Assembly: GCA_023259315.1 (NCBI GenBank)
Contig: JAHFQL010000070.1
Location: 1 to 6,480, forward strand
From: Candidatus Woesearchaeota archaeon
Lineage (GTDB): Archaea; Nanoarchaeota; Nanoarchaeia; Woesearchaeales; GW2011-AR4
Direction: 5' to 3'
DNA length: 6,480 bases
Position 1 is the first letter of the stretch. Each line of letters starts with the position of its first letter. The notes beneath the pieces were generated by a model. The model was not told the origin of the DNA. It worked only from the letters and a program-made list of their open reading frames with translations, and searched no databases. Shown here one piece after another: positions 1 through 6,480 of the stretch. Made by a program: the position numbers and the translations under genes.

Positions 1-27
1 ATGAACGATATTAAACAATTTTAAGCC

Positions 28-33
28 TTTTTT
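28..33 (+). terminator. Possible oligo-T terminator of an upstream gene
   Basis: A run of six T follows an in-frame stop (TAA at 22-24). Archaeal termination often uses short oligo-T tracts without a hairpin. The first 24 bases could be the tail of a gene outside the window, ending in residues MNDIKQF, but they are too short to prove coding. Low confidence. Confidence 0.25.
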
Positions 34-68
34 GACTGAAAGAAGATTTTTAACTCATACAGTTTTTT

Positions 69-86
69 AAGTAAAATATATAAAAA
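69..86 (+). promoter_or_regulatory. TATA/BRE promoter for a leaderless transcript
   Basis: The A/T element at 73-86 (core ATATATAA, 76-83) is centred about 27 bp upstream of the ATG at 107, the usual archaeal TATA-to-start-site distance. Purine-rich AAGTAA just upstream could be the BRE. No Shine-Dalgarno sequence lies before the ATG, so transcription probably begins at or within a few bases of the start codon. Position and lack of SD are seen; the leaderless start is inferred. Confidence 0.6.
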
Positions 87-106
87 AGCCATTCAATCTT
101 ATAAAA

Positions 107-1231
107 ATGACTCACGAAACAAAAGAAGACGCTTTGTTAGAGAAAGTTATAATTTTTCTTGTCTTCTTAGCGGGAGCTGTGCTGGTTTATAACCAGTTTC
201 AATTTGCAAAATTATCATCCAGTTTATTTTTGAATGCTTCGTCGTTTGTCCTGATTTTGGCGCTTATTGGGCTAATTGGATGGCTATTTTTGAAAAAGGA
301 ACCAATTCATGAAGAACATCATGTAGAACACGCAGCCCATAGTTCTGAACATATACCAAAAGCTGAAAAAAAATCTTTAAGCTTTCATGAAAAATTAAAT
401 TATAGTTTTGTCTCCTTAATTGCAATTTTAATCTTGTTCAATCAATTTCAAATTTCTCAAGTGAGTCCAGTAATCAGTGGCACATCGTCATCAGTCAGCA
501 ACTTTGTAAAGTCTGTCTCAAGTCCTTTAAAATTAGGCTCTGGCAAAGGTGGTGTTGTAATAGGCCCGCAACTTAATCAAGATGGAAGAACAACAAAACT
601 TGTTGAATGGCAGACAATAAGTGAAACACCTGCGCCAACAAAAAGCACAGGCAACCCAACAAATGACGCGATTGCAACTGTAGTGCCAACCGGAACTCCA
701 TCTTATGCACTAGAAGGTCCTGGAGCTGAAAAAATTAAAGGGGCCTCTTTTGATGATCCGATAGCAAGCCAAAAAATCTGGGCTTCTTTGCTTGGTTCTA
801 GCAGATTTGGCACAGCGAATGCAATTCAGTTGACTTCTGAGGAACAGCAAAGATGGAAAAAACTTACAAGCGTTTTCACATGCGATTTCTGCTGCGGCGG
901 GCCAAATAGTGTCACAACAATAAACCAATGCGGCTGCGCTCACAGCTTTGCATGGCAGGGCATGGCAAAATTTTTCATAAAATATTACCCGCAGTATACT
1001 GATGAGCAGATTTTAGGGGAAATGACTAAATGGAAAGCTATCTGGTATCCTAAAGGAATGATTCAGGATTATCTTGTTTATACAGGCCAGCAGCCTGCAA
1101 GCATTTTGACGCACGGCGGTTCAGTAGGCATAAAGCAGCAGTTTGCGCAGAAAGGTTCAGGCAATGCGCAAGAGACACATGCTACTGCAACATCAATTGA
1201 TAATCTGCCATCAATGCAAGGCGGATGTTAA
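107..1231 (+). CDS. Three-TM protein with extracytoplasmic Cys-rich CxxCC...CxCAH domain and NLPSMQGGC tail
   Basis: This is a 374-aa membrane protein. Hydrophobic segments lie at about residues 14-31, 46-62 and 99-117. The 63-98 loop is His-rich (HEEHH, HAAH, EH) and ends in lysines, so by the positive-inside rule it is cytoplasmic and the long C-terminal part is outside. A low-complexity Ser/Thr/Pro/Gly linker (about 120-200) leads to a domain at about 205-330 with C259, C262, C263, C275, C277 and H279, followed by the stretch YYPQYTDEQILGEM. That stretch recalls the region after the Cys pair of CcmH-like heme-lyase or PCYCGC-type proteins, but the likeness is from memory and weak. The pattern suggests metal binding or redox-active thiols. 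The last residues, NLPSMQGGC, are shared with the next gene. TM1 and TM3 are both followed by NQFQ, hinting at internal duplication. Start: ATG 27 bp after the TATA centre, no SD. I do not recognise a named family. Confidence 0.85.
   Translation: MTHETKEDALLEKVIIFLVFLAGAVLVYNQFQFAKLSSSLFLNASSFVLILALIGLIGWLFLKKEPIHEEHHVEHAAHSSEHIPKAEKKSLSFHEKLNYSFVSLIAILILFNQFQISQVSPVISGTSSSVSNFVKSVSSPLKLGSGKGGVVIGPQLNQDGRTTKLVEWQTISETPAPTKSTGNPTNDAIATVVPTGTPSYALEGPGAEKIKGASFDDPIASQKIWASLLGSSRFGTANAIQLTSEEQQRWKKLTSVFTCDFCCGGPNSVTTINQCGCAHSFAWQGMAKFFIKYYPQYTDEQILGEMTKWKAIWYPKGMIQDYLVYTGQQPASILTHGGSVGIKQQFAQKGSGNAQETHATATSIDNLPSMQGGC
1200..1231 (+). repeat. 32-bp direct repeat, copy 1 (encodes NLPSMQGGC-stop)
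   Basis: This stretch is identical, base for base, to 1468-1499. It covers the last two bases of an Asp codon, the codons for NLPSMQGGC, and the TAA stop. The match ends exactly at the stop in both copies; the flanking bases differ on both sides. Confidence 0.95.
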
Positions 1232-1249
1232 ATTTTAATAAATCAATAC

Positions 1250-1263
1250 AAAACTTTAAATAA
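1250..1263 (+). promoter_or_regulatory. BRE/TATA promoter of the thiol operon
   Basis: AAAACTTTAAATA at 1250-1262 fits a BRE (AAAAC) plus TATA box (TTTAAATA). The identical 13-mer occurs before the winged-helix gene at 4022-4034. The TATA centre near 1258 predicts a transcription start around 1282-1286, very close to the SD at 1279-1288. The operon may therefore have an extremely short leader, or may use the SD mainly on read-through transcripts from the preceding gene. Confidence 0.5.
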
Positions 1264-1278
1264 CATTAAAACAAACGC

Positions 1279-1288
1279 AGGAGGAGGT
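1279..1288 (+). promoter_or_regulatory. Strong Shine-Dalgarno site (AGGAGGAGGT)
   Basis: The near-perfect complement to the 16S rRNA tail sits 4 nt before the ATG at 1293. It is by far the strongest ribosome binding site in the window and suggests high expression of the 68-aa protein that follows. Confidence 0.8.
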
Positions 1289-1292
1289 AAAA

Positions 1293-1499
1293 ATGAACAG
1301 AAATGTAATTATTGTGATTGTGCTTGTTGTCTTGGTATTGCTGACAGCAGTTCAGGCAATCCAGCTTAGCTCATTAAAGTCAAGCATAAGCGCAGGCAAG
1401 GTTAGTGTTGGAAGTGCTCCCTCGACAGGCTCAAGCGGCTCAACTGGAAGCGGAGCAACAGACATAAATAATCTGCCATCAATGCAAGGCGGATGTTAA
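1293..1499 (+). CDS. Small single-TM protein with Gly/Ser linker and C-terminal NLPSMQGGC
   Basis: This 68-aa protein has three parts. A hydrophobic helix (about residues 5-21) is followed by QAIQLSSLKSSIS and a flexible Gly/Ser/Thr linker (about 37-56). The tail is INNLPSMQGGC, with its only cysteine as the last residue. With Arg3 on the N-side, an N-in/C-out topology is likely, putting the terminal thiol outside on a swinging arm. The tail is identical over nine residues to that of the preceding 374-aa protein. The segment after the TM also resembles that protein after TM1 and TM3 (NQFQ/QAIQ then Ser-rich), so this gene looks like a minimal version of its TM3-linker-tail. An exceptional SD supports the start. 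Downstream is a lipoprotein gene, 20 bp away. Function unknown; a tethered thiol carrier or a sorting/modification signal are both possible. Confidence 0.85.
   Translation: MNRNVIIVIVLVVLVLLTAVQAIQLSSLKSSISAGKVSVGSAPSTGSSGSTGSGATDINNLPSMQGGC
1468..1499 (+). repeat. 32-bp direct repeat, copy 2 (encodes NLPSMQGGC-stop)
   Basis: Perfect copy of 1200-1231, again ending at the TAA stop codon. The copies start 268 bp apart. Confidence 0.95.
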
Positions 1500-1519
1500 T
1501 TATTTATGGGGGTTAAAAA

Positions 1520-1726
1520 ATGAAAGCAAAACTAGCAATATTGGCAGTATTGGTTTTTAGCATTTTTTTGTTTGGCTGCACATCTAATACAAACGGCTAT
1601 GCTGGCTATAACCAGCAACAGCAACAAGGCCAGCCTCAGCAGCAGCAATATGTTGGAGGGGGCTGTGGAGTTGCTCCAGAAGGGCCGTATGGAATAATTG
1701 AAGTTCCACCTCAATCTGCAGCTTAA
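1520..1726 (+). CDS. Small Gln-rich lipoprotein with GGGC motif
   Basis: This 68-aa protein starts with a classic lipoprotein signal: Lys2/Lys4, a hydrophobic core, and a lipobox-like LFGC with Cys20 as the predicted lipidated residue. The mature part is only about 49 residues: TSNTNGYAGY, then a Gln tract (Q32-36, Q38, Q40-43), YVGGGCG with Cys49, and a Pro-rich end (EVPPQSAA). The single mature thiol in a Gly-rich context echoes the GGC tails of the two genes upstream. A GGGGGT Shine-Dalgarno-like site at 1508-1513 precedes the ATG at 1520. The stop is 1 nt from the next ATG. The lipobox has Phe at -2, somewhat unusual but tolerated. It likely sits on the outer face of the cell membrane. 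No known family recognised; the function is not evident. Confidence 0.8.
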   Translation: MKAKLAILAVLVFSIFLFGCTSNTNGYAGYNQQQQQGQPQQQQYVGGGCGVAPEGPYGIIEVPPQSAA

Positions 1727-1727
1727 A

Positions 1728-2198
1728 ATGGACTTAACCAAGAGGGAAAAGCGAAATCTTAGGCTGGAAAAGCTTAGGCAGGAAAGCCAGGAAGCTCAAA
1801 AAGAATATGAGCAAAGGCTAGAGCATCAAAAGCAGTTAGAATCAAAAGGCACAAAGCCAACCAAATCAAAATTTTACATAATCGCATCAGTTGTCGGAGT
1901 GATAATCTTGTCCATAATCGCTTATTCTGTTTATTCGATCAGCAAACCAGGTCCTTATGATAGTTTCACAAAATGCCTTACCGAAAAAGGTGCTGTCATG
2001 TATGGCGCACTGGGCTGGTGCAAGTTCACTCAAGCACAAAGAGCGATGTTTGGAAAGTCATTCAAATACGTAAATTATCACGAATTCCAGGATTTGCAAG
2101 GTATAAAGAAAACCCCCACTTGGGTCATAAATGGCCAGTGGTATGAGAATGTACAGTCATTTGATAAATTATCTGCACTGACTGGCTGCAAGATATAA
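1728..2198 (+). CDS. Membrane-anchored thioredoxin-fold protein lacking the CxxC
   Basis: The 156-aa protein has a charged, coiled-coil-like cytoplasmic N-terminus (about 4-40), one TM helix (about 49-70) and a C-terminal thioredoxin-like domain (about 76-156). It contains YDSFTKCLTEKGAVMYGA, the cis-Pro region TPTWVINGQWYE (Pro130) and a final LTGC. This matches the membrane-anchored or VKOR-fused thioredoxin domain of archaea and bacteria, which normally reads WCPHCQ at the active site. Here the equivalent is GWCKFTQ, so the second Cys is Thr (C98 and T101) and the protein is monothiol. The family's further Cys pair before the cis-Pro also seems absent. C83 and C154 remain. A TTG at 1698 would extend the frame 10 residues into the lipoprotein gene. 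I prefer the ATG at 1728, 1 nt after that gene's stop; no SD is visible, suggesting translational coupling. It may be a substrate-binding, metal-binding or mixed-disulfide partner rather than an oxidase. Confidence 0.85.
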   Translation: MDLTKREKRNLRLEKLRQESQEAQKEYEQRLEHQKQLESKGTKPTKSKFYIIASVVGVIILSIIAYSVYSISKPGPYDSFTKCLTEKGAVMYGALGWCKFTQAQRAMFGKSFKYVNYHEFQDLQGIKKTPTWVINGQWYENVQSFDKLSALTGCKI

Positions 2199-2207
2199 AA
2201 AGGAAAA

Positions 2208-3410
2208 ATGGAAGAAAAAAAAGAAGGGCATACTCACGCAGAGCACGAGCATCATAAAGCAAATCCTAAAAATACATTTAAATTAAACCTTGAAAATGCG
2301 TTTGCTGGGTTGGCAATAATCCTGTTGGTTATCCTGCTGGTTAACTTATACCTTACTTTTACCTTGAATCAGGATTTGAAGAAGAATGCGGAATTGCTCA
2401 AGGAAAAAACCAAACCTGCAAATATACAACTTTTAGTGATAAAGAATTCCAAGTGCAGTGACTGTTTTGACATAGATTCGGTTATCAATTATATAAAAAC
2501 TCAGAAAGTCAATGTTACAAGCGAAAAGACTTTGGAATTTGATTCTGCTGAAGGGAAGCAATTGATTAGCGACTATAAGATTGAAAAAATCCCTACAGTC
2601 ATAGTAACAGGTGAAACAGGCAAATTTGCCATACAAGGATTGGAAAAGAAAGGCAATGCCCTTGTTCTCAAAACTGTAAACCCACCTTACACAAACGCCA
2701 CAAATGGCAAAATTTTTGGAAGAGTCACTTTGTACAGGATTTATGATCCGACATGTGGAAAATGCAATGACATGAGCTTTTTGATAAATCAGTTTAAACT
2801 ATTAGATATTGATATCACAGAGCAAAAAAATATAACTTCTAGCAGCAATGAAGGAAAGAATTTGATTAGTAAATATAAACTAAGTTTCGTGCCTGTAATT
2901 ATACTGTCAAAGGATGCAGGCGCTTATGATATAATAAAAAAGGCATGGTCCCAGATAGGAAAAGTGGAAAGCGATGGTTCTTATGTGTTAAGCCTAGTTT
3001 ATCCTCCCTTCATTAATTTGACAACAAATGAGTTAAAAGGTGTAGTAAATGTAATATATCTTACAGATAAGGAATGCACGGAATGTTATAATGTAAATTT
3101 ACATAGATCCATACTTATAAGCCCCTCAAGCTTTGGAATGAAACTCGACAAGGAAGAAACTATAGACATAAGTGATACCAAAGGCACGGAACTTTTGCTG
3201 AAATATAACATAACCCAAGTCCCGACAATAATACTTTCCGGAGGGGTCAATGATTATCCATCATCTATAGGACTAAAGCAGTTCTTTTCCATGGAAAAGG
3301 ATGGTTCCTATATCTTTAGGAAGCTATCAGTCGTAGGCACTTACAAAGATCTTGCAACAAACACAGTTGTTAAGCCGCAAACGAATCAGGGGCAACAAGC
3401 ACAAACATGA
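2208..3410 (+). CDS. Membrane protein with three tandem CxxC thioredoxin-like domains
   Basis: The 400-aa protein has a His-rich cytoplasmic N-terminus (HTHAEHEHH, residues 8-16), one TM helix (about 32-52) and three similar thioredoxin-like units. Each has a beta strand leading into CxxC (C83/C86 in KCSDC, C183/C186 in TCGKC, C290/C293 in ECTEC) and a later cis-Pro strand (IPTVIV Pro129, VPVIIL Pro229, VPTIIL Pro339). The units are about 100-110 residues apart and joined by PPY/PPF linkers (NPPYTNATNGKIFGRV and YPPFINLTTNELKGVV). This points to internal triplication. Dithiol exchange outside the membrane is likely, perhaps as a relay or isomerase. The CxxC dipeptides (SD, GK, TE) differ from the classical GP or PH, so redox potentials may differ. 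A weak SD (AAGGA, 2200-2203) precedes the ATG. The downstream gene overlaps by 4 bp. Specific partner unknown; no electron donor such as DsbD or VKOR is in the window. Confidence 0.88.
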   Translation: MEEKKEGHTHAEHEHHKANPKNTFKLNLENAFAGLAIILLVILLVNLYLTFTLNQDLKKNAELLKEKTKPANIQLLVIKNSKCSDCFDIDSVINYIKTQKVNVTSEKTLEFDSAEGKQLISDYKIEKIPTVIVTGETGKFAIQGLEKKGNALVLKTVNPPYTNATNGKIFGRVTLYRIYDPTCGKCNDMSFLINQFKLLDIDITEQKNITSSSNEGKNLISKYKLSFVPVIILSKDAGAYDIIKKAWSQIGKVESDGSYVLSLVYPPFINLTTNELKGVVNVIYLTDKECTECYNVNLHRSILISPSSFGMKLDKEETIDISDTKGTELLLKYNITQVPTIILSGGVNDYPSSIGLKQFFSMEKDGSYIFRKLSVVGTYKDLATNTVVKPQTNQGQQAQT

Positions 3411-4003
3411 AAAAAAAAGATGTTATGTATTTGCTTTTGACTTTAATTTTGTTGATTTTATTTTTTTGGCAGATTCTTTCAAAAAGTGATATCAATTCTC
3501 AGTTAAGCAAACTGTCAATTCAAGCAAGCCAGCTTCAGAAATATAATAACCAGTTATCCTTATTGTCTGGCATCGGCCCATTGAAATCTACACATATTCA
3601 TGCAGACGTGAAAATCTACATAAGTGGCCAGCCAATTGATTTTTCCCAAAAGAAATACCAGCTGACTACAAGTTACATCCATTTTGAGGATGGGCTTGGT
3701 GATGTGGTGCATATTCATGCGACTGGCATGAGGATAAGTCATTTATTAAAATCTGTCGGAATGAATTTCAAAAACAATTGCTTGGTTGTTGAAGGAACTG
3801 ATTATTGCGATGAAAAAGACAAAAAACTGAAGTTTTATGTTAATGGTAAGCTAAATACTGAATTTGAAAATTATTTGATTAAAGATTTGGACAAAATGCT
3901 GATTTCTTATGGCAGCGAAAACGATGGAGAAATTCAAAAACAGTTGAGTTCTGTGACTGATCTAGCGCAAAAGTATAGTGAGAATAAGCAGGAAATGGAA
4001 TAG
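3407..4003 (+). CDS. Membrane-anchored HIH-motif protein, putative metal-binding
   Basis: The 198-aa protein has Lys2-4, a strong TM helix (about 7-24), a short Gln/Ser/Leu-rich coiled-coil-like stretch (about 29-53), then a globular domain. That domain reads STHIHADVKIYISGQPIDFS, then SYIHFEDGLGDVVHIHATG. Histidines 63, 65, 92, 102 and 104 fall in regular HxH patterns, with C125 and C134 close after. I recall similar HIHADFKVYINGK...HVHATG proteins as uncharacterised archaeal proteins, often near thioredoxin or VKOR genes; that memory is unverified. The His clusters suggest bound copper, zinc or similar outside the membrane, and the two cysteines could form a disulfide. The start ATG overlaps the preceding stop (ATGA), and a possible SD (AGGGG, 3388-3392) is too far, so translation is probably coupled. 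It is the last gene of the run. The function is inferred only. Confidence 0.82.
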   Translation: MKKKDVMYLLLTLILLILFFWQILSKSDINSQLSKLSIQASQLQKYNNQLSLLSGIGPLKSTHIHADVKIYISGQPIDFSQKKYQLTTSYIHFEDGLGDVVHIHATGMRISHLLKSVGMNFKNNCLVVEGTDYCDEKDKKLKFYVNGKLNTEFENYLIKDLDKMLISYGSENDGEIQKQLSSVTDLAQKYSENKQEME

Positions 4004-4007
4004 TCTA

Positions 4008-4012
4008 TTTTT
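4008..4012 (+). terminator. Possible oligo-T terminator after the thiol operon
   Basis: Five T begin 5 nt after the last stop codon of the run. Such tracts can end archaeal transcripts. The tract overlaps the left arm of the palindrome, so the signals may be shared. Low confidence. Confidence 0.25.
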
Positions 4013-4025
4013 CGAATTTCGAAAA
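4009..4025 (+). promoter_or_regulatory. 17-bp perfect palindrome, probable operator
   Basis: TTTTCGAA-T-TTCGAAAA is an inverted repeat with 8-bp perfect arms and a 1-bp centre. With so short a loop it cannot make a hairpin, so it fits a dimeric protein site rather than a terminator. Its right arm is the BRE part of the promoter at 4022-4034, so a bound protein would block TFB/TBP. The winged-helix gene just downstream is the obvious candidate binder (autoregulation). The palindrome is seen; its role is inferred. Confidence 0.6.
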
Positions 4026-4034
4026 CTTTAAATA
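4022..4034 (+). promoter_or_regulatory. BRE/TATA promoter of the winged-helix gene
   Basis: AAAACTTTAAATA, identical to 1250-1262. The TATA part (4027-4034) predicts a start site near 4056, giving a leader of about 35 nt. A second A/T element at 4051-4058 (AAATATAT) could instead give a shorter leader. No good SD precedes the ATG at 4093. Confidence 0.5.
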
Positions 4035-4092
4035 CTACTTATCTAATGTAAAATATATTCTGGAGCACATATATTAACAATCTGTGGTTTAA

Positions 4093-4368
4093 ATGGTCAG
4101 CCAAAACAAGGAAATATTCAATGTTTTTTTTCGGGAGAAGCCAGCCATGATGCTGGTTGAGTTGAAAAATGCTAAAAACGAAATCTATGCTTCATCAATC
4201 GCAAAAACAGTTGACTGCACTTATTCTCATGTTGTGAAAATTCTGCAGGAAATGCAGAAGGCAGGGCTTATAAATTTTGAAAAGCAAGGCAGGCTGAAAC
4301 TTCTCACGCTCACAAAACTCGGCCAAGAAGTTGCGGAAAAAATTGATGCTATACGGGTTATATTGTAA
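4093..4368 (+). CDS. Small winged-helix DNA-binding protein
   Basis: The 91-aa protein is essentially one winged helix-turn-helix domain, the size of minimal archaeal MarR/ArsR-like regulators. A first helix (about 4-25) is followed by the helix IYASSIAKTV (31-40) and a recognition helix at about 43-58 (TYSHVVKILQEMQKAG). The beta wing LINFEKQGRLKLLTLTKLG (about 59-77) and a short C-terminal helix complete it. No ligand domain is present. C42 is the only cysteine and lies at the start of the recognition helix, so thiol sensing is conceivable but unproven. The gene has its own promoter behind a perfect palindrome, and that promoter core also occurs before the thiol operon, so it may regulate itself. 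It ends 3 bp from the stop of the convergent RecJ-like gene. Regulator assignment is firm at fold level; target genes are inferred. Confidence 0.85.
   Translation: MVSQNKEIFNVFFREKPAMMLVELKNAKNEIYASSIAKTVDCTYSHVVKILQEMQKAGLINFEKQGRLKLLTLTKLGQEVAEKIDAIRVIL
4337..4342 (-). terminator. Possible oligo-T terminator for the RecJ-like gene, inside the opposing gene
   Basis: On the minus strand a TTTTTT run lies 30 nt past the RecJ-like stop, within the winged-helix coding sequence. The two convergent genes leave only 3 bp between stops, so any terminator must lie in the other gene. Low confidence. Confidence 0.25.
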
Positions 4369-4371
4369 ATA

Positions 4372-5790
4372 CTATCCAATTTTCTCAATCATTGCATACT
4401 TCCCAAGAATTTCCTTTGCAGTTCCTATAAAATCTACCTCTTTGTCTGTAGGTATTACTGCCCCTGCCGCGTTCTGATGTCCGCCAGATTCGGCATTTCC
4501 AATTCCATGTATTGACTCTTCAATGATCTTTCTTAAATCCAAAATGCCGTTTACGTTATTGGTTGTTCGTAAAGATACTTTTGTGTTTCCATCAAGAGAT
4601 TGTGCCATTGAAAGAATAAAAGTGTTGTTAGTCATTAGATTTGATTTTGATAATATGGAAGCAAGCGTGCCAATCATTGTAGACATTATTTTGTCTTTCG
4701 CATTGATAATGACAAATCCTTTCCCCCAGAAAACGTCTTCGGAAAATTTGTTCTCATTGTACCAGTTCAAAGCATTTACAATCTCCTTTTTGTAATCAGC
4801 CAGGCTTCTTATGGCTTGCTGCTTTATTTTTTTGTCGCCCAAGCAGGCGCCTATGCCGTAAGATGCCCGTCCAAGCCTGCCGCATGCGTTAAGCAGTGTT
4901 GCAAATTCTTTTGCGTCTCTGGTAGGGCTTTCCTCTTTTTCATGGGGCAGTATGTATATGTTGCCAAGCACATCGTCAGGATTTGTCTCATCTAATCTTT
5001 TCATTATTATTCCAGTAACCAGTTTTTTCATGTCTTGATTATCCAAATGAACAATCTTTTTCCAGCCGGAACCATTTTTTGGGTCTATACCGATCTGGTA
5101 TAGGAATTGTATGGCCCCGGATTCAGAACCGGAAACTCCCGGAATGTAAGGGTCCGTGCAATACTCCAATGCCTTGTGCAGCGGCTTTGTCTGAGAGCCA
5201 AAAATTCTTAAGCCGCGCTCAACCTTTATCTTTCCTTTTTTGATTGCTATCTGGAGTACATCATTATTGAGTTTTAAGAATCCATTTTGCTCCTGTAAAT
5301 CGCCTATAGCGCCTATTATCGCAACATGCGCGAAATCTTCCATGCTTTTGTCCACTGCACAAGCAAACTTAAACACAACGCCTGCGCCTGAAATCTCTTT
5401 TCCACCGTCAATGCCATAAATATGTGGGTTTACAAATACTATTCCTTCAATATCAATATTTTCTGTGCTATGATGGTCTAAGATAAACACTTTCCTGCCA
5501 GCAAGTAGCTCTTTGATGTCATTAATGACTCCTGACCCTACGTCTGTGAATATAAAGCAGTTGTAAGACTCTTTGGCAATCTGGCTTATAACAACCCTGT
5601 TGAGCTGCTGAACTATAGATACTGAATATTTTCGGTTTTCATTATTTAAAAGCTTAAGAAGTATAGAGCATGCGCTTATTCCATCAGCATCCAAATGGCT
5701 TATAACCCTTATGACCTCTTTTTTGTCAATACTTTTGAAAGCCTCCGCAGCTCTATCTAAACTTTCATTGAATTGTTCATAAGGATCCAT
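4372..5790 (-). CDS. Archaeal RecJ/GAN-like DHH-DHHA1 phosphoesterase (single-strand nuclease)
   Basis: The 472-aa protein has the DHH catalytic core in order: SHLDADG (31-37, motif I), FTDVG (D83, motif II), LDHHS (DHH at 105-107, motif III) and GAIGD (D164, motif IV). All Mn-binding aspartates and histidines are present. A middle section contains RDAKEFATLLNACGRLGRA (about 291-309), typical of archaeal RecJ-like proteins, and the DHHA1 motif SGGHQNAAGA is at 435-444. Archaeal relatives degrade single-stranded DNA or RNA 5'-3' or 3'-5', and some (GAN) bind the GINS replication complex; which activity applies here cannot be told. Length is normal for the family. A GTG three codons upstream (5797-5799) is a possible start but is part of the Shine-Dalgarno AGGTG, so I choose the ATG at 5788-5790. 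It lies 67 bp downstream of the uppS-like gene and shows no functional link to the thiol genes. Confidence 0.92.
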   Translation of the reverse strand: MDPYEQFNESLDRAAEAFKSIDKKEVIRVISHLDADGISACSILLKLLNNENRKYSVSIVQQLNRVVISQIAKESYNCFIFTDVGSGVINDIKELLAGRKVFILDHHSTENIDIEGIVFVNPHIYGIDGGKEISGAGVVFKFACAVDKSMEDFAHVAIIGAIGDLQEQNGFLKLNNDVLQIAIKKGKIKVERGLRIFGSQTKPLHKALEYCTDPYIPGVSGSESGAIQFLYQIGIDPKNGSGWKKIVHLDNQDMKKLVTGIIMKRLDETNPDDVLGNIYILPHEKEESPTRDAKEFATLLNACGRLGRASYGIGACLGDKKIKQQAIRSLADYKKEIVNALNWYNENKFSEDVFWGKGFVIINAKDKIMSTMIGTLASILSKSNLMTNNTFILSMAQSLDGNTKVSLRTTNNVNGILDLRKIIEESIHGIGNAESGGHQNAAGAVIPTDKEVDFIGTAKEILGKYAMIEKIG

Positions 5791-5796
5791 CAAAAG

Positions 5797-5801
5797 CACC
5801 T
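5797..5801 (-). promoter_or_regulatory. Shine-Dalgarno AGGTG that decides the RecJ-like start
   Basis: AGGTG on the minus strand lies 6 nt before the ATG at 5790, ideal spacing. The upstream GTG is contained in this site and is therefore an unlikely start codon. Confidence 0.75.
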
Positions 5802-5835
5802 GATTAATTTTGTTTTACCAGTTATTAGAACTGCG

Positions 5836-5850
5836 CTTATTTTTATACTT
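5836..5850 (-). promoter_or_regulatory. Possible TATA promoter of the RecJ-like gene
   Basis: The minus strand reads AAGTATAAAAATAAG here. The TATA centre near 5843 predicts transcription starting near 5817, giving a 27-nt leader that contains the SD. Co-transcription with the upstream gene, 67 bp away, is also possible. Confidence 0.4.
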
Positions 5851-5857
5851 TGTTATT

Positions 5858-6480
5858 TCATTTCCCAAACCTTCTTTCTCTTCCATTAAATTCTTCAATG
5901 CAATTTAGCAAGTCCTCTTTTGTGAATTCAGGCCATAACTTATTTACGAAAATCCATTCACTGTAAACGCTCTGCCAGGTTAGGAAGTTGGATGTCCTTA
6001 TTTCACCACCGGGCCTTATGACCAAATCAGGCTCGCTTTTAAGGTAAAGATTGTCTGTTATCAAATTTTCATTTATTTGGCTTGGCCTGAGTTTTTTTGA
6101 ATTACTTATAATTTTTTTGAATGCATCAATTACCTCCTGCCTGCCGCCATATGCCATTGCAAAATTAACAATGAAATTTTTGTGGTTCTTTGTCTTATCT
6201 ATTATGTCCAGCATAGATTTTCTTATGTCTTTTGGGAACATGCCTAGTTTTCCAATCACATTAATTCTTACTTTGTTTTTGAAAATATTCTCCTTGTATT
6301 TCATGTTTTTGAACTCGCGCTTGAATATACCAAACAGGAAATCTTTCTCGGCTTTTGACCTATTGAAGTTCTCTGTTGAGAAAGAATAAAGAGTTAATTC
6401 TTTTACGCCGAGCTCTCTGCACCATTCCAGCAGCTCTTCAAGCTTTTTAAGCCCAAATTCATGACCTTTCCATGGCTGCA
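5858..6480 (-). CDS. uppS: cis-Prenyltransferase, UppS family (5' end beyond window)
   Basis: The open frame continues past the internal Met at 6304 to the right edge; 206 residues are visible. The upstream part reads GHEFGLKKLEELLEWCRELG, then LTLYSFSTENFNRS, the family's FSTEN signature, so the gene is 5'-truncated by the window. The first 30 or so residues, with the DGNGRW motif, lie outside. Further motifs are INVIGKLGMFP, NFAMAYGGRQEV, DLVIRPGGEIRTSNFLTWQS, YSEWIFVNKLWPEF and the terminal ERRFGK. The enzyme adds isopentenyl diphosphate units in cis to make long polyprenyl diphosphates, the lipid carriers for glycan or N-glycosylation precursors at the membrane. The motif is IRPGGE where bacterial enzymes have IRTGGE. 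The upstream promoter is not visible. The gene may be co-transcribed with the RecJ-like gene. Confidence 0.93.
   Translation of the reverse strand, partial: QPWKGHEFGLKKLEELLEWCRELGVKELTLYSFSTENFNRSKAEKDFLFGIFKREFKNMKYKENIFKNKVRINVIGKLGMFPKDIRKSMLDIIDKTKNHKNFIVNFAMAYGGRQEVIDAFKKIISNSKKLRPSQINENLITDNLYLKSEPDLVIRPGGEIRTSNFLTWQSVYSEWIFVNKLWPEFTKEDLLNCIEEFNGRERRFGK

Follow-up and report, generated by a model that had tools for sequence, protein, structure and literature searches.

A run of six genes in a Candidatus Woesearchaeota archaeon may encode an extracytoplasmic thiol relay serving copper, a reading to which we give close to an even chance. Both the copper role and the client are suggested by gene context. 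The system would work like Scs or TlpA/Sco but fits no named family tested. In the ORF list of the window, which is the whole stretch of DNA analysed (6,480 nucleotides), all six same-strand frames, g1-g6, are present at 107..4003 of the + strand. A hydropathy scan found at least one transmembrane-like or signal segment in each of them, and three in g1. This agrees with the earlier note, which had described six consecutive same-strand genes for membrane-anchored or lipidated proteins. The intergenic gaps from g1 to g6 are 61, 20, 1, 9 and -4 bases. With only 20, 1, 9 and -4 bases between them, g2-g6 are tightly packed; the earlier note had placed five of the genes in one probable operon. The cysteines and histidines of g1-g6 are predicted to face outward, and the six proteins may pass electrons or metal to each other. 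For g1, g2, g3, g4 and g6, no Pfam or NCBIfam family scored above its cut-off. The features are as follows.

107..1231, + strand: g1, membrane-anchored, with a CxxCC...CGCAH ectodomain and a C-terminal LPSMQGGC arm; cysteines C259/262/263/275/277/374 (ORF, 157 matching proteins, alignments)
821..1045, + strand: region of g1 predicted to form three CcmH-like helices, residues 239-313 of the protein and 100-174 of the model (model)
1205..1228, + strand: C-terminal arm of g1, LPSMQGGC, MVGGC in most relatives (endings of 120 listed g1 proteins)
1293..1499, + strand: g2, 68 aa, a transmembrane anchor, a linker and the C-terminal arm NNLPSMQGGC; cysteine C68 (ORF, adjoins g1)
1473..1496, + strand: C-terminal arm of g2, LPSMQGGC (sequence, g2 alignment)
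1520..1726, + strand: g3, a small putative lipoprotein with a YVGGGCG arm; cysteines C20/49 (ORF, relatives in 12 of 14 Woesearchaeota loci, similar small proteins)
1728..2198, + strand: g4, a membrane-anchored monothiol thioredoxin-like protein (WCKFT) with C-terminal GCKI; cysteines C83/98/154; start taken as the ATG at 1728, the ORF list having an upstream TTG at 1698 (3kp8 match, motif in relatives)
2208..3410, + strand: g5, membrane-anchored, with three CxxC thioredoxin-like domains; cysteines C83/86, 183/186, 290/293 (PF00085, CxxC counts in relatives)
3407..4003, + strand: g6, membrane-anchored, with a putative beta-grasp-like domain and conserved histidines (HxH, HF, HxH); cysteines C125/134 (167 matches, alignment, model and fold comparison)
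4093..4368, + strand: g7, a winged-helix protein and possible regulator, a seventh gene that keeps its place after g1-g6 in 10 of 14 Woesearchaeota loci (weak Pfam/NCBIfam winged-helix matches)

g1 and g6 are more than chance ORFs, because 157 and 167 proteins, respectively, match them at E<=1e-3, the window's own counted in. Among the matches listed, the CxxCC...CGCxH pattern is present in 120 of 120 g1 proteins and the ending MxGGC in 117 of 120 (MVGGC in 112, MQGGC in 5); the other three end otherwise and are perhaps truncated. The Cys/His pattern was also found in 30/30 g1 profile hits, and five cysteines and one histidine do not vary in any of three alignments, which have 17, 66 and 25 sequences. 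These alignments and profile hits are the non-circular measure of conservation; in the 72 g1 domains of a tree, which were chosen by this pattern, invariance is by construction and is not evidence. Twelve CPR sequences lie in several places among the archaeal sequences of that tree, which is no more than a hint of gene transfer. The earlier note had described cytoplasmic His-rich segments in two of the proteins; the alignment showed that many relatives lack the His-rich N-terminal part of g1.

The domain of CcmH, a thiol reductase, consists of three helices and carries its CxxC in the loop that follows the first (PMC3884852). The modelled g1 domain has a distant resemblance to this fold and may likewise have three helices with a CxxC after the first, and the proposed supply by CcdA/DsbD and thioredoxin would be as in the CcmG/CcmH branch. 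The earlier claim that the genes match no cytochrome c maturation system was therefore too strong. On the other hand, g1 has CxxCC (FTCDYCC or similar) and CGCxH, and the LRCxxC motif of CcmH was not found. PF03918 (CcmH) gave no g1 match at E<=1, and a Pfam scan of 25 divergent members, with 14 families listed, did not bring it up either. Foldseek found no hit for the g1 model at E<=0.001, and a g1 profile found nothing relevant among PDB sequences. Membership of g1 in PCYCGC (PF13798) was rejected, as this family is not among the Pfam matches of g1 or of the 25 divergent members. One locus, L104, does have a genuine PCYCGC protein nearby.

The C-terminal arm is common to g1 and g2. The earlier note had described a C-terminal Cys arm on g2; it is there, but g1 carries LPSMQGGC too and g3 the related YVGGGCG. 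g2 adjoins g1 in 19/19 loci and in 30/30 fetched loci. In 279 genomes of one phylum, a C-terminal MVGGC was found in 76, all of which have g1, and in 0 of the 201 genomes without g1. Among the matches listed, 148 of 150 MVGGC sites are no more than 3 kb away from g1; the remaining two belong to a g1 genome but lie on another of its contigs, close to where that contig begins. Thus, C-terminal MVGGC is a near-perfect marker of the g1 system, and these 148 sites speak against a general sorting tag, an idea that was given up.

The thioredoxin-like proteins g4 and g5 differ in their active sites. g4 has CKFT in the window, with no CxxC, and its relatives show WC[KQ][YF]T (CxxT) in 24 of 29, WCPxC in four and no pattern in one. 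g5 matched PF00085 in one stretch, the first Trx domain (25.8 bits, cut-off 23.5), and fell short of TIGR02187, protein disulfide oxidoreductase (35.5 bits, cut-off 185). Three CxxC motifs are present in 39 of its 47 relatives and two in the other eight. The fold of g6 may be a beta-grasp similar to that of DUF4430/transcobalamin-C. A tblastn search of g6 against phages found none.

Gene order is conserved across Woesearchaeota loci. g1 and g2, mostly with g5, occur together in Woesearchaeota and CPR bacteria, and g1 and g2 also in an Aenigmatarchaeon. Neighbourhoods were compared in 33 wide loci with g5, 16 without g5 (including the contig-end cases L075, L093, L117 and L118) and 40 control stretches. 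g4 is present in 15/33 and g6 in 13/33 of the wide loci with g5. The core is g1, g2 and g5, and g3, g4 and g6 are accessory, so the proposed six-gene system stands in its core and not as a fixed set. The co-occurrence check set by the earlier note did not refute the system idea, since the core genes are not scattered. CcdA/DsbD-like carriers lie near many of them: such carriers, counted from Pfam-confirmed examples only, are in 18/33 wide g5 loci versus 0/40 controls, and among the window's 19 nearest loci (L001-L019) CcdA occurs in 11. DsbA-like proteins (labelled by eye) are not enriched near g5 (4/33 versus 3/40). M56 is in 3/33 with the Pfam-confirmed example alone and in 14/33 with both examples. 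The labels MerC-like, HTHD, CPLC and SfLAP-like, and one of the two M56 examples, were also given by eye. A DsbD/CcdA-type carrier beside a Trx protein is the arrangement of the ScsB/ScsC relay. In ScsABCD of Proteobacteria, a DsbD-type membrane carrier keeps an extracytoplasmic Trx-fold protein reduced; the system is copper-linked and has a Cu(I)-binding Trx protein (PMC8900818). The present system shares the carrier, the extracytoplasmic thioredoxin-fold protein and a probable copper link, but its Trx domains are several in tandem, it includes the CcmH-like g1 and the arms ending in MVGGC, it belongs to DPANN/CPR, and its copper binding is presumed.

The copper link comes from related loci. 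CopA-like proteins are in 11/33 wide g5 loci and 8/16 without g5 versus 1/40 controls, DUF411 in 5/33 and 9/16 versus 0/40, and cupredoxins in 6/33 and 7/16 versus 0/40. A CuA motif is near 10/49 wide loci versus 0/40 controls. None of Cu-ATPase, DUF411 and CuA-type cupredoxin was found in L001-L019, the loci nearest to the window (CuA motif 0/19). The metal delivery proposed earlier is thus narrowed to copper by related loci but lacks copper context in the nearest ones. Genomes with g1 more often have DUF411 (43/78 versus 3/201 without g1), COX2-domain proteins (34/78 versus 24/201) and Cu-ATPases (70/78 versus 97/201, counts that may be up to four off, 167 by hand and 171 by program). Of the COX2-domain sites, 15/37 lie within 10 kb of g1, and all nine that were read have C-x3-C-x3-H-x2-M. 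Two lipoproteins are encoded upstream of g1 in Woesearchaeota: an SCO1-like one of the AhpC/TSA type (SCO1-SenC 22.2 bits, cut-off 22.8) and one that is YtkA-like and rich in Cys, Met and His. TlpA reduces ScoI and COX II (PMC6696091). TlpA/Sco/PcuC resembles our system in the membrane-anchored Trx-like reductant, the SCO-like neighbour (below cut-off) and the CuA-type cupredoxins near related loci, but the putative client cupredoxins here are small separate proteins. We know of no counterpart of the CcmH-like g1 and the MVGGC arms in TlpA/Sco/PcuC. DUF411/CopG, CutF and PCYCGC are likewise Cys-rich extracytoplasmic proteins of copper loci, and DUF411 adjoins many g1 loci, but g1-g3 had no sequence match to DUF411 or PCYCGC in Pfam scans. 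CutF, a small Cys protein of copper operons (PMC8456105), is likened by description only. CuA-bearing nosZ-like proteins have been described in DPANN, and the available part of that paper names no g1-type operon (PMC10936187). A literature search on MVGGC, on PCYCGC, on copper in DPANN, Woesearchaeota and Patescibacteria and on disulfides in Woesearchaeota, with subscription papers and preprints mostly outside it, gave nothing on this system among the entries listed.

The proposed relay might work as follows. A CcdA/DsbD-like membrane carrier, encoded next to the system in related genomes and outside the window, would give electrons to g5. g5 would keep the cysteines of the CcmH-like g1 domain reduced, and also those of the tethered MVGGC arms (g1 tail, g2 and the variant in g3), if arms and domain meet. 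Met and Cys of the flexible arms, the g1 Cys/His cluster and the His of g6 could hold Cu(I) outside the membrane and pass it onward. In part of the genomes, the recipient would plausibly be secreted cupredoxins with a CuA site. In the boldest version, which seems to us unlikely, this is a DPANN and CPR copper-loading machine: membrane-tethered MVGGC arms, seen solely beside g1 in the 279 genomes, would swing Cu(I) from the Cys/His cluster of the CcmH-like g1 to CuA-type cupredoxins outside the cell, and CcdA with the triple thioredoxin would supply the power.

The same genes could serve copper defence rather than delivery. Arms and His/Cys domains would then be extracellular traps for surplus Cu(I), and the thioredoxins would do no more than keep these traps reduced, as in Scs/CueP-like tolerance. 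The Cu-ATPase, DUF411, DUF302 and multicopper oxidase neighbours at related loci are consistent with this, as is a BlaI-type repressor in 14/33 wide g5 loci versus 0/40 controls; CopY is a member of the BlaI family. However, a CcdA carrier and three Trx domains exceed the needs of a trap, and the CuA-type cupredoxins suggest a client. We regard defence as a possible, if rather unlikely, function.

A copper relay also has to be set against systems with no role for copper. One is a general role in the oxidative folding of surface proteins or the isomerisation of their disulfides, in which no metal has a special part and g4 is the partner of a VKOR elsewhere in the genome. The resemblance of g4 to the Trx domain of a VKOR homologue (3kp8, E 1.1e-7) and the absence of copper genes around L001-L019 favour it. 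VKOR was not found within the operon; it is present in 12/19 genomes with the operon (in G006, VKOR and operon are on separate contigs, 8 and 3 respectively), but the other seven gave no VKOR match. Moreover, the private MVGGC arm stands solely beside g1 among the matches listed and copper genes cluster at related loci, and we consider folding improbable. Still less probable is another cofactor, either thioreduction for c-type cytochromes or a soft metal such as mercury. The CcmH-like fold of g1, a CxxCH protein in one locus (L109) and MerC-like membrane proteins (by eye) in 9/33 wide g5 loci speak for it; the MerC-like protein of L015 reached 25.6 bits against a PF03203 cut-off of 27.6. Against it, copper families dominate the neighbourhoods read, where no heme lyase or Ccm gene was recognised by eye.

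The proposed thiol relay for copper points to a function for proteins that carry only the annotation hypothetical in two large branches of uncultured life, and the system can be recognised by a simple code, a gene that ends in MVGGC. If the relay is real, many Woesearchaeota, which are tiny uncultured archaea, and some of the ultra-small CPR bacteria would handle copper at their surface by a dedicated thiol relay, a biochemical tool new to these two large and little-known groups. This would bear on how such reduced cells cope with oxygen and nitrogen oxides. If copper loading is its task, the relay would be a pathway of metallation that uses a carrier code of its own, in lineages that have been proposed to lack electron transport chains ancestrally (title of PMC7507113). 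It could also be a compact model for the coupling of thiol reduction to copper transfer outside the membrane.

The six open reading frames of one strand from which the earlier note had built a candidate extracytoplasmic thiol/metal relay are present where it placed them in the ORF listing of the window, and its transmembrane-like segments and cysteine positions for g1–g6 were borne out by a hydropathy scan and the sequence. A family scan identified the opposite-strand genes past g7. Homologue tables list g1 and g6 of the window on a contig of 6480 bases, so the window probably spans an entire metagenome contig.

107–1231, same strand: g1, membrane-anchored, CxxCC...CGCxH ectodomain
1293–1499, same strand: g2, small membrane-tethered arm
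1520–1726, same strand: g3, putative lipoprotein
1728–2198, same strand: g4, monothiol thioredoxin-like protein
2208–3410, same strand: g5, three CxxC thioredoxin-like domains
3407–4003, same strand: g6, membrane-anchored, conserved His
4093–4368, same strand: g7, winged-helix gene, after g6
past g7, opposite strand: DHH-family protein and undecaprenyl diphosphate synthase

Both g1 and g2 end in LPSMQGGC and g3 carries YVGGGCG; thus, a Gly-Gly-Cys arm is found on three membrane-attached proteins.

Protein homologue searches returned 157 matches for g1 (E<=1e-3), many at 70–77% identity and several named Woesearchaeota, and 167 for g6. A g1 profile of divergent members found 800 proteins among 7994 scored candidates, and some of the best 120 of these 800 have names including Micrarchaeia and Nanoarchaeia. 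The alignment revealed that the conserved part of g1 is the ectodomain. Across alignments of 17, 66 and 25 sequences, CPR bacteria included, its five Cys and single His never vary. Among the best 120 of the 157 matches, window included, CxxCC...CGCxH is present in 120/120 and an MxGGC end in 117/120; CxxCC...CGCxH is also in 30/30 profile matches of loci L020–L049.

Scanning genome contigs gave the 19 g1 loci nearest the window (14 Woesearchaeota, one Aenigmatarchaeota, three Uhrbacteria and one Magasanikbacteria). A g2-type protein lies near g1 in all 19 and g5 is present in 17 (absent from L014 and L018), while 12 of the 14 Woesearchaeota loci have g3 and 10 have g7. In these 10 loci the winged-helix gene (4093–4368 in the window) follows g6; other lineages instead carry a BlaI-type repressor. 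In L010, g4 appears as two split ORFs (1682–2226), through a true break or an assembly error. Fusions also occur: g1 of the CPR loci L016 (9389–10699) and L019 (6075–7355) carries an extra N-terminal membrane domain with a CPxCG motif, and g6 of L018 is joined to a MerC-like membrane domain. In the phylum of genome G006, 78/279 genomes have a g1 match, and g2 is found in all 30 best-scoring loci (three in genomes of the earlier set). Among 47 g1/g2 pairs with both arms, all are on one strand and 45 lie <=400 bases apart. In a CPR sample, 12/286 genomes have a g1 match; around the one marginal match, L122, module genes were looked for and none was seen. CPR g1 proteins (L115–L120, L016–L019) were scattered in several places among archaeal g1 in a quick tree, which suggests transfer of g1 between the domains.

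A DNA pattern search found C-terminal MVGGC in 76/279 genomes of this phylum, all among the 78 g1 genomes (G030 and G098 lack it), and in 0/201 g1-negative genomes; the reversed pattern, used as control, gave three sites. Among the matches listed, 148/150 MVGGC sites lie <=3 kb from a g1 match, a part of them being g1's own tail and hence near by construction, and the remainder g2 or other short transmembrane proteins with the same end. In the window, g1 and g2 alike end in the rarer MQGGC, which is present in 5/120 g1 proteins (best 120 of 157, window's included). This V-to-Q change is shared as if one had been copied from the other, and the final 32 bases of g1 (1200–1231) and g2 (1468–1499) are identical. 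From these two features, the arms of g1 and g2 seem to change in concert. A second type of g1 locus (L101, L102, L104, L106, L107, L109) lacks g5 and combines copper genes with two or three proteins of the MVGGC kind; in some, a short conserved segment, GWT...NYEMHG..PAR, precedes MVGGC.

Just upstream of g1, outside the window, several Woesearchaeota loci encode membrane proteins of CcdA/DsbD type, a lipoprotein of AhpC/TSA type whose SCO1 similarity is slightly under the cut-off, and a YtkA-like lipoprotein rich in Cys, Met and His. Elsewhere, in CPR bacteria and the other archaea, the genes ahead of the module often encode a repressor of the BlaI family and a membrane peptidase resembling M56/M48. 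We set 49 wide g1 loci (L122 dropped from 50) against 40 control stretches of genomes that carry g1, and redid the counts with Pfam-confirmed examples only.

Neighbour families in 33 wide loci with g5 and in 40 controls
CcdA: 18/33; 0/40
BlaI: 14/33; 0/40
CopA-like: 11/33; 1/40
cupredoxin: 6/33; 0/40
DUF411: 5/33; 0/40
M56 (Pfam-confirmed example only): 3/33; 0/40

The 16 wide loci without g5 have CopA-like proteins in 8, DUF411 in 9 and cupredoxin in 7 (4, 7 and 4 of 11 when five example suppliers are removed). Representative neighbours scored over cut-off for copper-translocating ATPase (TIGR01511), DUF411, DUF302, cupredoxin and PCYCGC; a multicopper oxidase passed Pfam cut-offs, with the CueO model under its own. 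The copper-rich locus L109, from a DPANN genome, also encodes a small secreted protein with a cytochrome c-like CVSCH motif (6696–7190).

Genome-level counts, given without a p-value because the genomes are mutually related, are as follows: DUF411 in 43/78 g1 genomes versus 3/201 g1-negative ones, Cu-ATPase over cut-off in about 70/78 versus 97/201, and COX2-domain proteins in 34/78 versus 24/201. Among the matches listed, 31/66 Cu-ATPase sites in g1 genomes lie <=15 kb from a g1-family match; these include G006 and G012, where second g1 copies adjoin the ATPase and window-type operons are on other contigs. COX2-domain sites in g1 genomes lie <=10 kb from g1 in 15/37 cases; C-x3-C-x3-H-x2-M is present in each of the nine proteins examined among these 15 and, judged by eye, eight of the nine begin like lipoproteins. 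This motif occurs in 10/49 wide loci versus 0/40 controls, and in 0/19 of the loci nearest the window. Small DPANN cupredoxins with this CuA-type site are encoded in nine wide loci, L077, L081, L083 and L084 among them, and most begin like lipoproteins.

The 19 loci nearest the window have CcdA in 11 and BlaI in 6, and CopA, DUF411 and cupredoxin in none. Within the window's own clade, the available contigs encode redox proteins and a lipoprotein rich in Met and His near g1, and no copper families. The lack of copper families around the nearest loci is evidence against the copper reading. Known parallels are ScsC, which is kept reduced by ScsB and binds Cu(I) (PMC8900818), and TlpA, which reduces ScoI and COX II (PMC6696091). 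The proposed relay would resemble both. We infer that the MVGGC-type arms, the g1 Cys/His cluster and the g6 histidines would have roles in it. Such a system was not found described in the openly licensed literature, the scope of our search. Delivery of copper and defence against it fit the same data, and we lean towards delivery. In summary, these observations are consistent with a copper-linked thiol relay at the cell surface, a reading that we rate slightly below even chances, since its evidence is gene context and not chemistry.
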